From NCBI RefSeq assembly GCF_023167545.1, contig NZ_AP014647.1:124001-188000 (forward strand): 64,000 nucleotides of DNA, given 5' to 3'. Below the pieces are notes generated by a model that saw only the letters and a list, made by a program, of their open reading frames with translations, was not told the origin of the DNA and did not search any database. Source of the stretch: Streptococcus constellatus subsp. constellatus (lineage in GTDB: Bacteria > Bacillota > Bacilli > Lactobacillales > Streptococcaceae). Below, piece by piece: positions 1-64,000 of the stretch. Position numbers and translations under genes: made by a program. Positions within the stretch are counted from its first letter, which is position 1. Every line of letters begins with the position of its first letter.

Positions 1-1026
1 AGTGCCAATTTTAGAAGTTTCAACTATGCCACACAATCTTCAAGAAGTCCGGGCTCTACCATTAAGCCCTTGGTTGTGTACAGCCCCGCAGTTGATGCAG
101 GTTGGTCTATCAATAAAGAATTGGATAATAGTACAACAACGTATGGAAATTATACCGTGAATAACTATGCTGGGATTCAATCCAGTCCGACTGTACCAAT
201 GTATCAGGCTTTAGCACAATCCTTAAATATTCCCGCAGTTGCGGCTGCCAATGAATTGGGGCTGAAAAAGGTTTTTGAATATGGTAAAAAATTTGGCCTG
301 AATATGGATAAAGTGAGTCAGACCCTTGGGGTAGCTCTTGGTAGTGGCGTAACAACTAATCCACTGCAAATGGCACAAGCCTATTCTACTTTTGCAAATA
401 ATGGGGTTATGAATGATGCGCATTTGATTACCAAAATTGAAAATGCTAGTGGGCAAGTCGTTAAAACTCATAAATCTACCTCGACTCGAGTACTCAACCG
501 CTCAACAACAGAAAAAATGACGAGTATGATGCTGGGAACATTTACCAATGGTACTGGTGTGTATGCAGCACCTTATGGCTATACTATGGCTGGAAAGACG
601 GGAACGACAGAAACTAACTTTAATCCAGATTTATCAGGAGACCAATGGGTTATTGGTTACACGCCAGATGTGGTGATTAGTCAGTGGCTGGGTTTCCCAA
701 AGACAGATGAAAATCATTATCTTACAGGCACCAGTGCCAATGAAGCTTCAGCTATTTTCCGAAGTGTGGCAAATAGTATCCTACCGTATACAAAGGGTAC
801 GAAGTTCGGTGATGAAAATGCCTATGCAAAAAATGGTATTGCACCGGTTGATACGAGTGGTACAAATAACACTACGAATCAAAGTGACAATCGTTCAGAT
901 GTCTTGAAAGATGTGCAGGATAAAGCTAAGAACTTGGTTGACCAAGCTAAAAAAGCAATTGATGATGCTAAAATTCCTGAAAAAGCGAAAAATCTTTGGG
1001 ATACAGTCAAGAGTTGGTTCCAATAG
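1..1026 (+). CDS. pbp2A: Class A penicillin-binding protein 2A, C-terminal part (5' end outside window)
   Basis: The frame is open from base 1 and the start lies before the window, so only the last 341 residues are present. They carry the transpeptidase domain of a bifunctional penicillin-binding protein, which cross-links peptidoglycan outside the membrane. Visible motifs are the active-site SxxK (STIK, nt 55-66), SxN (SLN, nt 220-228) and KTG (KTGTT, nt 595-609). The last ~65 residues are an Asn/Thr/Ser-rich linker followed by a Lys/Asp-rich amphipathic tail. Choosing PBP2A over other class A proteins rests partly on the next genes, since pbp2A-rpmG-secE-nusG is the usual streptococcal order. 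The ATG-like TTG at nt 70 is internal, not the start. Confidence 0.9.
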   Translation, partial: SANFRSFNYATQSSRSPGSTIKPLVVYSPAVDAGWSINKELDNSTTTYGNYTVNNYAGIQSSPTVPMYQALAQSLNIPAVAAANELGLKKVFEYGKKFGLNMDKVSQTLGVALGSGVTTNPLQMAQAYSTFANNGVMNDAHLITKIENASGQVVKTHKSTSTRVLNRSTTEKMTSMMLGTFTNGTGVYAAPYGYTMAGKTGTTETNFNPDLSGDQWVIGYTPDVVISQWLGFPKTDENHYLTGTSANEASAIFRSVANSILPYTKGTKFGDENAYAKNGIAPVDTSGTNNTTNQSDNRSDVLKDVQDKAKNLVDQAKKAIDDAKIPEKAKNLWDTVKSWFQ

Positions 1027-1075
1027 ACTTGTCAAAAACGGGCTTTCCTGATATAATAAATAGAATGGAGGCGTT

Positions 1076-1228
1076 ATGGCACTAAAAAGAGCAAGTCTGG
1101 CGTGCACGGTTTGTGGATCGAGAAACTATTCAATTAAATTGAGTAGTACGCCAAAACCAAAACGTCTGGAAGTAAATAAGTATTGTAAACATTGCAGTAA
1201 ATATACAATTCATAAAGAAACTAGATAG
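1076..1228 (+). CDS. rpmG: 50S ribosomal protein L33
   Basis: A 50-residue basic protein read directly from the sequence, preceded by a good ribosome binding site (GGAGG, spacing about 6). It has the two Cys-x-x-Cys pairs (C10/C13 and C37/C40) that bind zinc in the C+ form of L33, so it is not the zinc-free paralogue made under zinc starvation. It is a component of the large ribosomal subunit. It sits 49 bp after pbp2A and 9 bp before secE, the normal streptococcal arrangement. Confidence 0.92.
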
Positions 1229-1237
1229 GAGAAAGTT

Positions 1238-1414
1238 GTGAAATTCATCAGAGATACATTTCAAGTGTTAAAAGATACAACTTGGCCAACTAGAAAGCAA
1301 AGCTGGATAGATTTTATCTCAGTCATGGAATACACCGCTTTCTTTGTTGTTATTATTTATCTTTTCGATCTCTTTGTTACAAGAGGTTTAGTACGATTGT
1401 TAAATATCTTTTAA
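1238..1414 (+). CDS. secE: Preprotein translocase subunit SecE
   Basis: A 58-residue protein starting at GTG, with AGGAGA upstream. It has the short single-span SecE layout of Gram-positive bacteria: an amphipathic N-terminal helix, a conserved TTWPTRKQ segment (about residues 14-21) and one transmembrane helix (about residues 31-55). SecE clamps SecY in the general secretion channel. It lies between rpmG and nusG, the position conserved across Firmicutes. A terminator follows at once, so nusG has its own promoter here. Confidence 0.92.
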   Translation: MKFIRDTFQVLKDTTWPTRKQSWIDFISVMEYTAFFVVIIYLFDLFVTRGLVRLLNIF

Positions 1415-1419
1415 TTTTT

Positions 1420-1452
1420 AACCTGCTTGCTATTTGTCAAGTAGGTTTTTAT
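1420..1452 (+). terminator. Rho-independent terminator after secE
   Basis: A 10-bp stem (AACCTGCTTG paired with CAAGTAGGTT, one G-U pair) with an 8-nt loop, followed by a T-run. It ends the pbp2A-rpmG-secE transcript. Confidence 0.8.
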
Positions 1453-1475
1453 TGTAAAAAATAGCAGTTAAAAGG

Positions 1476-1502
1476 TTGCATTGGCTATTTTTGTGGTATA
1501 AT
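1476..1502 (+). promoter_or_regulatory. nusG promoter (extended -10)
   Basis: TTGCAT, a 15-nt spacer, then TATAAT preceded by TGG, which makes an extended -10 that tolerates the short spacer. It lies between the secE terminator and nusG. Confidence 0.65.
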
Positions 1503-1520
1503 AGGGCTAGAAAGAAACCG

Positions 1521-1539
1521 AAGCCCACAGGCTTTTTTA
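1521..1539 (+). terminator. Small leader hairpin with T-run before nusG
   Basis: AAGCC and GGCTT form a 5-bp stem followed by six Ts, inside the short nusG 5' leader. It could attenuate nusG, but the stem is weak and could be chance. Confidence 0.3.
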
Positions 1540-1558
1540 TTTAGGAAAGGAAGAACTC

Positions 1559-2095
1559 ATGGACAGTTTTGATAAAGGCTGGTTTGTTCTGCAAACCTAC
1601 TCGGGTTATGAAAATAAAGTAAAAGAAAATCTTTTGCAACGTGCGCAAACCTACAATATGTTGGAAAACATTTTGCGCGTGGAAATCCCAACACAAACGG
1701 TACAAGTAGAGAAAAATGGAAAAACGAAAGAAGTTGAAGAAAATCGTTTTCCAGGTTATGTCTTGGTAGAAATGGTGATGACAGATGAAGCGTGGTTTGT
1801 CGTACGGAATACACCAAACGTAACCGGTTTTGTCGGTTCACACGGAAATCGCTCTAAACCAACTCCGCTTTTGGAAGAAGAAATCCGTCAAATTTTGATT
1901 TCAATGGGACAAACCGTTCAAGAATTCGATATTCATGTGAAAGTTGGCGATACTGTGCGTATCATTGATGGAGCTTTTGCAGATTATACAGGTAAAATCA
2001 CCGAAATTGACAACAACAAAGTTAAAATGATTATCTCTATGTTTGGCAATGACACGGTTGCAGAAGTAAATCTGAATCAAATTGCAGAGCTATAA
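1559..2095 (+). CDS. nusG: Transcription termination/antitermination protein NusG
   Basis: A 178-residue NusG, which binds RNA polymerase at the clamp and modulates pausing, termination and coupling to ribosomes. The N-terminal NGN domain starts with GWFVLQTYSGYE and includes ENRFPGYVLVEM; the C-terminal KOW domain begins around VKVGDTVRI and contains ADYTGKITEID (roughly residues 125-178). Length is normal for the family. GGAAAGGAAG precedes the ATG. A terminator at 2111-2144 makes this a single-gene unit behind its own promoter. Confidence 0.95.
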   Translation: MDSFDKGWFVLQTYSGYENKVKENLLQRAQTYNMLENILRVEIPTQTVQVEKNGKTKEVEENRFPGYVLVEMVMTDEAWFVVRNTPNVTGFVGSHGNRSKPTPLLEEEIRQILISMGQTVQEFDIHVKVGDTVRIIDGAFADYTGKITEIDNNKVKMIISMFGNDTVAEVNLNQIAEL

Positions 2096-2110
2096 TTCCT
2101 TGAAAAACAT

Positions 2111-2144
2111 AAAAAGGGTTGGGAAAAATTTCCAGCTCTTTTTA
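2111..2144 (+). terminator. Terminator after nusG
   Basis: An imperfect A/T-flanked hairpin (AAAAGGGTTGGGAAA pairing with TTTCCAGCTCTTTT through G-U pairs) followed by Ts, 16 bp after the nusG stop. Confidence 0.6.
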
Positions 2145-2252
2145 TATGCTATTTTAGCTTACTTACAAGTTTTGATATTCTCGCTAAGAGCTTATGCTCT
2201 TGATAATGATAGATTTCTAGTTGTTGAAAACGAATACATAATTCTTTGAAAA

Positions 2253-2261
2253 TGTTATAAT
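2253..2261 (+). promoter_or_regulatory. Extended -10 promoter for the orphan gene at 2303
   Basis: TGTTATAAT, an extended -10, lies 42 bp before the ATG. No good -35 is seen, as usual for TGn promoters. Confidence 0.5.
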
Positions 2262-2302
2262 AAGGATTGATAGAACAAAAAAATCATCTTTAAGGAGAAG
2301 TT

Positions 2303-3088
2303 ATGAAGACTATTTTTGAAAATCAAGAAGTCAAATTGAACCGTAAAAATGGAAGTACGGTCATTGTTAGAAATGATGGTTTTTCTTATCTAGATGCAAA
2401 AAGTGAAAAGAAAAATCTGAATATTTCATTTGATAAAGTTTCTACTATCTTGTCACTTCGTTATTGTAACTCTAATTCAAGTTATAATCTCATTTTTCGA
2501 GATAAGAATGGAAAGAATATGGCTGAATTTGATACAGATACCACCATTTACAATAATGGCCATAACATTTTAGAAACGAAAGCAATCCTACTGGCTTTTG
2601 CAGCAAGTAAACTTACAAAAGATTTCCCAAATAACCTAAGGGATCTTGATATAACACTGGCTTTTAGCATGAAAGAAAAAGAAATCCGTATTGCCAGTGG
2701 TATCATTTATGGCTCAAAGCATAAAATTAGTATTGAAGATATTCGTAGAGTACAATGTGTAACAAATGGTACGATTTCAAATCTTGCACTGTACAAAAGT
2801 GATAAAAAGACATTTTGGGATATGCCTGATATGAAGGTTCCTTGTAATGAAATTACTTTACCTTTATTTGAAGCGATTGTTACTAAAAATACAGGGAAGG
2901 GAATAGATTTCAGTCGTGGAAACGGTTTTGATCAAAAGACTTCTGAATTTATGATTATTCGTTACATGGATGCTAACTTTTTTGTCAATAGTGATGGAAC
3001 TCTTGATAAAGAATGGCAAAAACAAATCTATGATAGAATGAGTGCATACAAATATGACCTTGCAACTTTATTAGAATGGGTATTGTAG
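2303..3088 (+). CDS. Unrecognised 261-residue protein
   Basis: I do not recognise this protein. It has no signal peptide and no membrane segment. It reads as an alternation of short beta-rich stretches and charged turns, and the two halves each look like a beta-sandwich (residues ~1-100 and ~110-200), possibly a PH-like fold repeated. This is an impression, not a match. AAGGAGAAG sits 7 bp before the ATG and an extended -10 lies upstream, so it is probably expressed alone. It lies between the conserved nusG and tRNA-Cys/rpsB blocks, which suggests a strain- or clade-specific insertion. Confidence 0.6.
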   Translation: MKTIFENQEVKLNRKNGSTVIVRNDGFSYLDAKSEKKNLNISFDKVSTILSLRYCNSNSSYNLIFRDKNGKNMAEFDTDTTIYNNGHNILETKAILLAFAASKLTKDFPNNLRDLDITLAFSMKEKEIRIASGIIYGSKHKISIEDIRRVQCVTNGTISNLALYKSDKKTFWDMPDMKVPCNEITLPLFEAIVTKNTGKGIDFSRGNGFDQKTSEFMIIRYMDANFFVNSDGTLDKEWQKQIYDRMSAYKYDLATLLEWVL

Positions 3089-3205
3089 ATTGAGAGTATA
3101 ATTTTTACATATAAGTTGCTTTGTAGAGATAGAAAAAGGGAATAAAATGAACTGTAGTCAGCTATTACAGTAAGCAATCCGTACAGAATTACGTGAATAA
3201 AATAG

Positions 3206-3230
3206 AAGCGGTCAGCGATGTCCGCTTTTT
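3206..3230 (+). terminator. Terminator downstream of the orphan gene
   Basis: AAGCGG and CCGCTT form a 6-bp stem with a 10-nt loop, followed by TTTTT. The 117 bp between the stop codon at 3088 and this hairpin hold no gene I can support. Confidence 0.55.
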
Positions 3231-3303
3231 ATGTATAAACAAAATAAAGTGTTACCAAATAGATAGCCTCAAATTTATTCCCAGATTAGTTTCAAAGTAA
3301 AAC

Positions 3304-3329
3304 AAAAAGCCTGATTTCACAGGCTTTTT
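3304..3329 (-). terminator. Terminator of tRNA-Cys
   Basis: A perfect 10-bp inverted repeat (AAAAAGCCTG / CAGGCTTTTT) with a 6-nt loop. It is symmetric and can act on both strands; it lies just downstream of tRNA-Cys on the minus strand. Confidence 0.75.
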
Positions 3330-3362
3330 GTTCGGTTGATTCCTGACAGGTCAGGTATTGAA

Positions 3363-3433
3363 AGGCGGTAGACGGATTTGAACCGACGATCAAGCTTTTG
3401 CAGAGCCGTGCCTTACCACTTGGCTATACCGCC
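3363..3433 (-). tRNA. tRNA-Cys (GCA)
   Basis: On the minus strand a cloverleaf forms with a 7-bp acceptor stem (GGCGGTA / TACCGCC), discriminator U, an anticodon loop CTGCAAA giving anticodon GCA, and a T-arm with TTCGAAT. U73 and GCA are the identity elements of cysteine tRNA. CCA is not encoded. Its own promoter lies upstream and a hairpin terminator downstream, so it is a single-gene unit. Confidence 0.93.
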
Positions 3434-3445
3434 ACAACTTTTACT

Positions 3446-3474
3446 ATTTTATCGTAAAAAATCATTTTCGTCAA
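3446..3474 (-). promoter_or_regulatory. Promoter of tRNA-Cys
   Basis: On the minus strand TTGACG, a 17-nt spacer and TAAAAT lie just before the tRNA. Confidence 0.65.
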
Positions 3475-3583
3475 GAGTGTAGATTTGTTTCTATCGGTAA
3501 AATTGTAGTGCTTCATCATCTAAGATTAAACTCTAGAATAAACAGATGGAGATTGAGAAGACTATAAAAAAGCAGAATACCTC

Positions 3584-3612
3584 TTGTAAAATAGAAGAAC
3601 TTTTGATATGAT
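3584..3612 (+). promoter_or_regulatory. rpsB promoter
   Basis: TTGTAA, a 17-nt spacer and TATGAT. This places the start of transcription about 110 nt before the rpsB ATG. Confidence 0.7.
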
Positions 3613-3618
3613 AGTAGA

Positions 3619-3726
3619 TGTCGTGTAATCGGCAAATACTCATTTCAGATGAATTGTGAAATTGTTGCCTACGGGTGATTTTGCAAGTTGAAATCTGAAA
3701 GAGGAAAAAAACAAAAAGGAGATCTT
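3619..3726 (+). promoter_or_regulatory. Structured leader of rpsB (candidate S2 autoregulatory element)
   Basis: The leader between the promoter and rpsB contains a perfect 8-bp long-range helix (TTTCAGAT at 3643-3650 with ATCTGAAA at 3693-3700) enclosing about 40 nt. Ribosomal protein operons often carry leaders of this kind bound by their own product; S2 leaders are known in several bacterial groups. That this one binds S2 is inference. Confidence 0.45.
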
Positions 3727-3730
3727 ACTC

Positions 3731-4513
3731 ATGGCAGTAATTTCAATGAAACAACTTCTTGAGGCTGGTGTGCACTTTGGTCACCAAACTCGTCGCTGGA
3801 ACCCTAAGATGGCGAAATACATCTTTACAGAACGTAACGGTATCCACGTAATTGACCTTCAGCAAACTGTAAAATTTGCAGATCAAGCATACGACTTTAT
3901 GCGCGATGCTGCTGCTAACGATGCGGTTATCTTGTTTGTTGGTACGAAAAAGCAAGCTGCTGATGCTGTAAAAGATGAAGCAGAACGTGCAGGTCAATAC
4001 TACATCAACCACCGTTGGTTGGGTGGAACTCTCACTAACTGGGAAACGATCCAAAAACGTGTTGCTCGTTTGAAAGAAATCAAACGCATGGAAGAAGACG
4101 GAATTTTTGACGTGCTTCCTAAGAAAGAAGTCGCTCTTCTTAATAAACAACGCGCTCGTCTTGAAAAATTCTTGGGTGGTATCGAAGAAATGCCTCGCAT
4201 CCCAGACGTAATGTACGTTGTTGATCCACATAAAGAACAAATCGCTGTAAAAGAAGCTAAGAAGCTTGGTATTCCAGTGGTTGCGATGGTCGACACGAAT
4301 ACAGATCCAGATGACATTGATGTGATTATTCCAGCAAATGATGATGCTATCCGCGCTGTTAAATTAATCACTGCGAAAATGGCTGATGCGATTATCGAAG
4401 GGCGTCAAGGTGAAGATAACGTTGAATCAGTAGAAGTAGAATTAGCTGCAACTGATACACAAGCAGATTCTATTGAAGAAATCGTTGAAGTTGTTGAAGG
4501 CTCAAACGAATAA
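3731..4513 (+). CDS. rpsB: 30S ribosomal protein S2
   Basis: A 260-residue S2, a small-subunit protein needed for S1 docking and translation initiation. It opens with the family signature [20 protein letters not shown] and contains [12 protein letters not shown] (about residues 93-104) and the [14 protein letters not shown] segment. The acidic C-terminal tail (from about residue 230) is typical of streptococci. AAAAGGAGATC precedes the ATG. It forms the standard rpsB-tsf pair; a GC-rich hairpin between the genes probably lowers tsf transcription. Confidence 0.97.
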
Positions 4514-4530
4514 TCAAGTAACGAACCTAT

Positions 4531-4557
4531 GGGGCGGGGCCTAGCCCTCCCCTTTTT
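4531..4557 (+). terminator. Intercistronic hairpin between rpsB and tsf
   Basis: GGGGCGGGG pairs with CCCTCCCC and is followed by TTTTTATT, 17 bp after rpsB. Because tsf follows in 40 bp without a clear promoter, it is likely a partial terminator. Confidence 0.65.
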
Positions 4558-4595
4558 ATTCAATCAAATCGTAATATCTTAATTGGAGGATCAAA

Positions 4596-5639
4596 ATGGC
4601 AGAAATTACAGCTAAGCTTGTAAAAGAATTGCGTGAAAAATCTGGTGCTGGTGTCATGGATGCTAAAAAAGCACTTGTAGAAGTAGATGGCGATATCGAA
4701 AAAGCAATCGAATTGCTTCGTGAAAAAGGTATGGCAAAAGCTGCTAAAAAAGCAGATCGTGTTGCTGCTGAAGGATTGACTGGTGTCTATGTGAGTGGCA
4801 ATATCGCTGCTATCGTTGAAGTGAATTCAGAAACAGATTTTGTAGCAAAAAATGCTCAATTTGTTGAATTAGTAAACGAAACGGCTCAAGTGATTGCAGA
4901 AGGCAAACCAGCGAACAATGAAGAAGCACTTGCTTTGATAATGCCTTCAGGAGAAACACTTGAAGCTGCTTATGTTAGTGCAACTGCTACAATTGGAGAA
5001 AAAATTTCATTCCGTCGTTTTGCAGTTGTTGAAAAAGCAGATGATCAAGTATTTGGTGCATACCAACACAATGGTGGACGTATCGGAGTTATTACTGTTC
5101 TTTCAGGTAGTGACGAAGATCTTGCAAAACATGTAGCAATGCACGTTGCTGCTATGAAACCGTCTGTTCTTTCATACAAAGAATTGAGCGAAGAATTTAT
5201 CCATGATGAATTGGCTCAAATGAACCATAAAATTGACCAAGACAATGAAAGCCGTGCAATGGTTGGTAAACCAGCACTTCCACACTACAAATTTGGTTCT
5301 AAACTTCAATTGACAGATGAAGTAATTGCACAAGCTGAAGAAGATATTAAAGCAGGTCTTGCGGCTGAAGGTAAGCCAGAAAAAATCTGGGACAAAATCA
5401 TCCCTGGTAAGATGGATCGCTTTATGTTAGATAACACAAAAGTCGACCAACAATATACACTCTTAGCCCAAGTTTATATTATGGATGACAGCAAAACTGT
5501 TGAAGCATTCCTTGAAAGTCAAGGGGCTACAATCGCTAGCTTCACACGTTTTGAAGTAGGTGATGGTATTGAAAAAGCTGCCAATGATTTTGAATCAGAA
5601 GTAGCTGCTACAATGGCTGCTGCACTTGGACAAAACTAA
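4596..5639 (+). CDS. tsf: Elongation factor Ts
   Basis: A 347-residue EF-Ts, the guanine nucleotide exchange factor for EF-Tu. The N-terminal UBA-like region reads [20 protein letters not shown] and the core has the classic SETDFVAKN motif (about residues 78-86). The length of about 346 is the streptococcal norm. TTGGAGGATC precedes the ATG. It follows rpsB and ends in a perfect 15-bp terminator. Confidence 0.97.
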
Positions 5640-5675
5640 ACCAGCCAATCCACTATCTAGAATTTAAAATAAGTA

Positions 5676-5712
5676 AAAAGGTTAGAGAACTAAGTCTGTT
5701 CTCTAACCTTTT
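5676..5712. terminator. Bidirectional terminator between tsf and a convergent membrane gene
   Basis: A perfect 15-bp inverted repeat (AAAAGGTTAGAGAAC and its complement) with a 7-nt loop. A-run and T-run flank both sides, so it serves both strands. Confidence 0.85.
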
Positions 5713-5728
5713 CTAGTCCCATTTGCTA

Positions 5729-6079
5729 TTATTTTACAATTCGTTTCGTGAATCCTTTGTGTGAAATGACTAAGTCTACAAAGATTAAAACAACTAAGGA
5801 GATAAGTAAATAAGTAATTTCAGAGTAGGTGAAAGCAATTCGATAAGTTTGTGTAAAAAGAATAGCAAAAACACTGGTAACAACAATGGCTAAATCAATT
5901 GTCCATTTTGTTTTGGGTTTTATTGAAGACGGTTCAAATAAAAACGGGGCAAATAAACAGGCGACTAATGTGGCGACTTGAACATCTACATAGTCAGCAG
6001 AAATAATTGTAAAAAAGAATAAAGTTGAAAACAACCAAACCAGTATATGACGTGTATATTTGAACCAATCCATTTTCAT
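5729..6079 (-). CDS. Small unrecognised membrane protein
   Basis: A 116-residue hydrophobic protein that I do not recognise. About four membrane segments can be read (residues ~10-28, 33-48, 60-78 and 85-106), with short charged loops and a basic C terminus (SHKGFTKRIVK). AAAGGAGG lies 8 bp before the ATG chosen; an out-of-frame ATG 4 nt upstream is ignored. It is transcribed toward tsf and shares the bidirectional terminator. Nothing in it or its neighbours suggests a function. Confidence 0.65.
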   Translation of the reverse strand: MKMDWFKYTRHILVWLFSTLFFFTIISADYVDVQVATLVACLFAPFLFEPSSIKPKTKWTIDLAIVVTSVFAILFTQTYRIAFTYSEITYLLISLVVLIFVDLVISHKGFTKRIVK

Positions 6080-6261
6080 TCATTTGGCCTCCTTTTATTG
6101 ATATCGTCAAATTTTCATCTATATTATAACGCTTTAAAATTAAAAGGCAAGCGTTTACACTTGAATTGTTGCTGATAGATAAGCTTTTTCACTTGCTTGA
6201 ATAATCAGACTTTTCAGTTTTTCATTTAACTCTTTTTCTTTTAAAAAGAGAAGAATTTCGG

Positions 6262-6287
6262 TATAATATTAGTCAAAGATAGTCAAT
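6262..6287 (+). promoter_or_regulatory. ctsR promoter -10 and CtsR operator
   Basis: TATAAT (6262-6267) is followed by the tandem heptad AGTCAAAGATAGTCAAT (6271-6287), a close match to the CtsR operator of Firmicutes (direct repeat of GGTCAAA type, 3-nt spacing). The operator covers the transcription start, so CtsR would repress its own operon until heat or protein stress. Confidence 0.85.
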
Positions 6288-6339
6288 GTCAGTTGTGGGT
6301 AGTTGTTTATAGACTGAGACCAAAAAGAAAGGAGTTGTC

Positions 6340-6801
6340 ATGAGTAATAAAAATACATCAGATAATATTGAAGAATATATTAAAGCTCTTTTGGCACAGG
6401 CAGGGATTGCGGAGCTGAAGCGAAGTGAGATTGCAGATGTTTTTCAGGTTGTTCCTAGCCAGATAAATTATGTAATAAAGACGCGCTTTACGGAGAGTCG
6501 TGGCTATGTTGTTGAAAGTAAGCGTGGTGGAGGAGGCTATATTCGGATTGGTCGAATTGAATTTTCCAATCACCATGAGTTGCTTTGTGATTTGTTGCAT
6601 AGCGTTGGTGAGCAGATTAGCCATCAGGTCTTTACAGATATTATTCAGCTGTTATTTGATGAACAGATCATGACAGAACGAGAAGGGAATCTTCTTTTAG
6701 CAACGACAACAGACAGGGTGTTGGGGACAAATGCTGCACAGATTCGTGCGCGGATGTTAAAGAAAATTTTACAGCAAGTTGATAGAAAAGGGAAAAACTA
6801 A
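6340..6801 (+). CDS. ctsR: Transcriptional repressor CtsR
   Basis: A 153-residue CtsR, the class III heat-shock repressor of clp genes. The N-terminal winged helix-turn-helix (residues ~8-70) includes R62 and the glycine-rich wing tip G63-G66 that acts as heat sensor in this family. The C-terminal half is the dimerisation domain (ARMLKKILQQV near the end). AAAGGAG precedes the ATG. Its operator lies upstream and clpC follows 3 bp after the stop, giving the two-gene ctsR-clpC operon without mcsA/mcsB, as usual in streptococci. Confidence 0.95.
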   Translation: MSNKNTSDNIEEYIKALLAQAGIAELKRSEIADVFQVVPSQINYVIKTRFTESRGYVVESKRGGGGYIRIGRIEFSNHHELLCDLLHSVGEQISHQVFTDIIQLLFDEQIMTEREGNLLLATTTDRVLGTNAAQIRARMLKKILQQVDRKGKN

Positions 6802-6804
6802 TAT

Positions 6805-9234
6805 ATGAAACATTCAAAAGCTTTGACAGAAAGTATTGAATCAGCACAGCTATTAGCAAGTCATTTTGAAACGGATTATTTAGAGTCTTGGCAGCTGTTG
6901 ATTGCTATGGCAAATAATCCTTATAGTGTTGCTGGTTCAGTTTTAAATGATTATCCACTTGAAATTGATGATTTTGAAAAGGCGGCTTTTCATATCACGG
7001 GGAAAGTCTATCAACAAGAGGGAGCTTTTACTATTTGGCCGTTTTCTTATCGCATGAAAGTGTTATTTTTGACTGCTGAACAAATTGCAGAGGCGGTTCA
7101 TGCCAAGAACCTTGGGACAGAGCATGTGTTGCTAGCTATGTTATTTGACCGAGGAAGTTTGGCAGCGCGTATTCTTGAATTTATTGGTTTTAGTTACGAA
7201 GATAAAGAAGGTGCTCTACGCATGACAGATCTTCGGAAAAATTTAGAGCATAAGGCAAGCTGGAATAAAGAGGATTTAAAGGCGATTCGTCACCTAAATA
7301 AAAATGCTGCAGCAACAAGACAAACGATGGCTAATATGATGGGAATGCCTCCTGCAACCAGTGGCGGACTAGAAGATTATACTCGTGATCTAACTGAAAT
7401 GGCTCATATGGGCCTTTTAGAACCGGTCATTGGGCGGGATAAAGAGATTTCTCGCATGCTTCAGATTTTAAGTTGCAAGACGAAAAATAATCCAGTTTTG
7501 GTAGGAGATGCAGGAGTTGGGAAGACAGCATTAGCCCTTGGTTTGGCGCAACGTGTGGCAGCTGGTCAAGTTCCAAATGAGCTTGCAAAGATGAGAGTTT
7601 TAGAGCTAGATTTAATGAATGTGGTGGCTGGAACTCGTTTTCGTGGTGATTTTGAGGAACGGATGAAGAATATTATCAATGATATTGAAGCAGATGGACA
7701 TGTCATTCTTTTCATTGATGAGCTTCATACTATTATGGGGTCGGGTAGCGGGATTGACTCGACATTAGATGCAGCGAACATTCTCAAGCCAGCTTTGGCC
7801 AGAGGGACACTCAGAACGGTCGGCGCAACGACACAAGAAGAGTACCAGAAATATATTGAAAAGGACGCAGCTCTTTCACGGCGCTTTGCTAAGGTTGCTA
7901 TTGAAGAGCCAACAGTAGCTGATAGTATTGCGATTTTACAAGGGCTAAAGAAAACTTATGAAGATCACCACAAGGTCGTGATTACGGATTCGGCCATTGA
8001 GACGGCTGTTAAGTATGCTTATCGTTATCTAACAAGCAAACATCTACCGGATTCGGCCATTGATTTGCTAGATGAAGCCGCTGCAACAGTACAAAATAAA
8101 GGTCCGCAAAATCACGTAAAAGCAGAATTAAGTGCAGCAGACGAGGCTTTAATGGCAGGCAATTGGAACAAAGTTAGTACGTTGTTGGAGAAAGAGAGTC
8201 AGCCGATTGTCTATAAATTAAGGGTGAAAGACGAGGATGTTTTGGCAACGCTCAGCAGTTTATCAGGTATTCCCGTGCAAAAGTTGACGCAAACAGATGC
8301 GAAGAAATACCTCAATTTAGAAAAGGAACTGCACAAGCGGGTCATTGGGCAAAATGAAGCAATTTCTGCTATTAGTCGAGCGATTCGGCGCAATCAATCC
8401 GGTATCCGCACTAGCAAGCGTCCAATTGGCTCCTTTATGTTCTTAGGGCCAACCGGAGTCGGAAAAACTGAGCTAGCTAAGGCTTTGGCAGAAGTTCTCT
8501 TTGATGACGAAACAGCACTGATTCGTTTTGATATGAGTGAATACATGGAAAAATTTGCTGCCAGTCGCCTCAATGGAGCGCCTCCAGGTTATGTTGGTTA
8601 TGAAGAAGGGGGCGAATTAACTGAAAAAGTTCGCAATCGTCCGTACTCTGTACTCCTCTTTGATGAGGTAGAAAAAGCACATCCTGATATTTTCAATGTG
8701 CTTCTCCAAGTCTTAGATGACGGGGTGCTGACAGACAGCAAGGGGCGTAAGGTGGATTTTTCCAATACCATTATCATTATGACCAGCAATCTTGGTGCGA
8801 CAAGTTTGCGGGACGACAAGACGGTTGGTTTTGGAGCACGTGATGTTCACTTTGATCATGAAAGCATGGAAAAACGGATGATGGAAGAGCTCAAGAAAAG
8901 TTATCGTCCAGAATTTATTAACCGAATTGATGAAAAGGTTGTTTTTCACAGTTTGACTAGCGAAGACATGCAGGAAGTGGTGAAAATTATGGTGCAACCG
9001 CTCATTTCTAGTCTTGCAGAAAAAGGAATTAAACTCAAATTCCAGCCGAGTGCTTTGAAGCTTCTAGCTCAAGAGGGCTATGATCCTGAAATGGGAGCTC
9101 GTCCATTGCGTCGAATTCTACAAACTCGGGTGGAAGACCATTTATCAGAATTACTTTTAGCAGGTGAGCTAAAAACGGGACAAAGCTTGAAAGTCGGTGT
9201 CAAGGCTGGAAAATTGAAGTTTGAAGTGCTCTGA
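6805..9234 (+). CDS. clpC: ATP-dependent Clp protease ATP-binding subunit ClpC
   Basis: An 809-residue AAA+ unfoldase that feeds substrates to ClpP. Two nucleotide-binding domains are evident: GDAGVGKT (residues 234-241) with Walker B ILFIDE near residue 302, and GPTGVGKT (548-555) with LLFDEVEKAH. GAPPGYVGYEEGG is the pore loop of the second ring. The N-terminal Clp_N repeats (residues ~1-145) are more diverged than in Bacillus ClpC, as in other streptococci, and the middle region is short. It is cotranscribed with ctsR. Confidence 0.95.
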   Translation: MKHSKALTESIESAQLLASHFETDYLESWQLLIAMANNPYSVAGSVLNDYPLEIDDFEKAAFHITGKVYQQEGAFTIWPFSYRMKVLFLTAEQIAEAVHAKNLGTEHVLLAMLFDRGSLAARILEFIGFSYEDKEGALRMTDLRKNLEHKASWNKEDLKAIRHLNKNAAATRQTMANMMGMPPATSGGLEDYTRDLTEMAHMGLLEPVIGRDKEISRMLQILSCKTKNNPVLVGDAGVGKTALALGLAQRVAAGQVPNELAKMRVLELDLMNVVAGTRFRGDFEERMKNIINDIEADGHVILFIDELHTIMGSGSGIDSTLDAANILKPALARGTLRTVGATTQEEYQKYIEKDAALSRRFAKVAIEEPTVADSIAILQGLKKTYEDHHKVVITDSAIETAVKYAYRYLTSKHLPDSAIDLLDEAAATVQNKGPQNHVKAELSAADEALMAGNWNKVSTLLEKESQPIVYKLRVKDEDVLATLSSLSGIPVQKLTQTDAKKYLNLEKELHKRVIGQNEAISAISRAIRRNQSGIRTSKRPIGSFMFLGPTGVGKTELAKALAEVLFDDETALIRFDMSEYMEKFAASRLNGAPPGYVGYEEGGELTEKVRNRPYSVLLFDEVEKAHPDIFNVLLQVLDDGVLTDSKGRKVDFSNTIIIMTSNLGATSLRDDKTVGFGARDVHFDHESMEKRMMEELKKSYRPEFINRIDEKVVFHSLTSEDMQEVVKIMVQPLISSLAEKGIKLKFQPSALKLLAQEGYDPEMGARPLRRILQTRVEDHLSELLLAGELKTGQSLKVGVKAGKLKFEVL

Positions 9235-9280
9235 GTTTTTATTCGAAGCATTCATCAGGGAATAGATAAGGTATTTTAAT

Positions 9281-9721
9281 ATGAACATTCGTGAAATGGT
9301 AGAAGCAGATTACGACCAAGTTTACCAATTATGGCTGTCATGTGCAGGTATGGGCTTAAATCATTTGGATGATTTTAAGGAGGGAATTGCACAGTTTCTA
9401 AAAAGAAACCCTCAAACTTGTCTGGTAGCAGTAGAAAATCAACTAATTCTTGGAGCGATTTTAGTTGGCTTTGATGGTCGAAGGGCGTATATCTATCATA
9501 CAGCTGTTCATCCGCATTACCGTAGGAGAGGGATTGCTCGACAGTTGGTTGAAACAGTTTTAACTGTCTTAGATGAGTTGAAAATTCATAAGGTTGCCTT
9601 GGTTGTCTTTAAAAGGAATGTAGAAGGAAACAAGTTTTGGGAGAAATTAGGATTCTCTGTTCGAGAAGATCTCATTTACCGCAATCAACCAAGGACTGAA
9701 ATGGTTCGGCTGGATACCTAG
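9281..9721 (+). CDS. GNAT-family N-acetyltransferase
   Basis: A 146-residue GNAT enzyme transferring acetyl from acetyl-CoA to an unknown amine. The acetyl-CoA binding motif A is clear: HTAVHPHYRRRGIARQLVE (about residues 74-92, with the R/Q-x-x-G-x-A core), and the C-terminal WEKLGFSVRED is motif B. It resembles the YpeA/RimI-like branch. It follows clpC by 46 bp but has no obvious link to it. The substrate cannot be read from sequence. Confidence 0.8.
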   Translation: MNIREMVEADYDQVYQLWLSCAGMGLNHLDDFKEGIAQFLKRNPQTCLVAVENQLILGAILVGFDGRRAYIYHTAVHPHYRRRGIARQLVETVLTVLDELKIHKVALVVFKRNVEGNKFWEKLGFSVREDLIYRNQPRTEMVRLDT

Positions 9722-9735
9722 TAGAAATGACTAAT

Positions 9736-9786
9736 AAAAAACATCAATCATTTAGGAATAATTTCCCAGATGATTGGTGTTTTTTT
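9736..9786. terminator. Bidirectional terminator between the acetyltransferase and dusB
   Basis: A 16-bp inverted repeat (AAAAAACATCAATCAT at 9736-9751 with ATGATTGGTGTTTTTT at 9770-9785, one G-U) with an 18-nt loop. It lies between convergent genes. Confidence 0.8.
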
Positions 9787-9791
9787 AATGT

Positions 9792-10763
9792 TTAAACTTG
9801 TAGCAATTCTTCAATTTCTGCAAGGCTGTTGGCTTGGGAAATAGCGCTGCGGAGTTTGGCAGCTCCTGCCGTTCCGCGGAGGTAATGAGGTGCTAAGCCA
9901 CGAAATTCTCTAATGGCGATATGCTCGCCCTTGAGGTTAATTAGACGTTTCAAATGATCGTAAGCGACTTGCATTTTATCCTCAAAGCTGAGATCAGGCA
10001 GGATTTCTCCTGTTTCAAAATAGTGGTTAATCTGATGAAAGAGATACGGATTGCCCATAGCAGCGCGCCCAATCATGACAGCGTCAGCACCGACTTCTTC
10101 TATACGCTGTTGAGCATCTTGAACAGTACGAATATCGCCATTGGCAATAAAAGGAATCTTGGTTAAGGCTTGCGCAACATTGTGGAGGGTTTCAAGATCA
10201 GCGTGCCCAGTGTACATCTGCTCGCGTGTACGACCGTGCATAGCAAGAGCCGCCACACCAGCAGCTTCAGCTGCAAGGGCATTTTCCACAGCTAGTGAGG
10301 CATCTGCCCAACCAGTACGCATTTTCACGGTCAACGGAATATCTAGAACAGAACGAACTTTATTGATAATAGAATAGATTTTTTCTGGATCTTTGAGCCA
10401 TTTTGCTCCAGCTTCGTTTTTGACAATTTTATTGACAGGACAGCCCATATTGATATCCACAATATCTGTTTGGGTATTTTCTTGGATAAATTCGGCAGCG
10501 CGCGCCAAACTATCTTCGTCACTCCCAAACAACTGAATGGAAACGGGATGTTCTTCTTCGTCAATATGCAACATATGGAGTGTCTTTTTGTTATTGTATT
10601 GAATGCCCTTGTCTGAGACCATTTCCATGACGACAAGTCCTGCGCCAAGCTCTTTTGCAATCGTCCGAAAAGCTGAATTGGTGACGCCTGCCATGGGAGC
10701 AAGAACAGTCCGGTTGGGAATTTTTACATCACCAATCAAAAAAGCGGTATTAAGATTTGTCAC
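9792..10763 (-). CDS. dusB: tRNA-dihydrouridine synthase DusB
   Basis: An FMN enzyme that reduces uridines in the D-loop of tRNA. The TIM-barrel signatures are present: [14 protein letters not shown] near the N terminus, [16 protein letters not shown] with the catalytic Cys, the [12 protein letters not shown] segment, and [18 protein letters not shown] for phosphate binding. I start it at GTG 10763 (VTNLNTAF...), 9 nt after GGAGG, giving 323 residues; the longer open frame upstream runs through hslO and has no sense as a protein. It overlaps the end of hslO by 14 bp, so the two are translationally coupled. Confidence 0.92.
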
Positions 10764-11622
10764 GAATGAGTTCCTCCAAGTCTTTTTCGTCAAAATGATA
10801 TGTGCTTTGGCAGAATTGGCAAGTGATTTCAGCGCCGTGGTCTTCATCTCGCATTTCTTCAAGATCTGACTTAGGTAGGCTTGAGAGGGCATTTAAAAAC
10901 CGTTCTTTGCTGCAATCACATTGGAAGCGGAGCTCTTCTTCTGACAAGCGTTTGTAGGGTTCGTTGCCATAGATAGCTGAAAGCAAGGCTTCAATATGGT
11001 TTTCAGATTCCAAAAGTGTTGAAATAGCAGGCATTTCTTGGATTCGTTTTTCAAAGCGGGTGATTTCTTCTTCTTTGGCACCAGGGAGAACTTGCAAGAG
11101 AAATCCGCCAGCAACCTTGACCTTGTCGTTGGTATCTAGTAGTACATTCAAGCCAATGGCTGAAGGAGTCTGTTGACTTTCTGTTAGATAGAATGCAAGG
11201 TCTTCTCCAATCTCACCAGAAACGAGTGGAGTCATAGAATGATAAGGATTTCCAGTTCCATAATCCGTAATAACGAGAAATTCGCCATTTCCAACGAATG
11301 GTCCAACCAACACTTCACCTGTTGCAGTTTTTTTAATGTCCACACCGGAATTTTGCACATAGCCTTTGACAGTACCTTTTGTATCTGCGACGGTGATAAT
11401 CGCACCAAGGGAGCTTGTCCCTAGTACTTTGACGGTGATTTTTGTATCTCCTTTTTCGTTTGCGGCAAGGATTTGACTGGCAATGAGTGTGCGACCTAAC
11501 GCTACGGTTGAGCTAGCAAGGGTCTGGTGTTTTTCCTGAGCTGTTCGAACAGTTTCGGTACTATCTAGTACATAAGCTCGGAAAGCTCCGTTTTCTGAAA
11601 TAGTTTTAATAATCTTATCCAT
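10750..11622 (-). CDS. hslO: Redox-regulated chaperone Hsp33
   Basis: A 290-residue Hsp33, a holdase switched on by oxidation. The C-terminal zinc switch is complete: C235-x-C237 and C268-x-x-C271. The start is the ATG of [17 protein letters not shown]; upstream in-frame residues are intergenic. The ribosome binding site is poor (AAAAGG directly before the ATG), suggesting modest translation. It is the first gene of an hslO-dusB pair, an order found in other streptococci. Confidence 0.92.
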
Positions 11623-11650
11623 ACCTTTTATTGTAACATAAAAAAGAAAA

Positions 11651-11708
11651 GGGAGCGGGACAAAAATCAGTATTTCGTAAGAAAGTGACTTTGTTGTCCT
11701 GCCCCGCA
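11651..11708. repeat. Imperfect intergenic stem-loop with GGGACAAAA / GTCC-CCCGC ends
   Basis: GCGGGACAAA at 11655 pairs imperfectly with TTGTTGTCCTGCCCCGC ending near 11708. Its GGGACAAA end resembles the larger hairpin at 24967-25155 and the ends of the IS1182 element. Streptococcal chromosomes carry many such intergenic GGGACA hairpins. Confidence 0.5.
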
Positions 11709-11830
11709 CCATTGACGAGGTTGGTCATTATTTACATAGCAAAGAGTTAGTGCTATATACTGTTACTTTGTTTGGATGAAACAGCATACCACAAGAGTTT
11801 ATTTTTGTATTACGTCTATGTTTCAGCTCG

Positions 11831-13102
11831 TTATGTTTCACTTGTAGTCGGTTTATCCACTTCTTTTTGGATTTCTTTTCCCTGATTTAGCAAAGCTTGG
11901 ATAATTTTTTGGTCGCGTAGTTTAACAGAGTCATTAATGGTTTCAGCGGATTTGATTACAGTTGCTTCAAGGAGAGCGCGTTTTTCCCGCCCTTTATCAA
12001 TGGCAGAGATGATTCCTTGGTTTTGAGCGACTAAGCTTTCAGCTAATTTGGTAACGGATTCGACAGCGATTGTTGGATTTTGGGAAATCCTCTCCATTTG
12101 TGGAATGATTTCTTTGCTGGTTTCAGCTAGCATTTGCAGCGCTGCATTGTTGGCATTAGAAATAGCGTCTGCTACTTGACCAGATTTCATTGATTGCTGC
12201 AGGATTCCTAGTTGAGCGATAGAGAGCTTCATAGTCGGAATGGTATTGCGACGGAGCATGCCAAGTTTTTGGCGCATATCAGAAGATACTTTTACGAGAT
12301 TACGCATTTGCGGGGTAGTGGCCCAAGCGACATATAGACGGCTGATGTATTCTGTATGTTGTTGTTCCAATGTATTAACAACCTCAGTTAAGCGAGCCAA
12401 TTCTTGTGATTTGGTTTGGTAATCGAGAGTGGCAGTATCTAATTGTGCCACCTCATTTTGAAGAGTCGAGGCACGCGCACCAGCTTCTTTTTGAGTGGCT
12501 TCGATAAAGGAAATGACACCGACTAGATTTTCAATGGATTTGGTGTTATCTTCAATTAACATTTCGGCAGAAACGATATTTCGTGCGAGCAGATCTTCTT
12601 GCTTGACGACAGTGGCAGCCATACTATCCATTTTTTGCTCAATATTTTGTGAATCAAAATAGAACTCTTGCAAGGTGTTCTTACTTTGTTTAAAGAGTTT
12701 TTCTAAAAAATTTGGCTTTTTATCTAGTTCTGCAATTTGAGTATCCTTATATTTAGCAACAAAACCATTTAACTCTTTGTTGGTGTTTTTTAACAATTCA
12801 TCTACTTGTGGGATTTGAAGTTTCTTTTGTTCGGCTAAAATGCGATTAACAGTATTATTAACTTCTTCGACTGCAGCCTGCCCAAAATCTAAAAGAGTAT
12901 TTTGATCGGAAATAAAGTTATTTAGCAGCTGAGGGACTTTTGCTATGATCGCATCTTGTTGTTCAGGAGTTAATTTCTCCAAAAAGTTCATCTGTCCGTT
13001 TGCTTGTGTTTCGGTTGATTCGATGATTTCAGTAGTTCTGTCTGTTTTGGAAATGGCATTATTAGCGATTTTGTCGATGTCAAAGTTAAATTCTTGGCTC
13101 AT
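11831..13102 (-). CDS. telA: TelA/KlaA-family protein (toxic anion resistance family)
   Basis: A 423-residue soluble, largely alpha-helical protein of the TelA family. This family was named for plasmid tellurite resistance but is widespread in Firmicutes, where it is tied to cell-envelope stress. Long coiled-coil stretches fill residues ~90-290, and the family region QKLGMLRRNTIPTMKLSIAQL is recognisable near residues 278-298. It is preceded 18 bp upstream by the xpaC-like gene; telA and xpaC are commonly paired. The precise role is unknown, so resistance to tellurite should not be assumed. Confidence 0.85.
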   Translation of the reverse strand: MSQEFNFDIDKIANNAISKTDRTTEIIESTETQANGQMNFLEKLTPEQQDAIIAKVPQLLNNFISDQNTLLDFGQAAVEEVNNTVNRILAEQKKLQIPQVDELLKNTNKELNGFVAKYKDTQIAELDKKPNFLEKLFKQSKNTLQEFYFDSQNIEQKMDSMAATVVKQEDLLARNIVSAEMLIEDNTKSIENLVGVISFIEATQKEAGARASTLQNEVAQLDTATLDYQTKSQELARLTEVVNTLEQQHTEYISRLYVAWATTPQMRNLVKVSSDMRQKLGMLRRNTIPTMKLSIAQLGILQQSMKSGQVADAISNANNAALQMLAETSKEIIPQMERISQNPTIAVESVTKLAESLVAQNQGIISAIDKGREKRALLEATVIKSAETINDSVKLRDQKIIQALLNQGKEIQKEVDKPTTSET

Positions 13103-13120
13103 AAGGTCTCCTTTTGATGG

Positions 13121-13939
13121 TTATAGTTCGGTATTGGGTTCTTTTTTACTTAAAATCCTCAAGCTGATATCAAAATCTCGTAGATCTGCTTCATTGAGTT
13201 GACGGAGTGTTTCATCCAAGTCTAAATCAAACTGCTCAATAGCTGCTTTGGCGCTAGAAAGTCGTTCTTCTGCATTATAAAAATCTTTCGGTGAAGTCTT
13301 GATTTTTAGGTAGCCTTCCAAAATATCCTCATAATGCTCCATTTGAGACTGATGGATCGCAGTTAATTCTTCCTTGTTGTTGCTTTCTGACTGAGAAATT
13401 TTCTTGAGAATCGCTTCGTGGTCGATTTGAATATTGTGAATAGTTTCAAGTAATTCAGGTGCTAATTCCTCCAAGTTTGATTTTAAACTTTCGGAAGTTT
13501 GAGCGCGAAGATTGTGTAGTTGCTCATGGATATCGGTTGTTACATTTTGCACTTTCCGTTGAATTCGCTGGTAAATTTCAGGCGAGATATATTTTTTTAA
13601 GGTGTCAGCTCGGCCTTGAATATAACTCAATTGAGGCAAGAGCTGGTCAGCTAATTGTTGGTAATTTGCATAAGATTTTTCTTTCAGATAATTGTCCAGC
13701 TGTTTGATTCGACTATCTGCAGCTCTGATTTCCTGTTTCAAATCTTCAATTTGCTGACTGGCGCTGGGCTCTGTGATTTTTTTCGGTTTATGAGTTGCAT
13801 AGTAGTAAATTCCGTAGCCTATGCCGATGGAAAGAAGGATTGGAATGAGGTACTGTATAATAATACCAACTGCGATAAGAATAAGCAGTATACCGATCCA
13901 TCTTCTAGAACGTACATTGTTATAATTTCTTCTGGGCAT
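13121..13939 (-). CDS. XpaC-like membrane-anchored coiled-coil protein
   Basis: A 272-residue protein of the XpaC family (annotated after a Bacillus protein involved in hydrolysis of 5-bromo-4-chloroindolyl phosphate). A basic N terminus (MPRRNYNNVRSRRW) is followed by a double hydrophobic stretch (residues ~15-48), then a long helical region to the C terminus predicted to be cytoplasmic coiled coil. It precedes telA in a two-gene operon. No catalytic motif is visible and the enzymatic name is historical. Confidence 0.75.
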   Translation of the reverse strand: MPRRNYNNVRSRRWIGILLILIAVGIIIQYLIPILLSIGIGYGIYYYATHKPKKITEPSASQQIEDLKQEIRAADSRIKQLDNYLKEKSYANYQQLADQLLPQLSYIQGRADTLKKYISPEIYQRIQRKVQNVTTDIHEQLHNLRAQTSESLKSNLEELAPELLETIHNIQIDHEAILKKISQSESNNKEELTAIHQSQMEHYEDILEGYLKIKTSPKDFYNAEERLSSAKAAIEQFDLDLDETLRQLNEADLRDFDISLRILSKKEPNTEL

Positions 13940-14079
13940 AAATTATCTAATCCTGTTTCTTCTGAAATTTCTAAGTCTATTTTAGCATAAAAATGTATAA
14001 AAGACGGTACTGAATGATATGTTTAATAAAAAGTTTAGTTGAGTATAAGCAGAGGCTAGCAAGATTTTTCAAAAAATTC

Positions 14080-14110
14080 TTGACTTCGAGTTGACTCTAA
14101 GGTATATAAC
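14080..14110 (+). promoter_or_regulatory. MerR-type (NmlR/AdhR-like) promoter with 19-bp spacer
   Basis: TTGACT (14080-14085) and TATAAC (14105-14110) are 19 bp apart, the stretched spacing used by MerR-family activators. The spacer region holds the dyad CTTCGAGTTGACTCTAAG (14084-14101), very close to the operator of thiol-stress regulators of the NmlR/AdhR branch. The gene it drove is now a pseudogene. No NmlR gene lies in this window. Confidence 0.7.
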
Positions 14111-14156
14111 GAAAATATAACTGTTTCATCTTTTTAATAGAGAAAGGGGAAATAAG

Positions 14157-14477
14157 ATGAAGGCAGCAGTATTTGTGAAGCTGGGGAGAATGGAAGTATA
14201 GGAAGTTGCGCGTCCAGGTGCTATTGTCGGACGAGTCGGCGTACCTCATACAGGAGACATCAATATTGGTGACTATTGGATGGTTAACTTGGCAATGGCT
14301 GGCGGACCAGCTTCTTGCACCACTTATGACAAAGAAGTCTTGCTAAAAGCAGTTCTAGACGGTCAAATCAATCCTGGAAAAGTGTTCACTCAATCTTACA
14401 AATTGGACGAGATTGACCAAGCCTACAAAGACATGGCTGACAGAAAAACGATTAAAGCTATGATTGTGATGGAGTAA
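14157..14477 (+). pseudogene. Remnant of a zinc-dependent alcohol dehydrogenase
   Basis: The reading frame starts MKAAVFVKLGRMEV, the usual beginning of medium-chain zinc alcohol dehydrogenases, and hits an in-frame TAG at codon 15 (14199-14201). The frame resumes and soon joins the family's C-terminal region (GQINPGKVFTQSYKLDEID...). About 106 codons remain of a normal ~345, so the zinc-binding and NAD-binding middle has been deleted. AAAGGGGA precedes the ATG. The MerR-type promoter upstream is intact. In other bacteria NmlR-type operators drive adhC-like aldehyde detoxification genes, which fits the remnant. Confidence 0.85.
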
Positions 14478-14633
14478 GAGCGGTTCCTATTTTTGCAATT
14501 CAATCTCAATTTAATGAGCGGTCGACGACATTGTCTCGATCACTTTTTTATCGTTTGCATTTTTGCCCCAAAGTTCTCAAATATCTTAATTTTTGGTAAA
14601 ATAAAAGAAAAATGGGTTAGAAAGAGGAAAGCG

Positions 14634-15191
14634 ATGTCCTTAACTAGTCAAATTATTACAGCCGAATTTCCGGATTTAGAAAAAGTAGAACAACTCAATA
14701 CAGAAGCCTTTCCTGAGGAGGAGCGTGCACCGCTATCCGAGTTGCTACGCTATGGAGATGGGGAATATTCTCATTTTTTTGCCTTTTATGATGGCAATGA
14801 ATTTGTCGGTTTTGCCTTTTCAGTTTACAATGAAAGAGCCTTTTATATCAGCTTTTTTGCGATTATGCCTCATTTGCGTAGTCATGGTTATGGCGGGAAG
14901 ATTATTGATAAGTTGGTGGATTTTTATCAAAGAACCATGGTTTTAGAAGTAGAACGTCTGGATGAGCCTTGTGATAATCTAGAACAACGAAAAGCTCGAA
15001 TGGATTTCTACAAGCGAAACGGTTTTTGCTCTTCGCACGCCTATTTAGAATACGATGGGTTGAGTTTTGAAATCCTTTATAAAGGAGCGTTTTTTGATGA
15101 GGAAGCCTATCGGGACATTTTCAAAAAGATTCAAGAAGATGGCTATTTTGAATTTGAAATCAAACATGGTCATGGAAGAGACTGGGAGTAA
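14634..15191 (+). CDS. GNAT-family acetyltransferase
   Basis: A 185-residue acetyltransferase-like protein. I start it at ATG 14634 (MSLTSQIITAEFPDLEK), after AGAGGAAAG; the open frame extends upstream but without a site or homology. The acetyl-CoA region is FFAIMPHLRSHGYGGKIIDKLVDFY (start near residue 78) with the R-x-x-G-x-G core, and RMDFYKRNGFCSSHAYLEYDG is the C-terminal motif. The substrate is unknown. It stands alone, ending in the terminator at 15241-15267 shared with convergent gshF. Confidence 0.8.
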   Translation: MSLTSQIITAEFPDLEKVEQLNTEAFPEEERAPLSELLRYGDGEYSHFFAFYDGNEFVGFAFSVYNERAFYISFFAIMPHLRSHGYGGKIIDKLVDFYQRTMVLEVERLDEPCDNLEQRKARMDFYKRNGFCSSHAYLEYDGLSFEILYKGAFFDEEAYRDIFKKIQEDGYFEFEIKHGHGRDWE

Positions 15192-15240
15192 GCTGCGAAG
15201 CATTATCAAACCGTTCTATTTTTATGCGAAAGTTATATAT

Positions 15241-15267
15241 AAAAACGAGCTGTTTTGCTCGTTTTTT
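15241..15267. terminator. Bidirectional terminator between the acetyltransferase and gshF
   Basis: Perfect 10-bp stem (AAAAACGAGC / GCTCGTTTTT), 6-nt loop, between convergent genes. Confidence 0.85.
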
Positions 15268-15279
15268 GTGGTATAAAGA

Positions 15280-17532
15280 TTAATAGATTTCTGGGAAAAG
15301 TTTCGCTAAAATGTTAGGCGTAATGCTTTGACCGGGTCCTTCTGTACAATAGGTGTGCATATACATGGATGGGTTAAAATTAAGCTCAATGCAAGTACAG
15401 TTGGGCTCTTTTTTGCTGGCTGGCAATGTGCTATCTGGGATAATGAGATCTACACCGCAGACCCAAGCTCCTATAGCAGTTGCCATTTCTGCTGCTAGTT
15501 TCTTGTAGGAAGGATGCATAGCTTCAGTCATATCTATTGAATCTCCGCCAGTAGAAATATTAGAATTGCGACGGAGAAAAACTTGACCTCCTTTTGGTAA
15601 GATATCGTCTGCTTTATAACCTTGCTGTTCTAGCATGAGTAGCTCGATCTCTCCTAGTTTGATTCTTTCCAAAGGAGAGCGGTGATCTCGACCGCGCAGG
15701 GGATTGGTATTTTTCGTAGCGACCAACTCTCGAATAGTGTGCTGACCGTCTCCTCTAACGTTTGCCGGCAAACGTAGGAGCACCGCCTCACATTTGCCAT
15801 CTAGGACGAAAAAGCGGTACTCGGTTCCTGCGATAAATTCCTCAACAAGAACAGAGCTGTCTTCTGAAAAGGCAATTTCCAATGCTTTTTGGTAACTATC
15901 TAGATTGGTAGGTTCTTGAAAAATAGAAATTCCTAAACCGAAGTTAGTGGATTTAGGCTTGATGACAATCGATTTGTCCTTGATCAAAGAATAGTAAGCT
16001 ATACCTTCTTCTAGAGTGGAAAATTCGGCTCCAGCAGGAACAGGAAAACCAGCAGCAGATAAAATTTTCTTGGTTACCGTCTTATTTGCCATGGCTAAAG
16101 GGACAATGTAGTTATCTTTAGAAGTCATATTGCCATTTTTGACATACTCGATATGATCTTTATGTTGAAGCTTTAAAAACTGGTCACTTTCGTCTAAGAT
16201 TTCTACTTGCACTCCTTTTTGAATAGCATCAAAGAGGAGCATTTGAGTGGAGAGTTCCATATTTTCATAGCCTTTCAGCGCATAATGTGCATGCCAAGCG
16301 TAGTTGTGGTATTCCTTGGCTTTTTCTAAACCAAAGGCTTCTAAGGACTGGTTTCGAAGATAAGGCAAGAGCTGAGCGGCAAGGGTCAGGTTGGGATCAG
16401 CTACTGCATTTCTTGCATGTTGAAGCAAGTTTTGATAGTAGGGACTTAGTTCAAAATGATGAATAACAGCTTGCATGGATTCAAGAAGTAAGTCGGTATC
16501 AGCTTCAACTGGTAGCGGAGCCAGAGGGTGGCTAAGAGCGATTTGCTCATTTAGAGCATGGGCTTGATTTAGAAGTTCATCAGGTTCTGCTATATCATCG
16601 AGCCAGAGCAAGGCAAGCAAAAAGAGATGAACCGTGTCCATTGTCTCCTGACTGATTCCCAGCACCTCAAAAGGATCAAGGTCAAAGCAGCGGAATTCTA
16701 AATAGGTGATTCCTTTTTCTAAGTAAAGTCGATTTTCTTTTTGCCCACGGAAACGAACAGGCATGTAGCATTCTTTCTCAGCAATTAAATCACCTTGTGC
16801 TACGTATTTCTCTATATCGCTCACATAAGATTCTAGTGAGGCATAAGAGATATGAATCTTTTGATCATTGACATAACCAAGATCACTATTGCGGATAGAG
16901 CGAACAGGCTGAGAAATCTCCCTGGTCAAGAATCCTTCCTCAGCAATTGGTGCTGCCCCGTATAAATAAGTCAGAAACCAGCGAAAACGTAAAAAGTTTC
17001 GAGCCAATTTGAGATAGAGGTCATTTTTAAACAGACGAATATTCTTGTAATCACTGACCTTGAAAAGAGCTTGGATCAAGTCTGGTCCCAACTCCATGTT
17101 GTAGTGAATGCCTGAGATAGCTTGTAGTGTTTTTCCATATTTTTTCGCCAGCCCCTCTCGATAATAGCGCTCAAAATCATTTTCTAAATGAGCGATTTGA
17201 ATTTCTGCTGGCGATAATTTGGGGGGCATAGAGAGTGGCCAAATCACTTCGTTTTTGGGAATGGTTCGTCCAGCCACATCAGTAATTGCAGCAAGAAAAC
17301 GCCTTGCTTCTTTTGTAGAAGGAGCAATTGGAGTGATGAGTTCTAACTGCTGCTCGCTAAAATCTGTCTGAATCGTTGGATGAAAATTGCGACTGCCAAA
17401 TGCTTTTGGATGAGAAGTTTGTGCTAATTTCCCGTTTTGATTGACACGCAAGCCCTCTCTTTCCAATCCGAAAGTGGCTTGTAGAATAGGAGCATCTACT
17501 GCTATTTTTTCTAACAAATGATTGATGTTCAT
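15280..17532 (-). CDS. gshF: Bifunctional glutamate-cysteine ligase / glutathione synthetase GshF
   Basis: A fused enzyme making glutathione from glutamate, cysteine and glycine in two ATP-dependent steps. The N-terminal two thirds is gamma-glutamylcysteine ligase (FGLEREGLRV near residue 20; HYNMELGPDLI; EFRCFDLDPFE). The C-terminal third is an ATP-grasp domain (VIKPKSTNFGLGISIF, FIAGTEYRFFVLDG, CIELNFNPSMYMH). Starting at ATG 17532 (MNINHLLEKI) gives 750 residues, the length of the characterised streptococcal enzyme; the open frame extends 19 codons further without support. AGGG lies about 7 bp before that ATG. It is monocistronic and contributes to oxygen and peroxide tolerance. Confidence 0.95.
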   Translation of the reverse strand: MNINHLLEKIAVDAPILQATFGLEREGLRVNQNGKLAQTSHPKAFGSRNFHPTIQTDFSEQQLELITPIAPSTKEARRFLAAITDVAGRTIPKNEVIWPLSMPPKLSPAEIQIAHLENDFERYYREGLAKKYGKTLQAISGIHYNMELGPDLIQALFKVSDYKNIRLFKNDLYLKLARNFLRFRWFLTYLYGAAPIAEEGFLTREISQPVRSIRNSDLGYVNDQKIHISYASLESYVSDIEKYVAQGDLIAEKECYMPVRFRGQKENRLYLEKGITYLEFRCFDLDPFEVLGISQETMDTVHLFLLALLWLDDIAEPDELLNQAHALNEQIALSHPLAPLPVEADTDLLLESMQAVIHHFELSPYYQNLLQHARNAVADPNLTLAAQLLPYLRNQSLEAFGLEKAKEYHNYAWHAHYALKGYENMELSTQMLLFDAIQKGVQVEILDESDQFLKLQHKDHIEYVKNGNMTSKDNYIVPLAMANKTVTKKILSAAGFPVPAGAEFSTLEEGIAYYSLIKDKSIVIKPKSTNFGLGISIFQEPTNLDSYQKALEIAFSEDSSVLVEEFIAGTEYRFFVLDGKCEAVLLRLPANVRGDGQHTIRELVATKNTNPLRGRDHRSPLERIKLGEIELLMLEQQGYKADDILPKGGQVFLRRNSNISTGGDSIDMTEAMHPSYKKLAAEMATAIGAWVCGVDLIIPDSTLPASKKEPNCTCIELNFNPSMYMHTYCTEGPGQSITPNILAKLFPEIY

Positions 17533-17715
17533 GGTAAATCCCTGTTTGTTTTCTAATACTTTTAGTCTATTATAAAAATGCTTAGAAGACAAATTTCTAC
17601 TACGTTTTCCGAACTTTTTTAAAAGAAAATGATCATAATTTTAGATAAGATACAGATTTTACAAAGGCGGGATGTTCAAACTTCGTCATTTACAAATAAC
17701 AATGGCGGTCTTATC

Positions 17716-17744
17716 TTGAAAAAAGAAGGAATTTTTCTTATAAT
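17716..17744 (+). promoter_or_regulatory. purA promoter
   Basis: TTGAAA, a 17-nt spacer and TATAAT, 78 bp before the purA ATG. A partial PurBox-like sequence (TTTTCCGAACTTT, 17605-17617) lies about 100 bp further upstream, rather far for activation. Confidence 0.75.
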
Positions 17745-17770
17745 AAAGTATAAGATATAATTGCAGGTGA

Positions 17771-19114
<1,344 letters not shown>

Positions 19115-19125
19115 TAGAAGTAGAC

Positions 19126-19150
19126 AAAGCGGGTTTCGGCTCGCTTTTTA
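19126..19150 (+). terminator. Terminator after purA
   Basis: AAAGCGGG pairs with CTCGCTTT (G-U included) around a short loop, followed by TTTTTA, 12 bp past the purA stop. Confidence 0.65.
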
Positions 19151-19185
19151 TTGACGCAATAAAAAAGTTTAAAGAATAATTCTCT

Positions 19186-19218
19186 CTTAAGTTAATTTTA
19201 AGCTGGCTGGGTTATACT
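19186..19218 (+). promoter_or_regulatory. CiaR-type box and promoter of a small RNA
   Basis: CTTAAG-TTAAT-TTTAAG (19186-19202) matches the CiaR direct repeat TTTAAG-N5-TTTAAG with one mismatch. It ends exactly 10 nt before TATACT (19213-19218), the spacing found in CiaR-activated csRNA promoters of streptococci. Confidence 0.8.
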
Positions 19219-19224
19219 AAAATC

Positions 19225-19316
19225 ATCAGATGAAGACCTCCTAACTTTATTTGATAGAAATCCTAAACTTTTTCATAATAATCTCCTGAAAGCCATCGAA
19301 AGGTGGCTTTTTTTAT
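19225..19316 (+). ncRNA. Cia-dependent small RNA (csRNA)
   Basis: A roughly 90-nt transcript is predicted from 7 nt after the CiaR-controlled -10 to a strong terminator (AAAGCCATC-GAAA-GGTGGCTTT plus Ts, 19289-19316). It has the csRNA hallmark of two unpaired CTCCT stretches complementary to ribosome binding sites: GACCTCCTAAC (around 19235) and ATCTCCTGAAA (around 19281). In pneumococcus, csRNAs controlled by CiaRH base-pair with mRNA translation starts, including comC. No open frame of note lies inside. Which csRNA number this corresponds to was not determined. Confidence 0.8.
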
Positions 19317-19368
19317 ATTTTCAGGTTTATAACATGATATAATAAATGGAGAGCAAAGGAGATAAATA

Positions 19369-20282
19369 ATGAACTTTACAGATTTATCTAATAAAGAGCA
19401 GGAAAAAATAATGATAAGTGAAATTATCAGGAATTTAAAAAAGCTAGGTGGCTATGCAACCAAACGAGAGTTGCTAGATGCTATTAAAAAGGGAGAAAAT
19501 ACGATAGAGGAGAAATTTTTTTGAGGAAGAAAAAGTGTCTTAAAAAAGTGGAAAAATTTATAAACCTAGTGATTACACTTTTAATTTTTCAGCCAAAAGT
19601 TTACTTACCACGGGCTATCTTTCTAAACCAAGCAATCGACTTTTGAATTGACAGAATTAGGTAGAAAAGTGAAACTGGATGAGCATTTTGCTAGCGATAT
19701 TCAACAGAAAGCCATTCAATTTTGGAAAAATGAGAAGAAGTCAAAACAATTCTTCAAGTTATCCTTTGAAAAGGAACTAAAACATTCACTAGATGACTCA
19801 AAAGAAAATTGGAGAGTTGAGTTGACAAGAGCTTTAAAATCTATGTCACCACAAAAATTTGAAACTTTTGCTCGTGGTCTAGTCAAGGAGATGGGTGTCA
19901 AACTAGATGAAAAAATTGGAGTTAGTTATACTAATGATGGTGGTTTAGATGGTTTTGGCTTATTACTAGTACAGATGACTTCAGAACCAATCGTGTAGCT
20001 ATCCAAGCAAAGCGTTGGGAAAACAATGTTCCTTCTCCGGAGATTGATAAATTCCGTGGTGCAATGGATAAATACAATGCAGAATATGGTATTTTTATTA
20101 CAACTTCTGATTTTTCAAGAAGTGCTATTGAAGCAGTTCGTCAAGGGACTAGAGTCATTACTTTAATCAATAGCGAGGATATTGCGGATCTAGTTGCCAA
20201 ATATAAACTTCATGTCAGAGAAGTCACGACTTATGAATTAGGAGATTTTTATCATACAGAGGATTATACGGTTAAAAGATGA
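19369..20282 (+). pseudogene. Decayed Mrr-type restriction endonuclease
   Basis: Fragments in several frames together make one Mrr-like endonuclease: an N-terminal winged-helix part (19369-19524, starting MNFTDLSNKEQEK after AAAGGAG), a middle part (from ~19648) and the PD-(D/E)xK-like catalytic part. The catalytic Asp region (GGLDGF, near 19938) and the QxK motif (IQAKRW, near 20005) are in different frames. At least four lesions are visible: a shift in a 7-T run near 19516, a TAA at 19552, a shift near 19645 and a shift near 19960. The final frame ends at TGA 20280-20282, overlapping the tadA ATG. Confidence 0.85.
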
Positions 20283-20749
20283 ACTACACAGTTGAAGAAA
20301 AAGAGTTTTTCATGCGGGAGGCTTTGAAAGAAGCAGAGATTGCGCTTGCTAATGATGAAATTCCGATTGGTTGTGTTATTGTCAAGGACGGGAAGATTAT
20401 CGGTCGTGGACATAATGCACGTGAGGAATTGCAGCGAGCGATTATGCATGCGGAAGTGATGGCGATTGAGGAGGCCAATCAGCATGAGCATAGCTGGCGT
20501 CTGCTGGATACGACCCTTTTTGTTACTATTGAACCTTGTGTGATGTGCAGTGGTGCTATTGGTCTGGCTCGCATTCCACAGGTTATCTATGGTGCAAAGA
20601 ATCCAAAATTCGGCGCAGCAGGCAGTCTTTATGACATTCTAACGGATGAACGTCTTAATCACCGAGTTGAACTTGAAACTGGGATTTTGGAGGTCGAATG
20701 TGCGGCAATCATGCAGGAATTTTTCAGACAAAGAAGAAAAAAAAGATAA
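20279..20749 (+). CDS. tadA: tRNA-specific adenosine deaminase TadA
   Basis: A 156-residue zinc deaminase converting A34 to inosine in the wobble position of tRNA-Arg. The zinc site is complete: H57-A-E59 (catalytic Glu) and P86-C-V-M-C90. Length is typical. Its ATG overlaps the stop of the Mrr remnant (ATGA), so it may have been coupled to it; it is essential and is now probably read from an upstream promoter. A poly-A stretch near its C terminus marks the junction with the broken membrane gene that follows. Confidence 0.94.
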   Translation: MNYTVEEKEFFMREALKEAEIALANDEIPIGCVIVKDGKIIGRGHNAREELQRAIMHAEVMAIEEANQHEHSWRLLDTTLFVTIEPCVMCSGAIGLARIPQVIYGAKNPKFGAAGSLYDILTDERLNHRVELETGILEVECAAIMQEFFRQRRKKR

Positions 20750-21321
20750 AACAAAAGCAATGGCTTATTTCAGCTTTCTTACTTGGACTGGCAGCCTTTT
20801 TTATCAGCTTGTTAGTGCTGAATTTGGATTTTCAAGCTTGGGCTTTTAAATGCCACCAAAACCAGTTAAGCTGGCACACCCATCCTATTTTACTCCTTCC
20901 AATTTTATTTTTTCTTATCGGCGACAAATACTTGGTTATTTGTCAGTATTCTAGCTCTATTTACCAGTATGATTTGGTTTCCTGTTCCTCGGACAACGCT
21001 TCTCTTGGTTAAAGAATTTTTAACTTATGAACGGGAGTTTTTACAGGCTGGTTTGACGGGGGAAATTTATTCTTTGCTTTTCTTGTACTCAGTTTTTTTA
21101 TTTTGCTGATTCGTGCCACCTGGTTGCATAGTTGGAAAATGGTGGGGCTTATTTTGGTTGTAACAGCTTTTTTAAAAATCATTTGGTCCGTAGACAGCGG
21201 ACAGGCTGGTTTGACAATTATTCAGCTGGCTTTGATAGGATTAGTAGTTTGTCTGTTAGCCATCTCTTTTCTAAAAAAAGAAAAAATTCTAACTTTGCAG
21301 TTCAGATATTTTATGTTATAA
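20698..21321 (+). pseudogene. Broken multi-span membrane protein gene
   Basis: Three overlapping fragments in different frames all encode hydrophobic helices: 20698-21012, a middle stretch readable as ATNTWLFVSILALFTSM..., and 21103-21321. Joined, they would give about 200 residues with five or six membrane spans. I do not recognise the family with certainty; no PAP2 phosphatase motif is visible. It begins inside the end of tadA and runs up to the SRP RNA promoter. At least two frameshifts (near 20850-20900 and near 21050-21100) break it. Confidence 0.6.
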
Positions 21322-21322
21322 T
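21295..21322 (+). promoter_or_regulatory. Promoter of the SRP RNA
   Basis: TTGCAG, a 16-nt spacer and TATAAT preceded by TGT (extended -10), 6-8 bp before the SRP RNA. Confidence 0.75.
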
Positions 21323-21327
21323 GTTTA

Positions 21328-21406
21328 TGGAGCAACAATTCTGCGTGAAGCGGGTCAGAGGAGGAATCCAGCAGCCCTAAGCGAGTGTGAATTGTGTGCT
21401 CTTTTT
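21328..21406 (+). ncRNA. ffs: Signal recognition particle RNA (small bacterial type, 4.5S-like)
   Basis: The RNA folds into one hairpin closed by GAGCAACAATTC (from 21330) and GAATTGTGTGCTC (to 21401), followed by a T-run terminator. Its apical part holds the universal domain IV: GGGTCAGAGGAGGAATCC, then AGCAGCCCTAAGCG with the GGAA tetraloop. It binds Ffh to form the particle that targets membrane proteins to FtsY and SecYEG. No Alu domain is present, as in most streptococci. Confidence 0.93.
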
Positions 21407-21598
21407 ATTTTGAAGAATGGGATTAGAGAACGAAGTTTAGTATAGTCAAATGATGTAGTTTAAGCAGGAACAAACTTATTAATATTTTAGCTATTTACAT
21501 AGCCCATTGCCTATAAGTCAAGTATGTGACTGTGATTACTGAGGATTGGAGTCAACAAATAATTAGAATCTTTCTAAAGTTTCTTTTTAAGGACACTA

Positions 21599-21656
21599 TT
21601 GACAAAAAACTGATAGTGCTCTATAATATGAATGAATAATATTTTAGATTCATTCA
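21599..21656 (+). promoter_or_regulatory. tetR promoter with TetR operator
   Basis: A perfect consensus promoter, TTGACA-N17-TATAAT (21599-21627), is followed at once by the inverted repeat TGAATGAA-N12-TTCATTCA (21629-21656). The operator covers the transcription start, so the TetR regulator at 21695 should repress itself. The 200 bp between the SRP RNA and this promoter hold nothing I can identify. Confidence 0.8.
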
Positions 21657-21694
21657 CATCCTGCTATTGTACGCTACTTAGGAAGGAGTTCATC

Positions 21695-22261
21695 ATGTCG
21701 CAAGATAAAAAACAAAGATTAAAATCTGCTGCCTATGTCATTTTTTCAAGAAAAGGTTATAAGGCAACAGGAATTTCTGAGATTGCCAAGCAAGCTGGCA
21801 TGGCGGTTGGTTCTTTTTACAACTATTATGACTCCAAGGAAGCCATTTTTCTGGATGTTTATATTGATGAAAATAACCGTGTGCGTCAAGCAATGAGAGA
21901 CGATATTGATTGGCAAGGAGATGCGGTCGAACTCGTCGGGCAGATTTTTAGTCAGTCGCGAAATCTCGTTTCGTCCAGTAAAATTCTGGCAGAATGGTAT
22001 AACCCGGCTATTTCTGATGAGCTGCATAGCTATTATTCTTCGGAAAAAGGCAAGGACGCGAATCCATTTCATCAGTTTTTAGTGGAAACCTTTACCAATC
22101 GTATGCTGGCAGAAGGCTATTCTCAAGAAAAAATCCAAGAAGTGCTGCAGGTTTATCAGCTTTTCTACTATATGGATACCCATATCACTGAAGAGGATTT
22201 CCCTCATATCAGTCAAACCATTGAAACCTTGGCGACTTACTTTGTCAAAGGACTTTTTTAA
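21695..22261 (+). CDS. TetR/AcrR-family transcriptional regulator
   Basis: A 188-residue one-component repressor. The N-terminal helix-turn-helix is typical: AAYVIFSRKGYKATGISEIAKQAG, then VGSFYNYYDSKEAIF (residues ~10-55). The C-terminal ligand domain is diverged and gives no hint of the ligand. The start is ATG 21695 after GGAAGGAG; an upstream in-frame ATG lies in the operator and is rejected. The same operator occurs before the downstream membrane gene pair, which therefore is its likely target. Confidence 0.9.
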   Translation: MSQDKKQRLKSAAYVIFSRKGYKATGISEIAKQAGMAVGSFYNYYDSKEAIFLDVYIDENNRVRQAMRDDIDWQGDAVELVGQIFSQSRNLVSSSKILAEWYNPAISDELHSYYSSEKGKDANPFHQFLVETFTNRMLAEGYSQEKIQEVLQVYQLFYYMDTHITEEDFPHISQTIETLATYFVKGLF

Positions 22262-22296
22262 TAAAGGATTGCGATTCTTTATTTTTTAAACAAAAA

Positions 22297-22324
22297 TGAA
22301 TGAATATAATTATTTGTTCATTCA
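22297..22324 (+). promoter_or_regulatory. Second copy of the TetR operator, before the 22388-23515 operon
   Basis: TGAATGAA-N12-TTCATTCA, the same arms and the same 12-nt spacing as the operator at 21629-21656. A TATAAT (22305-22310) sits inside the spacer, so binding would block the promoter. Confidence 0.8.
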
Positions 22325-22387
22325 AGATTTTTTTATGAATTGATTATTACGTAGTCACTCAAATTTTAAAATAAAAGGAGGAAAAGC

Positions 22388-22735
22388 ATGAATACGAACG
22401 GAGGAAAACAAATGAACGGATTAACCATTAGTGGTCTTAGCCTAGCAGTAATCGGTATTTTAGTGATTATTTGGGGAACTACCAAAGTGTCTGTTAATCT
22501 AGCAAAACCTGATTTTATGTCATTTGCGACTGGTGGTCTGATTTTGCTTGCAATAGGTCTCTGTATGGTGCCTCGATTATCATTTATCTATCAAATTGTA
22601 GGAATTTGGTTGGCGGCAGTAGCTGTTATGGCTTACATTTACAGTCTGCCTAATATGGATTTTATTGTGATGGCAATAAGCTTCATTGTGATTATTGCGC
22701 TAGCACTATGGATATCATTTAAATTTTGGAAATAA
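22388..22735 (+). CDS. Small four-span membrane protein, TetR-controlled
   Basis: A 115-residue hydrophobic protein with about four membrane segments (residues ~12-28, 43-60, 64-82 and 90-112). I do not recognise a family. AAAAGGAGG precedes the ATG; a second in-frame ATG with its own GGAGG 24 bp later is an alternative start. It lies 18 bp before the flavin reductase-like gene and behind a TetR operator, so the two probably work together in the membrane, for instance as membrane partner of a redox protein. That role is inference. Confidence 0.7.
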   Translation: MNTNGGKQMNGLTISGLSLAVIGILVIIWGTTKVSVNLAKPDFMSFATGGLILLAIGLCMVPRLSFIYQIVGIWLAAVAVMAYIYSLPNMDFIVMAISFIVIIALALWISFKFWK

Positions 22736-22753
22736 AAGTTTTAAGGAGAAATC

Positions 22754-23515
22754 ATGAAAGGACGTTCTAAAATGTTAATGATTACTGTATCAATCCTTGC
22801 TGTGGGCCTTCTTGGATGTCTCATTATTTGGGGTGCGATTGTCTATTTTGGGGACAGTCAATCTTTATCGGTTAAATGTATTGAAAATCCTAGCGACGAT
22901 ATTCACCTCATTCATCTGACAAAACCTAAAAATATGACTTGGAAGGCCGGTTCTTATGCTAAGATTGCCTTACCTAATATTAAAGAGAGCGGACAAAAGA
23001 ATCGCTGGCTGACCATCGCCTCCAATCCTGATGACAATGAGATACTTATTCTGACGCACAATAACGGCAGTCTTTATAAGAAAACCTTAACCAGCTTGCC
23101 AGCAGGTAGTAAAGTTGAGATGAGTTGGTTAACCTCTAATTTATCAGTTGCAAACGACAAGGAACCCCTTGTTTGCTTTGCATCTGATGTCGGTATTGCA
23201 GCCATGAAGCCTATTGTCAAAGAGTGGGCTGGTAAACGTTCCATTGTTCTCAGCCACTTGGACAAAGGTGTCTTGGTTTTTGATAAAAAATTGTCTCAAA
23301 TAGCTCAAAAATATAGTAACTTGGATTATAGCAAAAGTGCCAACCTTTCTCAAAGTAAAAAAAGACTGAAGCAAGCAGCAGAACAGTATGGCAACAAAGC
23401 AATTTATCTCTTGGCTGGTCGTCCTGGTGATACAGAAGCGATGAAAAAATTTCTTGAAGACAAGGGGATTGATAGCAAACAGATTAAGTTAGATTCTTTT
23501 AGGGGATTAAAATAA
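22754..23515 (+). CDS. Membrane-anchored ferredoxin-NADP reductase-like protein
   Basis: A 253-residue protein with an N-terminal membrane anchor (residues ~7-31) followed by a ferredoxin reductase-like module. Family features are WKAGSYAKIALP and RWLTIASNPDDNEI (FAD-binding barrel), PLVCFASDVGIAAMKPIV (nucleotide-binding loop) and the C-terminal AGRPGDTEAMKKFL...GI...KLDSFRGL. The R-x-Y-S flavin motif is weak (RWLTIAS). With basic residues before the helix, the catalytic part would face outside, which is unusual for an NAD(P)H enzyme. AAGGAGAA precedes the ATG. It is the second gene of the TetR-controlled pair. Confidence 0.75.
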   Translation: MKGRSKMLMITVSILAVGLLGCLIIWGAIVYFGDSQSLSVKCIENPSDDIHLIHLTKPKNMTWKAGSYAKIALPNIKESGQKNRWLTIASNPDDNEILILTHNNGSLYKKTLTSLPAGSKVEMSWLTSNLSVANDKEPLVCFASDVGIAAMKPIVKEWAGKRSIVLSHLDKGVLVFDKKLSQIAQKYSNLDYSKSANLSQSKKRLKQAAEQYGNKAIYLLAGRPGDTEAMKKFLEDKGIDSKQIKLDSFRGLK

Positions 23516-23604
23516 TAAATTGGAAACGTTTTAGTCAAGAAAATCGCTTGATAAAAAAGCGGTAAAGCGGTATCATAGTAGGGAAGAAAAATTGGAGGAC
23601 TATA

Positions 23605-24954
23605 ATGACACATATTCAATTTAATTACTCAAACGTTCTTGGAAAATTTGTTGCACCACATGAAGTGGACTATATGCAAACGCAAGTTTCTGCAGCAGAT
23701 GAACTATTGCGCAAAGGAACTGGTGCAGGAAGTGACTTCCGTGGTTGGCTTGACCTTCCAGAAAACTATGATAAAGAAGAATTTGCTCGTATTTTGAAAG
23801 CAGCAGAACAAATCAAATCAAACAGCGATGTTTTGGTGGTGATTGGGATTGGTGGTTCATACCTTGGAGCAAAAGCAGCGATTGATTTCTTGAACAATCA
23901 TTTTGCGAACTTGCAAACCAAAGAAGAACGCAAAGCTCCTCAAATTCTATATGCAGGAAATTCTATCTCATCTACTTATCTTGCAGACTTGGTGGAATAC
24001 GTTTCGGATAAAGATTTCTCAGTCAATGTGATTTCTAAATCAGGGACAACGACAGAACCTGCCATCGCATTCCGTGTCTTCAAAGAACTCTTGATTAATA
24101 AATACGGTCAAGAAGAAGCTAACAAACGTATCTATGCGACAACTGACCGTCAAAAAGGTGCTGTTAAGGTTGAAGCAGATGCTAACGGTTGGGAAACATT
24201 TGTGGTTCCAGATGACATCGGTGGACGCTTCTCAGTATTGACAGCAGTTGGATTGCTTCCAATCGCTGCATCAGGCGCTGACATCAAAGCCCTTATGGAA
24301 GGTGCCAACGCAGCACGTAAAGACTACACTTCAGACAAGATTGCAGAAAACGAAGCTTATCAATACGCAGCTCTTCGTAATATCCTTTACCGCAAAGGTT
24401 ATGCGACTGAAATTTTGGTTAACTACGAGCCATCACTTCAATACTTTTCAGAATGGTGGAAACAATTAGCTGGCGAGTCAGAAGGAAAAGACCAAAAAGG
24501 TATTTATCCAACATCTGCCAACTTCTCGACAGATCTTCACTCTCTTGGACAATTTATCCAAGAAGGTGCGCGTATTATGTTTGAAACAGTTGTACGTGTG
24601 GACAAACCACGCAAGAACGTGACGATCCCTGAATTGGCAGAAGACTTAGATGGACTTGGCTACCTCCAAGGAAAAGATGTTGACTTCGTTAACAAGAAAG
24701 CGACAGATGGTGTGCTTCTGGCTCATACTGACGGTGACGTGCCAAATATGTATGTAACGCTTCCTGAGCAAGATGCCTTTACTCTTGGTTACACCATTTA
24801 TTTCTTTGAGCTGGCTATCGCTCTTTCCGGTTACTTGAATGCGATTAACCCATTTGACCAACCGGGCGTAGAAGCTTATAAGAAAAATATGTTTGCTCTT
24901 CTTGGAAAACCAGGATTTGAAGAATTGAGCAAAGAATTAAACGCTCGTTTGTAA
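23605..24954 (+). CDS. pgi: Glucose-6-phosphate isomerase
   Basis: A 449-residue phosphoglucose isomerase, interconverting glucose 6-phosphate and fructose 6-phosphate. Family signatures are [14 protein letters not shown] (about residues 76-89), [16 protein letters not shown] (about 142-157), the catalytic Glu region around QGARIMFE... and [17 protein letters not shown] near the C terminus. Codon use is strongly biased, as in highly expressed genes. ATTGGAGG precedes the ATG. A partial cre-like TGGAAACGTTTTAG lies at 23521-23534. Confidence 0.97.
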
Positions 24955-24966
24955 TTTGTAAATGAG

Positions 24967-25155
24967 TGACAGAGAGGCTGGGACAAAAGTTTCCAACTTC
25001 TGAAAGAGTTTCGTGATAAACAAATGACGCAGTAGCTGATTGGACTCTTTTTTCGCTGTTCAAGCTCGCAAGAGTTCCTAATCATCTTTGCGGGGGTGGG
25101 ACTACGAACTTAAAATTTTTAATTTTGAGTTCTGTCCCACTTCCTTTTTATATGT
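24967..25155. repeat. Long imperfect intergenic inverted repeat (GGGACA hairpin type)
   Basis: The ~190-bp region after pgi opens with GAGGCTGGGACAAAAG and closes with TTCTGTCCCACTTCC, which pair. Inner parts also pair in places (for example AACTTAAAATTTTTAATTTT). No gene is supported. Such GGGACA-ended hairpins are common between streptococcal genes and may act as terminator here. Confidence 0.55.
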
Positions 25156-25207
25156 CTGAACTCGGATTCAAGTGAAATTTTCACAAAAACAGAAGAAAAA
25201 GATAGAA

Positions 25208-25231
25208 AGAAAACGCTTTATTGTGTATAAT
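25208..25231 (+). promoter_or_regulatory. glpK promoter with cre-like site
   Basis: AGAAAACGCTTTAT (25208-25221) matches the CcpA cre consensus at 12 of 14 positions and abuts TATAAT (25226-25231). CcpA bound there would block the promoter, giving catabolite repression of glycerol use. Confidence 0.6.
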
Positions 25232-25239
25232 AAAAATAG

Positions 25240-26772
<1,533 letters not shown>

Positions 26773-26835
26773 TTGGAAAATATGGTGTTGCCCAAATTTA
26801 TAAATACGTGCAATCATTGAGTATCAGACGTAGAG

Positions 26836-26867
26836 AAGCGATTAGGAATAGATCTTAGTCGCTTTTT
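26836..26867 (+). terminator. Terminator after glpK
   Basis: AAGCGA pairs with TCGCTT around an 18-nt loop, followed by TTTT. The remaining 170 bp before rnpA hold only its promoter. Confidence 0.6.
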
Positions 26868-26980
26868 CGTTGTTCACCATTTTAAATAGCTTTCGCATAA
26901 AATTTTAAGAAGAACAGCTCACAAAATTCATTCTAATTTAGCTTGGAAAATTAGTAAAATGGCGAATATACCTGCTCTTA

Positions 26981-27008
26981 TTGGTTTTTTTGAAAATTAT
27001 GGTATAAT
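26981..27008 (+). promoter_or_regulatory. rnpA promoter
   Basis: TTGGTT, a 16-nt spacer and TATAAT preceded by TGG (extended -10), 31 bp before the rnpA start. Confidence 0.7.
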
Positions 27009-27038
27009 AGATATAATTTTGGTAGATGGAGTTGAGTT

Positions 27039-27398
27039 TTGAAGAAAAGCTATCGCGTCAAGAGCGAGAAAGATTTTAATGCGATTTTCAAAGTTGGGCA
27101 AAGTTTTGCCAATAGAAAATTCGTCATTTATAAATTAGAAAAGAAACAAAAACACTTTCGAGTAGGAATATCTGTCAGTAAAAAACTAGGAAACGCGGTC
27201 ATGCGCAACAAGATTAAACGTCGTATTCGACACGTTTTGATAACTCATAAACTAAAGTTAGCAACGCTTGATTTTGTCGTCATTGCACGGAAAGGTGTAG
27301 AAATTCTGACTTATCCAGAATTGGAACAAAATTTACTTCATGTACTAAAAATAGCAAAAATTTATCAGGAAGGTTTGAGTTGTGAAAAAGAAAAGTAA
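27039..27398 (+). CDS. rnpA: Ribonuclease P protein component
   Basis: A 119-residue basic protein that assists the RNase P RNA in maturing tRNA 5' ends. The RNR motif region is clear: [17 protein letters not shown] (about residues 50-66). The start is TTG 27039 ([14 protein letters not shown]), after TGGAG, matching the conserved N terminus KKxYRVKxEKDF. It overlaps yidC by 17 bp, so the two are coupled, as in other streptococci. Confidence 0.95.
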
Positions 27399-28197
27399 GT
27401 TGGTGGTGCTTTTAGCTCTGGCTTTGCTCATTCTAACAGCATGTGGAACGAGTGAGGTTACAGCGAGTTCGCCAGATTTATGGGAAAGATTTGTGTATTT
27501 CTTCGCTGTAACGATTCGGTTTCTTTCCTTTAATGGAAGTACGGGGATTGGGATTATCCTCTTCACTTTAATTATCCGGACTGTTCTTCTGCCAGTTTTC
27601 CAATTGCAGATCAATGCTTCGCGCAAAATGCAGGAAGCACAGCCATTGGTGAAAGAATTGCAGGCGAAGTATCCAGGGCGTGATATGGAAAGCCGTAATC
27701 GTCTGGCTCAAGAAACGCAAAAACTATATAAAGAATTAGGAGTGAAGCCTTCGGCATCATTTTGGCCCTTGCTCATTCAAATGCCTGTGCTGATTGCGTT
27801 ATACCATGCTTTGATCCGTGTTGAGTTTCTTAAAGTTGGGCATTTCTTATGGATGAATCTTGGGGCGACAGACCCTTATTATATTTTGCCAGTTTTAGCA
27901 GCTGCGTTCACCTTTTTGAGCACTTGGTTGAGCAATAAGGGAATGGCAGAACGTAATGGTTTGATGACAGGAATGATGTTTATCATGCCAATCTTTGTCT
28001 TTTTCTTTGCGGTCAACGTAGCGAGTGGGGTTGCATTATACTGGAGTACGTCGTATGCTTATCAAGTGTTCCAAACGCTTTTACTGAGCAATCCATATAA
28101 AATCATTGCAGAAAGAGAAGCAAAGGCGACTGTCGAGCGTGAACGTGAAGAAAAGAAAAAACGTGCCTATCGTAAAGCACAAAAAAAGAAAAAGTAA
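27382..28197 (+). CDS. yidC: Membrane protein insertase YidC (lipoprotein type)
   Basis: A 271-residue YidC/OxaA/SpoIIIJ protein that inserts small membrane proteins with or without SecYEG. It has a lipoprotein signal with LTAC ending at Cys21, then five membrane spans; the region [24 protein letters not shown] is the conserved core. A lysine-rich tail (after residue ~255) binds ribosomes in this family. The GTG start at 27382 lies inside rnpA. Streptococci usually carry a second copy elsewhere; this rnpA-linked one corresponds to YidC1. Confidence 0.94.
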
Positions 28198-28209
28198 GGA
28201 GGCGCTTGT

Positions 28210-29253
28210 ATGGTATTATTTACAGGAGCGAGTGTTGAAGAAGCTATTCAAAATGGCTTGCGTGAGTTAGAGATTCCAAGGATGAAAGCACATATCAAAG
28301 TGATTTCTCGTGAGAAAAAAGGATTTTTGGGATTATTTGGCAAGAAATTAGCCCAAGTTGACGTAGAACCCATCAACGAAACGACAGTAGTAAAGGCGAA
28401 TCAAAAGGCTGTCAAAGGTGTTCCAGAAGAAATCAATGCTCAAAATGAACCTGTCAAGAGCGTCAGTGAAGCAACTGTTGACTTAGGCCACGTTGTTGCA
28501 GCTATTAAAAAAGTTGAAGAAGAAGGCAAAGAAATTTCAGATGATGTCAAAGCTGAAATCTTGAAGCATGAAAAAGAAGCCAGCACGATTCTTGAAGAGA
28601 CAGGAACGATTGACTTGTTGAAAGATAGTGATATCGTAAATTTTCAAAAATCGGTCGCTCAAGAAGAAAAGACAACCGATAAGATTATTTCTTTTGATCA
28701 GGCTATAGAAAAGCGCTCGGAAAGTCAACCGATAGCTGAAGAGCCGGCTGATTTTGAAGATTTGGGCATTCAAGTTGAAGAAAATTATGATGTTGAAGAA
28801 GTTGTTGCGAGTGTGACGGGTTATGTGCAAAACATCGTGGATGAAATGGACGTAGAAGCTAGCCTTGCAAGTGCTCATAATCGTCGGACAATCAATATGC
28901 AAATTGATACCAATGAGCCTGGTCGCATTATCGGCTATCACGGAAAAGTGCTGAAAGCTCTTCAATTATTGGCACAGAATTATCTTTATAATCGTTACTC
29001 TAAGAGTTTTTACATTTCTATAAATGTCAATGATTATGTAGAACATCGAGCAGAAGTTCTACAAAGCTACGCTCAGAAGCTAGCTGATCGTGTGTTGGAA
29101 TACCAACATAGTCAAAAGACTGATCCTATGTCTAACAATGAGCGGAAAATTATTCACCGAATTATTTCTAAAATGGATGGGCTTACCAGCTATTCAGAGG
29201 GTGACGAACCAAACCGTTATGTTGTAGTGGATATTGATAGTGAATATAATTAA
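28210..29253 (+). CDS. khpB: RNA-binding protein Jag/KhpB
   Basis: A 347-residue protein with three parts: the N-terminal Jag domain (MVLFTGASVEEAIQNGL...REKKGFLGLFGKK, residues 1-60), a long acidic linker (~60-200), then a KH domain (GRIIGYHGKVLKALQLL, about 238-254) and an R3H domain (MSNNERKIIHRIIS, about 304-317). In pneumococcus KhpB pairs with KhpA and controls cell elongation by binding RNA. AAGGAGGCG precedes the ATG 12 bp after yidC. It ends the rnpA-yidC-khpB operon. Confidence 0.94.
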   Translation: MVLFTGASVEEAIQNGLRELEIPRMKAHIKVISREKKGFLGLFGKKLAQVDVEPINETTVVKANQKAVKGVPEEINAQNEPVKSVSEATVDLGHVVAAIKKVEEEGKEISDDVKAEILKHEKEASTILEETGTIDLLKDSDIVNFQKSVAQEEKTTDKIISFDQAIEKRSESQPIAEEPADFEDLGIQVEENYDVEEVVASVTGYVQNIVDEMDVEASLASAHNRRTINMQIDTNEPGRIIGYHGKVLKALQLLAQNYLYNRYSKSFYISINVNDYVEHRAEVLQSYAQKLADRVLEYQHSQKTDPMSNNERKIIHRIISKMDGLTSYSEGDEPNRYVVVDIDSEYN

Positions 29254-29339
29254 GGACTGAGAAGAATTTCTTTTCAGTCTTTTCTTTCCATTTAGTCCAC
29301 TATTTGATGTGCTTGAGATTGAGAAGAAAGGAGCTTGCA

Positions 29340-29973
29340 TGTCTATTTTTCCAGCTATTGAAGCTTACTTAGTGTTGCAAGGAAATAAATATATTTCTCC
29401 TGATAAAGCGGGAGAATTGAGAGGGACGATGCTTGATTTTAAACAGAAGGGGGGCAGGCTGCCCGCAAGGAATTTGTCGATTTGGTAAAGCAATTTCAAG
29501 CATTTTATCCAAAATTAACTCTGGAGTGCAGCAGCAACTGGATGAATCAAGCTCAAATTTTGCGATCCCATTTTTGGAACTACTTGCGTGGTTATGGCAA
29601 TATCACAGAACCCATGTTTGCCTTGCGATTATATGGGAATCCGAAGGAATTTGGAGTGTCGCTAGAAGTTAGTTTTATTGAGCGTAAGAAAGATGAGACC
29701 AGTCTGACAAAGCAAAATCGAGTGCTGCAGGTATCAATCACAGATCCAGTTTATTATTTGGCTCAAATAAATGGTGTCAGTCAACGATTTGTTGGAACAG
29801 AAGAAAATCGGCAATATTTGACTCGACAAGTAAAAGCAGGGCAAATTCGTAAAGTCTTAGTGAAATACGATGTGGATTTAGCTCAAGCCACTTCAATAGG
29901 GGAAGTGCTGAATGAACTCCAAACTGCTATGACAACACTTATTCCTTTCTATGAGGCAACTCGATTGCTTTAA
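29340..29973 (+). pseudogene. Frameshifted conserved hypothetical gene (shift at a run of six Gs)
   Basis: The gene starts MSIFPAIEAYLVLQGNKY at 29340 after GAAAGGAG, and its frame closes at 29489. The rest continues in the next frame (29482-29973; ...KQFQAFYPKLTLECSSNW...). The shift falls in GAAGGGGGGC near 29447-29454. One base removed there would restore about 210 residues. It may belong to a small family of soluble proteins seen in streptococci near jag/rpmH (annotated HI_0552-like in my memory; unsure). A sequencing error or slippage-based on/off switching cannot be ruled out. Confidence 0.65.
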
Positions 29974-30116
29974 GAGATAGTAATGATGAAGAAGGCGTTT
30001 ACTTGTAAGGGGCTATTGACAAATGTTGAAGAATCATATAGAATAGTTAAGTATGTTTAGTAACTGATCACATAGCCGGCTAAACGAATACAAGAATCTA
30101 AGAGGAGGTATTCAAA

Positions 30117-30251
30117 GTGAAACGTACTTATCAACCAAGTAAAATCCGTCGTGCGCGCAAACACGGTTTCCGTCATCGTATGGCAACTAAAAACGGTCGT
30201 CGCGTGCTTGCTAGCCGTCGTCGTAAAGGACGCAAAGTTTTGGCTGCATAA
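30117..30251 (+). CDS. rpmH: 50S ribosomal protein L34
   Basis: A 44-residue, very basic protein starting at GTG 30117 ([20 protein letters not shown]), after AGAGGAGGT. The sequence is the canonical L34 over its full length, ending [10 protein letters not shown]. It is too short for many ORF callers. It is transcribed in the same direction as rnpA-yidC-khpB but separated from it, whereas the ancestral order is rpmH-rnpA. A terminator follows. Confidence 0.95.
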
Positions 30252-30273
30252 TCCAAACGAATACAAGATGAAG

Positions 30274-30306
30274 AACCAACGGAAACTCGAGACCGCTGGT
30301 TTTTTT
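30274..30306 (+). terminator. Terminator after rpmH
   Basis: AACCAACGG and CCGCTGGTT pair with one mismatch around a 10-nt loop, followed by seven Ts. Confidence 0.75.
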
Positions 30307-30384
30307 GTTGGATAACAACGAGACAAACTGCATTTACCGCGAGATTTTGATATAATAGAAAATGATATAAAGAGGATTGAACTG

Positions 30385-31161
30385 ATGAATATTTTTGATA
30401 CACATACACACCTTAACGTGGATAATTTTGCAGGAAAAGAAGCTGAAGAGATTGCTTTCGCACGCGAGCTAGGTGTTACCAAGATGAATATTGTGGGTTT
30501 TGATACAGAAACCATTGAAAAGTCGCTAGCGCTGTCTCGTCAATATGATGAACTATACAGCACGATTGGTTGGCATCCAACTGAGGCAGGCTCTTATACG
30601 CAAGAAGTTGAAAACATGATTGTCAGTCATTTGCACGATTCCAAAGTTATTGCCCTCGGTGAGATTGGTCTGGATTATCACTGGATGGAAGATCCGAAAG
30701 ATGTGCAGATTGAGGTCTTCAAACGTCAGATTCAGCTGTCGAAAGACCACGATTTGCCATTTGTTGTTCATACGCGTGATGCGCTGGAAGATACTTATGA
30801 AGTTATTAAGGAAGCTAGTGTTGGCGAACAGGGTGGTATTATGCACTCGTATTCAGGCTCTTTAGAAATGGCTGAACGTTTTGTTGAGCTTGGTATGATG
30901 ATTTCTTTTTCTGGTGTGGTGACTTTTAAAAAGGCTGTAGATGTGCAAGAAGCTGCGCAGAAGTTGCCTTTAGATAAGATTTTAGTTGAGACAGATGCAC
31001 CTTATCTAGCCCCTGTACCAAAACGTGGTCGTGAAAATCGAACGGCTTATACTCGTTATGTTGTAGATAAAATAGCAGAGCTTCGCGGCTTGACGACGGA
31101 AGAAGTGGCGGAAGCAACCTATCAGAATGCTCTGCGCATTTTTGATTTAAAGGAAAAATAA
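30385..31161 (+). CDS. tatD: TatD-family metal-dependent hydrolase
   Basis: A 258-residue TIM-barrel DNase of the TatD/YcfH type. Metal ligands are visible: H7-T-H9 at the N terminus, the Glu in ALGEIGLDYHW, VVHTRDA, MHSYSG and the Asp in ETDAPYLAP. In bacteria these proteins act as 3'-5' exonucleases or D-aminoacyl-tRNA processing factors; the specific role here is not shown. TATAAT at 30351 serves as -10. The stop abuts rnmV with no gap, and the tatD-rnmV-rsmA order is conserved in Firmicutes. Confidence 0.9.
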   Translation: MNIFDTHTHLNVDNFAGKEAEEIAFARELGVTKMNIVGFDTETIEKSLALSRQYDELYSTIGWHPTEAGSYTQEVENMIVSHLHDSKVIALGEIGLDYHWMEDPKDVQIEVFKRQIQLSKDHDLPFVVHTRDALEDTYEVIKEASVGEQGGIMHSYSGSLEMAERFVELGMMISFSGVVTFKKAVDVQEAAQKLPLDKILVETDAPYLAPVPKRGRENRTAYTRYVVDKIAELRGLTTEEVAEATYQNALRIFDLKEK

Positions 31162-31740
31162 ATGAAAGAGAAAATTTCTCAAATCATTGTGGTTGAAGGT
31201 CGGGATGATACGGTTAATCTTCAACGATATTTTGATGTGAAAACCTATGAAACCAGAGGTTCAGCGATTAACCAAGAGGATTTAGAGCGAATTGCAAGAC
31301 TTCATGATTTACATGGGGTTATCGTTTTTACTGATCCAGATGTCAATGGTGAACGGATTCGTAGGATGATTATGACCGCCATTCCTAGTGTTCAGCATGC
31401 TTTTCTCAATCGTGATGAAGCAGCGCCTAAGTTTAAAAGTAAAGGGAAATCATTGGGGATCGAGCATGCTTCTTATGACGATTTAAAAGCTGCTCTTTCT
31501 CAGGTAACTAAACATTTTGAAAAAAAGACTGATTTTGATATCACACGTTCAGATTTGATTCGCTTAGGATTTCTGGCAGGCAATGACAGCCGCAAACGTC
31601 GTGAATTTTTAGGAGAAGAACTCCGCATTGGCTATTCAAATGGAAAACAGTTGCTTAAACGACTAGAATTGTTTGGGATTGGATTGACAGATGTTGAAAA
31701 TGTAATGAAAGAGTACGAAAGGAAGCGACATGGCAAATAG
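31162..31740 (+). CDS. rnmV: Ribonuclease M5
   Basis: A 192-residue nuclease that matures the 5S rRNA precursor. The TOPRIM domain is plain: IIVVEGRDD (catalytic Glu12) and VIVFTDPDVNGERIR (about residues 53-67). The C-terminal part binds the 5S precursor with L18. It starts one base after the tatD stop and overlaps the following gene by 11 bp, in a typical maturation operon with rsmA. Confidence 0.93.
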   Translation: MKEKISQIIVVEGRDDTVNLQRYFDVKTYETRGSAINQEDLERIARLHDLHGVIVFTDPDVNGERIRRMIMTAIPSVQHAFLNRDEAAPKFKSKGKSLGIEHASYDDLKAALSQVTKHFEKKTDFDITRSDLIRLGFLAGNDSRKRREFLGEELRIGYSNGKQLLKRLELFGIGLTDVENVMKEYERKRHGK

Positions 31741-32446
31741 AAGTTATATTTATTTTAAAAACGGAGATGAGACACGTGTTTTAGCGGAGGGAATTTATAG
31801 TATTCCCTATTTCTGGCAACTGTTTTGGAATGAAGAAGATCTGCAAGCAGCTATTGATTTGTGGAAAAAAGTAGAAGAGCTTGAAAAAGAAGATAAAGAG
31901 AAAGCAGAAGAATTTTATCAAGAGCAGAATATGGGAGTTACTCTTTCCATTGAAAAATTCCAGCAAAATGCCCGCCACAATCGGTCTTTTTTAGAGCAAC
32001 ATGCTCCACAGGTGTTGCAACTGTATGATGATTTTGTTCGCTATATTATTGCAAATGTCAAAGAGGATGATACGCTGGGATTTGACGTTTTAGAAATTGT
32101 TTCTATGGACGAATTGCCTATCGCTTCTGATAAACTTTTAAAAAATATCCGTGCTATTCAGCAAAATCAACCAGAAGATTTAGATTTCTCTCTAACGGAT
32201 AAGGACTTGCTTGGGTTAGCTATGGGGTTTCCAGATGATTATGCTTCAGACATGTTGCCAGAAGACAATATTCTAAAATCAGCTGCTTACCAAGATGAGT
32301 TGAAGAAGCGGCAAAATCAAGAAAGCAAGCAGGCAGATAATGTGATTGAATCCGATTCAAAAGGTAACAAACGCCGGATTCATCCAGCATTTTGGATTTT
32401 GCTTGTGCTAGGAATTATGCGGATTTTATATATTTTATTTAGCTAA
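31730..32446 (+). CDS. Unrecognised tail-anchored protein in the rnmV-rsmA operon
   Basis: A 238-residue protein I do not recognise. Most is acidic and helical (residues ~1-205, including EELEKEDKEKAEEF), followed by a basic stretch (GNKRRIHP) and one C-terminal membrane helix (residues ~220-237). That makes it a tail-anchored protein with the bulk in the cytoplasm. It overlaps rnmV by 11 bp and precedes rsmA by 18 bp, so it is part of the operon, but nothing points to a role in rRNA maturation. Confidence 0.7.
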   Translation: MANRSYIYFKNGDETRVLAEGIYSIPYFWQLFWNEEDLQAAIDLWKKVEELEKEDKEKAEEFYQEQNMGVTLSIEKFQQNARHNRSFLEQHAPQVLQLYDDFVRYIIANVKEDDTLGFDVLEIVSMDELPIASDKLLKNIRAIQQNQPEDLDFSLTDKDLLGLAMGFPDDYASDMLPEDNILKSAAYQDELKKRQNQESKQADNVIESDSKGNKRRIHPAFWILLVLGIMRILYILFS

Positions 32447-32464
32447 TGGATAGAAATGAGAATT

Positions 32465-33340
32465 ATGAGAATTGCGGATTATAGCGTGACGCGAGCTGTA
32501 CTTGAGCGTCATGGTTTTACTTTTAAAAAATCATTCGGTCAGAACTTCCTGACAGATACCAATATTTTACAAAAAATTGTGGATACAGCTGAAATTGATA
32601 AACATGTTAATGTGATTGAAATCGGACCGGGCATTGGGGCACTGACTGAGTTTTTAGCGGAAAATGCAGCAGAAGTCATGGCTTTTGAGATTGATGAGCG
32701 TCTAATGCCGATTTTGGCAGATACCCTGCAGGAATTTGAAAATGTTAAGATTATCAATGAAGATATTCTTAAGTCAGACTTACAAGCTTGGATCAAGGAA
32801 TTTGCTAATCCAGAATTACCTATCAAAGTGGTGGCTAATCTGCCTTATTACATCACGACTCCGATTTTGATGCATCTGATAGAAAGTCGGATTCCTTTTT
32901 CAGAATTTGTTGTGATGATGCAGCGAGAAGTAGCTGATCGCATCTCGGCGCAGCCCAATAGTAAGTCTTATGGTAGTTTGTCAATAGCTGTGCAATATTA
33001 CATGACAGCTAAGGTCGCTTTTATCGTACCGCGGACAGTCTTTGTTCCCGCCCCAAATGTGGATTCGGCAATTCTGAAAATGACTCGTAGAGACAAGCCG
33101 GCAGTTGAGGTCAAAGATGAACCCTTCTTCTTCAAGGTCTCAAAAGCTAGTTTTACTCACCGTCGGAAAACCCTCTGGAATAATCTAACTAGTTGTTTTG
33201 GCAAATCGGATGAAATTAAAACAAGACTGGAGATCGCTTTGAATAATGCTGATCTGTCTCCAAATGTTCGAGGAGAAGCACTTGATTTGCAAGAATTTTC
33301 CCGCTTATCAGATAGCTTATATGATGAGGGATTCAGATAA
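32465..33340 (+). CDS. rsmA: 16S rRNA (adenine1518-N6/adenine1519-N6)-dimethyltransferase
   Basis: RsmA (KsgA) dimethylates two adenosines in 16S rRNA helix 45. SAM-binding motif I is [15 protein letters not shown] (about residues 43-57) and the catalytic motif IV is [10 protein letters not shown] (about 125-134). I prefer ATG 32465 ([17 protein letters not shown]), which matches the pneumococcal N terminus and gives 291 residues; ATG 32456 (three codons earlier) is the alternative and neither has a strong ribosome site. It ends the tatD-rnmV operon. Its loss gives kasugamycin resistance in many bacteria. Confidence 0.94.
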
Positions 33341-33366
33341 ACTGAATAATAAGTATCACATAACAA

Positions 33367-33402
33367 AGAACCTCGCTAAGTTCATCTTAGTGAGGTTCTT
33401 CA
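33367..33402. terminator. Bidirectional terminator between rsmA and tRNA-Ser
   Basis: A 15-bp stem (AAGAACCTCGCTAAG / CTTAGTGAGGTTCTT, one G-U) with a 5-nt loop, between convergent units. Confidence 0.8.
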
Positions 33403-33404
33403 TA

Positions 33405-33493
33405 AGGAAAGGACGGGATTTGAACCCGCGCATGAATAAAATCCATTTGCCGGATTTCGAGTCCGGTGCCGTACCAAGCTGGGCCACCTTTCC
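33405..33493 (-). tRNA. tRNA-Ser (CGA)
   Basis: A class II tRNA on the minus strand. The acceptor stem is GGAAAGG / CCTTTCC, the anticodon arm is CCGGA-CTCGAAA-TCCGG with anticodon CGA, and the long variable arm folds as ATGGAT-TTT-ATTCAT. It reads UCG codons. The base after the acceptor stem is U rather than the G73 usual for bacterial serine tRNAs. CCA is not encoded. It lies 128 bp downstream of tRNA-Leu on the same strand. Confidence 0.88.
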
Positions 33494-33620
33494 AGAATTT
33501 AAAATAAGCACTTAATGGGGTGTATCCAACTATGTTATTTCGTTCCAAACGAGAAGACAAAGCGTAGCATAACTTGAGTAAGGTGCGCTACAATTGACGA
33601 AGTCTCAAACGAAATAAAAA

Positions 33621-33703
33621 TGCGGAAAAAGGGATTTGAACCCTCACGTCCGAATGGACACATGCGCCTGAAGCATGCGCGTCTGCCGTTCCGCCATTTC
33701 CGC
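33621..33703 (-). tRNA. tRNA-Leu (CAG)
   Basis: A class II tRNA on the minus strand. The acceptor stem is GCGGAAA / TTTCCGC-type with discriminator A73, the anticodon stem CATGC/GCATG encloses loop TTCAGGC with anticodon CAG, and a variable arm GTCCATTCGGAC is present. It reads CUG codons. An extended -10 (TGGTATAAT, minus strand, TATAAT at 33713-33718) lies just upstream. The 128 bp between it and tRNA-Ser hold no gene; they may be cotranscribed. Confidence 0.92.
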
Positions 33704-33712
33704 TTGGTTTCT

Positions 33713-33721
33713 ATTATACCA
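33713..33721 (-). promoter_or_regulatory. Extended -10 promoter of tRNA-Leu
   Basis: On the minus strand TGGTATAAT lies about 10 bp before the tRNA-Leu 5' end. Confidence 0.6.
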
Positions 33722-33814
33722 TATTAAAAACGTTTTTCATCATTTTTTTGCACTAAAAAGCAAAATACTGCTTTTTTTGTTATAATGAACTTATTAAGCG
33801 TTAAAGGAGTCCAT

Positions 33815-34693
33815 TTGAAAGGAACAATTGTGAAAGCCTTAGCAGGCTTCTATTATGTAGAGTCAGAAGGCAAGGTTTATCAGACTAGAGCTAGAGGAAA
33901 TTTCCGCAAGAAAGGACAAACTCCCTATGTGGGGGATGAGGTCGAATTTTCTGCTGAGAAAGATTCTGAAGGTTATATCTTAAAAATAGCAGAGCGAAAA
34001 AACAGTCTGGTACGACCACCTATTGTCAATATAGATCAAGCTGTTGTAATAATGAGTGCTAAAGAGCCAGATTTCAATCCTAATCTTTTGGACCGTTATT
34101 TAGTCCTCTTGGAGCAGAAAGCTATCCACCCGATTATCTATATCAGTAAATTAGATTTGTTGGCGGACGACAAGGAATTAGACGTTTTCCTTGATATTTA
34201 TCGCTCTATCGGCTATGATACTGCCAAGACAATAACAGAACTGTTGCCGTTTTTAACAGCTAAGACGACTGTTTTCATGGGACAAACTGGGGTTGGCAAA
34301 TCTACTCTGCTCAATAAAATGGTACCAGATTTACAGTTGGAAACCGGAAAAATTTCAGAAAGTTTGGGTCGTGGTCGCCACACAACTAGAGTGGTTAGTT
34401 TTTACAATCTCAATGGGGGAAAAATTGCAGACACACCGGGATTTTCTTCGCTGGATTATGAAGTGGACAATGCAGAGGATTTAAATCGAGCATTTCCTGA
34501 AATTGCAAAAGTCAGTCATGGCTGCAAATTCCGGACCTGCACGCATACGCATGAACCGAATTGTGCGGTAAAACCTGCCGTTGAAAAGGAACAAATTGCA
34601 GCTTTTCGTTTCGAGAATTACTTGCAATTTCTGAGTGAAATTGAAAACCGTCGTGAAACCTATAAAAAAGTAGCTAAAAAGCAACCTAAGTGA
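33815..34693 (+). CDS. rsgA: Ribosome small subunit-dependent GTPase RsgA
   Basis: A circularly permuted GTPase that checks 30S maturation. An OB fold (residues ~1-65) precedes the GTPase domain, with G4-like YISKLDLL before the P-loop GQTGVGKS (156-163) and G3 DTPGFSS. A zinc finger follows: [15 protein letters not shown] start it at TTG 33815 ([17 protein letters not shown]), 6 nt after AAAGGAG, giving 292 residues as in pneumococcus; the ATG at 33785 lies in the -10 region. It heads an operon with rpe and thiN. Confidence 0.94.
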
Positions 34694-34705
34694 GGAGGAA
34701 GTCAA

Positions 34706-35365
34706 ATGAAACCTTATAAAATTGCACCATCTATTTTAAGTGCAGATTATGCTAATTTTGAATCGGAACTAAAAAAGCTAGAAGCAACTGGTGCAGAATA
34801 TGTTCATATTGATATTATGGATAGTCATTTTGTGCCCAATATCAGCTTTGGTGCGGGTGTGGTCGCAAGCATGCGACCGCACAGTAGATTGGTATTTGAT
34901 TGTCATCTTATGGTATCTAATCCAGAACATCATATTGAAGAATTTGCTCGTGCGGGTGCAGATATTATCAGTATCCACGCTGAAGCAACCCCTCATATTC
35001 ACGGAGCTTTGCAAAAGATTCGGACAGCAGGTGTCAAGGCAAGTGTCGTTATCAATCCAGGGACGCCTGTTGAAGTGGTGAAAAATGTTTTGAATTTAGT
35101 CGATCAAGTCTTGGTTATGACGGTCAATCCAGGCTTCGGTGGACAAGCCTTTCTGCCAGAAACAATGGATAAAGTACGGGAATTAGTTGTTTTGAGAGAA
35201 GTGAACCAACTAGACTTTGATATTGAAGTAGATGGTGGTATTGATGATGAAACCATTCGCGTTGCCAAAGAAGCCGGTGCCAATGTCTTTGTAGCGGGCA
35301 GTTACGTTTTCAAAGGAGATGTAGCTCATCAGGTTCAAACATTGAAAGAAGCATTGCATGACTAA
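34706..35365 (+). CDS. rpe: Ribulose-phosphate 3-epimerase
   Basis: A 219-residue TIM-barrel enzyme of the pentose phosphate pathway, interconverting ribulose and xylulose 5-phosphate. Signatures are APSILSADYANFE at the N terminus, HIDIMDSHFVPNISFG (metal-binding His and Asp), VNPGFGGQAF and EVDGGI near residue 176. AGGAGGAAG precedes the ATG. It overlaps thiN by 8 bp; rsgA-rpe-thiN is conserved in Gram-positive bacteria. Confidence 0.96.
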   Translation: MKPYKIAPSILSADYANFESELKKLEATGAEYVHIDIMDSHFVPNISFGAGVVASMRPHSRLVFDCHLMVSNPEHHIEEFARAGADIISIHAEATPHIHGALQKIRTAGVKASVVINPGTPVEVVKNVLNLVDQVLVMTVNPGFGGQAFLPETMDKVRELVVLREVNQLDFDIEVDGGIDDETIRVAKEAGANVFVAGSYVFKGDVAHQVQTLKEALHD

Positions 35366-35990
35366 AATTGCTCTTTTTGCTGGCGGGATGATAGATAGTT
35401 TTCAAGTGGATTTTGACATTTTTATCGGAGTGGACAGAGGAAGCCTGTTTCTCATTGAACAAGGCATTTGTCCAGACTTAGCGGTCGGTGACTTTGATTC
35501 TGTTTCGGAGGAAGAGCTGGCTTTGGTTTGTTCTCAATCTAAGGAGGTACTTCAAGCACAACCTGAAAAAAACGACACAGATTTAGAACTAGCTGTCAAG
35601 ACTGTTTTTGTACGTTATCCGCAGGCACAAGTGACTATTTTTGGTGCTTTTGGCGGGCGCTTGGATCATACTTTGGCAAATATTTTCTTGCCGAGCGATC
35701 CAGAAATCACGCCTTATATGCAACAAATTCGGCTTTGTAGTGCGCAAAATGAGCTCAGCTATTGTCCTCAAGGGCGTCACGAGATAAAGCCGGTAGTTGG
35801 TATGGATTATCTAGCTTTTATGTCTGTGAGCAATAGTCAGTTAACGATTGAAGGAGCCAAATATCCTTTAAACGAATCCAATTATTTTTTCAAAAAAGTG
35901 TATGCTTCTAACGAATTTATAGATGAGCCCGTTTTTTTAGAGTGCCAATCAGGTTATGTTATTGTCATTTATAGCAAAGACAGGAGTTAG
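35358..35990 (+). CDS. thiN: Thiamine pyrophosphokinase
   Basis: A 210-residue enzyme transferring pyrophosphate from ATP to thiamine. The conserved Asp-rich motifs are VDRGSLFL, AVGDFDSVSEEE and EKNDTDLELAV, followed by FGAFGGRLDHTLANI. The C-terminal beta-rich domain binds thiamine. It starts inside the end of rpe and stops 1 bp before rmuC. No thiamine biosynthesis genes are near, so it probably serves imported thiamine. Confidence 0.93.
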   Translation: MTKIALFAGGMIDSFQVDFDIFIGVDRGSLFLIEQGICPDLAVGDFDSVSEEELALVCSQSKEVLQAQPEKNDTDLELAVKTVFVRYPQAQVTIFGAFGGRLDHTLANIFLPSDPEITPYMQQIRLCSAQNELSYCPQGRHEIKPVVGMDYLAFMSVSNSQLTIEGAKYPLNESNYFFKKVYASNEFIDEPVFLECQSGYVIVIYSKDRS

Positions 35991-35991
35991 T

Positions 35992-37248
35992 ATGGAGTTT
36001 ATAATTATCCTCTTATTGCTGGGAAATCTTGTTGTGACCTTTCTTTTATGGCAAAAGAATCAGCAACAGGCAGATCAGGTACAGAAATTGTTGGAAGATC
36101 AAGCTGATCACTTATCTGATCAGTTGGATTACCGTTTTGAGCAAGAACGGCAACGAAGTCTTCTGACACAACAACAACTGGAATTGGCTCTGGGAGATCG
36201 TTTGGGTGAGGTGCGTACGGATTTACATCGGAATTTAACGGAAATGCGTTTAGAAATAAGTGAAAATCTAACCCAAAATCGTGATAAGACAGATGAACGA
36301 ATGCGCCAAATTCAAGAGTCAAATGACCACCGTTTAGAACAAATGCGCCAAACGGTGGAAGAAAAATTAGAGAAGACACTGCAAACAAGATTGCAAGCTT
36401 CCTTTGAAACGGTCTCAAAACAATTAGAATCGGTCAATCGCGGTTTAGGAGAAATGCAAAATGTAGCGCGTGATGTGGGCACTCTAAACAAGGTACTCTC
36501 CAATACTAAAACGCGCGGGATTTTAGGCGAATTGCAGCTTGGTCAAATCATTGAAGACATTCTGACACCGAGCCAGTATGAGCGTGAGTTTGCAACAGTT
36601 CCAGGCTCTAGTGAACGTGTAGAGTACGCGATTAAATTACCGGGGCAAGTAGAAAAAGAATACATTTATTTGCCAATTGATTCCAAGTTTCCGCTTGCTG
36701 ACTACTATCGCTTAGAGGATGCTTATGAGTCAGGAAACAAAGAAGAGATTGATTTGTACCGCAAGTCTTTGTTGGCTAGTGTCAAACGTTTTGCCAAGGA
36801 CATCAATAAGAAATATTTAGCGCCTCCTGCAACAACGAATTTTGGAGTGATGTTTTTACCAACAGAAGGGCTTTATTCAGAAGTTGTTCGCAATCCGGAA
36901 TTCTTTGACAGTTTGCGTCGGGACGAGCAGATTGTGGTCGCAGGGCCATCTACTTTGTCTGCTCTACTCAATTCGCTTTCGGTCGGTTTTAAAACGCTCA
37001 ATATTCAAAGAAGTGCAGATGACATCAGTAAGGTTTTGGGCAATGTCAAATCAGAATTTAATAAATTTGGTGGCATTTTGCTCAAGGCGCAAAAACATTT
37101 GCAACACGCTTCTGGAAATATTGATGAATTGCTGACGCGCAGAACCAATGCTATCGAGCGAACTTTGCGCCATATTGAAATTTCGAACAAATCGGACTTA
37201 AATGGTCTGCTAGATTTCCAAGATGAAGAGGAAGAATATGAAGATTAA
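35992..37248 (+). CDS. rmuC: DNA recombination protein RmuC
   Basis: A 418-residue protein with an N-terminal membrane helix (residues ~2-20), a long coiled coil (~25-165) and the RmuC nuclease-like domain (~175-400). Characteristic stretches are KTRGILGELQLGQIIEDIL and YLPIDSKFPLADYYRLEDAY, and PPATTNFGVMFLPTEGLYSEV. In E. coli its loss raises inversion rates at short repeats. I start it at ATG 35992 after CAGGAG, not at the upstream ATG inside thiN. It overlaps yhaM by 11 bp. Confidence 0.92.
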   Translation: MEFIIILLLLGNLVVTFLLWQKNQQQADQVQKLLEDQADHLSDQLDYRFEQERQRSLLTQQQLELALGDRLGEVRTDLHRNLTEMRLEISENLTQNRDKTDERMRQIQESNDHRLEQMRQTVEEKLEKTLQTRLQASFETVSKQLESVNRGLGEMQNVARDVGTLNKVLSNTKTRGILGELQLGQIIEDILTPSQYEREFATVPGSSERVEYAIKLPGQVEKEYIYLPIDSKFPLADYYRLEDAYESGNKEEIDLYRKSLLASVKRFAKDINKKYLAPPATTNFGVMFLPTEGLYSEVVRNPEFFDSLRRDEQIVVAGPSTLSALLNSLSVGFKTLNIQRSADDISKVLGNVKSEFNKFGGILLKAQKHLQHASGNIDELLTRRTNAIERTLRHIEISNKSDLNGLLDFQDEEEEYED

Positions 37249-38182
37249 CCAAATGAAGAAAGACGAGTTGTTTGAGGGATTTTATCTCATCAAATCCGCT
37301 GAACTGCGTCAGACAAGAGCTGGAAAAAATTATTTGGCATTCACCTTTCAAGATGATACGGGAACGATTGAAGGAAAATTATGGGATGCCCAACCTCACA
37401 ATGTAGAAGAATTTACTGCTGGAAAAGTCGTGCACATGCAAGGGCGCAGAGAAGTGTATAACAACACCCCTCAAGTCAATCAAATTACCTTGCGATTGCC
37501 TAAAGTTGGCGAGCCAAACAATCCAGCTGATTTTAAGGAAAAACCACCAGTTGATGTCCAAGAACTACGTGAATATCTGTCACAAATGATCTTCAAAATT
37601 GAAAACCCAATTTGGCAGCGTGTGGTGCGAGCCTTGTATGCTAAATACGATAAAGAATTTTATTCTTATCCTGCTGCTAAAACGAATCATCATGCTTTTG
37701 AAGCAGGACTTGCTTTTCATACAGCTACAATGGTGCGGTTGGCAGATAGCATCGGAGATATTTATCCGCAGTTAAATAAAAGTCTTTTGTTTGCAGGGAT
37801 TATGTTGCATGATCTAGCAAAAGTGCTGGAATTGACGGGTCCTGAACAGACAGAATACACTGTTCGAGGCAATCTCATCGGACATATTGCCTTGATTGAC
37901 GAAGAAATGACAAAGGTATTGGTAGAATTAAAAATCGAAGATACCAAAGAAGATGTCATCATTCTCCGTCACGTATTACTAAGCCATCACGGTTTGTTGG
38001 AATACGGCAGTCCTGTTCGTCCCAAAATCATGGAAGCAGAGATTATCCACATGATTGACAATTTAGATGCGGAAATGATGATGATGACTTCAGCTTTAGC
38101 CTTAGTTGGTGAAGGTGAAATGACCAATCGAATCTTTGCTATGGACAACCGCTCCTTCTATAAACCAAATTTTGATAAGTAA
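37238..38182 (+). CDS. yhaM: 3'-5' exoribonuclease YhaM
   Basis: A 314-residue exonuclease with an N-terminal OB fold (residues ~10-90; YLAFTFQDDTGTIEGKLWDA) and an HD-type metal-dependent domain: HHAFEAGLAFHTATM (about 152-166), GIMLHDLAKVLEL and the LLSHHGLLEYGSP segment. In streptococci YhaM trims a few nucleotides from many mRNA 3' ends. The start at ATG 37238 follows AGAGGAAG and gives the family length. It closes the rsgA-rpe-thiN-rmuC-yhaM run and is followed by a terminator. Confidence 0.93.
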   Translation: MKINQMKKDELFEGFYLIKSAELRQTRAGKNYLAFTFQDDTGTIEGKLWDAQPHNVEEFTAGKVVHMQGRREVYNNTPQVNQITLRLPKVGEPNNPADFKEKPPVDVQELREYLSQMIFKIENPIWQRVVRALYAKYDKEFYSYPAAKTNHHAFEAGLAFHTATMVRLADSIGDIYPQLNKSLLFAGIMLHDLAKVLELTGPEQTEYTVRGNLIGHIALIDEEMTKVLVELKIEDTKEDVIILRHVLLSHHGLLEYGSPVRPKIMEAEIIHMIDNLDAEMMMMTSALALVGEGEMTNRIFAMDNRSFYKPNFDK

Positions 38183-38187
38183 AAAAC

Positions 38188-38227
38188 GAAAAACGAATGT
38201 TATTGCAAAAATAATGTTCGTTTTTTG
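38188..38227 (+). terminator. Terminator after yhaM
   Basis: AAACGAA..TTATT pairs with AATAA..TTCGTTT, with a small internal loop, followed by TTTT. Confidence 0.65.
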
Positions 38228-38236
38228 GTCTTATTA

Positions 38237-38245
38237 TGATATAAT
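38237..38245 (+). promoter_or_regulatory. purR promoter (extended -10)
   Basis: TGATATAAT, an extended -10, 30 bp before the purR ATG. No PurBox (CCGAAC core) is seen next to it. Confidence 0.55.
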
Positions 38246-38274
38246 GAAGAAAATAAAATAAAATTGGTGAAAAA

Positions 38275-39093
38275 ATGAAATTAAGAAGAAGTGAACGCAT
38301 GGTAGTCATTTCTAACTACCTAATCAATCATCCTTATGAACTAACTAGTCTCAATACATTTGCTGAAAAGTATGAGTCCGCAAAATCCTCCATTTCCGAA
38401 GATATTGTCATCATTAAACGTGCTTTTGAAGAAATGGAAATCGGATATATCGAAACCATCACAGGGGCAGGAGGAGGTGTTATTTTTACTCCTTCTATCT
38501 CGGATAAAGAAGCTAAGGCAATGGTAGAAGAACTTTGTACGAAATTGTCCGAAAGCAATCGGATTCTACCTGGTGGCTACATTTATTTGTCGGATTTGTT
38601 GAGTACGCCTTCTATTTTAAATAACATTGGGCGCATTATTGCAAAGACATTTAGAAACCAAAAAATTGATGGTGTTATGACCGTTGCTACAAAAGGAGTA
38701 CCTTTGGCAAATGCAGTGGCAAATGTATTAAATGTCCCATTTGTCATCGTGCGCCGCGATTTGAAAATTACAGAGGGTTCAACGGTTAGCGTCAATTATG
38801 TGTCAGGTTCAAGTGGGGATCGTATTGAAAAGATGTTCTTGTCGAAACGCAGCCTAAAAGCTGGAAGCCGTGTTTTAATCGTAGATGATTTCTTAAAAGG
38901 TGGTGGGACAGTCAACGGCATGATTAGCCTTTTACGAGAATTTGATTCGGAATTGGCTGGTGTAGCAGTTTTTGCGGAAAATGCACAGACAGAGCGTGAG
39001 CACTTAGATTACAAATCTTTGTTGAAAGTAACAAATATTGATGTGAAGTCTAACAAAATCAGTGTAGAAGTTGGCAATATTTTTGACAAATAG
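38275..39093 (+). CDS. purR: Purine operon regulator PurR
   Basis: A 272-residue regulator with an N-terminal winged helix (residues ~1-74; RRSERMVVISNYLINHP) joined to a phosphoribosyltransferase-like domain. The PRPP-binding loop VLIVDDFLKGGGT lies at about residues 200-212. PRPP relieves or changes DNA binding at PurBox sites upstream of purine genes. purA at 17822 is a possible target in this window. The gene ends 13 bp before a membrane protein gene that is probably cotranscribed. Confidence 0.95.
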   Translation: MKLRRSERMVVISNYLINHPYELTSLNTFAEKYESAKSSISEDIVIIKRAFEEMEIGYIETITGAGGGVIFTPSISDKEAKAMVEELCTKLSESNRILPGGYIYLSDLLSTPSILNNIGRIIAKTFRNQKIDGVMTVATKGVPLANAVANVLNVPFVIVRRDLKITEGSTVSVNYVSGSSGDRIEKMFLSKRSLKAGSRVLIVDDFLKGGGTVNGMISLLREFDSELAGVAVFAENAQTEREHLDYKSLLKVTNIDVKSNKISVEVGNIFDK

Positions 39094-39106
39094 ATGAGGT
39101 GAGAAT

Positions 39107-39673
39107 TTGAAAAATATATTGGATAAATTGGATCAAAGCTCTTTGTGGCTGAGAATTTCGATTGTTATAGCTTTGGCGCTCATTCTTGCTGCTGGATTAT
39201 TTTTCGTTAAAAAGCAAGATGATGCGACGCGTGCAGCTGCTCCGACTGTAAGGCGAACCATTTCAACATCAAAATCTTCAGAATCGAAAGCAGAAAAAGA
39301 GAAAAAAGAGCAAGCCAAAATTGTACAAGAGGCAGAAGATGCTGTTAAAAAATTGGAGACAGAGCAGACGACGGCTAATGTAACGCCTGCTCAAGAAAAA
39401 GTGGACAAGTTGAAAGACGAAGCTCAAAAAGCTCAACTTCAACAACGGATTAAGGCAGTTAGTGACGCGATTGCTGCGCGTGAAGCCAATGAAGCAGCTG
39501 CTACAGCAAATCAAAACGCTGTGACGCCTCAAACAGATGCAGGGCAAACTTATCAACAAACCTATCAAGCTCCTGCAACTTCAGCTACCACAGGACAGGC
39601 TGAGACCAATTCAGCTCAAACTCCAACGACTAACGGAGCAGGTGTCCCAGCCACAAATACTGCGGGGCAATAG
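39107..39673 (+). CDS. Single-span surface protein with low-complexity tail
   Basis: A 188-residue protein starting at TTG 39107 after GAGGTGA. It has a short cytoplasmic N terminus, one membrane helix (residues ~16-35) and an extracytoplasmic part. That part has a Lys/Glu/Ala-rich coiled coil (~55-125) and a Thr/Ala/Gln/Asn-rich tail (~130-188). No LPXTG anchor, LysM or enzymatic motif is visible. It sits between purR and rpsL, as in related streptococci, and is probably cotranscribed with purR. The function is unknown; the shape suggests a wall-spanning structural protein. Confidence 0.75.
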   Translation: MKNILDKLDQSSLWLRISIVIALALILAAGLFFVKKQDDATRAAAPTVRRTISTSKSSESKAEKEKKEQAKIVQEAEDAVKKLETEQTTANVTPAQEKVDKLKDEAQKAQLQQRIKAVSDAIAAREANEAAATANQNAVTPQTDAGQTYQQTYQAPATSATTGQAETNSAQTPTTNGAGVPATNTAGQ

Positions 39674-39706
39674 ATGGGAACTCAGCAAGAAAACTATAAA
39701 AATATA

Positions 39707-39736
39707 TTGACAAAGAAAGTGTCGTCGTGTTATACT
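39707..39736 (+). promoter_or_regulatory. rpsL operon promoter
   Basis: TTGACA, an 18-nt spacer and TATACT. It leaves a ~130-nt leader before rpsL in which I see no convincing structure. Confidence 0.75.
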
Positions 39737-39873
39737 AATAGACGGTACTTTTTACTTTTGGTCTCTCAAAAGTGTACAGAGACGTGCTGACAAATGTTGC
39801 AAAAGTACACGCAGATGATAGCTGTCACCAAGTGTATCATCACCAAAATTAAAAAAATACAGGAGAAATGTAG

Positions 39874-40287
39874 ATGCCTACAATTAACCAATTGGTTCGC
39901 AAACCGCGTAAATCAAAAGTAGAAAAATCTAAATCACCAGCTTTAAACGTTGGTTATAATAGTCTGAAACGTGTGCCTACTCGTGAAAACTCACCACAAA
40001 AACGTGGTGTTGCAACTCGTGTTGGTACTATGACACCTAAAAAACCTAACTCAGCTCTTCGTAAATTTGCTCGTGTACGTTTGAGCAACTTGATCGAAGT
40101 GACTGCTTATATCCCAGGTATCGGACATAACTTGCAAGAACACAGTGTTGTGCTTCTTCGTGGTGGACGTGTAAAAGACCTTCCAGGGGTACGTTATCAC
40201 ATCGTTCGTGGTGCACTTGATACAGCAGGTGTAACTGATCGTAAGCAAGGCCGTTCTAAATACGGTACCAAAAAACCAAAAGCATAA
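39874..40287 (+). CDS. rpsL: 30S ribosomal protein S12
   Basis: A 137-residue S12, part of the decoding centre. The conserved loop [11 protein letters not shown] has Lys56, the residue whose change gives streptomycin resistance, in its wild-type form. [13 protein letters not shown] is also intact. ACAGGAGAAA precedes the ATG. It is the first gene of rpsL-rpsG(-fusA), with the strongly biased codons of ribosomal genes. Confidence 0.98.
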
Positions 40288-40306
40288 GGAAAGGGGATAA
40301 AGATAA

Positions 40307-40777
40307 ATGAGTCGTAAAAACCGTGCGCCTAAGCGCGAAGTATTGCCAGATCCGCTCTACAATTCAAAATTAGTGACACGTCTTATCAACCGCGTTATGC
40401 TTGATGGGAAACGTGGTACAGCCGCTTCAATTGTATATGGCGCTTTTGAGCAAATCAAAGAAGCTACTGGAAACGATGCACTTGAAGTATTTGAAACAGC
40501 TATGGAAAACATCATGCCTGTACTTGAAGTACGTGCTCGCCGTGTTGGTGGGTCTAACTATCAAGTCCCAGTTGAAGTTCGTCCAGAACGTCGTACAACT
40601 CTTGGGCTTCGTTGGTTGGTAACTATTTCACGTTCACGTGGAGAACACACTATGCAAGATCGTCTTGCGAAAGAAATTATGGATGCGGCAAACAATACTG
40701 GTGCAGCTGTTAAAAAACGTGAAGATACTCACCGTATGGCTGAAGCTAACCGTGCTTTTGCTCACTTCCGTTGGTAA
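40307..40777 (+). CDS. rpsG: 30S ribosomal protein S7
   Basis: A 156-residue S7, which nucleates assembly of the 30S head and contacts tRNA in the E site. It starts [20 protein letters not shown] and has the signature [19 protein letters not shown] and [26 protein letters not shown] precedes the ATG, 19 bp after rpsL. A hairpin follows at 40845-40875. Confidence 0.98.
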
Positions 40778-40844
40778 GATTGCTACTCTTTTTAGAGACT
40801 TGCAAAAAGCTCAGTACTCTTACTAATTAGCATGAGTAATCAAC

Positions 40845-40875
40845 AAGCGGGTAGGATTTGCCTACTCGCTTTTCT
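40845..40875 (+). terminator. Terminator/attenuator between rpsG and fusA
   Basis: AAGCGGGTAGG and CCTACTCGCTT form an 11-bp stem (one G-U) with a 5-nt loop, followed by TTCTT. Weak T-run, so partial read-through into fusA is likely. Confidence 0.7.
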
Positions 40876-40882
40876 TAAAATA

Positions 40883-40891
40883 TGTTATAAT
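40883..40891 (+). promoter_or_regulatory. fusA promoter (extended -10)
   Basis: TGTTATAAT, 35 bp before the fusA ATG, directly after the rpsG hairpin. Confidence 0.6.
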
Positions 40892-40925
40892 AAACTGTAA
40901 ATAAAATAATAGGAGAAATAACCAA

Positions 40926-43007
40926 ATGGCTCGCGAATTTTCACTTGAAAAAACTCGTAACATCGGTATCATGGCTCACGTCGATGCTGGTAAAACAACA
41001 ACGACTGAACGTATTCTTTACTATACCGGTAAAATCCATAAAATTGGTGAAACACACGAAGGTGCTTCACAAATGGACTGGATGGAACAAGAACAAGAAC
41101 GTGGTATCACCATCACATCTGCTGCAACAACAGCGCAATGGAAAGATTACCGTGTCAATATTATCGACACACCAGGGCACGTGGACTTCACTATCGAAGT
41201 ACAACGTTCACTTCGTGTATTGGACGGTGCTGTAACTGTTCTTGATTCACAATCAGGTGTTGAACCTCAAACGGAAACAGTTTGGCGTCAAGCAACTGAA
41301 TATGGTGTTCCACGTATCGTATTTGCTAACAAAATGGATAAAATTGGTGCTGACTTCCTTTATTCAGTAAGCACTCTTCACGATCGTCTTCAAGCAAATG
41401 CTCACCCAATTCAATTACCAATTGGTGCAGAGGACGACTTCCGTGGAATCATTGACTTGGTTCGCATGAAAGCTGAAATCTATACAAATGACCTTGGAAC
41501 AGATATTCTTGAAGAAGATATTCCAGCAGATTACCTTGAACAAGCTCAAGAATGGCGTGAAAAATTGGTCGAAGCAGTTGCTGAAACTGATGAAGATTTG
41601 ATGATGAAATACCTTGAAGGTGAAGAAATTACTGAGGCAGAATTGAAAGCTGCAATCCGTAAAGCAACGATCAATGTTGAATTCTTCCCAGTTCTTGCTG
41701 GTTCTGCCTTCAAGAACAAAGGTGTTCAAATGATGCTTGATGCAGTTATTGACTACCTTCCGAGCCCACTTGATATTCCAGCTATTAAAGGTGTAAACCC
41801 AGATACAGACGAAGAAGAAACTCGTCCAGCTTCTGATGAAGAACCATTTGCAGCACTTGCTTTCAAGATTATGACGGACCCATTTGTAGGTCGTTTGACA
41901 TTCTTCCGTGTTTACTCAGGTGTCTTGAACAGCGGTTCATACGTATTGAATACTTCTAAAGGTAAACGCGAACGTATCGGACGTATCCTGCAAATGCACG
42001 CAAACCACCGTAACGAAATCGAAACTGTTTACGCAGGTGATATCGCTGCAGCTGTTGGTTTGAAAGATACCACGACTGGTGACTCATTGACTGATGAAAA
42101 AGCAAAAATTATCCTTGAATCGATCGAAGTCCCAGAGCCAGTTATCCAATTGATGGTGGAACCAAAATCTAAAGCTGACCAAGACAAGATGGGTATTGCT
42201 CTTCAAAAATTGGCTGAAGAAGATCCAACATTTCGTGTTGAAACAAACGTTGAAACTGGTGAAACAGTTATCTCTGGTATGGGTGAGCTTCACTTGGATG
42301 TCCTCGTAGACCGTATGCGTCGTGAATTCAAAGTGGAAGCAAATGTAGGTGCTCCTCAAGTATCTTACCGTGAAACCTTCCGTGCCCAAACATCAGCGCG
42401 TGGATTCTTCAAACGTCAATCAGGTGGTAAAGGTCAATTCGGTGATGTTTGGATTGAATTTACTCCAAATGAAGAAGGAAAAGGCTTCGAGTTTGAAAAT
42501 GCTATCGTTGGTGGAGTGGTTCCACGTGAGTTTATCCCAGCCGTAGAAAAAGGTTTGGTTGAGTCAATGGCAAACGGTGTACTTGCAGGTTATCCAATCG
42601 TTGACGTGAAGGCAAAACTGTATGATGGTTCATACCACGATGTTGACTCATCTGAAACAGCCTTCAAGGTTGCAGCTTCACTTGCGTTGAAAGAAGCTGC
42701 TAAGACTGCACAACCAACTATTCTTGAACCAATGATGCTTGTTACCATTACTGTTCCAGAAGAAAACCTTGGTGATGTTATGGGACATGTAACAGCTCGT
42801 CGTGGACGTGTTGATGGTATGGAAGCTCATGGTAACAGCCAAATCGTGCGTGCTTATGTACCACTTGCTGAAATGTTCGGTTATGCAACAGTTCTTCGTT
42901 CAGCATCTCAAGGACGTGGTACTTTCATGATGGTCTTTGACCACTATGAAGATGTACCGAAGTCAGTACAAGAAGAAATCATTAAGAAAAATAAAGGTGA
43001 AGCTTAA
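40926..43007 (+). CDS. fusA: Elongation factor G
   Basis: A 693-residue translocase GTPase. G1 is AHVDAGKTT (about residues 17-25), the effector region contains [13 protein letters not shown]3 is DTPGHVDF and G4 NKMDK. Domain IV ([13 protein letters not shown]...) and the C-terminal domain are complete. AGGAGAAATA precedes the ATG. In other streptococci gap follows fusA closely; here about 3.7 kb of accessory DNA lies between them. Confidence 0.98.
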
Positions 43008-43022
43008 TTAAGCAAAACTTAC

Positions 43023-43047
43023 ACGTCCGCAGCTGCGGGCGTTTTTT
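43023..43047 (+). terminator. Terminator after fusA
   Basis: ACGTCCGC-AGCT-GCGGGCGT stem with one G-T pair, followed by six Ts. Confidence 0.85.
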
Positions 43048-43121
43048 ATGTGACTTTCAATCCGTCTCGCTCCGTAAGGTGCGAGACAAATAAACCACCC
43101 GTTTGACGGATGGTTATGATT

Positions 43122-43154
43122 ATAAAAGAGTTCAGATTCTTGTGGAATCTGAAC
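43122..43154 (-). terminator. Terminator of the peptide/ABC operon
   Basis: A perfect 10-bp stem (GTTCAGATTC / GAATCTGAAC) with a 5-nt loop; on the minus strand it is followed by TCTTTTA. It lies 16 bp past the ATPase stop. Confidence 0.7.
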
Positions 43155-43169
43155 AATTAATATTCAACC

Positions 43170-43778
43170 TTACGGAGAAAAGAGAAACTTAGCCGCATCA
43201 TCGGAACTATCAAGAGCTTTTAAGGAGCTTTGACTTAAAAGAAAGACAGTATCACATACTTTGAAGACTTCAGATAAATTGTGAGAGGTCAGTAAAATAA
43301 TCTTTTCAGGGCTGTATTCTTTTAGCAAATCGTATGCGGCGAAACGTCTTCGTTCATCCAGCCCGTCCAGCAACTCATCTAAAATAAGAATATCGCTTTG
43401 AATAGACAGAGCATATAAGAAAGCGAACAGCTCTTTCATTCCTAGAGAATATTTTCCGATTTTTTTCTTGAAATAATTAGCTCCGCCCATTCTAGCTAAA
43501 TTTTTCTGAAATGTACTTTGCTCCTCTGAGGACAATAATGTGAGATAGTCATGGGCTGACAGATGCTTGTCAAAAATGTCTAGGCTTGGAATGTAAGCAA
43601 CTTTTCCGCTTTGGATTTCTCCATCGAATCCTTTGATTTCTCCGTTGATTAGACTAAAGAGGGTGCTTTTGCCAATGCCGTTTGGTCCGATCATTCCATA
43701 AAGCCCTGGAGTTGTCAGTTCAAACGTTAACTGTTGAAAGATAGTTGTTGTTAGATTGTTTATAGAGAATCCTGTCAT
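43170..43778 (-). CDS. ABC transporter ATP-binding protein (peptide-locus transporter)
   Basis: A 202-residue ATPase. Walker A is GPNGIGKST (about residues 32-40), Walker B ILILDELLDGLD (about 130-141) and the H-loop is TSHNLSE. The signature is degenerate: YSLGMKE in place of LSGGQ, as in many bacteriocin-associated transporters. It is short for the family. It overlaps the permease gene by 4 bp (ATGA), so the two make one transporter. The gene pair follows a secreted-peptide gene, which suggests export of, or self-protection from, that peptide. Confidence 0.85.
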   Translation of the reverse strand: MTGFSINNLTTTIFQQLTFELTTPGLYGMIGPNGIGKSTLFSLINGEIKGFDGEIQSGKVAYIPSLDIFDKHLSAHDYLTLLSSEEQSTFQKNLARMGGANYFKKKIGKYSLGMKELFAFLYALSIQSDILILDELLDGLDERRRFAAYDLLKEYSPEKIILLTSHNLSEVFKVCDTVFLLSQSSLKALDSSDDAAKFLFSP

Positions 43779-44911
43779 AATTTCCCATCCTTTCTATAAT
43801 AGTAATGCTGATATAGATAATGGGAAGCTAGTATAAATCCCAAACTCAAAACGAGCAGATAAACAACTCCTATGAGGAAGGCATTCTGAGGGAGAATTTT
43901 AATGTCATTGATGAGCTGCCCATAGCCAAGATATTCAAAAGGAAAAAATTTCTTGAGAGGCTGGAACCATTCTTCTTGAGATAAAGTGAGAAAACCAGTC
44001 AAGAAGACAACAATCAGGCCGATGACAACCAGGCTTTTCTTGAAAATGAGAGACAGGAGCTGACCCAGGCTGGCCAGGAAGAGGAGGGCGACCAGAAAGA
44101 GGGGCAGGGTTTGCAGGACAATCTGCCAGATGGGCACAATAGTCCGGTCCAGGTAGAGATAAGGATAGTTCCAGGTGCCGAAACTGTCCAGCAGGCCTTT
44201 GGCTACATAGAGGACAGCGAAGAGCAGGAGGGTGAACAGAAAGGTCACCAAGATAGGAACCAGCAGTTTGATGAGCAGGTGCTTGAGCTTGCGACCGCCC
44301 AGCAGCTGATAAAAACGAATCTGCGAACTCTCAATCTCGCTACTGAGGGAATCGGCTATAAGGACGGTGATGAGAACAAAGATGGTGGTAGAGGACAGCC
44401 AGGCTGTCATGATGTGGCCTATGCTAAAGGCAGCTTCGCTTGTGCTATTAAATGAAAGACTCGGACTTCCTCCGACTGCTTTTACAGCTTCGCGGTAACG
44501 GATACTAGCTTTTAAATTCTGATAGTCATCAGAGTTTTTGTCTGTTGTGGAGTTAAGTAGGGTTAACAAGCCCTGATATTCCAGTTGAGCAACTTTTTCT
44601 AGATCCTTCTTTTTTAAAGCGGCTAATTCTTCTGATAGAAGAACTTCTCTTTCTTGTTCCAATTTTAGCTGTTGACTGATAACCTTATCGGCAGGATTTA
44701 GCTGAGCCTGACTTTGTAAATTTTTCACCGATTGTTTGCTTTGTTGGAGCTGCTCTCTGATAATAGCCAGATTGCTATTGAAGCTCTGCTTGTTTATTGC
44801 TGTTTGGTTGAAGATAAATAGCCCCAAAAAGATGGCAGCCAGCAGGATTAGACAGATTTTATTTTTGGGACTTTTTAGAAAGCGTTTCAGTTCAAAGCGA
44901 AAAAAATCCAT
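43775..44911 (-). CDS. ABC transporter permease (peptide-locus transporter)
   Basis: A 378-residue membrane protein. One helix near the N terminus (residues ~20-34) is followed by a large extracytoplasmic coiled-coil region (~38-155) and five or six more helices (from ~168 to 370). The layout is that of ABC-2/antibiotic-type permeases used in bacteriocin export or immunity. The stretch encoded by 44040-44440 is clearly richer in G+C than the rest of the gene and its neighbours, suggesting a recombined segment. It is coupled to the ATPase downstream and lies 59 bp after the peptide gene. Confidence 0.8.
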   Translation of the reverse strand: MDFFRFELKRFLKSPKNKICLILLAAIFLGLFIFNQTAINKQSFNSNLAIIREQLQQSKQSVKNLQSQAQLNPADKVISQQLKLEQEREVLLSEELAALKKKDLEKVAQLEYQGLLTLLNSTTDKNSDDYQNLKASIRYREAVKAVGGSPSLSFNSTSEAAFSIGHIMTAWLSSTTIFVLITVLIADSLSSEIESSQIRFYQLLGGRKLKHLLIKLLVPILVTFLFTLLLFAVLYVAKGLLDSFGTWNYPYLYLDRTIVPIWQIVLQTLPLFLVALLFLASLGQLLSLIFKKSLVVIGLIVVFLTGFLTLSQEEWFQPLKKFFPFEYLGYGQLINDIKILPQNAFLIGVVYLLVLSLGFILASHYLYQHYYYRKDGKL

Positions 44912-44970
44912 AAATATACCTCGTACAAAAGGAACATAGAGGCTAGATTGATAGCCTCTATGTTTAGCTA

Positions 44971-45249
44971 TTAATAAGTCTGATAGTGATAGATATAAAG
45001 AAATGCTGGATTAATACCTTCATAACGATTAATCCGTTCTATTTTGGATACACGAAAACCTCTGTGATAATACAAGTTCATCCAAGAATAGGATGTTCGA
45101 GTGACTCCACCCATAACAAGATGAACCTCATATTTAGTGTGTACAACTGAGGCTATGTTAGCAGCTGAGACGATATTTTTGGCACCTAGACCAAGTAAAG
45201 TTGCAAGAATTGCAATCAATAAAGCGTTTTTCTTAACTTTTTTCACCAT
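44971..45249 (-). CDS. Secreted tyrosine-rich peptide, candidate lactococcin 972-like bacteriocin
   Basis: A 92-residue precursor with a Sec signal peptide: basic MVKKVKK, hydrophobic core ALLIAILATLLGLG and a likely cleavage after VSA (residue ~29). The predicted mature part is about 63 residues, with nine tyrosines, four histidines and no cysteine. It contains TRTSYSWMNLYYHRGFRVSK and ends HYQTY. Sec secretion, no cysteine, an S-Y-S..YYH motif and a following ABC pair recall the lactococcin 972 family, but the match is by eye. AAGGAGG lies 9 bp before the ATG. It heads the operon. Confidence 0.7.
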   Translation of the reverse strand: MVKKVKKNALLIAILATLLGLGAKNIVSAANIASVVHTKYEVHLVMGGVTRTSYSWMNLYYHRGFRVSKIERINRYEGINPAFLYIYHYQTY

Positions 45250-45301
45250 TGTATTTATCCTCCTTACAATAAATATAAAAGTGTTTGTCTAGACATTTTT
45301 T

Positions 45302-45332
45302 ATTATATGATAAATTGCAAAAAAAAGTGCAA
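45302..45332 (-). promoter_or_regulatory. Possible hybrid promoter from the IS30 end for the peptide operon
   Basis: On the minus strand TTGCAC (45332-45327) lies inside the IS30 terminal repeat and TATAAT (45307-45302) straddles its outer edge, 19 nt apart. It points at the peptide gene 53 bp away. The spacer is longer than ideal. Confidence 0.4.
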
Positions 45333-46367
45333 CAAATCTAAAATTCATCCATAAGAGCCTCAAATGCTGTTTTGTAACCTAAGCATTTTCTTGGACGGTG
45401 ATTTATAGCAAGTAAAGCATTTACTAACGATTCATCAGTAATGTCGGTTAGATTAGTCCTCTTAGGAAAATATTCTCTAAGCAATCCATTTGAATTTTCA
45501 TTACTTCCTCTTTGCCAAGATGAATAAGCGTCCGCAAAGTAAAAGTCTATTCCTAAAGCTTCCACTTGAGGATAACAAGCAAATTCTTTTCCTCTGTCTG
45601 ATGTAAATGTTTTTAAAAAGTTCTTAGGAAAAATCTTCTGAAGTGTTTCTATGACTGAAAACATTGACCTAGCTGATCGGTCAGGTATTTTAAATGCCAG
45701 ATAAAAACGTGTTTTTCGCTCTACAAATGTAGCCAAGCATCCTTTGCTTTTCCCTCTGGAAGAAACCATGGTATCTAATTCCCAATGACCGAAACTTTGC
45801 CTACTCTTCACTTCTTTAGGTCGTTTGGAAATAGGTTTACCAATAATGAATTTCCCTCTCGTCTCATGGGGTTCACGTATTTTACCTTTTCGTCTTAACG
45901 TCTCTACACTCACTTCGAGTTGGCCATTATATATCCAATTATAAATCGTTTTAAACGATACGATTGGCTTATTTTCGTACTGATAACGCCCATGAATCTG
46001 CTCGGGTGACCAGGATGCTTTTAAATGACGTTCTATATTTTTCTTCATCAGTGAAGTACATGCAGTTTTCCTTCCCTTAAGTCTAGATAATTCCTCATAT
46101 TGCCTTTGTGCTTCTTCGGCAGAATATTTATTTGGACACCGTTTGATTTCTCGGCTAATTGATGAACGGTGAAAACCTAACTTAGTTGCAATATAGGACT
46201 GATTAAAACCTGCTTCAAGATATGCTTCTATCTTTAGCCGATCAATTATGGTAATATGTAAGTAGCTCATAGGATCTCCTCGTGTCTGTTTGTGTGCTTA
46301 CTTACAGTTTACACGATTTGAGAACCTATGGGTTTTTTGTTGCACTATATTTTACAATTTATCATAT
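45305..46367 (-). mobile_element. IS30-family insertion sequence
   Basis: About 1063 bp bounded by ~32-bp imperfect inverted repeats: 45305-45336 and 46336-46367. They share TGATAAATTG and AGTGCAACAAA with three mismatches between. It holds one intact transposase gene on the minus strand. I could not settle a clear target duplication: the flanks are AT-rich (TATT.. and ..CATAA). It sits between fusA and gap, next to the peptide/ABC operon. Confidence 0.85.
45338..46270 (-). CDS. IS30-family transposase
   Basis: A 310-residue DDE transposase. The N-terminal helix-turn-helix (LEAGFNQSYIATKLGFHRSSISREI, residues ~18-42) is the IS30 type. The catalytic residues are in HWELDTM (first Asp), FTSDRGKEF (second Asp) and GSNENSNGLLREYFPK (Glu). 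The C-terminal NHRPRKCLGYKTAFE is a family hallmark. The gene is intact and fills the element, so it may still be active. AGGAGATCC precedes the ATG. Confidence 0.93.
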   Translation of the reverse strand: MSYLHITIIDRLKIEAYLEAGFNQSYIATKLGFHRSSISREIKRCPNKYSAEEAQRQYEELSRLKGRKTACTSLMKKNIERHLKASWSPEQIHGRYQYENKPIVSFKTIYNWIYNGQLEVSVETLRRKGKIREPHETRGKFIIGKPISKRPKEVKSRQSFGHWELDTMVSSRGKSKGCLATFVERKTRFYLAFKIPDRSARSMFSVIETLQKIFPKNFLKTFTSDRGKEFACYPQVEALGIDFYFADAYSSWQRGSNENSNGLLREYFPKRTNLTDITDESLVNALLAINHRPRKCLGYKTAFEALMDEF

Positions 46368-46384
46368 CATAAAAACTGCAAAAT

Positions 46385-46398
46385 GTAAAGCGCTTTCA
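46385..46398. promoter_or_regulatory. cre-like site next to the IS30 right end
   Basis: GTAAAGCGCTTTCA matches the cre consensus at 12 of 14 positions with a perfect AAAGCGCTTT core. It overlaps a minus-strand TTTACA, 17 nt from TATGAT (46361-46366) at the IS end, and lies 270 bp before the gap promoter. Which unit it controls is unclear. The rest of 46399-46640 is AT-rich with no gene I can support. Confidence 0.45.
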
Positions 46399-46645
46399 CA
46401 TATAAAATGTCCACATTCTTGTTCTTTTTTTGATAATTTAGAAAAATCAAAAAATAGTTTATAGATAAATTACAGAACCTAAAAAGAATGAAAATGCTAA
46501 TATTAGAAATCAAATGAAAACTACAAATAAATTTTATGATAAGGCATAGTACTTTTAGTAATGAATCTTTCTGTAATGTATGGGAGCTATCGTGAAAAAA
46601 GTTTGAAAAAACAAAAAGTGGTTTCTTTTACTATGCTGAAATCAG

Positions 46646-46674
46646 TTGCAATTTTAAGAGAGAAAGTATATAAT
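46646..46674 (+). promoter_or_regulatory. gap promoter
   Basis: TTGCAA, a 17-nt spacer and TATAAT, followed by an ~80-nt leader with AAGGAGG before the ATG. Confidence 0.75.
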
Positions 46675-46760
46675 AGATATGTTGAAAGGTGATTTGTAGC
46701 GACTCAAGTTACTCTTTTCACATAAAAATTTTTTTGATTTTCATAAGGAGGAAATCACGA

Positions 46761-47768
46761 ATGGTAGTTAAAGTTGGTATTAACGGTTTCGGTCGTATTG
46801 GTCGTCTTGCATTCCGTCGTATCCAAAACGTAGAAGGTGTTGAAGTTACTCGTATCAACGACCTTACAGATCCAGTAATGCTTGCACACTTGTTGAAATA
46901 TGACACAACTCAAGGTCGTTTCGACGGTACTGTGGAAGTTAAAGAAGGTGGATTCGAAGTTAACGGTAAATTCGTTAAGGTTTCTGCTGAACGTGACCCA
47001 GAACAAATCGATTGGGCTACTGATGGTGTAGAAATCGTTTTGGAAGCAACTGGTTTCTTTGCTAAGAAAGATGCTGCTGAAAAACACCTTAAAGGTGGTG
47101 CTAAGAAAGTTGTTATCACTGCTCCTGGTGGAAGTGACGTTAAAACAATTGTATTTAACACTAACCACGATGTTCTTGATGGTACTGAAACAGTTATCTC
47201 TGGTGCTTCATGTACTACAAACTGCTTGGCTCCAATGGCTAAAGCACTTCAAGACAACTTCGGTATCGTTGAAGGTTTGATGACTACTATCCACGCTTAC
47301 ACTGGTGACCAAATGATCCTTGACGGTCCACATCGTAAAGGTGATCTTCGCCGTGCTCGTGCTGGTGCTGCAAATATCGTTCCTAACTCAACTGGTGCTG
47401 CTAAAGCTATCGGTCTTGTTATTCCAGAATTGAACGGTAAACTTGATGGTTCAGCTCAACGTGTTCCAACTCCAACTGGATCAGTTACTGAATTGGTTGC
47501 TGTTCTTGAAAAGAACGTTACTGTTGATGAAGTAAATGCAGCTATGAAAGCAGCAGCTAATGAATCATACGGTTATACTGAAGATCCAATCGTTTCTTCA
47601 GATATCGTAGGTATGTCATTCGGTTCGTTGTTTGATGCAACTCAAACTAAAGTTCTTGACGTTGATGGAAAACAATTGGTGAAAGTTGTATCTTGGTATG
47701 ATAACGAAATGTCATACACTGCACAACTTGTACGTACTCTTGAATACTTTGCAAAAATCGCTAAATAA
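46761..47768 (+). CDS. gap: Glyceraldehyde-3-phosphate dehydrogenase (NAD-dependent, glycolytic)
   Basis: A 335-residue GAPDH, also known on streptococcal surfaces as Plr, a plasminogen receptor. The NAD-binding [18 protein letters not shown] opens the protein and the active-site [13 protein letters not shown] carries Cys151. Codon use is extremely biased, as expected for one of the most abundant proteins. I start it at ATG 46761, after AAGGAGG; the longer open frame from 46689 is leader sequence. A terminator follows at 47787. Confidence 0.97.
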
Positions 47769-47786
47769 TTCATTAGTATATAGAGA

Positions 47787-47812
47787 AGAGAGGTTTGCCC
47801 TCTCTTTTTTGT
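47787..47812 (+). terminator. Terminator after gap
   Basis: AGAGAGG-TTTGC-CCTCTCT stem followed by six Ts. Confidence 0.8.
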
Positions 47813-47863
47813 TGTTATTTGAAAACCGTATATAATTACTCCGATTATGATTTGCTCCACGAA

Positions 47864-47903
47864 AAAAAGAACTTGAATCTAAATAGATTTAAGTTCTTTT
47901 TAT
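47864..47903. terminator. Terminator of rnjA (bidirectional)
   Basis: AAAAGAACTTGAATCT and AGATTTAAGTTCTTTT form a 16-bp stem (one G-U) with a 4-nt loop. Confidence 0.8.
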
Positions 47904-47921
47904 ATCTATGTAAGAATTCTG

Positions 47922-49607
47922 TTATAAAGTATCTTCATCTGGTGTTAAAATCATTGGAATAATGATAGGCTCACGCTCTGTATTTTCATATAAAAATGGT
48001 CGAAGAGCATTTACAATAGCTCCATTGACAGACTGGATGCTGGCATCTTTATTTTTCAATGCGATACGTATCGCATTGAAAAGAATACGTTGGCTATGAC
48101 GGATCAGTTCACCTGATTCCCGCATATAGATGAAACCGCGACTGAGAATGTCAGGACCGGCTAAGATCATCTTCGATTTAAAGTCAACGGTAGCGACTGC
48201 AAGGACGACGCCATCTTCGGAAAGGTCACGTCTGTCACGGAGGACTGCAGCACCAATTTCTCCGATACGATTGCCATCGACATAAATATCTTGTGCATTG
48301 AAACTTCCGGCAATGCGAGCAGAATTAGCAGTTAAGGCTAAAACGTCTCCATTACTCATGATAAAGATATTGTCTTTAGGCACTCCAGTATCCATTGCAA
48401 GTCCCGCATGCACTTTTTGCATACGGTATTCACCATGGACTGGCATGAAATACTTCGGTTTTATCAAACGAAGCATAAGTTTTTGTTCTTGCTGTCCACC
48501 GTGTCCGGAAGTATGAATATTGTTGATTTTACCGTGGATAACATCAACACCAGCTTCTGAAATGGTGTTGATAAGCTTATTGACACTAGTAGTATTTCCT
48601 GGGATAGGACTAGAAGAGAAAATCACTGTATCACCTGGTTGAAGCTGTACTTGACGATGTGTTCCATTGGCGATACGTGAAAGAGCCGCCATTGGCTCTC
48701 CTTGGCTTCCTGTACACATGATAAGTATTTCGCCAGCAGGATAATCTTTAATCTCATTTGGCTCGATGAAAGTACCTTTAGGCGCCTTGATGTAGCCAAG
48801 TTCAATTCCATTGGCGATGGCTTTCTCCATTGAACGACCAAAAACTGCAATTTTCCGTCCTGTTTTGACGGCCGCATCAGTAGCCTGTTGTAGGCGGAAA
48901 ATATTGGAAGCAAAGGAAGCAAAAATAATCCGTCCATGGATGTTTTCAATGATTTTCATAATAGACTGACCGACCACTTTTTCCGAATTTGTAAAAGTCG
49001 GAATTTCTGCATTGGTTGAGTCAGAAAGAAGAACTAGAACCCCATCCTCGCCAAGAGCTGCCATTCGATGCAAATCCGCTGGTTCTCCAACGGGTGTAAG
49101 GTCAAACTTGAAGTCACCTGTACATACAACTTTCCCTTGAGGTGTGTGAATGACAATTCCTAACGGCTCTGGAATAGAGTGGGTTGTGCGGAAGAAAGTT
49201 GCTTTTAAATGTTTAAATTGAAGTTCAGTGTTTTGATTGATCTCATAGAGCTTAGCATCACGTAAAAGACCGTGTTCTTCTAGTTTCCCGCGGATAAGTG
49301 CTAGAGCAAGTGGTCCTGCATAAATCGGAACATTGGCTTGTTTGAGTAGGAAAGGAATCCCACCGATATGGTCTTCATGTCCATGAGTAATCAGAACACC
49401 TTTGATACGGTCAACGTTTTCTACGATATAGGAATAATCAGGAATAACATAATCAATCCCTAAAAGGTCATCTTCAGGAAATTTGATACCAGCGTCAACG
49501 ATGATAATTTCATCTTTGTATTCAATTCCGTAGGTATTTTTTCCAATTTCTCCTAAGCCACCAATGGCAAATACACCGACTTCTTCGGGTTTTAAAGTAT
49601 AAGACAT
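47922..49607 (-). CDS. rnjA: Ribonuclease J1
   Basis: A 561-residue metallo-beta-lactamase RNase with endonuclease and 5'-3' exonuclease activity, central to mRNA decay. The zinc motif is [10 protein letters not shown] (about residues 74-83), with CTGDFKFD and the beta-CASP parts [18 protein letters not shown] and [10 protein letters not shown]. Position next to rpoY marks it as J1 rather than J2. It starts 3 bp after the rpoY stop, and GGAGCT near the end of rpoY supplies the ribosome site. Confidence 0.95.
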
Positions 49608-49610
49608 GGT

Positions 49611-49841
49611 TTAGAGCTCCGTAATTGTAAAGTTGCCTGATTCTTTTTCATATTCTAAATGTTTATCAGACAAGCGTGTGATAAATTCGACATTGTAAGG
49701 CGTTTTTTCTTCAACGAGTTTACGCGCTTTAATGCGTCCTTCTAATTCATCCTTAGCGTCAATATCCAAGTAAAGCGACTGTGTATTTTCGCGTCGTGGA
49801 TTGCGCTCTTTTGTTTCTTGATAAAAAACTTTGTAAATCAT
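49611..49841 (-). CDS. rpoY: RNA polymerase epsilon subunit RpoY
   Basis: A 76-residue small accessory subunit of RNA polymerase found in Firmicutes (formerly YkzG, DUF1447). It starts [20 protein letters not shown], the family's N terminus, and ends [14 protein letters not shown]. In Bacillus it resembles phage Gp2 and may protect against phage inhibitors. AAAGGAAATTA precedes the ATG. It is the first gene of the rpoY-rnjA operon. Confidence 0.93.
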
Positions 49842-50118
49842 TTAATTTCCTTTCTCATTCATAATCAATCTACCAGAAAATAGCCACCTTATTTTCAAGG
49901 GCGGTCTTCATCTATTTAATTTTCCGGGTAATAAATTGATTTTGATACGTTACAATTATAATCATTATATCATAAAAAGCTGATTTAGTAAAAGAAAGAA
50001 GTTGGAAAATCTAGGAAAATGATTTTCACAAGGTCTTATTTTTTTGGAAATCATATTGAGGAAATCCGTATTTTTTGTAGTATAATAGAAACTAGATTAT
50101 CACGAAGGAAATATAAAA

Positions 50119-50802
50119 ATGAAAATTTTAGCTTTTGATAGCTCTAGTAAAGCATTGGCAATTGCGATTTTAGAGGATGAACAGTTGCTTGCTGAGATGA
50201 CAATAAATATTAAAAAAAATCATAGCATTACATTGATGCCAGCAATTGATTTTCTCATGGAAAGTTTGGATTTAAAACCAACGGACCTAGAACGCATTGT
50301 GGTTGCAGAAGGTCCGGGTAGTTATACAGGTTTGCGGATTGCTGTAGCAACAGCTAAAACACTGGCTCATACCCTTAAGATTGGCTTGGTTGGAGTTTCT
50401 AGCTTACGGATTCTGGTACCAGAAAGTATTGATGGCTTGGTTATTCCTCTCATGGATGCTAGACGCAATAATGTTTATGCTGGTTTTTATAAAAATGGTA
50501 GGATCGTTCAGCCAGAAGCTCATTTATCTTTTGAAGAGGTCTTGGAAAAAGCCAAGCCTGATTCTCAAGTAACCTTTGTAGGAGAAGTTGAAAATTTCAC
50601 AGAGCAGATTCAAGCTGTTCTGCCAAATGCTCTTATCAAAGGAACTCTGCCAGATACTATACTTCTTGCAAAAATCGGGTTGCACTTGCCAGTTTGCTCT
50701 ATCCATGACTTCGTTCCTAAGTATCTCAAGAGAGTGGAAGCGGAGGAAAATTGGTTGAAAAACCATGAAGAAACGAAAGATTCTTACATCAAACGCTTAT
50801 GA
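50119..50802 (+). CDS. tsaB: tRNA threonylcarbamoyladenosine biosynthesis protein TsaB
   Basis: A 227-residue ASKHA-fold protein that partners with TsaD to make t6A37 in ANN-decoding tRNAs. It starts MKILAFDSSSKALAIAILED and has VAEGPGSYTGLRIAVATAKTLA (about residues 62-83). It lacks the metal-binding histidines of TsaD, as expected. A promoter (TATAAT near 50082) precedes it. It overlaps rimI by 4 bp, in the order tsaB-rimI-tsaD common in Firmicutes. Confidence 0.94.
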   Translation: MKILAFDSSSKALAIAILEDEQLLAEMTINIKKNHSITLMPAIDFLMESLDLKPTDLERIVVAEGPGSYTGLRIAVATAKTLAHTLKIGLVGVSSLRILVPESIDGLVIPLMDARRNNVYAGFYKNGRIVQPEAHLSFEEVLEKAKPDSQVTFVGEVENFTEQIQAVLPNALIKGTLPDTILLAKIGLHLPVCSIHDFVPKYLKRVEAEENWLKNHEETKDSYIKRL

Positions 50803-51242
50803 TTGAGATTAAAAAAGATGAAAAAAAGCAGACCGTTGATTTGACAGAGCGGATTTATCAGGTATTGAAAGACGTGTATGCAGTCAGTCCGTGGAGTATG
50901 GAACAAATAGAGAAAGATTTACAACATCCTTTGTCGAGCTATATTTTAGCTCTAGAGGGTCAAAATTTAATTGGTTTTCTGGCTTTTCAGGAGTCAGATT
51001 TTGAAGCGGAAGTTTTGCAAATTGCGGTTAAGAAGGCTTATCAAGGTAAGAAAATTGCGACCGCTTTGTTTGAACATCTGCCAATTAACAAAGAGATTTT
51101 CCTTGAAGTGAGGGAGTCCAATAAGCCAGCTCTGCTATTCTACAAAAAAGAAAGATTTGAAGAAATCGCGCGGCGGAAGGCCTATTACCATGCGCCAGTG
51201 GAAGACGCGATCGTCATGAAAAGGGAGAACTATGGAAGATAG
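50799..51242 (+). CDS. rimI: Ribosomal-protein-alanine acetyltransferase RimI-like
   Basis: A 147-residue GNAT protein. The acetyl-CoA motif is [20 protein letters not shown] (about residues 70-89) and the C-terminal [23 protein letters not shown] fits RimI. RimI acetylates S18 in E. coli; whether this one does is not shown. It lies between tsaB and tsaD with 4-bp and 11-bp overlaps, so the three are translationally coupled. Confidence 0.88.
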
Positions 51243-52245
51243 ATATATTTTAGCTTTTGAAACGTCTTGTGATGAGACCAGCGTGGCGGTTCTGAAGAAT
51301 GAGACTGAGCTTTTGAGCAATGTCATTGCCAGCCAGATTGAGAGTCATAAGCGTTTCGGCGGCGTGGTACCGGAAGTGGCCAGTCGCCACCATGTGGAAA
51401 CTATCACGGCTTGCATTGAGGAAGCCTTGGCAGAAGCAGGCATTATCGAGCAAGATGTGACAGCCGTAGCTGTGACCTATGGACCTGGTTTGGTGGGGGC
51501 TCTTTTGGTTGGATTGGCGGCTGCCAAGTCCTTTGCGTGGGCACATCATTTACCACTTATTCCTGTCAATCACATGGCGGGACATCTAATGGCTGCTCAG
51601 AATGTCGAGAACTTAGAATATCCTCTTTTAGCACTACTAGTCAGCGGAGGGCATACAGAGTTGGTTTATGTTAGCGAAGCCGGTGATTATCAGATTGTAG
51701 GGGAAACACGTGATGACGCGGTCGGAGAAGCCTATGATAAAGTTGGTCGTGTGATGGGTTTGACTTATCCAGCAGGGCGTGAGATAGATGAATTGGCCCA
51801 TAAAGGACGGGATATTTATGATTTTCCGCGGGCTATGATCAAGGAAGACAATCTAGAATTTTCATTTTCTGGTCTCAAATCAGCCTTTATTAATCTACAT
51901 CATAATGCCAAGCAAAAAGGTGAGTTTCTTTCCAAGGAAGATCTGGCAGCTAGTTTTCAAGCTGCTGTTTTAGATATTCTCATGGCAAAGACAAAGAAGG
52001 CTTTGGATAAATATCCTGTCAAGACCTTGGTGGTTGCGGGTGGTGTTGCAGCTAATCAAGGCTTACGTGAACGTTTAGCAGCTGAAATAACAGATATTAA
52101 AGTTATCATACCGCCTTTGCGTCTCTGTGGGGACAATGCAGGAATGATTGCTTATGCCAGTGTCAGTGAGTGGAACAACGCCAATCTTGCAACATTAAAT
52201 CTGAATGCCAAGCCAAGTCTGGCGTTTGAGACAATGGAAGAATAA
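51232..52245 (+). CDS. tsaD: tRNA N6-adenosine threonylcarbamoyltransferase TsaD
   Basis: A 337-residue ASKHA enzyme transferring threonylcarbamoyl to A37. The start [16 protein letters not shown] and the metal-binding [10 protein letters not shown] (His114 and His118) are typical, with [10 protein letters not shown] and the C-terminal [26 protein letters not shown] precedes the ATG. It works with TsaB (50119) and with TsaC/TsaE encoded elsewhere. The azlC gene follows 2 bp later. Confidence 0.96.
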
Positions 52246-52247
52246 GA

Positions 52248-52943
52248 ATGATAGGAAAAAATTTTAAGGCTGGTGTTAAGGCAGCCGTGCCAACAGCTCT
52301 GGGTTATATTAGTATTGGGTTAGCCTGTGGCATTATTGGTGCTTCTTATGTCACTCCTCTTGAAATGGCACTGATGAGTATTCTTGTCTATGCAGGAAGT
52401 GCTCAGTTTGCTATGCTAGCGCTTCTCGCCATCCATGCACCGGTGACAGCTATTGTTCTGACAGTCTTTTTGATCAATTTGCGTCTATTTTTGCTGGGAC
52501 TTCACACATCTACTTTTTTTCGACATGCAAGTCTATGGCAAAATATCGGTATCGGAATCCTTTTGACAGATGAAACATATGGCGTTTTACTAAGTGAGCA
52601 CGTTCATACAAAGGATATTTCGCTTCAATGGATGTATGGAAATAATATAACAAGCTACCTTGCTTGGATGATAGGAACGGTGGTCGGAACGACATTAGGA
52701 AGTCTTTTGCCAAATCCAGAAGTGTTTGGCTTAGACTTTGCGCTTGTGGGCATGTTTATTGGTATTTTTTCTTCCCAATTTTTAGTGATGCTACATAAAA
52801 CAAAACTTCAAAAACTAATCGTAATTTTGGTTGTGGTAGCTTTATCGTTCTATGCTTTAAGTATGCTTGTTTCTTCGTCTTTAGCTGTTCTAATGTCGAC
52901 CTTATTAGGCTGTGCTGTGGGGGTAATGCTAGATGATAAATAA
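52248..52943 (+). CDS. azlC: AzlC-family branched-chain amino acid exporter, large subunit
   Basis: A 231-residue membrane protein with six or seven helices. The N-terminal FKAGVKAAVPTALGYISIGLACGIIGAS and YAGSAQFAMLAL (about residues 47-58) are the AzlC signature. AzlC and AzlD together export branched-chain amino acids or analogues such as azaleucine. It overlaps azlD by 11 bp and is transcribed behind tsaD. Nothing shows local regulation. Confidence 0.9.
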   Translation: MIGKNFKAGVKAAVPTALGYISIGLACGIIGASYVTPLEMALMSILVYAGSAQFAMLALLAIHAPVTAIVLTVFLINLRLFLLGLHTSTFFRHASLWQNIGIGILLTDETYGVLLSEHVHTKDISLQWMYGNNITSYLAWMIGTVVGTTLGSLLPNPEVFGLDFALVGMFIGIFSSQFLVMLHKTKLQKLIVILVVVALSFYALSMLVSSSLAVLMSTLLGCAVGVMLDDK

Positions 52944-53259
52944 TTATATTTTTGCTGCCATTCTTTTCTCAGCTTTGGTGACATGGTTATCCCGAATTAC
53001 TCCATTTATATTGGTGAAATATCGTGGTTTGCCTAAGATTGTAGAACGGTTTTTACAGTATTTACCAATTTCTATTATTTTTGCTTTAATTTTATCCAGC
53101 ATTACAAATGGGAAGATAGGGCAGTTTCCAACCTTCAAATGGCTAGATTTAATAGCTGTTTTTCCAACAATTTATGTTGCTTTTCGCTATCGTAACTTAG
53201 TGGTGACCGTGATTTTTGGTGTGATATTGGTAGCTGGTCTGCGATTTATGTTTTTATGA
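52933..53259 (+). CDS. azlD: AzlD-family branched-chain amino acid exporter, small subunit
   Basis: A 108-residue protein with four hydrophobic segments. TWLSRITPFILVKYRGLPKIVERFLQYLP (from about residue 16) is typical for AzlD. It is the small partner of AzlC, with which it overlaps by 11 bp. The Rgg gene begins 18 bp later, so read-through transcription into the regulator is possible. Confidence 0.88.
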   Translation: MINNYIFAAILFSALVTWLSRITPFILVKYRGLPKIVERFLQYLPISIIFALILSSITNGKIGQFPTFKWLDLIAVFPTIYVAFRYRNLVVTVIFGVILVAGLRFMFL

Positions 53260-53276
53260 TGTGATGGAGAACCTTT

Positions 53277-54188
53277 ATGATTGATAAAATGGAACTAGGT
53301 GAATTTTATAGAGAATTACGGGTAGCAAGAGGTGTGAAGCAAAATGAAGTTGCGTGTGAAGGACTGACAGCCTCACAGCTTTCTAAGTTTGAGTTAGGGC
53401 AATCTATGCTGTCGGCAGATAAATTATTTCTTGCCATTGAAGGAATCAATATGACATTTGCAGAGTTTGCATATAAACTCAATAGTTATCAAGAATCTCA
53501 ACATGTTCAATTGGGACATCAAGTTGTTGATTTATTTGTTCATCAGGATAAAGACGGCTTGGAGGATCTGCTTCACAAAGTTCAAGAAAAAGTATCCTCT
53601 CAACAATATATCCGTCTGAATAAAATTGTGATTCAAAATGCCTTGCACTCCTTGGATTCTAGTTATATTTTAAAAGAAGAAGATAAGCAATTTATAACAG
53701 CTTATCTTTTTGCCATTGATTCATGGACTTGGTTTGAGCTCTATCTTTTCTGTAATGCTATGCCCTTTTTGGAGAATCAAGATTTAATTTTTCTTTCAAC
53801 AAGTTTGATGGAGAAATCTAAGGAATTTAAAGAGTTAGTCTATAATCAAATTTATATGAAAAGTTGTTTCTTAAATGTCATTTCAGAAATGATGGAACGT
53901 GAACTCTATCAATACATCAGCATTTTTGAAAGTGAGCTAGAAAAGTTGCTGACACCCTACGATGTCTTTGAAAAATTACTTTTGCAATTTTTAAGAAAAA
54001 TCAATATCTATCTTCAGACAGGAGGAGAAAATCAAAAAGAGATTGAAGATTTCATTCAATCTCTGAAAGTACTGGATAATCCGCAGTTAATAGCATTATT
54101 AACTTTGAAATTACAGCAATATGAAAAATTATTAAAAACAGAAGATAACAGGACAGAAAATAATAATATCCATGATAATAGTGAATAG
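53277..54188 (+). CDS. rgg: Rgg-family peptide-responsive transcriptional regulator
   Basis: A 303-residue Rgg/RRNPP regulator. The N-terminal helix-turn-helix (residues ~8-62; YRELRVARGVKQNEVACEGLTASQLSKFELGQS) is followed by the all-helical repeat domain that binds short imported peptides. Rgg proteins of this type answer to short hydrophobic peptides (SHP). The last 19 codons overlap, on the opposite strand, a 27-codon SHP-like gene. That convergent 3' overlap is one of the known rgg/shp arrangements. GGAGAACC lies before the ATG. No conserved Cys that would mark the GadR/Rgg enzymes-linked branch is evident. Confidence 0.9.
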   Translation: MIDKMELGEFYRELRVARGVKQNEVACEGLTASQLSKFELGQSMLSADKLFLAIEGINMTFAEFAYKLNSYQESQHVQLGHQVVDLFVHQDKDGLEDLLHKVQEKVSSQQYIRLNKIVIQNALHSLDSSYILKEEDKQFITAYLFAIDSWTWFELYLFCNAMPFLENQDLIFLSTSLMEKSKEFKELVYNQIYMKSCFLNVISEMMERELYQYISIFESELEKLLTPYDVFEKLLLQFLRKINIYLQTGGENQKEIEDFIQSLKVLDNPQLIALLTLKLQQYEKLLKTEDNRTENNNIHDNSE

Positions 54189-54215
54189 AATGGCGATAAA
54201 TTTGCGTTTGCTCAT
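54132..54215 (-). CDS. shp: Short hydrophobic peptide (SHP-like pheromone precursor)
   Basis: A 27-codon gene on the minus strand, convergent with rgg and overlapping its 3' end by 57 bp. The peptide has a basic start (MSKRK), a hydrophobic middle (FIAILFTIIM) and a C-terminal part DIIIFCPVIFCF. This fits streptococcal SHP precursors, whose mature pheromones start with Asp or Glu followed by Ile/Leu-rich residues (for example DIIIIVGG). AAAAGGAGATC lies about 6 bp before the ATG, and TTGCAA-N18-TATACT lies upstream. Processing by Eep and import by Ami would be expected. The two cysteines are unusual. Confidence 0.8.
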   Translation of the reverse strand: MSKRKFIAILFTIIMDIIIFCPVIFCF

Positions 54216-54237
54216 TTGGGATCTCCTTTTTAAAAAG

Positions 54238-54268
54238 TAGTATACTCTAAAAATTCAGAAAATTGCAA
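54238..54268 (-). promoter_or_regulatory. shp promoter with putative Rgg-controlled motif
   Basis: On the minus strand TTGCAA (54268-54263), an 18-nt spacer and TATACT (54244-54239). The element GAATTTT-N5-TATACTA (54256-54238) recurs with the same spacing in the divergent promoter at 54331-54349. A direct repeat ATTGCAA (54262-54268, 54271-54277, read on plus) flanks the -35. Confidence 0.6.
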
Positions 54269-54330
54269 GAATTGCAAATTAGAAAGTTTATAGAATAAAA
54301 ATGTCAAATATGCGATTTTAAAGAAATGGT

Positions 54331-54349
54331 GAATTTTAATGATATACTA
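54331..54349 (+). promoter_or_regulatory. Promoter of the small ORF/MFS operon with the shared motif
   Basis: GAATTTT-N5-TATACTA, identical in plan to the shp promoter on the other strand; TGA before TATACT makes an extended -10. Both promoters lie in the same 165-bp divergent region, so joint control by Rgg is likely but unproven. Confidence 0.6.
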
Positions 54350-54380
54350 GTCACATTAAGCATTAAATGATAAGAAAGAG

Positions 54381-54560
54381 TTGCAAGAAAAAATCAAAAG
54401 AATATTCATAACACGTTCTTATCGAGATAAACATCATTTATTAGTTTTTCAAAGTGAAAATAATCGGCAAGATGTTTTTGATTTTGGAATTGGGACATTG
54501 GGAATTTATTGGACATTATTGGGGAATAAATTCCCGTTTGAAATACACTTGGAGGAATGA
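54381..54560 (+). CDS. Small unrecognised ORF coupled to the MFS transporter
   Basis: A 59-codon frame from TTG 54381 to TGA 54560, starting about 30 nt after the predicted transcription start. It encodes a soluble peptide with a basic first half (KIKRIFITRSYRDKHH) and a second half with FDFGIGTLGIYWTLLG, ending EIHLEE. I do not recognise it. AAGAAAGAG before the TTG is a weak ribosome site. Its end overlaps the annotated MFS ATG (ATGA), which argues for translational coupling. It could also be the truncated tail of a larger gene, as no ATG is available. Confidence 0.45.
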   Translation: MQEKIKRIFITRSYRDKHHLLVFQSENNRQDVFDFGIGTLGIYWTLLGNKFPFEIHLEE

Positions 54561-55789
54561 AATTGAATATTTTTCTTTCAAATCGAAACTTTAGGCAACT
54601 TTCAATAAATGAATGGATTTCTACATTTGGTGATACAGTTTTTTACTTAGCGTTTATCAATTATGTATCTTCTTATGCTTTTGCACCTCTTGCGATTCTT
54701 ATGATTACAACATCTGAAACATTGCCGCAAATTATGCAGATATTCACAGGAGTTGTAGCGGATTTTCAAAAGAATCGGATTGGAAAGTACTCTGTTTTGA
54801 TGTTTGTTAAGTTTGTCCTGTACGCAACTGTAGCATTGATACTGGTCGGGACAAAATTTTCACTTGTTTCTGTTTTTCTTATTTGCCTCATCAATTTTGT
54901 ATCGGATACGATTGGTTATTTTTCAAGTGCTATGATAACGCCTATTTATGTAAAAATTATTAACAATGATATGACATCTGCGTTAGGTTTTAAGCAAGCG
55001 ACAGCAAATTTAGTTCGTGTCTTTGGTAATCTAAGCGGAGGCGCTTTGATTGGTTTTATCAATATTGGGATGTTTGCTGGGATGAACGCCTTAACTTTTT
55101 TATTTGCGTTTTTTGGTATCTTATTGATTAGAACAAATCTTGTTCGTTTTGAAGAACAGATTGAAATTACGCAGGCTTTAGATAGCAAAAATTTTTGGAA
55201 ACATTTGCTGGATTCTTTAAAGATTTTAGGAAGCCTTGGAAATATTATTAAACTGATTGGGATTTTATCCATCAATCAAGCTGTCATAAATGTAACGATT
55301 CCTGTGACGACGCTTTTGTTAATAAAGTATCCTTTCGCTGGTTTAGAAACTGGTCAATCCATAGCTATCTTAACAACAGTTGAATTGATTGGTATAGTGT
55401 GCGGTAATTTCCTAAGTGGCAATGTGATGAAAAAAATGTCAACAAAAACAAGTGTTTATCTTAGCCAAGTGATGGAATTCGTGATTTTAGTCGGATTTTT
55501 GAACAATAATTTTCTAGTTGTCTTACTTGCTGCTTTTTTCAATACATTTTCAATTGGAATACTAAGCCCTCGTCTTCAACAATCTGTTTTTAGATTAGTA
55601 CCGGAGCAATCAATGGGTGCTGTACAGTCTGGGATTAGTATGCTCAGTATTGTTTTACCAGGAATTTTATCTATAGTACTTGTTGGGATAGCAAGTAGTC
55701 TGGGGATAGTATATGTTGCTGTATCATTAGGAGTTCTATTATTTTTAGGAATGTTTTTAGTTTATTCAATAAAGAATATTGCTGAATAG
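54557..55789 (+). CDS. MFS transporter in the Rgg/SHP locus
   Basis: A 410-residue major facilitator protein with about 12 membrane helices, of the type often labelled macrolide-efflux-like (MefA/enterobactin exporter-like). It starts NIFLSNRNFRQLSINEWISTFGD and has the cytoplasmic loop VVADFQKNRIGKYSV (about residues 67-81). ATG 54557 directly follows GGAGGA, too close; the in-frame TTG at 54563 has ideal 7-nt spacing and may be the real start. It follows the small ORF behind the motif-bearing promoter. The cargo is unknown; peptide or toxin export is plausible from context. Confidence 0.8.
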   Translation: MKLNIFLSNRNFRQLSINEWISTFGDTVFYLAFINYVSSYAFAPLAILMITTSETLPQIMQIFTGVVADFQKNRIGKYSVLMFVKFVLYATVALILVGTKFSLVSVFLICLINFVSDTIGYFSSAMITPIYVKIINNDMTSALGFKQATANLVRVFGNLSGGALIGFINIGMFAGMNALTFLFAFFGILLIRTNLVRFEEQIEITQALDSKNFWKHLLDSLKILGSLGNIIKLIGILSINQAVINVTIPVTTLLLIKYPFAGLETGQSIAILTTVELIGIVCGNFLSGNVMKKMSTKTSVYLSQVMEFVILVGFLNNNFLVVLLAAFFNTFSIGILSPRLQQSVFRLVPEQSMGAVQSGISMLSIVLPGILSIVLVGIASSLGIVYVAVSLGVLLFLGMFLVYSIKNIAE

Positions 55790-55965
55790 AAATTAAAGTG
55801 AGGCATCATTTAGACAATCTGTGACTTTCATCTATCAAATAAACATTCTGCTTTGGAAATGATTTGCAATCAATTACTAAAGTAGAATTTTTTTGGTAAA
55901 AATACCATTCAGGATTTTGATGAATTTTTTTGATGGAGATTTGATAGAATAAAGGAGATACAAAA

Positions 55966-56170
55966 TTAAATACAACCTTTCAATTGTTAGAAGAACAGGA
56001 TTTAGCACAAATAACGGGCGGAAATCTAGCAAAAATCACTCCTGGCGGTGGTCCGGGTGCCCCTTATGGAACCTCCCGGCATCTATATGGGATGGGGAAA
56101 TTCTGGTGGTAACGGTGCTTGGGGCTGGGTTGGTCAGCTAGCACCTGCTTTTTCAAAGAAAAGACCATAA
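55966..56170 (+). pseudogene. Decayed double-glycine bacteriocin precursor
   Basis: Reading from 55966 gives a classic double-glycine leader, NTTFQLLEEQDLAQITGG, followed by NLAKITPGGGPGAP. The frame then shifts near 56062-56066 and continues MEPPGIYMGWGNSGG, then NGAWGWVGQLAPAFSKKRP, ending at TAA 56168-56170. AAAGGAGA lies 8 bp before position 55966, but the codon there is TTA instead of ATG. So both the start and the frame are broken. Repaired, the core peptide would be about 48 residues, rich in Gly and Trp, like class IIb or blp-type bacteriocins. Its putative immunity gene follows 34 bp later. Confidence 0.8.
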
Positions 56171-56204
56171 TGTGATGTTATAAAAGATAGAGGGAGGATG
56201 CTCT

Positions 56205-56876
56205 ATGTGGAAGAAGACAATAGGATATTATGTATGCATAGGCTGTATTTGCCTATCTTATTATTCTGGTTTAGGGCTTCTGTTTCATTTAGACTTCGTT
56301 AGAAGTTTATCAGATGCTTGGTATTATTTTTGGCTAGCAATTGCTACAGCTTGCCATGTGGCTTTATTGACTTTTGTCATTTATAAACATAAAGAAAAAT
56401 TGATTATCGTTAAACCGCAATTCAAATGGTCTTATATAGGTTATAGTGTAGCAGGTTTCGTTATGAATTTGCTGTGGAATGCATTGGCGACACTGATCTT
56501 TCCGCATGGACAAAATCAAAATGCCATCAATGAAGTTTTGCAATCAATAAGAGGTGCTGCTTTATTTTGGGGGATGTGGATTATTCTGGGTATTCTGACC
56601 CCCATTTGGGAAGAATTGATTTATCGAGGCGTTGTCATGACAGCCTTAAAGAGATTTCAAAGGTTCCGTTTGGATTTAGTCGTTTCTGCTAGTCTATTTA
56701 GTATGGGTCATATTGTGCAGTTTGGCTGGTCAACGACAGATTTTATCTTATATTTTGTTCCCGGGCTCATTTTAGGTTGGGTCTTTAGGAAAACAAATAG
56801 GATCTACTATAGCATGGCAACTCATGTTGCATGGAATAGCTTTCTTGCTCTCTTATATACTCTTTCACAAAGATAG
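56205..56876 (+). CDS. CPBP (Abi/CAAX-like) intramembrane protease, putative bacteriocin immunity protein
   Basis: A 223-residue membrane protein with six or seven helices. The CPBP motifs are complete: E136-E137-L-I-Y-R141 (EExxxR), FSMGH (FxxxH) and HVAWN (HxxxN/B). Members of this family serve as immunity proteins in many streptococcal and lactobacillar bacteriocin loci. It follows a decayed double-glycine peptide gene, which supports that role. AGGGAGGATG precedes the ATG. It stays intact although the peptide is broken, as expected if it still protects against neighbours' bacteriocin. Confidence 0.85.
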   Translation: MWKKTIGYYVCIGCICLSYYSGLGLLFHLDFVRSLSDAWYYFWLAIATACHVALLTFVIYKHKEKLIIVKPQFKWSYIGYSVAGFVMNLLWNALATLIFPHGQNQNAINEVLQSIRGAALFWGMWIILGILTPIWEELIYRGVVMTALKRFQRFRLDLVVSASLFSMGHIVQFGWSTTDFILYFVPGLILGWVFRKTNRIYYSMATHVAWNSFLALLYTLSQR

Positions 56877-56919
56877 TTTCTCCCAGCTATCTTTTTTTGA
56901 TAAATATTTTAAAAATGTG

Positions 56920-56950
56920 TTGACTATGACCTTAGGTCAGGGTGTATAAT
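56920..56950 (+). promoter_or_regulatory. MerR-type promoter of the tipA-like gene
   Basis: TTGACT and TATAAT are 19 bp apart, with the palindrome TGACCTTAGGTCA (56926-56939 region) in the spacer. This is the activator-dependent layout of MerR regulators and indicates autoregulation. Confidence 0.8.
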
Positions 56951-56971
56951 CATCATTGTAAGGAGGAAATC

Positions 56972-57712
56972 ATGTATCAAATCAAAGAAGCTGCGCAGCT
57001 TTCTGGTATTTCTGTTAAAACGTTGCATCACTACGATAAAATTGGACTTTTGATTCCGCAAAAGTCTGAAAACGGGTATCGCGTTTATAGTGAGTCAGAT
57101 TTGGAGCGGTTGCAAATTATTTTATTTTACAAATATCTTGGATTTTCTTTAAAGGAAATAGCAGAGCTGCTAAGTCAGCAAGAGCAGGAATTATTGCCTC
57201 ACTTGAACAAACAATTGCAGTTTTTGCAGCAGGAAAGGAAACATTTAGATACCTTGATTTCTACCTTACAAAAGACAATTCAAGCGCAAAAAGGAGAAAG
57301 AAAAATGACAACACAAGAAAAATTTGTTGGATTTACCTATCAAGATCATCAAAACTATCGCGACCAAGCTGTCGAAAAATATGGGCAAGCTGTTATAGAT
57401 GAAGCGGCAAGCAGACAAGCAGGTCAAGAGGAGCAAGCAACGGAAGCCTTTAATCAAGTATTCCGAAATTTGGCAGAAAATCTACAAGTAGGTTTGAAAG
57501 TAGATGCAGCAGAAAATCAAGTGCAAGCAGCTAATCTTTTACAGGCTATCCGAACTTATGGTTTTGATTGCTCGTTGGAAGTTTTTGCTTCTATCGGAAA
57601 AGGCTATGTGGCAAATCTTGAGTTTAAAGAGAATATTGATAAATTTGGTTCAGGTACAGCTCAGTACGCTGCAGAAGTGATTGCGGCTTATGTTCGAACC
57701 AATGCGGAATAA
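56972..57712 (+). CDS. MerR-family regulator of the TipA type
   Basis: A 246-residue regulator. The N-terminal MerR domain (MYQIKEAAQLSGISVKTLHHYDKIGLL, residues 1-70) and the linking coiled coil (~75-115) are followed by a TipAS-like domain (~120-246). In TipA, that domain binds thiopeptide antibiotics; in related proteins it binds other lipophilic drugs. The promoter upstream has the matching 19-bp spacer. An internal ATG at 57305 after AAAGGAG could produce the TipAS part alone, as in Streptomyces. AAGGAGG precedes ATG 56972. An IS1182 element begins at its stop codon. Confidence 0.88.
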   Translation: MYQIKEAAQLSGISVKTLHHYDKIGLLIPQKSENGYRVYSESDLERLQIILFYKYLGFSLKEIAELLSQQEQELLPHLNKQLQFLQQERKHLDTLISTLQKTIQAQKGERKMTTQEKFVGFTYQDHQNYRDQAVEKYGQAVIDEAASRQAGQEEQATEAFNQVFRNLAENLQVGLKVDAAENQVQAANLLQAIRTYGFDCSLEVFASIGKGYVANLEFKENIDKFGSGTAQYAAEVIAAYVRTNAE

Positions 57713-59434
57713 ATGAGTCTGAGACAAAATAGTTCTCAGTCACAAAAAAGCTAGAGATTCCCAATTATGGAACTCTAGCTTTTTAAGTTTGAGTCGTTCT
57801 CTTATTGTATTTAAGGAGATTATTGGCCATGAGCACTAAACCCATGTCAATTTTCACCTGACGCTTGCCTCTTAGGTTACATCTCTTGTAACCCAAATAA
57901 GCCTTTATCTGCCCAAAGACAGGTTCCACATCAATCTTACGTTGATTGAAAATCTGTCTACCTTCGGGAGATAAAAGCGCTTGGCATTCTTTAGCTTTTA
58001 AGTGTTGATAACGTTCGTTGATATATAGTCCCTTTTGAGGGGCTGATTTAGGTTCATCAGCGTAGTAAACCTTGATTTCCTGTTGAAAGTCCGTCTGTGT
58101 TTTCTGATGTTTGATATGATGAAAACGATAGCACCAGCCATCAGGATGAGTGTAGCTATCCTCCTTGTCATCATAGTACCAATTCGCTAAGTTTCTAGCC
58201 GACTGTTTATACCCTTTCTTCTGTTCCTGATCAAACATGGCATATTTAATCAGGTGGTTCACCTCCTTTTCATCTAAACGAAGGAGGTTCTCTTCACTTT
58301 CATATCCAGCATCTGCGACAACGGTCTTCAAGTCATGCGGATAGGTTTCAAGGAATGGCAGGAGAGTCTTGGTATCTGTCGGATTTGAGAAGACATCATA
58401 ATGAAGAACAAATTGATTTTCAGTAGCGATTTGAAGATTATAACCAGCTTTGAGCTGACCATTCTTCATGTGGTCTTCTTTCATCCGCATAAAAGTGGCA
58501 TCTGTATCTGTTTTGGAAAAGCTGTTACGCCCTTCAAATGTCTCTTGGTAGCCTTCATATTTTTCAGCACGTACTGAAAAATCATCCTTGACTTTACGCA
58601 GGACTTTCTTGAGTTTCCGACGTTGAGTTTTACGTTTATCCTTTCCTTTAACGGGTGTCTCCTCAATGTCTTGGTTCAGTTTTTCCAATTCTTCTTCGAG
58701 GACTTGAGCGAATTCAATCAACTGCTCTGAAGCAATCGGTTCTTCTTCGTCCAGCCTAATGGCCTGATGGATAAGGGGAGTGATTTCTTCTTGAAAATAG
58801 ACCTGTATCTGTTCTTGAAGTTTGACGGAAAACTTGTCTGTGGCCTTTTTCCACACGAAACTATACTTGTTAGCGTTGGCTTCAATCTTAGTCCCGTCAA
58901 TAAACAGACAATCTAAGGTCACTAACTCTTCCATTTTTAAACGAAGATTGAGGTCGATGAAAAGATCACGAATGAGCTCTTCCATTCCTTCAGCGACTCG
59001 AAAACGATTGATGGTGCGATAGCTGACAACCAACTGTCCTGTTAGGTATTGCATAGCCAGATTTTCAATCATCATTTTTTCGATTTTTCGTCCAGAGAAA
59101 ATCCCTTGCGAGTAGGCAAATAGTAGAGCGGCTAAAAGCATTTTAGGGTGATAAGACGGGCGACCAAAGTTATGATAGAACGTGTGGAAGTGACGATCCT
59201 CCAAGGCATTCACCACTTTTTCAATAGTAAAGACGAGATGGTCTTGTGGCAAGAAAGAACTGATTTCTAGTGGTAAAGTTGTTTGATTTGTGTTATAGTG
59301 AATATGCATGGGATAGCCTTTCTAAATGGTTTATTGGGCAATTCTATTTTACCAAGACTATCGCAACCATGCAAAAAGCAACGGCAAATCCGTTGCTTTT
59401 TTTGTAGCAAAGGGACTATTGTCCCAGACTCATT
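57712..59434 (-). mobile_element. IS1182-family insertion sequence
   Basis: About 1.72 kb with one intact transposase gene. Candidate ends are the inverted repeats AATGAGTCTGAGACAAAATAGT (from 57712, shown here in part) and its near-complement ending at 59434, which read outside-in share AATGAGTCTG-GACAA. The left end touches the tipA-like stop codon. No clear target duplication was found. The ends resemble the GGGACAA hairpins elsewhere in the window. A hairpin at 57745-57786 (AAAAAGCTAGAG and complement) lies within the left end. Confidence 0.75.
57783..59309 (-). CDS. IS1182-family transposase
   Basis: A 508-residue DDE transposase. The N-terminal domain (GRPSYHPKMLLAALLFAYSQG, about residues 49-69) and the catalytic LFIDGTKIEANANKYSFVWKK (first Asp near residue 138) are typical, with VVADAGYESEEN (second Asp) and FNQRKIDVEPVFGQIK (Glu) later. 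It is intact from start to stop, so the element may be active. Its stop codon overlaps the hairpin at 57745-57786. Confidence 0.93.
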   Translation of the reverse strand: MHIHYNTNQTTLPLEISSFLPQDHLVFTIEKVVNALEDRHFHTFYHNFGRPSYHPKMLLAALLFAYSQGIFSGRKIEKMMIENLAMQYLTGQLVVSYRTINRFRVAEGMEELIRDLFIDLNLRLKMEELVTLDCLFIDGTKIEANANKYSFVWKKATDKFSVKLQEQIQVYFQEEITPLIHQAIRLDEEEPIASEQLIEFAQVLEEELEKLNQDIEETPVKGKDKRKTQRRKLKKVLRKVKDDFSVRAEKYEGYQETFEGRNSFSKTDTDATFMRMKEDHMKNGQLKAGYNLQIATENQFVLHYDVFSNPTDTKTLLPFLETYPHDLKTVVADAGYESEENLLRLDEKEVNHLIKYAMFDQEQKKGYKQSARNLANWYYDDKEDSYTHPDGWCYRFHHIKHQKTQTDFQQEIKVYYADEPKSAPQKGLYINERYQHLKAKECQALLSPEGRQIFNQRKIDVEPVFGQIKAYLGYKRCNLRGKRQVKIDMGLVLMANNLLKYNKRTTQT

Positions 59435-59439
59435 TTGTT

Positions 59440-59514
59440 CTACTTCAAGTCTATCCAATCTGGAAACTCACCAAGAACAGCGTTGACAAATTCTACATTT
59501 TCGAGTCGATTCAT
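59440..59514 (-). CDS. Tiny ORF next to the IS1182 end, possibly a truncated gene
   Basis: A 24-codon frame on the minus strand with AAAGGAAT placed well before its ATG: MNRLENVEFVNAVLGEFPDW and four more residues. It stops 6 bp before the IS1182 end. It may be the 5' remnant of a gene lost on IS insertion, or a chance ORF. I cannot assign a function. Confidence 0.3.
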   Translation of the reverse strand: MNRLENVEFVNAVLGEFPDWIDLK

Positions 59515-59558
59515 TTTATGATTCCTTTTGTTTGAGCTGAATAGTAAAATATGAGCAA

Positions 59559-60770
<1,212 letters not shown>

Positions 60771-60891
60771 TTAAATTTCATTGTATCATAAATGCAGTGA
60801 AATTCCCTAAAATCCAGAGCAAATTTGACAGTTAAGCCTTGATATGATAAGATTTAGGTATCTATATCTAGAAAAAGTTTCAGAGGAAATT

Positions 60892-61386
60892 ATGGCAATT
60901 GAAAAAACAGTCAGCGAGTTAGCCGAAATTTTAGGAATTAGCCGTCAGGCAATGAACAATCGAGTTAAAACTCTTGCACCCGAAGATACTGACAAAAATG
61001 AAAAAGGGGTCACTGTTGTAACGCGTAGCGGTTTGATAAAACTGGAGGAAATCTACAAAAAGACGATTTTTGAAGATGAACCAGTCAGCGAGGACGTGAA
61101 ACAGCGTGAACTCATGGAAATTTTAGTAGATGAGAAAAATGCTGAAATCGTGCGCTTGTATGATCAGCTAAAAGCAAAAGATGTTCAATTGGCTAAAAAA
61201 GATGAGCAGTTGCGTGTGAAAGATGTTCAAATTGCTGAAAAAGATAAGCAATTAGATCAACAGCAACAACTGACTGCAAAGGCCATGAATGAACGTGAAA
61301 CGTTGCTATTAGAATTAGACGAAGCTAAGGAAAAAGTACAAGCACAAGAACAAAAAGGCTTCTTTGCAAGATTATTTGGAAGATAA
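60892..61386 (+). CDS. rocS: RocS-like chromosome segregation protein
   Basis: A 164-residue protein with an N-terminal helix-turn-helix (EKTVSELAEILGISRQAMNN, residues ~3-22), a central coiled coil with repeated K-D-x-Q-[LI]-A-[EK]-K-D units (about residues 98-128), and a C-terminal amphipathic helix KGFFARLFGR. This is the layout of pneumococcal RocS, which links DNA and ParB to the membrane during chromosome segregation and interacts with the capsule kinase system. ATG 60892 follows CAGAGGAAA; upstream in-frame codons are rejected. Confidence 0.88.
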   Translation: MAIEKTVSELAEILGISRQAMNNRVKTLAPEDTDKNEKGVTVVTRSGLIKLEEIYKKTIFEDEPVSEDVKQRELMEILVDEKNAEIVRLYDQLKAKDVQLAKKDEQLRVKDVQIAEKDKQLDQQQQLTAKAMNERETLLLELDEAKEKVQAQEQKGFFARLFGR

Positions 61387-61425
61387 TGAGAATCTCGGTT
61401 GAAGAAACTGGGATTTTTTTATAGA

Positions 61426-62250
61426 ATGAAAAGTATGGTAAAGGAAGAACTAGCAAACAATATCAATATCCTTGGCTCTTTTTGTGGAAAACGCGATTTG
61501 CCAGAATTAACACAGTTAGCGTTGAAAAAGAAATATCACTTGAAACAAGTTGATGTCATGGTTCTGTTTGGCGGAAGTATTTTGGCTGGTGGAGACGTTT
61601 TGGCGCAGGCTATGTTAGAGGGAGTAGCAAAGACTTATATTATTGTCGGTGGGGTAGGACATACGACGGAGATTCTTCGGCAAGTGGTCGCAAAGGAATA
61701 TCCGAAAATAGGAACCCAAACTTTTTCGGAGGCAGAAATTTTTAATGCTTATTTGAAAGAAAGGTATAATTTAACGGCTGATTACTTGGAATTTCACTCG
61801 ACTAATTGTGGGAACAACATCACTTATTTGTTGGATTTGCTGAAAAGAAAAAAGATTGATTTTCATTCTATCATTCTTAGTCAAGATGCGACAATGCAGG
61901 CGCGTATGGAAGCGGGAATCAGGAACTATCTTTCTCCAGATACATGTATCATCAATTTTGCTACTTATCAGGCTGATGTAACCGTAAAGAATCAGAAGCT
62001 TGAATTTAAACAGTCTATTTACGGTATGTGGGAAATAGAGCATTATATCAGTCTGTTGATGGGAGAAATTCATCGTTTGTCAGATGATGAATCGGGCTAT
62101 GGACCAAGGGGAAGAGGCTATATTTCGCATGTAGAAATTCCTATAGAGGTTAGAACTGCTTTTGAAACATTAAAGAAAAGTTATGGAGATTTGATTCGCA
62201 TAGCAAATCCTCTCTATGCTTCTACTGATGAGATAGATAAAGGAGAATGA
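61426..62250 (+). CDS. DUF218/YdcF-like protein
   Basis: About 274 residues with a DUF218 (YdcF-like) Rossmann-type fold. Recognisable parts are VDVMVLFGGSILAGGDVLAQAMLEG (about residues 40-64), YIIVGGVGHTTEIL and LEFHSTNCGNNITYLL. The soluble E. coli YdcF binds S-adenosylmethionine; DUF218 proteins may act in envelope or vancomycin-related metabolism. The start is uncertain: TTG 61399, ATG 61426 or ATG 61435, none with a good ribosome site; I chose 61426. It overlaps the next gene by 1 bp. Confidence 0.75.
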   Translation: MKSMVKEELANNINILGSFCGKRDLPELTQLALKKKYHLKQVDVMVLFGGSILAGGDVLAQAMLEGVAKTYIIVGGVGHTTEILRQVVAKEYPKIGTQTFSEAEIFNAYLKERYNLTADYLEFHSTNCGNNITYLLDLLKRKKIDFHSIILSQDATMQARMEAGIRNYLSPDTCIINFATYQADVTVKNQKLEFKQSIYGMWEIEHYISLLMGEIHRLSDDESGYGPRGRGYISHVEIPIEVRTAFETLKKSYGDLIRIANPLYASTDEIDKGE

Positions 62251-64000
62251 TGAAACAACGTTTAGACTTTCATAAGCTGTATTACAACCTTGATAAAATT
62301 TTATTTTTATTTTTTATCATTTTTATGGTAATGGAGTATCTCTGGTTACCTTTTAATTCCTGGGCTGCAGATTCTTTGCTGAGGCTGACAGGTTATCAAT
62401 TTTTATCGTACAATAATGTCTTAGCGGTACTATCCAGCAATCTGTTGCTAACTCTAGCATTTATTGTATTATTTCTGGTGAACCTGCTAGTCGCTTATTT
62501 TCAGGTTGGTTTGCTCTTTTTAGGTGCTCATAATTTGCTGACTCAGCAGGGAAGTACACTTTTTGCATTCACTAAAAAAACAGTCTCTGATGGTTTTTCA
62601 CTTTTAAAACAAGTTCGTCCCAGCAAAGTTGCATTTGTTTTATTGTACATTGCTTTGCTTTTTCCGTTCATTCGGAAAATCTTGAAAATTTATTATTTAA
62701 ATAAAATTTTAATTCCGAATTTTATCGTGTCTTATTTACGAGATACTTACTTTTTAGCTGGAATTGGACTTGCTTTACTAGTATTGCTGATGCTGTTGAT
62801 TGCTGTCCGTTTGATGTTTGCGTTACCAAAAATTCTGATTGAGAATGTCTCCGTCGGAGAAGCGGTTCGATTTAGTTTGGAAAAAACACATAAGCGTTTG
62901 CTGTTCTATTCTTGGCACTTGTTTTGGATTGTTACCAAGAGTTTTCTACTCTTTTTCGCTATAACGATTCCATTATTGTGCCTTCAAACTTATACGGACG
63001 ATCAGTCCAATCAAACTGCGCTTATAGCCGGAGTTGTCAATTATGTGCTGATGAAAACGACTCACTATTTGATGTTGACCTATTTTTTAGTTAAATTTGT
63101 AGCTTTTTTGACAGAGAAAAGACTTTGTCACAGTGCACGCAGGAAGTTAGATCGACTCTATCGTTGGGTTGTTATGTCGATTGCTTTTTTAGTATTTGCA
63201 GCTGAGGGTTATAGCTATCTTCAGATTCCGTTGAGCAACAATCCTGCTGTGATTTCGCATCGTGGTGTTTCACAGGCAAACGGTGTCCAAAATACGATTC
63301 AATCGTTAGAGAAGACAGCCTTATTAAAGCCAGACTATATTGAAATGGATGTTCAAGAAACAAAGGATGGACAATTTGTCATGATGCATGATGCGAATTT
63401 ATCTGCCTTGACTGGAGTCAACGCGAAGCCACAAGATTTGACGTTGACAGAATTAACAGCTTTGGATGTTACTGAAAATGGCTATCGTACAAAGATTTCG
63501 AGTTTTGATGCTTATTTAAAACGTGCTAATGAATTGGGTCAACGCTTGCTGATTGAAATAAAAACTAGTAAGAAAGATTCGCCTGATATGATGGATCGCT
63601 TTCTGAACAAATATGGGAACACCATTAAACAATATGGCCACCAAATGCATTCACTGGATTATAAAGTCATCAACAAAGTAGTTAAATATGATGCCAGCAT
63701 TCCAACTTTTTTCATTCTCCCTTACAATACCATTTTCCCACGCACTAAGGCAAGTGGCTATACAATGGAGTACTCCACACTTGATGATAATTTTATTTTC
63801 AAGCTGTGGCAAACGGATAAGAAACTGTATGATTGGACGGTCAATGATGAAAATGCTATTTCAAAATCGTTGCGTTTAGGTGTAGATGGCATTATCACTG
63901 ATGATGTGCAGTTGGTACAAACAGCTATTAAAGAATTGCAAAATAATCCTAAATACGCCGACTTGCTAATCAATCAAGCTTTTGACTTTTTTAATTTTAC
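62250..64000 (+). CDS. Membrane glycerophosphodiester phosphodiesterase (3' end outside window)
   Basis: The frame opens at ATG 62250 (AAAGGAGAATG) and stays open to the window's end, 583 codons. The N-terminal ~315 residues are a membrane domain with about seven helices. The rest is a GDPD catalytic domain facing outside: SHRGVSQANGVQNT, then IEMDVQETKDGQFVMMHDAN, then LLIEIKT and WTVNDENAI. These supply the His/Glu/Asp active site that splits glycerophosphodiesters, with possible roles in lipoteichoic acid or phospholipid turnover. It overlaps the DUF218 gene by 1 bp, so the two are coupled. Confidence 0.92.
   Translation, partial: MKQRLDFHKLYYNLDKILFLFFIIFMVMEYLWLPFNSWAADSLLRLTGYQFLSYNNVLAVLSSNLLLTLAFIVLFLVNLLVAYFQVGLLFLGAHNLLTQQGSTLFAFTKKTVSDGFSLLKQVRPSKVAFVLLYIALLFPFIRKILKIYYLNKILIPNFIVSYLRDTYFLAGIGLALLVLLMLLIAVRLMFALPKILIENVSVGEAVRFSLEKTHKRLLFYSWHLFWIVTKSFLLFFAITIPLLCLQTYTDDQSNQTALIAGVVNYVLMKTTHYLMLTYFLVKFVAFLTEKRLCHSARRKLDRLYRWVVMSIAFLVFAAEGYSYLQIPLSNNPAVISHRGVSQANGVQNTIQSLEKTALLKPDYIEMDVQETKDGQFVMMHDANLSALTGVNAKPQDLTLTELTALDVTENGYRTKISSFDAYLKRANELGQRLLIEIKTSKKDSPDMMDRFLNKYGNTIKQYGHQMHSLDYKVINKVVKYDASIPTFFILPYNTIFPRTKASGYTMEYSTLDDNFIFKLWQTDKKLYDWTVNDENAISKSLRLGVDGIITDDVQLVQTAIKELQNNPKYADLLINQAFDFFNF

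What the first reader, a model, noticed from the sequence alone, without database searches (positions are those of the whole stretch)
53277..54349. Complete Rgg/SHP quorum-sensing pair with an unlisted pheromone gene
A 27-codon ORF on the minus strand (54132-54215) overlaps the 3' end of rgg convergently. It has a strong ribosome site, its own promoter and an SHP-like plan: basic start, hydrophobic core and C-terminal DIIIFCPVIFCF. Known streptococcal SHPs mature to Asp/Glu-led Ile/Leu-rich peptides. The Cys-Pro-Val and Cys near the end differ from the common IVGG ending, so this may be a new pheromone type.
Basis: partly seen in the sequence, partly recalled or inferred. Interest (0 to 1): 0.82.

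Follow-up and report, generated by a model that had tools for sequence, protein, structure and literature searches.

The report
Streptococcal pheromone gene overlapping its receptor
The small unlisted gene looks real: it encodes a probable quorum-sensing pheromone precursor paired with the neighbouring receptor gene, a relative of a known pneumococcal system, but with a two-cysteine peptide whose predicted active part lies wholly on the opposite strand of its own receptor gene.

Summary
Window 54132-54215(-) encodes a 27-aa SHP precursor, convergent with and overlapping an intact rgg (53277-54188). Rgg is closest to pneumococcal Rgg144 (7zcv, 68% identical): a group III SHP/Rgg pair. Of 68 orthologous loci (rgg 55-71% identical), 43 have an SHP in the same place. 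In 38 of these 43, Pro stands at position 7 of the predicted mature part, as in DIIIFCPVIFCF. So it is a new pherotype of a known kind, not a new pheromone type. None of the 43 has Cys in its last 12 residues; this one has two.

Beyond the finding: (1) a divergent operator, two inverted boxes each 23 nt from a -10, facing shp and an MFS gene; (2) a conserved hairpin plus T-run on the shp strand inside rgg, probably the shp terminator; (3) a 57-bp overlap (0-26 bp in the 43) that puts the whole predicted mature pheromone antisense, in codon register, to the receptor's tail; (4) a target region with a lanthipeptide-synthetase relic.

All from sequence; maturation, binding, activation and termination are inferred.

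The parts
53277..54188 (+). rgg, receptor/regulator, 303 aa, Rgg144 orthologue
   Evidence: PF21259 132 bits, TIGR01716 179 bits; model pLDDT 88.7; Foldseek best hit 7zcv 'Rgg144 of Streptococcus pneumoniae', 68% identity
54132..54215 (-). shp, 27-aa pheromone precursor
   Evidence: ORF; SHP in the same place in 43 of 68 orthologous loci
54135..54170 (-). predicted mature pheromone DIIIFCPVIFCF, wholly antisense to rgg
   Evidence: coordinates and register; cleavage before the acid residue by analogy with SHP1299/1555/1509 and SHP144; inferred
54132..54188 (.). 57-bp rgg/shp overlap, codon-on-codon antisense register
   Evidence: in the 43 relatives with shp the overlap is 11 bp in 30, 0 in 5, and 4-26 bp in the other 8
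54222..54227 (-). shp ribosome binding site AGGAGA
   Evidence: sequence
54239..54244 (-). shp -10 TATACT
   Evidence: conserved; 23 nt after the box
54268..54283 (-). shp-side box TCTAATTTGCAATTCT, 3 mismatches to the consensus
54304..54319 (+). target-side box TCAAATATGCGATTTT, exact
   Evidence: box (at most 1 mismatch) in 68 of 68 orthologous loci; only exact copy in the 1.9-Mb genome
54343..54348 (+). target -10 TATACT, 23 nt after the box
54028..54064 (-). hairpin plus T-run inside rgg codons; probable shp terminator
   Evidence: weaker support
54360..54560 (+). relic: C-terminal 66 codons related to a class III lanthipeptide synthetase, no ATG start
   Evidence: 52% identical over 62 aa to an 838-aa ORF in L056 with RamC_N, LANC_like and (just under its cut-off) kinase domains
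54557..55789 (+). MFS transporter, predicted Rgg/SHP target
   Evidence: PF05977/PF07690; about 51% identical to MFS genes in relatives' target regions, 50% to that of L127, S. pneumoniae
55984..56170 (+). VP1-like double-glycine peptide sequence lying in two different frames (ORFs 55984-56112 and 56048-56170)
   Evidence: tblastn of L127 VP1: 50% over 34 aa at 56075-56164, E 0.001; a GG-containing ORF just upstream in another frame; weak match
56205..56876 (+). CAAX-type (Rce1-like) protease; relatives lie in target regions of other species; operon membership here not shown
   Evidence: PF02517; 36% to the L127 protein

Best explanation
A group III SHP/Rgg quorum-sensing module, orthologous to Rgg144/SHP144. 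The 27-aa precursor is made, exported and cut before Asp16 to give about DIIIFCPVIFCF (inferred; genes of the Eep, EcsB/PptB and oligopeptide-binding-protein families are in the genome). The peptide is re-imported, binds the helical domain of Rgg, and the complex acts at two inverted boxes between shp and the MFS gene, each standing where a -35 would be, 23 nt from a -10. This switches on shp (feedback) and, divergently, a transcript carrying the MFS transporter. The shp transcript stops at a hairpin inside rgg. Shown by sequence: genes, overlap, boxes, spacing, conservation, hairpin. Inferred: maturation, binding, activation, termination.
For: Rgg identity. shp in the same place in 43 of 68 loci; closest SHP by eye MSKRLVYLLCGIVADIIIVFPVIFY at L069, rgg 62%. 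Target-side box 68 of 68, -10 at 23 nt 67 of 68, second inverted box 35-37 bp away 63 of 68. In the 1.9-Mb genome a degenerate box+20-26+TATAMT pattern, written to admit both window boxes, has 2 matches, both here, against 0 for its reversed control. Hairpin codons: identical codons in 218 of 249 same-residue pairs against 2267 of 4424 before and 147 of 332 after. Processing and transport families present. Precedents: DIIIFPPFG found by MS (passages); Pshp144 induced by synthetic SHP144-C12 (passages).
Against: No transcript, peptide or binding data. The shp-side box is degenerate here (3 mismatches; 36 of 42 scored loci have 1). With up to 2 mismatches the box alone is not specific: 34 matches in the genome, 7 for the reversed control. 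The target region holds a synthetase relic and a VP1-like sequence split over two frames, so the output may be decayed. 25 of 68 orthologous loci lack shp. DNA of the nearest species (S. intermedius, S. constellatus) could not be fetched, only Rgg proteins. The 68 loci are mostly close mitis-group relatives, not independent, and the pattern that counted SHPs demanded D, E or V before the aliphatic core.
Confidence: 0.9

Rival explanations
1. Decaying module: the pair is orthologous to Rgg144/SHP144, but in this lineage it is on its way out (weakened shp-side box, broken target genes), with little or no signalling left.
For: 3 mismatches in the shp-side box; synthetase relic at 54360-54560 and VP1-like sequence in two frames; 25 of 68 orthologous loci lack shp.
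Against: rgg, shp, ribosome site, both -10s, the exact target-side box and the MFS gene are intact; 38 of the 39 stored 303-aa homologues (P0001, the window's own type, included) end in ENNNIHDNSE, the stretch antisense to shp; one has EDNNIHDNSE.
Confidence: 0.14
2. Receiver of foreign signals: Rgg mainly responds to SHPs of neighbouring species, and its own SHP is secondary.
For: SHP cross-talk between systems and species is reported (abstract and introduction); shp-less orthologues keep rgg and the target-side box.
Against: A cognate shp with its own operator box argues for self-signalling; shp144 induction was called cognate-specific in pneumococcus (passages).
Confidence: 0.08
3. Chance ORF with no function.
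For: Short ORFs are common; the promoter hexamers alone are no better than chance.
Against: 1 such ORF in the window and 0 in 20 Markov controls; same place and plan in 43 of 68 loci.
Confidence: 0.01

Closest known systems
Rgg144/SHP144 of Streptococcus pneumoniae
   Same: Rgg 68% identical to 7zcv; convergent overlapping shp and 23-nt/36-bp operator in the two S. pneumoniae-named loci L035 (= L127) and L063 (= L137); 12-residue mature part with Pro at position 7, EWVIVIPFLTNL
   Different: Peptide DIIIFCPVIFCF with two Cys; overlap 57 bp instead of 11; first target genes are a synthetase relic and MFS, with a VP1-like sequence only further on and in two frames
Rgg1299/SHP1299 (S. thermophilus), mature DIIIFPPFG
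   Same: Group III; DIIIF-x-P core
   Different: Shorter peptide; the fetched loci with DIIIFPPFG ends (L100, L110) have Rgg about 42% identical
MutRS systems (Wyllie and Jensen 2025, PNAS; paper not held)
   Same: Group III SHP/Rgg is said to have been assigned to MutRS, partly on promoter architecture (passages of another paper)
   Different: Could not be compared; whether this operator is already described there is unknown to me
Cys-containing SHP: SHPgp_sali_3 CIYTIVGGV
   Same: A thiol in the mature peptide; seen only after reduction and alkylation (passages)
   Different: One N-terminal Cys, not an internal pair; other Rgg

Membership tests
SHP/Rgg group III | Regulator with HTH and Rgg C-terminal domain | tested here: met
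   PF21259, TIGR01716, helical model; the HTH_19 and HTH_3 matches are below their curated cut-offs
SHP/Rgg group III | shp downstream, convergent, overlapping the end of rgg | tested here: met
   57-bp overlap; definition
SHP/Rgg group III | Precursor with basic start, hydrophobic core and Asp/Glu opening the mature part | tested here: met
   MSKRK... ...M|DIII...; the cleavage site itself is inferred; 42 of 43 orthologous SHPs have D/E there, but the counting pattern asked for D, E or V
SHP/Rgg group III | Peptide secreted, matured, re-imported, activates its own promoter through Rgg | not testable with these tools
   only the presence of TIGR00054 (Eep-type), PF05975 (EcsB) and PF00496 genes was checked
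Rgg144/SHP144 orthologue | Rgg closest to Rgg144 among solved structures | tested here: met
   7zcv best by sequence and structure
Rgg144/SHP144 orthologue | Same operator layout beside shp | tested here: met
   boxes 36 bp apart, 23 nt to each -10, as in relatives; shp-side box weaker
Rgg144/SHP144 orthologue | VP1-type double-glycine peptide gene as first target | tested here: not met
   first come relic and MFS; a VP1-like match (E 0.001) lies after MFS in two frames. A VP1 match was found in 35 of 69 loci, so it is not universal
LCP/RopB | Leaderless 8-10-residue peptide | tested here: not met
   27-residue precursor; definition
MutRS | Promoter architecture and peptide classes of that paper | not tested
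   paper not held; reassignment known only

The most novel reading that the evidence does not exclude
A double-coded signalling module: the entire mature pheromone is written in codon register on the antisense strand of its receptor's C-terminal tail, and the pheromone transcript ends at a terminator written into the receptor's conserved codons, so that ligand and receptor cannot change independently there. The Cys6/Cys11 pair would make the pheromone redox-sensitive (active only in one thiol state).
Probability: 0.15. Interest if true: 0.72.

Novelty: new variant of a known kind. Interest (0 to 1): 0.5.

Why it matters
It gives a probable anginosus-group genome a defined pheromone to test, with a ready-made operator and predicted target. 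The 23-nt/36-bp operator geometry and the hairpin inside rgg are testable rules for the Rgg144 branch. The 25 of 68 loci that keep receptor and target-side box but lack shp invite a direct test of eavesdropping among commensal streptococci. A ligand encoded wholly antisense to its receptor is a neat case of coupled coding.

Tried and rejected
New pheromone type: rejected, because Pro-containing ends are usual in this branch. Constitutive shp promoter 54268-54239: not favoured, although 39 of 42 scored shp promoters have a poorer -35 and some basal activity is possible. Regulon beyond the locus: besides the exact box the genome has 1 match with 1 mismatch and 32 with 2 (reversed control 7 in all); 14 of the 33 are one repeated 16-mer. 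I read 19 of the 33: none has TATAMT at 23 nt, the nearest being TATCTT at L194; 14 were not read. Hairpin by chance: 284 of 3000 synonymous recodings of the window's last 110 codons also give a stem of 9 or more with a T-run, so a hairpin alone is weak. By the same loose rule 68 of 69 near and 4 of 41 far rgg genes have one (only 8 near rows printed, and for L072 it picked another hairpin). The case rests. One search dropped 3 of 69 loci (L021, L050, L070) that its codon motif missed.

A check of the whole window found the split VP1-like sequence, and the text was changed; the odds of the 'decaying' rival rose from 0.12 to 0.14.

Searches with no gain: Rgg alone in genome contigs, viral contigs, 7zcv in papers, 'Rgg box' in papers (unrelated hits), terminator/antisense with rgg and shp (nothing on this by its titles), peptide and name terms in PMC5597970 (0 occurrences). 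Plasmids: 14 records with distant Rggs, at most 28% identical in the 10 listed.

Not in print, as far as searched: the strings DIIIFCPV, IIIFPFLTN, DIIIVFPVIF and PFLTNR in held open papers, 0 in the 4 listed of 5 papers that hold any of six strings; S. anginosus with Rgg and SHP, 6 papers listed, one read in passages. Most subscription papers, the MutRS paper included, are not held.

Full report
Observation. On both strands of the 64-kb window it is the only ORF that meets SHP-like criteria; 20 Markov controls gave none (criteria set after seeing it).

Receptor. The 303-aa product has the Rgg C-terminal domain. Its best solved relative is 7zcv, named by the structure search as Rgg144 of Streptococcus pneumoniae, 68% identical (model pLDDT 88.7). 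Its closest named database relatives are from S. intermedius and S. constellatus, 81-83%, so the genome is probably of the anginosus group; no tool named the species.

Conservation of the pheromone. Of 284 same-genus genomes (own included), 125 have an Rgg match at 1e-40. I fetched all 68 listed matches above 55% identity other than the window's, and 41 of the 75 weaker ones listed. In 43 of the 68 an ATG ORF of 19-40 codons with an SHP plan ends near the rgg stop; in 25 none was found by that rule. In 24 of those 25 the target-side box stands only 39-40 bp past the rgg stop, as if shp and its -10 were deleted; in L070, whose rgg differs at its end, it is at -19. Of the 43, 42 have D/E before the aliphatic core (the pattern allowed D, E or V; L072 has V), and 38 have Pro at position 7 counted from there; the other five end in SHL or LHL. 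None has Cys in the last 12 residues. DIIIFCPVIFCF aligns to EIIIIFPFLTNR without gaps and, up to its last residue, to DIIIFFPFFGG. The closest by eye is DIIIVFPVIFY at L069, rgg 62%. SHP144 and SHP1299 mature forms are EWVIVIPFLTNL and DIIIFPPFG (table passage, passages).

Operator. Aligning the regions upstream of 13 shp genes (12 relatives and the window) showed two inverted blocks. Written as TCAWATWTGCGATTTT, the target-side box occurs in 68 of 68 orthologous loci (at most 1 mismatch), with a -10 at 23 nt in 67, and a second, inverted box (at most 3 mismatches) 35-37 bp away in 63. In the window both boxes keep these distances, but the shp-side box has 3 mismatches. A degenerate box+20-26+TATAMT pattern, written to admit both window boxes, has two matches in the genome, both here; its reversed control has none. 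The box alone with up to 2 mismatches has 34 matches, its reversed control 7. Further copies of the pair lie downstream at L055 and, twice, at L072. The passages that I read of two Rgg144 papers mention no such box; the MutRS paper, said to use promoter architecture, is not held.

Hairpin inside rgg. On the shp strand a 10-bp stem and T-run lie about 68 bp past the shp stop (1 found, 0.1 expected). The hairpin stands in all 66 rgg genes examined (65 relatives and the window; 3 of 69 dropped by the motif), shortened in L027 and L052 and with a broken T-run in L053; all three lack shp. Over eight diverged genes, same-residue pairs use the same codon in 218 of 249 cases within codons 254-263, against 2267 of 4424 before and 147 of 332 after; the best 8 of 275 ten-codon windows all overlap the hairpin. 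After the hairpin the sense strand has no T-run. I read it as the shp terminator.

Overlap. Relatives' Rgg mostly ends at residue 287 and overlaps shp by 11 bp in 30 of 43 loci, by 0-26 bp in the rest. In the window, as in the 39 stored homologues of 303 aa, it runs on by 16 residues, the last of which have low model confidence (291-300 mean 50, 301-303 mean 35). The register is codon on codon, so the hydrophobic pheromone codons face mostly polar tail codons. The commonest tail differences among homologues (K/E, T/A, T/A) can be silent for shp (Phe, Cys, Cys) if made by single steps; this is inference, since only proteins were available. D/A would change Ile9, and V at one place (3 of 39) would change Cys11.

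Target. The target promoter leads into a 66-codon stretch without an ATG, 52% identical to the end of an 838-aa protein in L056 with RamC_N and LANC_like domains and a kinase match just under its cut-off. Then come the MFS gene, a VP1-like double-glycine sequence lying in two frames (weak match, E 0.001) and a CAAX protease gene. Of 69 loci (window included; 1.5-3.5 kb searched) LanKC and MFS matched in 5 including the window, VP1 in 35. In pneumococcus VP1 is called the locus most induced by Rgg144 (passage). Whether these window genes form one transcript is not shown.

Machinery. Eep-type, EcsB and SBP_bac_5 family genes are present.

Judgement. A known kind of system, well supported, with a new pherotype and two structural features (hairpin in rgg, whole predicted pheromone antisense to the receptor tail) that I have not seen described; the search for them in print was narrow.

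Noticed in passing
L007, L009, L011-L015, L022 and others (25 of 68 loci): Rgg144-type loci that keep rgg and the target-side box but have no shp by the rule used: possible listeners to other strains' pheromone.
   Followed up: partly
window 54360-54560: Relic of a class III lanthipeptide synthetase between the Rgg target promoter and the MFS gene; longer matches to the synthetase are at L034, L036, L043, L056.
   Followed up: partly
window 55984-56170: VP1-like double-glycine peptide sequence in two frames between the MFS and CAAX protease genes.
   Followed up: no
window 53277-54188, against P0003-P0041: Mosaic rgg: 38 of 39 stored 303-aa homologues are close to the window's in residues 1-157 and 271-303 but 53-64% in 158-270, the expected pheromone-binding part; P0001 is of the window's own type.
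   Followed up: partly
L083, L093, L098, L104, L108: Convergent small peptides ending in RIWPF after Rggs 42-43% identical; no Asp/Glu.
   Followed up: no
L082, L085, L089, L094, L096, L102: Convergent peptides ending in LPLL, LPFL or LPLI, like the MutS type quoted.
   Followed up: no
L090: Peptide MMQKFTRFFTPPLIIWWFWP convergent with an Rgg.
   Followed up: no
L091, L101: Different hairpins with T-runs antisense inside two rgg genes (contigs matching S. suis records L164, L169) that also have a convergent peptide: perhaps the same solution reached independently.
   Followed up: no
window 57783-59309: 508-aa ORF, transposase-like by recall; one 16-mer inside it recurs at 14 places in the genome.
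   Followed up: no
P0044: A homologue whose frame shifts near the end and reads through the shp region with the same letters as window 54172-54240(+), suggesting that the shp DNA is conserved there.
   Followed up: no
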